From: Sutterella parvirubra YIT 11816
Lineage (GTDB): Bacteria > Pseudomonadota > Gammaproteobacteria > Burkholderiales > Burkholderiaceae_F
Length of the DNA stretch: 8,899 bases
Assembly (NCBI RefSeq): GCF_000250875.1
Contig: NZ_JH604899.1
Location: 4,296 to 13,194 of the forward strand
Direction of reading: 5' to 3'
The notes under the pieces were generated by a model, which had not been told where the DNA came from, made no database searches, and saw only the letters and a list, made by a program, of their open reading frames with translations. This document shows positions 1-8,899 of this stretch, piece by piece. Every line of letters begins with the position of its first letter. Within the stretch, counting starts at the first letter, position 1. A program made the position numbers and the translations under genes.

Positions 1-988
1 CGGCGGCCGCGGCCGCGAGGGCGTTCAGCTGGTTGTGACGCCCCTCGACCGCGAGCTTCACCTCCATGTCGGGCAGGTGGTCCCCGAAGATCATGAGGCG
101 TCCGTCGGGGAGCGTCCTCCCCATGACGCGGGAGGTGTAGGGAGTGGGGATCACGTTCTCGCCCGCCTGCGCCTCGGCTTCGAGTTCCTTCGCCCAATCC
201 TCCTCAAACCCGAAGGTGATCGTGGAGACGTTCTTCGCGGCGGCCATCGACGCCCACACGTCCGCACAAGGGTCGGCCTTCGGGAAGACGGCGATGCCGG
301 GATCCCGAAGCGCCGCGATGAGAAGGCCGTTCTCATAGGCCGTCTCCCGCACGCCCGAGAGGAATTCCTGGTGTTCGCGCTGCGCGTTCGTCACGACGGC
401 GACGGAGGGCGCAATCCAGCGCGCGAGGAGCCCCATTTCGCCCGGATGGTTCATCCCGGCTTCGATGACGGCGGCCTCGGCGTTGACCTGGAGTTCGAGA
501 AGGGTCTTCGGCACGCCCACGAGGTTGTTGAGGTTCCCGCGGGTCGAGTGCGCCCGATCCCCCCACTGCGTCTTCAGAATCGAGGCGATCATCTGGGTGG
601 TGGTCGTCTTCCCGTTGCTTCCGGCCACGGCGATCACGCCGAGCTCGTCGTTCAAAAGGCGCCACGCCCGCGCGGCCTCGCCGTAGGCGATCCCGACGTC
701 GCGGACGATGATCTGCGCGAAGTCGGTGTACGGCGGGGGAAGCTCGACCCATCGCGACACCACCGCGCCCGCGGCGCCCGCGGCCGCGACGGAGGCGACG
801 AAGTCGTGTCCGTCGAAGCGCTCGCCCTTCAATGCGAAAAAGAGATGCCCCGGAGCCGCTTCCCGGCTGTCGGTCGTGAGCCGCGTCACGCAGAGCATTT
901 CGTCACCCCAGATCCGCCCTCCGCACGAATCGCTCAGGAAATTGAACCAGTCTTCGACCGTATCGGGGAGGTCTTCCAAATAAATCAT
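1..988 (-). CDS. murF: UDP-N-acetylmuramoyl-tripeptide--D-alanyl-D-alanine ligase, 3' end cut by window
   Basis: MurF is the cytoplasmic ligase that adds D-Ala-D-Ala to UDP-MurNAc-tripeptide using ATP, the last cytoplasmic step of peptidoglycan precursor synthesis. I read 329 codons from the ATG at 988-986 to the window edge, with no stop. The family is usually about 450 residues, so roughly the C-terminal quarter lies outside. Visible signs are the N-terminal substrate-binding region with LTTDSREAAPGHLFFALKG (residues 37-55), the ATP-binding P-loop GSNGKTTT (123-130), RGNLNNLVGVPKTLL (150-164), which matches the MurF GNxNNxxGVPxTLL block, and the central-domain segment IEAGMNHPGEMG (175-186) followed by TNAQREHQEFLSG (200-212). 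The start codon shares one base with the murE stop (TGATG), which indicates translational coupling. MurE is the closest alternative, but the GNLNN block and the downstream position argue for MurF. Confidence 0.95.
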   Translation of the reverse strand, partial: MIYLEDLPDTVEDWFNFLSDSCGGRIWGDEMLCVTRLTTDSREAAPGHLFFALKGERFDGHDFVASVAAAGAAGAVVSRWVELPPPYTDFAQIIVRDVGIAYGEAARAWRLLNDELGVIAVAGSNGKTTTTQMIASILKTQWGDRAHSTRGNLNNLVGVPKTLLELQVNAEAAVIEAGMNHPGEMGLLARWIAPSVAVVTNAQREHQEFLSGVRETAYENGLLIAALRDPGIAVFPKADPCADVWASMAAAKNVSTITFGFEEDWAKELEAEAQAGENVIPTPYTSRVMGRTLPDGRLMIFGDHLPDMEVKLAVEGRHNQLNALAAAAA

Positions 989-2502
989 CAGTGCGTCTCC
1001 TTCGCGCGGAGTGCGGCGACGCGGCGCTCAAGGAGCCCCTCGCGCACGGCTTCATGGTCAAGGAACGGGTGCTTCACGCCCATGATCTCCTGATAGTCTT
1101 CGTGGCCTTTGCCGGCCACCAGAATCACGTCCTCGGCGGCGGCCGCGCCGATCGCCGAGACGATCGCCAGGCGGCGGTCGGCTTCGACGCGCGCCTCGGG
1201 GGCACCTGCCACCACCTCGCGGATGATCGCGTCCGGGTCTTCGGTGCGGGGGTTGTCGCTCGTCACGACGACGTGGTCGGCCAAGGCGGCCGCCGTGCGG
1301 CCCATCATCGGGCGCTTCCCCGGATCGCGGTCGCCGCCGCAGCCGAAGACGCACCAAAGTTCGCCCCCGCGCGCACGCGCGACGGGCGCGAGGCTCTCCA
1401 GAGCCTTCTCCAAAGCGTCCGGCGTATGCGCATAGTCGACGAGCACCAGCGGTGCGGGGCCTTCGCCCGAGCGCACCCGCTCCATGCGTCCCGCCGGGGC
1501 GTGGAGTCCGGCGACGTGCGCGAGCACGGTCTCGGGGGCGTGTCCTTCGGCGAAGACGACGGCCAAGGCCGCAAGAAGGTTCGACGCGTTGAAGAACCCC
1601 GTCTGGGCGAAGTCCACCGGGCAGGAAACCCCGCGCCAGACGAGTTCGAACGCCATCCCCTCCGCGGTTGCGCGGAGGTTCCGGGCTTCGAGCGTTTCGT
1701 CGGCGTCAGGCAAAGTGCGGCCTTCGGTCGAATAGGACCAGACGCGCACGCCCGCCTTCTTCGCGACCGCGGCCATGCGTTCGCCTGCGGGGTCGTCCGC
1801 GTTGACGACGGCGTTCTTCAACCCGGGCCACGCAAAGAGGATCGCCTTCGCGTCGGCGTAGGCTTCCATCGTGCCGTGGTAGTCGAGGTGGTCGCGCGTG
1901 AGGTTCGTGAAGACGGCCGTGCGGAAGTGCGTGCCCGAAAGCCGCCCCTGCACGAGCCCGATCGAGCTCGCCTCGACCGCGAAGGCGTCCGCCCCCGCAC
2001 GCTTCAGATCGGCAAGGAGCCCCTGAAGCGACGCGGCGTCCGGGGTGGTGAGCGCGGGCGCTTCAAAGCGCACGCCGCCCAACGTCGTCCCGACGGTGCC
2101 CATGACGGCGGATTTGGTGCCCAAGGCGGAAAAGAGCGCCGCGATCCAGTGGGTCGTCGTGGTCTTCCCGTTCGTCCCCGTGACGGCGACCCCGGTCATC
2201 TGCGCCGAGGGTTCGCCGTAAAAGCCCGAGGCGATCTCACCCAGGCGCGGGAGAAGGTTCTCGACGTCCAGGGTCGGGACCGGATGGTGCTCAGGCAGGG
2301 CGCCGTCCGCCTCCATCAGCGCGCCCGCGGCGCCGCGCGCCGCGGCGACGCGGATGAAGTTGCGGCCGTCCGCGGCCGCGCCCGGCACCGCCACGAAGAC
2401 GTCGCCCGGCCTCACGCGCCGGCTGTCGAGCACGAGTCGGGCCCCTTCGTGGGCCAGTCCCCGCAGCCAGGCGAGGATGGAGTCGGTCGTACGGTTCTGC
2501 AT
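988..2502 (-). CDS. murE: UDP-N-acetylmuramoyl-L-alanyl-D-glutamate--2,6-diaminopimelate ligase
   Basis: MurE is a cytoplasmic ATP-dependent ligase that adds the third amino acid of the peptidoglycan stem peptide. The protein has 504 residues, a normal full length. The N-terminal domain carries LDSRRVRPGDVFVAVPG (25-41). The central domain has the P-loop GTNGKTTT (109-116), the substrate segment LTTPDAASLQ (151-160) and NLTRDHLDYHGTMEAYADAK (200-219); Lys219 is the likely carbamylated lysine. The C-terminal domain has DYAHTPDALEKAL (356-368), FGCGGDRDPGKRPMMG (386-401), the DNPR signature (416-419) and GKGHEDYQ (464-471). DNPR is the known determinant for meso-diaminopimelate over lysine, so this should be the DAP-adding form, as expected for a Gram-negative. 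The ATG at 2502 lies 27 bases after the ftsI stop with a GAGAG element upstream. The stop overlaps the murF start by one base. Confidence 0.97.
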   Translation of the reverse strand: MQNRTTDSILAWLRGLAHEGARLVLDSRRVRPGDVFVAVPGAAADGRNFIRVAAARGAAGALMEADGALPEHHPVPTLDVENLLPRLGEIASGFYGEPSAQMTGVAVTGTNGKTTTTHWIAALFSALGTKSAVMGTVGTTLGGVRFEAPALTTPDAASLQGLLADLKRAGADAFAVEASSIGLVQGRLSGTHFRTAVFTNLTRDHLDYHGTMEAYADAKAILFAWPGLKNAVVNADDPAGERMAAVAKKAGVRVWSYSTEGRTLPDADETLEARNLRATAEGMAFELVWRGVSCPVDFAQTGFFNASNLLAALAVVFAEGHAPETVLAHVAGLHAPAGRMERVRSGEGPAPLVLVDYAHTPDALEKALESLAPVARARGGELWCVFGCGGDRDPGKRPMMGRTAAALADHVVVTSDNPRTEDPDAIIREVVAGAPEARVEADRRLAIVSAIGAAAAEDVILVAGKGHEDYQEIMGVKHPFLDHEAVREGLLERRVAALRAKETH

Positions 2503-2529
2503 GCAAGCAAATCTCTCGATGGGTTTTCG

Positions 2530-4410
2530 TCAGTGCCGGATCTTGGCCATCAGGCCCACGCCTCCGGCGCTCGTCACGTCGTCGGGCGTCACCATCAGGG
2601 TGCGGAGCGCCCCTTCGGCGACGCGGTTGAAGACGGGCGCGGCGACGCGCCCGCCGAAGTGGTATTTGGGACCGGGCTCGTCGACCATCACCGCGATGAT
2701 GAAGCGGGGCTCGGTGGCGGGCACCAACCCGACGAAGCTCGCCACGACGTCGTTCGTGTAGCGGCCGTCCTTCACCTTGTTGGCGGTGCCGGTTTTTCCC
2801 GCGACGGAATAGCCCGCGACCTTGACGCGCGTCGCGGTCCCGCCGCGCGCGACGGTCTGCATCATCATCGCGCGCATGACGCGGGCGGTCTCGGGCTTGA
2901 AGACCTGCGTGCCCTTCTCGACCGGACCTTCACGCTTCTCAAGCGTCAAATCAATCACGTCGCCGTTTCGCGCCAGGGCCGTGTAGGCGCGCACGAGCTG
3001 CATCAAGGACGCGGTCATGCCGTGCCCGTAGGAAATCGTCGCCTGCTCGATCGGACGCCAGCTCTTCGCGGGGCGCAGACGCCCCGCGGTCGCGCCCGGG
3101 AACCCGATGTCGGGCGCGCGGCCGAACCCCAACGCCGTGTAGGTTTCCCACAGCGTCTGCGGCGCGATTTCGAGCGCGATCTTCGTGGTGCCGATGTTGG
3201 AGGACTTCGCGACGATTTCAGCGACGGTCAGCAACCCGTAGTCGTGCGTGTCCCCGATCGTGCGGTCGCCGATCGTGAGTTTGCCGGGCGCCGTCTGAAT
3301 GGTGGTGAGCGGGTCGACGATCCCCATGTCGATCGCCTTCGCGATGGCGAAGGGCTTCATCGTGGAGCCGGGTTCGAATTCGTCGGTCAGAACGCGGTTC
3401 CTCACGCGCTCGAAGACCATCGTCGAGCGGTCGTTCGGATCGTAGGTCGGGTTGTTCGCCAACGCGAGGATTTCGCCCGTGCGCACGTCCGCCACCACGA
3501 CCGCGCCCGCCTTCGCGCCCGACTCGACGATCATGTCGGAGAGCGCCTCGTACGCGATGAACTGCACGCGGGAGTCGATCGACAAGCTCACGTCGCGGCC
3601 TTCGACCGCGTCTTTCGCCCAGACGTCGTCGACGATGCGGCCCAACCGGTCGCGAAGCACGCGGCGCGCGCCGCCCTTGCCGGTCAGCACATCGTCCTTC
3701 GACAATTCCACGCCTTCCTGGCCGTGGTCGTCCCAACCCGTGAAGCCCACGACGTGCGCGGTCACGGGGCCGTCCGGATACTCGCGGAGCACCTCCGCCT
3801 GCACGCCGATCCCGGGGATGGCGAGCGCCTTCACGGCTTCCGCGGTCGCGAGGTCGCGCTTTCGCGCCAGGTAGACGAAGTTGCGCGACGGCGGGTTCTT
3901 GAGCTTCTTGTCCAAGTCCGCGTACGAGATCCCGAGGACCTCCGCCAACTTTTTGAGGTCTTCCTTCGTCGCCTTCTTCGTGAAGGCCGGGTCCGCCCAG
4001 ATGCTCCGGACGGGCTGGGTCGAGGCCAACACGACGCCGTTCCGGTCCAGAATCTCGCCGCGGGAGCCCGCGATCGTGATCGTGCGCGCGTAGCGCGCCT
4101 CGCCCTTGTCCTGAAGGAAGTCGCTCGTGTAGACCTGAAGCCAGAAGACGCGGACCGCGAGCCCCAGAAACGCGACCACGATCAGGAAGAACGCGAACTG
4201 CGTCCTCCACTTCGGGATCGGGATGAGAAGAAGCGGGCTCGCGCGGTTGATCGGCTGCGGCCGACGCGCTTCGCGGTCGGCGGCGAGCTTCTTCTGCACC
4301 CACTCGACCACCCAGCCCGCCACGTGCGTGAGCGCCCCCAGGACGTGCTCGCCCAAGCGTTCGAGCATGTCCTGGAGCCGCTCCATCACCGCGTCGACGA
4401 ACCGCCTCAT
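2530..4410 (-). CDS. ftsI: Septal peptidoglycan D,D-transpeptidase FtsI (class B penicillin-binding protein 3)
   Basis: FtsI crosslinks septal peptidoglycan in the periplasm and works with FtsW. The 626-residue protein has one transmembrane helix (about 69-92, QFAFFLIVVAFLGLAVRVFW), then the pedestal domain beginning with the conserved GSRGEILDRNGVVLA (115-129). The transpeptidase domain shows all three active-site motifs: STMK (349-352, nucleophile Ser349), SSN (403-405) and KTGT (539-542). The start at 4410 overlaps the ftsL stop in an ATGA, which supports it. This start leaves about 68 residues before the membrane helix, against roughly 20 in E. coli FtsI. The extension reads as a helical, partly amphipathic segment (ERLQDMLERLGEHVLGALTH, then AGWVVEWVQ). 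The other Met codons at positions 9 and 15 barely shorten it. The protein is anchored in the inner membrane with the catalytic domain outside. Its place between ftsL and murE matches the usual dcw order. Confidence 0.96.
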   Translation of the reverse strand: MRRFVDAVMERLQDMLERLGEHVLGALTHVAGWVVEWVQKKLAADREARRPQPINRASPLLLIPIPKWRTQFAFFLIVVAFLGLAVRVFWLQVYTSDFLQDKGEARYARTITIAGSRGEILDRNGVVLASTQPVRSIWADPAFTKKATKEDLKKLAEVLGISYADLDKKLKNPPSRNFVYLARKRDLATAEAVKALAIPGIGVQAEVLREYPDGPVTAHVVGFTGWDDHGQEGVELSKDDVLTGKGGARRVLRDRLGRIVDDVWAKDAVEGRDVSLSIDSRVQFIAYEALSDMIVESGAKAGAVVVADVRTGEILALANNPTYDPNDRSTMVFERVRNRVLTDEFEPGSTMKPFAIAKAIDMGIVDPLTTIQTAPGKLTIGDRTIGDTHDYGLLTVAEIVAKSSNIGTTKIALEIAPQTLWETYTALGFGRAPDIGFPGATAGRLRPAKSWRPIEQATISYGHGMTASLMQLVRAYTALARNGDVIDLTLEKREGPVEKGTQVFKPETARVMRAMMMQTVARGGTATRVKVAGYSVAGKTGTANKVKDGRYTNDVVASFVGLVPATEPRFIIAVMVDEPGPKYHFGGRVAAPVFNRVAEGALRTLMVTPDDVTSAGGVGLMAKIRH

Positions 4411-4820
4411 CGCGGCGCTCCCTGGCGCTTCGCGCGCTCAGCGGCCTTCTCCGCGGCCTTCTTCTCTTTTTCCGCCTGCTCGGCGTTCCAGGCCGCCAGG
4501 CGAGCCAATGTCTCTTCGCTCCAGACGATGCGCCCGTCCTCTTCCTGGACCATCGTCACGGTGTTGGCGCCGGTCGCGCCCTTCAAACCCAATTCGGCAG
4601 CGCCCGCCGCGATGTTCCCGGGGAGCGACGCGCGGTGCACCTTCATGAGAAGCTCCGAGCGGTCGTCCGAGAGACGCCGCATCAGATCCGCCTCACGCTC
4701 GTGCGCGGTGAAGGTCTGACGCGTCCGGTGGTGGAGTTCCACGGACGCGACGGCGCTCGCCAAGAGCCCCGCGCCCAAAACCACCACGAGCACGCGCTCG
4801 AACATGCTCGGCGTCGTCAT
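4407..4820 (-). CDS. ftsL: Cell division protein FtsL
   Basis: FtsL is a small bitopic membrane protein that forms a coiled coil with FtsB and, with FtsQ, activates the FtsWI septal synthase. The family is poorly conserved, so the call rests on architecture and position. The protein has 137 residues: a short cytoplasmic N-terminus, one membrane helix (about 8-27, [20 protein letters not shown]), then a charged periplasmic helical region (28-65) with the family-like segment [16 protein letters not shown]. It sits exactly between rsmH and ftsI. I chose the ATG at 4820 because it overlaps the rsmH stop in an ATGA; an in-frame upstream ATG at 4904 would add 28 Arg-rich residues from inside rsmH. 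The stop in turn overlaps the ftsI start in another ATGA. The C-terminus (102-137) is an Ala/Glu/Lys/Arg-rich tail that makes the protein somewhat longer than common FtsL proteins. Confidence 0.88.
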
Positions 4821-5779
4821 GCGCCGTCTCCTTCGACCCAGGCCGCGGCGGTGCGAACGCCCACGCGCAGCACCGCAGAGCGGGCGCGCGGGTTGGCTTC
4901 GCACTCGGCCTCGCCCGGCATGATGCGCTTCACGTCCGTGAAGCGCGGCTGCGGGAGCTGCGACGCGGGAATCGGCAGACGGGGATCGAGCTCGCGCTCG
5001 GGGTGCGCCTCACGCTCGAAGAAGCGCTTCACGATGCGGTCTTCGAGCGAATGGAAGCTGATGACGGCCAGGCGCCCTTCGGGGCGCAGGATCGCGCCCG
5101 CGGCGCTCAACGCGCGGCGGAGTTCATCCAACTCGGCGTTCACCTGAATGCGGATCGCCTGGAAGGTGCGGGTCGCGGGGTGCTGCAGCTGATCCTTTTT
5201 GTTCCTCGGCACGACGGACGCGACCAGTGCGGCCAAGTCTTTGGTCGTCGTGATGGGGGATTCATGACGGCGGCGCACGATCGCCCGCGCGATCGGCCCC
5301 GCGAAGCGCTCTTCGCCGAAGACCTTGACCGCCTCACGGATCTCGGCTTCCGAGGCGCGCGCCAACCACTCGGCGGCGGTTTCGCCGCGCGTCGTGTCCA
5401 TGCGCATGTCCAAGGGGCCGTCCATCCGGAAGGAGAACCCGCGCGCGGCGTCGTCGATCTGGGGGCTCGACACCCCGATGTCCAAGAAGACGCCCGTCAC
5501 TTCGGTGACGCCCAAAGCCGCGAGGCTCTCCCGCATCGTCGAGAAGGGTTCGTGGATGATCGTGAACCGGGGATCCGTGATCCCGCGCGCGGCCACCACC
5601 GCCTCCGGGTCGCGGTCGAAGGCGTAGAGGCGGCCCTCCGGCCCCAACTTCTCCAGAATGCGGCGGCTGTGCCCGCCCCGCCCGAACGTCCCGTCGACGT
5701 AGATGCCGTTCGGGTCGGTCAGGAGGGCTTCGGGGGCTTCTTCGCCCAGTACGGAGATGTGCTTCAGCGGCTCGGTCAT
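4817..5779 (-). CDS. rsmH: 16S rRNA (cytosine1402-N4)-methyltransferase
   Basis: RsmH (formerly MraW) uses S-adenosylmethionine to methylate N4 of C1402 in the 16S rRNA decoding centre. At 320 residues it has the family's usual length. Recognisable blocks are HISVLGEE (7-14), the SAM-binding [11 protein letters not shown] (28-38), [10 protein letters not shown] (51-60), [19 protein letters not shown] (99-117), [10 protein letters not shown] (119-128), [13 protein letters not shown] (156-168), [15 protein letters not shown] (200-214) and the C-terminal [15 protein letters not shown] (240-254). These are the standard RsmH signatures and I see no missing key residue. The gene lies 24 bases after mraZ. 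A GGGGGAG sequence upstream of the ATG serves as the likely ribosome-binding site and lies inside a small palindrome. Its stop overlaps the ftsL start (ATGA). Confidence 0.97.
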
Positions 5780-5803
5780 CGGTGGAAGGCTCCCCCTTGG
5801 GGG

Positions 5804-6241
5804 TCAGAAGGTGAAGTCGGCGGAGTCGATCCCTGCGGCAAGCGCTTCGGCTTCGTTCTTGCGCCAGACGGGTTCGCTCCAGAGTTCGAGGTGCTCGCCC
5901 AGGCCCACGAGCACGCAGTCGCGCTCCAGCCCCGCGAGGGTTCTCAGATCCGACGGAATGAGGATGCGGCCCGCGGCGTCGAAGCGGAGTTCGACCGCGC
6001 CGCCCAGAACGAGGCGCACGAGCGCGCGGGCGCTGTGGGGAAGGCGCATCAGACGCCGTCTTCTCTCCTCCCAAACGGAGAGCGGATAGAGCACGAGACA
6101 GCCGTCGGGGTGGCGCGTGAGCACGAGGCCCGCCGAGCCGTCTTCCGCCGCGGCGTCCGCGGCGAACGCCTCACGGTGCCGCGCGGGCACGGCAAGCCGT
6201 CCCTTGGCGTCGAGCGTATGGAGCGTCGTCCCCTGAAACAC
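5804..6241 (-). CDS. mraZ: Transcriptional regulator MraZ (GTG start)
   Basis: MraZ is a ring-forming DNA-binding protein with two AbrB-like half-domains that represses its own dcw operon. From the GTG at 6241 the protein has 145 residues, close to the 152 of E. coli MraZ, and begins MFQGTTLHTL, matching the family N-terminus (MFRGAT in E. coli). Each half carries the DxxGR DNA-contact motif: DAKGRLAVP (11-19) and DAAGRILIP (88-96). The C-terminal LVGLGEHLELWSEPVW (111-126) matches the family. A GGGGA lies five bases before the GTG. In-frame ATGs at 6280 and 6316 would add 13 and 25 residues with no family similarity. The 6316 start would also place two of the three MraZ boxes inside the coding region. 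The 6280 ATG cannot be fully excluded. This is the first gene of the operon and is 24 bases from rsmH. Confidence 0.93.
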   Translation of the reverse strand: MFQGTTLHTLDAKGRLAVPARHREAFAADAAAEDGSAGLVLTRHPDGCLVLYPLSVWEERRRRLMRLPHSARALVRLVLGGAVELRFDAAGRILIPSDLRTLAGLERDCVLVGLGEHLELWSEPVWRKNEAEALAAGIDSADFTF

Positions 6242-6298
6242 GTTTGTCCCCGAAAAAGCGGCCTTTCCGCGCCGTTCCATCCCGAAAAGCGCACCGGG

Positions 6299-6323
6299 CC
6301 CCACAAAGTCCCACATTTTCCCA
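6299..6323 (-). promoter_or_regulatory. MraZ operator: three TGGG(A/G) boxes
   Basis: Read on the minus strand, the sequence is TGGGA-N5-TGGGA-N5-TGGGG, with boxes at 6323-6319, 6313-6309 and 6303-6299 and spacers of exactly five bases. MraZ is known to bind TGGGN repeats spaced this way upstream of mraZ. The boxes lie downstream of the predicted -10 element and upstream of the mraZ GTG, a position suited to blocking transcription. I infer negative autoregulation of the whole dcw operon. Confidence 0.88.
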
Positions 6324-6337
6324 CATGAGATCCCTCA

Positions 6338-6366
6338 AGATTAACGGCGTGTTGTGGGCGGGTCAA
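6338..6366 (-). promoter_or_regulatory. Predicted sigma70 promoter of the mraZ (dcw) operon
   Basis: On the minus strand TTGACC (6366-6361) matches five of six bases of the -35 consensus. It is followed after exactly 17 bases by TAATCT (6343-6338), a weaker -10 with three of six. Transcription would begin near 6331, giving a leader of about 90 nt with the MraZ boxes at roughly +8 to +33. The promoter lies downstream of the rnpB terminator and has the same orientation as rnpB. Confidence 0.65.
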
Positions 6367-6440
6367 TCGAAGACGCGTGATTTGCAACGAAGCGTTTCAC
6401 TATGGGTCGAAACGGTTGGGCCGCGGACGTTCCCGGAAGA

Positions 6441-6490
6441 TTCCGCACATGCGGAAAAGGGATCCCGGAGGCGTCTCCGAAATCCCTTTT
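6441..6490 (-). terminator. Terminator hairpin downstream of rnpB, with an adjoining small stem-loop
   Basis: AAAAGGGAT (6455-6463) is perfectly complementary to ATCCCTTTT (6482-6490), and an inner stem CGGAG/CTCCG lies between them. Either strand ends in a short T-run of four, so the hairpin could terminate transcription both ways. Its place just after the rnpB 3' end (about 6506) fits a rho-independent terminator or 3' processing site for rnpB. A second inverted repeat, TTCCGC-ACAT-GCGGAA (6441-6456), overlaps its base by two bases, so both cannot form completely at once. The T-tract is short, so termination strength is uncertain. Confidence 0.65.
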
Positions 6491-6505
6491 CAGTGAATGA
6501 GGAGA

Positions 6506-6831
6506 TCTGCGGCGGGACCTCCCCTGTAAGCCGGATTCTGTTCCGCGGGACAAGCCCGCGGTGACGATCATTCTTCCAGGACGCGGCTCGCGCCGCGCCT
6601 CAAGCCATCTACCCGCCGTCAGGACCGGGCAGGTCCCATGTGACGGCCTATTTGATGTTGCTCCCCGTAGAGATTGCCCGTTTCACCCGACCCGAAGTCG
6701 GCTCGTCTCTGTTGCTCTGATCCGCACCTCACGGTGGACAGGTGTTGCCTGCTACGGTGCCCTGCGGAGTCCGGACTTTCCTCCCGCGGCGCGAAGCCGC
6801 CGACGATCGTCCGGAGAACTCCCGCCGCAGA
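6506..6831 (-). ncRNA. rnpB: RNase P RNA, bacterial type A
   Basis: This is the catalytic RNA of ribonuclease P, which removes 5' leaders from pre-tRNAs. On the minus strand the conserved core is clear: GGAAAGTCCGGACTCC (6781 region), AGAGCAACAGAGACGAGCCG, GGGTGAAACGGGCAATCTCT, GCAACATCAAATAGGC, GAAGAATGATCGTC, and AGAATCCGGCTTACAGG near the 3' end. These correspond in order to the E. coli M1 RNA elements. TCTGCGGCGGGA at the 5' end (6831-6820) is perfectly complementary to TCCCGCCGCAGA at the 3' end (6517-6506), giving a 12-bp P1 helix and a length of about 326 nt. The exact ends are inferred from P1 and could shift by a few bases. A promoter and a terminator flank the gene. Open reading frames crossing this region are spurious. 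Confidence 0.96.
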
Positions 6832-6839
6832 AGGGAGCA

Positions 6840-6868
6840 ACTCTACGCATTCGCTCCGCGGATTTCAA
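6840..6868 (-). promoter_or_regulatory. Predicted sigma70 promoter of rnpB
   Basis: On the minus strand TTGAAA (6868-6863, five of six -35 consensus bases) and TAGAGT (6845-6840, four of six -10 bases) are separated by exactly 17 bases. The predicted transcription start near 6832 coincides with the first base of the rnpB P1 helix, which independently supports both calls. Confidence 0.75.
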
Positions 6869-7060
6869 CCCGTCCGGGGGCTTTTCGTCGCGGCCGCCTC
6901 ATCTTTTGGGCTCCGGTTTGACGCCCCGCGCCCGAAAAGCGTGGGAGAATGAGCCCCTCGACACATTTCCCCATTTCCAACGAGGCGGCCCGTTCCCGTT
7001 CCGGTTCCGGTTCCGGCGGAACCGATGCCGGAACCGGCAAAACCAGGCCGCCGCCACGAC
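6869..7060. other. Divergent intergenic region between rnpB and the PagP-like gene
   Basis: No gene is supported here. The region must hold the promoter of the plus-strand gene at 7061. A TTGACG (6918-6923) resembles a -35 element, but the best -10-like sequence, GAGAAT (6945-6950), is 21 bases away, so I do not call a promoter. The right part carries GTTCCG hexamer repeats and an inverted repeat, described separately. Confidence 0.5.
6992..7037. repeat. GTTCCG tandem hexamers with opposing inverted copies in the pagP-like gene leader
   Basis: GTTCCC at 6992-6997 is followed by three GTTCCG units (6998-7015). Inverted CGGAAC copies follow at 7017-7022 and 7029-7034. CCGGTTCCGG (7001-7010) is perfectly complementary to CCGGAACCGG (7028-7037), so the transcript could form a 10-bp hairpin with a 17-base loop. 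The loop contains the alternative ATG at 7025. The hairpin ends 23 bases before the chosen start codon. Confidence 0.75.
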
Positions 7061-8233
7061 ATGACGAAGGTTAAGCACATCACCATCGCCGCGCTTCTCG
7101 CGGCCGCGGGCGCCGCCCATGCGGGCTTCGGCGACGCGATCAACGCCATCATCGACACGACTCCCGCAGGGGCCGCGCGCTCCGCCGCGGACCGCCCCGG
7201 CGACTTCGGCACCTTCTGGGCCGACACGGTCGAAGGCACCCGCATGATCGCGTCGAAGGGCGCCGACCTTCTGATCCTGCCCACCTACACCAACCACCCG
7301 ACCTGGGACTGGCCCCAGCGCGACGAGGAAAACGCGAACCCGTTCGGTGCGGGCTTCGGCCGTCAGCTGATCGATGAGCGCGGCAACGAACGCACGCTCT
7401 TCGCGATCGCCTTCGTCGACTCCAACTACCGCGTGGAACCCGTGGTGGGCTACTCCTGGGTGGCGCGCTGGCCGATTTTCAACACCGGCCTCCACTGGGG
7501 TGCGGGCTACATCGCCGGCATCACCGCCCGCGGCGACTACGCGTGGCTCCCCTTCCCGATGCCCTTGCCCGTCGCCAAGATCGGCAACGACACGTTCTCC
7601 TTCTACGGGACCTACATCCCCTTCACGAACGTGTTCTTCTTCTACTCCACGATCGCGATCGACAACGCGGGCTCGCGCAAGAACCCGCTCCCCGCGTCGA
7701 GCCCCTTCGCGGACGGGCGCACCTTCATCTACGGGGGCGCAGGCTGGACCTACATGGACAACAGCGAAGAGGAGTCGAAGAACACCATCAAGAACGACTC
7801 GAGCTGGAACGTCGGCATCCGCCGCTACTCGGGCCGCCACTGGCAGACCGACCTCAAGTACAAGCGCGCGAAGAACGACATCCGCGTCTACACGGACGCC
7901 GCGCAGACGAAGGGCGAACACAAACAGCGGCTGGAGACCGAGACCTACTCGCTCACGATCGCCTACGGCATCGACGTCGCGAAGAGCTTCCGACTCTTCG
8001 CCGGCGCCGGTCTCGGGTACAGCCGCGCCGAAACCTCGACCGGCAAGGACGACTCCTGGCACCCCGTCCTCACGACGGGCTTCACCTGGGCGCCGCTCCC
8101 CAACGTTCAGGTGACGGGCGGGATCGACACCTCGTTCGCGCGCTACTACGGCGTCGTCGAAGGCCGCCCCGGGAGCTACGGTCTGCGCGCCATGCCGACC
8201 GACTTCAACCTCTCGGTGGGCTTCGCCTTCTGA
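7061..8233 (+). CDS. PagP-family lipid A acyltransferase fused to a second eight-stranded outer-membrane barrel
   Basis: The 390-residue precursor has a signal peptide (1-21, cleavage after AHA). Residues 47-200 are a PagP domain: an N-terminal amphipathic helix (about 47-63), LILPTYTNHPTW (71-82), NPFGAGFG (93-100), LFAIAFVDSNYRVEPVVGYSW (113-133), AGITARGDYAWLPFPMPLP (152-170) and YGTYIP (182-187). PagP moves an acyl chain from phospholipid to lipid A in the outer membrane. Its catalytic residues (E. coli His33, Asp76, Ser77) align to His79, Asp120 and Ser121. E. coli PagP ends at strand 8; here a 20-residue linker (201-220) leads to about 170 residues with eight alternating strands (near 221-232, 249-256, 260-270, 293-304, 309-323, 334-345, 349-362, 381-390), ending GFAF with a C-terminal Phe, as outer-membrane proteins do. 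I see no PagL HxSN motif there. An in-frame ATG at 7025 would add 12 residues before the signal; 7061 gives a cleaner signal, though its ribosome site is weak. A terminator follows. Confidence 0.88.
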   Translation: MTKVKHITIAALLAAAGAAHAGFGDAINAIIDTTPAGAARSAADRPGDFGTFWADTVEGTRMIASKGADLLILPTYTNHPTWDWPQRDEENANPFGAGFGRQLIDERGNERTLFAIAFVDSNYRVEPVVGYSWVARWPIFNTGLHWGAGYIAGITARGDYAWLPFPMPLPVAKIGNDTFSFYGTYIPFTNVFFFYSTIAIDNAGSRKNPLPASSPFADGRTFIYGGAGWTYMDNSEEESKNTIKNDSSWNVGIRRYSGRHWQTDLKYKRAKNDIRVYTDAAQTKGEHKQRLETETYSLTIAYGIDVAKSFRLFAGAGLGYSRAETSTGKDDSWHPVLTTGFTWAPLPNVQVTGGIDTSFARYYGVVEGRPGSYGLRAMPTDFNLSVGFAF

Positions 8234-8261
8234 GGAAGCCGCTGACGCCGGTGCATTTCCC

Positions 8262-8298
8262 AAAAAGCCGCGGGCGCGACGCCGCCCGCGGCTTTTTT
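8262..8298 (+). terminator. Rho-independent terminator after the PagP-like gene
   Basis: GCCGCGGGCG (8267-8276) pairs perfectly with CGCCCGCGGC (8283-8292) around a six-base loop. The stem is flanked by AAAAA (8262-8266) and followed by six T (8293-8298). It lies 28 bases after the stop codon and separates this gene from hemL. Confidence 0.93.
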
Positions 8299-8400
8299 GC
8301 GCCTTCCGGCACCTTCCGCCCTCTCGGGACGGAGACGGCGCCGCAACGCCCGCAGACACATCCGCACCCGCTTCTTAACGGCCGCCTCAGCATTCGCCAC

Positions 8401-8406
8401 TACAAT
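8401..8406 (+). promoter_or_regulatory. Candidate -10 element for hemL
   Basis: TACAAT matches five of six bases of the -10 consensus and lies about 110 bases before the hemL start, after the upstream terminator. The nearest -35-like hexamer is TTAACG (8375-8380), with a 20-base spacer that is longer than usual, so the assignment is tentative. Confidence 0.4.
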
Positions 8407-8498
8407 ACGGCACACCTCAATGGGTCTTTACGCCCCGGGGCGGCCGCAACCTTTCCCCGCGCCGCCTTCTCGACGGGGCGGCCCGCACCAGATACCAC

Positions 8499-8504
8499 AA
8501 GGAG
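8499..8504 (+). promoter_or_regulatory. Ribosome-binding site of hemL
   Basis: AAGGAG lies 11 bases before the ATG at 8516. This is a strong Shine-Dalgarno match at slightly long spacing, and it supports the start that gives the family-like N-terminus. Confidence 0.75.
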
Positions 8505-8515
8505 TCATACGAGTC

Positions 8516-8899
8516 ATGGACCGCAATGAACAGCTTTTCGAACGCGCCCAGAAGGTCATCCCCGGCGGCGTCAACTCGCCCGTGCGCGCGTTCCGTTCCG
8601 TGGGCGGCGCCCCGCGCTTCATCGAGCGCGCCAAGGGTCCCCACATGTGGGACGCCGAAGGCAAGCAGTACGTCGACTACGTGTGCTCCTGGGGCCCGAT
8701 GATCCTCGGCCACAACCATCCGGCCGTTCTGGAAGCCCTCCACGCCGCCGTGGAGCGCGGGATTTCCTTCGGCGCCGCTACGGAAGCCGAAATCGAAATC
8801 GCGGAAGAGATCCGCAAGATCGTCCCCTCGATGGAGGAAGTGCGCTTGGTCTCCTCCGGCACCGAAGCCGGCATGAGCGCCATCCGTCTTGCGCGCGGC
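8516..8899 (+). CDS. hemL: Glutamate-1-semialdehyde 2,1-aminomutase, 3' end cut by window
   Basis: HemL is a cytoplasmic pyridoxal-phosphate enzyme that converts glutamate-1-semialdehyde into 5-aminolevulinate, the precursor of haem and other tetrapyrroles in the C5 pathway. The first 128 codons are present, out of about 425 in the family. They match strongly: [17 protein letters not shown] (15-31), [20 protein letters not shown] (52-71), [17 protein letters not shown] (80-96) and [20 protein letters not shown] (109-128). SSGTEA forms part of the cofactor phosphate site. The catalytic lysine would lie beyond the window edge. The start codon follows an AAGGAG site. The gene is separated from the upstream gene by a terminator and appears to have its own promoter. 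Using the C5 route fits a non-alphaproteobacterial Gram-negative. Confidence 0.97.

Follow-up and report, generated by a model that had tools for sequence, protein, structure and literature searches.

The window, by which we mean the whole analysed stretch of 8,899 nucleotides from Sutterella parvirubra YIT 11816, carries on its minus strand genes for MurF (cut by the window edge), MurE, an FtsI-type PBP, FtsL (a weak match), RsmH and MraZ. A plus-strand gene, separated from mraZ by an RNase P RNA gene, encodes a PagP domain joined in one chain to a predicted second outer-membrane barrel (Table 1). A class-III aminotransferase gene, identified as hemL by reading its translation, starts at 8516, 3′ of a terminator-like hairpin; a consensus scan of the hairpin region reported a terminator-like site on the minus strand only. 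Among the regions of 40 relatives, rsmH (mraW) was found upstream in 21 and a hemL-like gene downstream in 32 (within 4 kb, several regions being cut by contig ends), and no functional link between the fusion gene and its neighbours was seen in them. Two long antisense open frames were also noted, at 991-4719 on the plus strand (1242 residues) and at 6899-8359 on the minus strand (486 residues); both are probably a by-product of the 88-94% G+C at third codon positions.

Table 1 Features of the fusion gene and its immediate surroundings (window coordinates; residue numbers refer to the 390-residue product).
Feature	Position	Strand	Remarks
RNase P RNA, class A	6511-6822	-	212 bits, full model; between mraZ and fusion gene
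PagP-barrel fusion gene	7061..8233	+	390 codons plus stop, no internal stop
Likely signal peptide, residues 1-21 (MTKVKHITIAALLAAAGAAHA)	7061..7123	+	Inferred by reading the sequence
N-terminal helix, residues 49-66, ahead of first strand	7205..7258	+	AlphaFold2 model; PagP-like, solved PagP aligns from residue 47
PagP barrel, residues 68-200, eight predicted strands	7262..7660	+	
Presumed catalytic His79 (= E. coli His33)	7295..7297	+	H in 41/41 fused rows
Presumed catalytic Asp120 and Ser121 (= E. coli Asp76, Ser77)	7418..7423	+	D and S in 41/41 fused rows
Ser132, at the position of E. coli Gly88	7454..7456	+	Alignment maps 132 to 88
Linker, residues 201-220	7661..7720	+	Between both barrels in AlphaFold2 model
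Second barrel, residues 221-390, eight predicted strands, OmpW-like by sequence	7721..8230	+	
Terminal Phe390, end of the last strand's likely assembly signal	8228..8230	+	F in 41/41 fused rows
Likely intrinsic terminator 3′ of fusion gene	8262..8302	+	Hairpin -27.9 kcal/mol, z -3.3 vs shuffles, followed by U run

The open-frame listing also offers an in-frame ATG at 7025, which would give 402 residues. We infer the start at 7061, since a typical signal peptide begins there.

The N-terminal half belongs to the PagP family by profile, with Pfam PagP (PF07017) matching residues 66-191 at 98.2 bits against a cut-off of 24, and it matches solved PagP by sequence at an E-value of about 1e-21. The NCBIfam equivalog model for PagP, PRK11045, returned 103.8 bits where 155 are needed, so this half is classed as a family member and not as a confirmed equivalog. 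The original prediction of a PagP domain with intact His79, Asp120 and Ser121 was borne out by the alignment. With the mapping anchored on His33, the three residues correspond to the catalytic His33, Asp76 and Ser77 of E. coli PagP. They are invariant, together with Asn91, Arg157, Asp159, Pro164 and Pro170, in the 41 fused rows, which comprise the window and 40 copies drawn from 39 genomes (the assembly G002 was dropped for an internal stop and G061 was counted twice). Pro187 and likewise Pro166 are retained in 39 of the 41, and these prolines presumably flank the lipid gates of PagP. The PagP half is probably active as an enzyme.

The acyl chain that it transfers may differ from that of the E. 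coli enzyme. Gly88 of E. coli PagP, which we take to be the floor of the acyl-chain pocket (the acyl ruler) and to be tied to the selection of palmitate, is a residue that Ahn et al. are said to have described as the acyl-ruler floor in 2004. The equivalent position 132 is occupied by A in 16, S in 11, G in 8, Q in 4 and T in 2 of the 41 fused rows, and among 24 standalone rows without E. coli by G in 10, A in 10, M in 2, R in 1 and T in 1; with Gly in 8/41 and 10/24 rows, the pocket-floor glycine is not universal in the PagP family either. A side chain here is expected to shorten the accepted acyl chain, and since the window has Ser in place of Gly88, the donor chain may not be palmitate. Further traits set the fused copies apart. 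Loop 4 has five residues in all 41, as against 9-12 in 22 and 3-5 in 3 of 25 standalone rows, and R111, R136 and Y182, fixed in the fused rows, occur in only 2, 3 and 4 of the 25, respectively. Overall, the N-terminal half resembles PagP (PF07017; E. coli, PDB 3gp6, 1thq, 1mm4) in the catalytic His/Asp/Ser, the N-terminal helix, the predicted eight-stranded barrel and the presumed gate-flanking prolines. The fusion differs from E. coli PagP in its second barrel, in a chain end that has moved onto that barrel, in its shorter loop 4 and in Ser132.

The AlphaFold2 model of the fusion contains two separate eight-stranded barrels (pLDDT 90.5, pTM 0.86). Strands of the PagP half were predicted at residues 68-78, 96-104, 110-119, 125-139, 144-156, 164-175, 179-186 and 191-200, and those of the second half at 221-231, 246-257, 261-278, 285-307, 310-324, 329-346, 349-358 and 380-389. 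A second segment with eight strand-like stretches ending in Phe had been read from the letters of the sequence, and the model agrees, with eight strands and Phe390 as the last residue. Two barrels were again obtained in a second AlphaFold2 model, of a relative with 39% identity. By structure comparison, residues 47-201 match solved PagP and residues 202-390 match OmpA, OmpW and NspA, each half fitting closed single barrels at an rmsd of about 2-3 Å. The C-terminal half is thus modelled as a barrel in its own right, and the original prediction, in which PagP shares its chain with another complete eight-stranded barrel, is upheld by two models and by the match of both halves to solved single barrels.

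That the chain instead forms a single 16-stranded barrel had been raised as an alternative; the predicted strands do total 16, and porins appear with good E-values in the Foldseek list. Large porins, though, match only at an rmsd of about 20 Å and a TM-score of about 0.2, against the 2-3 Å at which the halves fit single barrels, and a single large barrel is scarcely credible. The predicted arrangement is therefore a pair of closed barrels with a short periplasmic linker between them. This linker had been described as 20 residues long and rich in Pro and Ser; the length is as stated, while Pro and Ser are present but not strikingly enriched. A length of 20 residues recurs in 32/41 fused rows, the remainder having 18-31. 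The two barrels are probably packed against each other, as judged by a single indicator, the pTM of 0.86 for a chain of two roughly equal domains. The shortening of loop 4 and the near-constant linker length fit with barrels that pack together.

A protein search (E ≤ 0.001; scoring was limited to the 7998 candidates with most words in common) returned 78 proteins, the closest among those candidates being 99% identical. Seven loci lie in named genomes, namely those of Sutterella wadsworthensis DSM 14016, S. seckii, three uncultured Sutterella, a Sutterellaceae and a Duodenibacillus assembly, and the two-part protein recurs in isolates as well as in metagenome genomes. Four matches (P0038, P0039, P0049 and P0074) carry, ahead of the same PagP stretch, an unrelated N-terminus (metallophosphatase-like or of another kind) and are likely chimeric metagenome contigs; the call was made on whole sequences for three and on the two ends only for P0049, and all four were kept out of the alignments. 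Alignment A1 comprises the window and 53 of the 78 protein matches, with fragments, chimeras and near-copies left out; A2 comprises 33 of 36 second halves, with L002, L029 and L038 left out; and A3 comprises the window, 47 of the 78 protein matches and 4 of 15 matches to the second-half profile.

Within the Sutterella-containing family (the S. wadsworthensis group), PagP was found in 40 of 67 genomes. All 41 matches lie in fused-length frames of 380-552 residues, one of them read through a TAG. A sequencing-error fusion, with two genes separated by a stop in relatives, had been considered possible. Of the 40 family genomes with PagP, however, 39 carry the joined frame uninterrupted by a stop, S. 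wadsworthensis DSM 14016 and S. seckii among them, and this recurrence across genomes excludes a sequencing error. The fusion is real and is conserved in this family. The one genome with a TAG, G002 (L002 / L132), is a canine Sutterella metagenome assembly in which the in-frame codon lies inside the PagP part, by assembly error or in a broken copy. The second-half profile gave 41 strong matches in the same 67 genomes, every one beside PagP (in G002, on the second piece). The 27 family genomes without a PagP match may in part reflect genome incompleteness.

The PagPs examined from outside the family stand alone. In 200 genomes drawn evenly from the order, PagP was matched in 31, and in 30 of these above the cut-off; five of the 31 belong to the Sutterella family and 26 lie outside it, where the frames span 72-294 residues, except for one of 417 with PagP at its very end. 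At class level, PagP was present in 15 of 369 genomes drawn; the 14 copies from outside Sutterella have frames 125-279 residues long, and one of these contains two TAGs. The second-half profile found no match on 24 standalone PagP loci or on E. coli PagP (three weak or partial order-draw matches were left out of this set). A quick tree of the PagP part, with 25 standalone rows, places the 41 fused rows on one side of a branch (SH-aLRT 92, one change), so the simplest history is a single fusion followed by whole-gene loss in some genomes. Next to the fused clade branches a standalone PagP from genome G077 (L061 / L157) that shares the short loop 4. An unfused forerunner of the pair was looked for at this locus, where PagP lies between purH-like and purD-like genes, and no barrel gene appeared among the surrounding frames listed (names from translations). 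Genome G061 (L100, 2038-3366 and 3553-4797) carries two tandem fusion genes between the mraZ/rsmH side and hemL; the copies are sisters on the tree and hence probably a duplication. No relative was found in viral contigs by a search reaching close relatives only; in plasmids, 135 records contain a match, each spanning less than 80% of the query.

Purifying selection appears to act on both halves. Across ten pairs of related fusions, dN/dS was 0.012-0.390 in the PagP part (nine values, one pair being saturated) and 0.034-0.529 in the second barrel (ten values). Nine pairs gave a value for each half, and in eight of them the second half had the higher ratio. The two highest pairs, which involve L136, diverge strongly, so that their values are less sure.

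The separate domain searches recovered PagP from the N-terminal piece and a barrel family, OMP_b-brl (PF13505), from the C-terminal piece, in agreement with the two-domain reading of the chain. PF13505 covers residues 223-390 with 29.1 bits in the whole protein and 30.9 in the C-terminal piece, which barely exceeds the cut-off of 28.7. The best matches of a second-half profile built from 33 rows were AlkL (E 4.8e-7), NspA (5e-4), OmpW (0.001) and OmpA (0.012). The same 33 second halves matched PF13505 in all cases, the OmpW family PF03922 in 15 (E ≤ 0.01) and OmpA_membrane in 7, and a Pfam search of the window's own second half gave no PF03922 match up to E 1. In the protein database the profile returned 15 matches, eight of them OmpW-domain proteins without PagP and the rest fusions or pieces of fusions. 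Proteins P0080-P0083 are truncated fusions resembling an early-branching group; in three of them the source annotation reads 'outer membrane protein W' although PagP is present as well. With AlkL and OmpW closest by sequence profile and PF03922 matches among the members, the second barrel probably descends from an OmpW-like barrel. A donor of the second half closer than OmpW was not found among the five weak profile matches (18.7-56.7 bits) in four family genomes, the best of which, in G046, is an ordinary OmpW of 210 residues (PF03922, 152.7 bits). The OmpA transmembrane barrel is the weaker match by sequence (E 0.012 vs 4.8e-7 for AlkL), and OmpA, unlike the fused barrel, is a protein of its own and has an additional C-terminal domain. 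Fold comparison leaves OmpA and OmpW tied; the VIA-align fold lists are dominated by the second barrel, and the absence of a family from them carries no weight.

Descent from OmpW raises the question of whether the second barrel is still an OmpW/AlkL-type channel, taking up small hydrophobic molecules or feeding acyl donors to PagP. AlkL and OmpW are its closest sequence relatives, and PMC2993939 proposes that such proteins let hydrophobic molecules out laterally into the membrane, with Pro69, Pro94 and Pro95 of OprG bordering the lateral opening of the OmpW family. These prolines were scored at P60, P80 and P81 of E. coli OmpW, taken as the OprG equivalents by motif. Proline was present in 0, 4 and 0 of the 41 fused rows against 4, 7 and 6 of 7 OmpW rows, and the four fused rows that keep one gate proline are all four rows of one early-branching group. 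The upper lumen is also less hydrophobic (Kyte-Doolittle mean -0.53 in the fused rows vs +0.38 in the seven OmpW rows), a rough estimate in which the facing of the strands was guessed from hydrophobicity; by the same rough method, the polar share is 0.28 vs 0.28 for the whole lumen and 0.29 vs 0.21 for its upper half. As the gate prolines are nearly absent, the second barrel is probably not a channel, a view to which the lumen comparison adds little weight, and we consider the channel reading improbable. The second barrel is accordingly classed as OmpW-derived and not as OmpW, whose defining gate feature it lacks in nearly all rows. It resembles OmpW/OprG/AlkL (PF03922; PDB 2f1t, 2x27, 6qam) in aligning over the full length, in the same predicted eight-stranded fold and in shared QY(H), GxGxxY and terminal motifs. 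It differs in the near-constant absence of gate prolines, in an upper lumen that by rough estimate is less hydrophobic, in having no PF03922 match in the window and in being joined to PagP.

Two further roles were weighed for the second barrel. It might be a surface receptor or adhesin of the NspA/Opa/Ail type, a mere passenger of PagP. Among eight-stranded barrels a shared fold is a poor guide to function, the best sequence match is AlkL, and such a passenger would leave unexplained that 41 of 41 strong second-half matches adjoin PagP; we regard this role, too, as unlikely. A PagL-type lipid A enzyme would let one chain both add and remove acyl chains. The active site of the lipid A deacylase PagL is formed by His, Ser and Glu. 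Over 54 rows, residues D233, R254, W261, Y302, R311, G315, P335, G340, T342, G387, A389 and F390 are invariant in the second half, and residues 221-390 contain no fully invariant His, Ser or Glu, His272 being nearly invariant (PagL itself lies outside this alignment). OmpA and OmpW, moreover, match the second half better than PagL does, and a second lipid A enzyme is very improbable.

A more serious rival is that the second barrel assists assembly. In this reading the BAM signal likely lies on its last strand and the barrel would help a slow-folding PagP half to insert, leaving the mature enzyme unaffected. All 41 fused rows end in Phe on the second barrel and the PagP half has no chain end of its own, which makes folding help a serious explanation, and PagP is reported not to have folded into DMPG liposomes where the other tested proteins did (PMC7617971). 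Standalone PagPs nevertheless do without a second domain (0/25 rows), and the near-constant linker and the short loop 4 point to a link between the two barrels once mature. We therefore hold help with assembly to be unlikely as the whole explanation, though it may coexist with a role as partner.

The reading that we favour, with a probability of roughly 0.55, is that the gene encodes a PagP acyltransferase domain with intact catalytic residues and a second domain, predicted to fold as a separate eight-stranded barrel and probably descended from OmpW, that likely acts as a tethered structural or regulatory partner and not as a channel. The roles first suggested for it (positioning the enzyme, sensing membrane damage or binding a partner) are thereby narrowed to that of a proposed tethered partner. 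The chain would be inserted by means of the assembly signal of the second barrel. The PagP barrel would then move an acyl chain from a stray outer-leaflet phospholipid to lipid A, as E. coli PagP transfers palmitate from phospholipid to lipid A (PMC3906610), while the second barrel, sitting on one flank at a fixed 1:1 ratio, would steady the enzyme and set the ease with which lipids reach it. LpxC genes were found in 63/67 family genomes, so the lipid A acceptor is likely made.

A precedent for a partner barrel comes from Machin et al. (PMC7617971), who report that OmpA or the OmpA barrel at about 1:1 cuts PagP activity to about 35% and 45%, that OmpX has no such effect, and that blocked access of phospholipid is a possible cause of the OmpA effect. 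The contact reported there is between separate E. coli proteins and was not confidently predicted by AlphaFold2, and in the sections consulted OmpW is not named among the proteins tested with PagP. A fused barrel would give PagP a fixed 1:1 neighbour. A narrower version of the partner reading, which we put forward tentatively and think doubtful as a whole, is that an OmpW channel was fused to PagP once, had its side gate sealed and is now a built-in clamp that sets the rate of acyl transfer, a covalent counterpart of inhibition by OmpA.

The fusion also touches on the lipid A of Sutterella. A 2016 paper (PMC5080374), working with other strains, describes Sutterella as lacking LpxL and LpxM, so that its lipid A is likely tetra-acylated. 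The acyltransferase family PF03279 was found over its cut-off in 66/67 family genomes, barely so in a few, and S. wadsworthensis DSM 14016 has two adjacent PF03279 genes (G001 contig C44:3325-5057). With these genes and the PagP fusion, Sutterella lipid A may carry more acyl chains than supposed, membership in PF03279 being no proof of LpxL function.

Tandem barrels had been called uncommon, and a PagP fusion of this kind undescribed. Multi-barrel proteins are known as lineage-specific fusions, a trait that the present protein shares. The two AlphaFold2 models predict two closed barrels in one chain, the mark of a multi-barrel protein. Multi-barrel outer-membrane proteins are an already described class (Solan et al. 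2021, as cited in PMC8592465 and PMC11494523), so the first statement needs qualifying. The second stands for the literature matches listed, which include no natural PagP-barrel fusion, although the survey of Solan et al. may already contain one; artificial use of PagP as a fusion tag does occur among the listed matches, and the one listed paper with both PagP and Sutterella concerns microbiomes. The present protein shares with GfcD/YjbH and other multi-barrel proteins the presence of more than one barrel per chain. GfcD is modelled with 12 and 13 strands and an intervening domain, whereas here the barrel of a known enzyme is followed by a 20-residue linker.

Contacts between barrels are thought to tune outer-membrane enzymes and are hard to test between separate proteins. 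The fusion seems to fix one such pair covalently at 1:1, with a member of an assayable enzyme family, and would thus be a natural test case; it likewise offers a way to ask how BAM handles a chain of two barrels that has just one terminal signal. Among the genomes sampled, a single family, some of whose members live in the gut, has the fusion, which therefore also bears on how Sutterella shapes its lipid A, the component of its surface sensed by the host.
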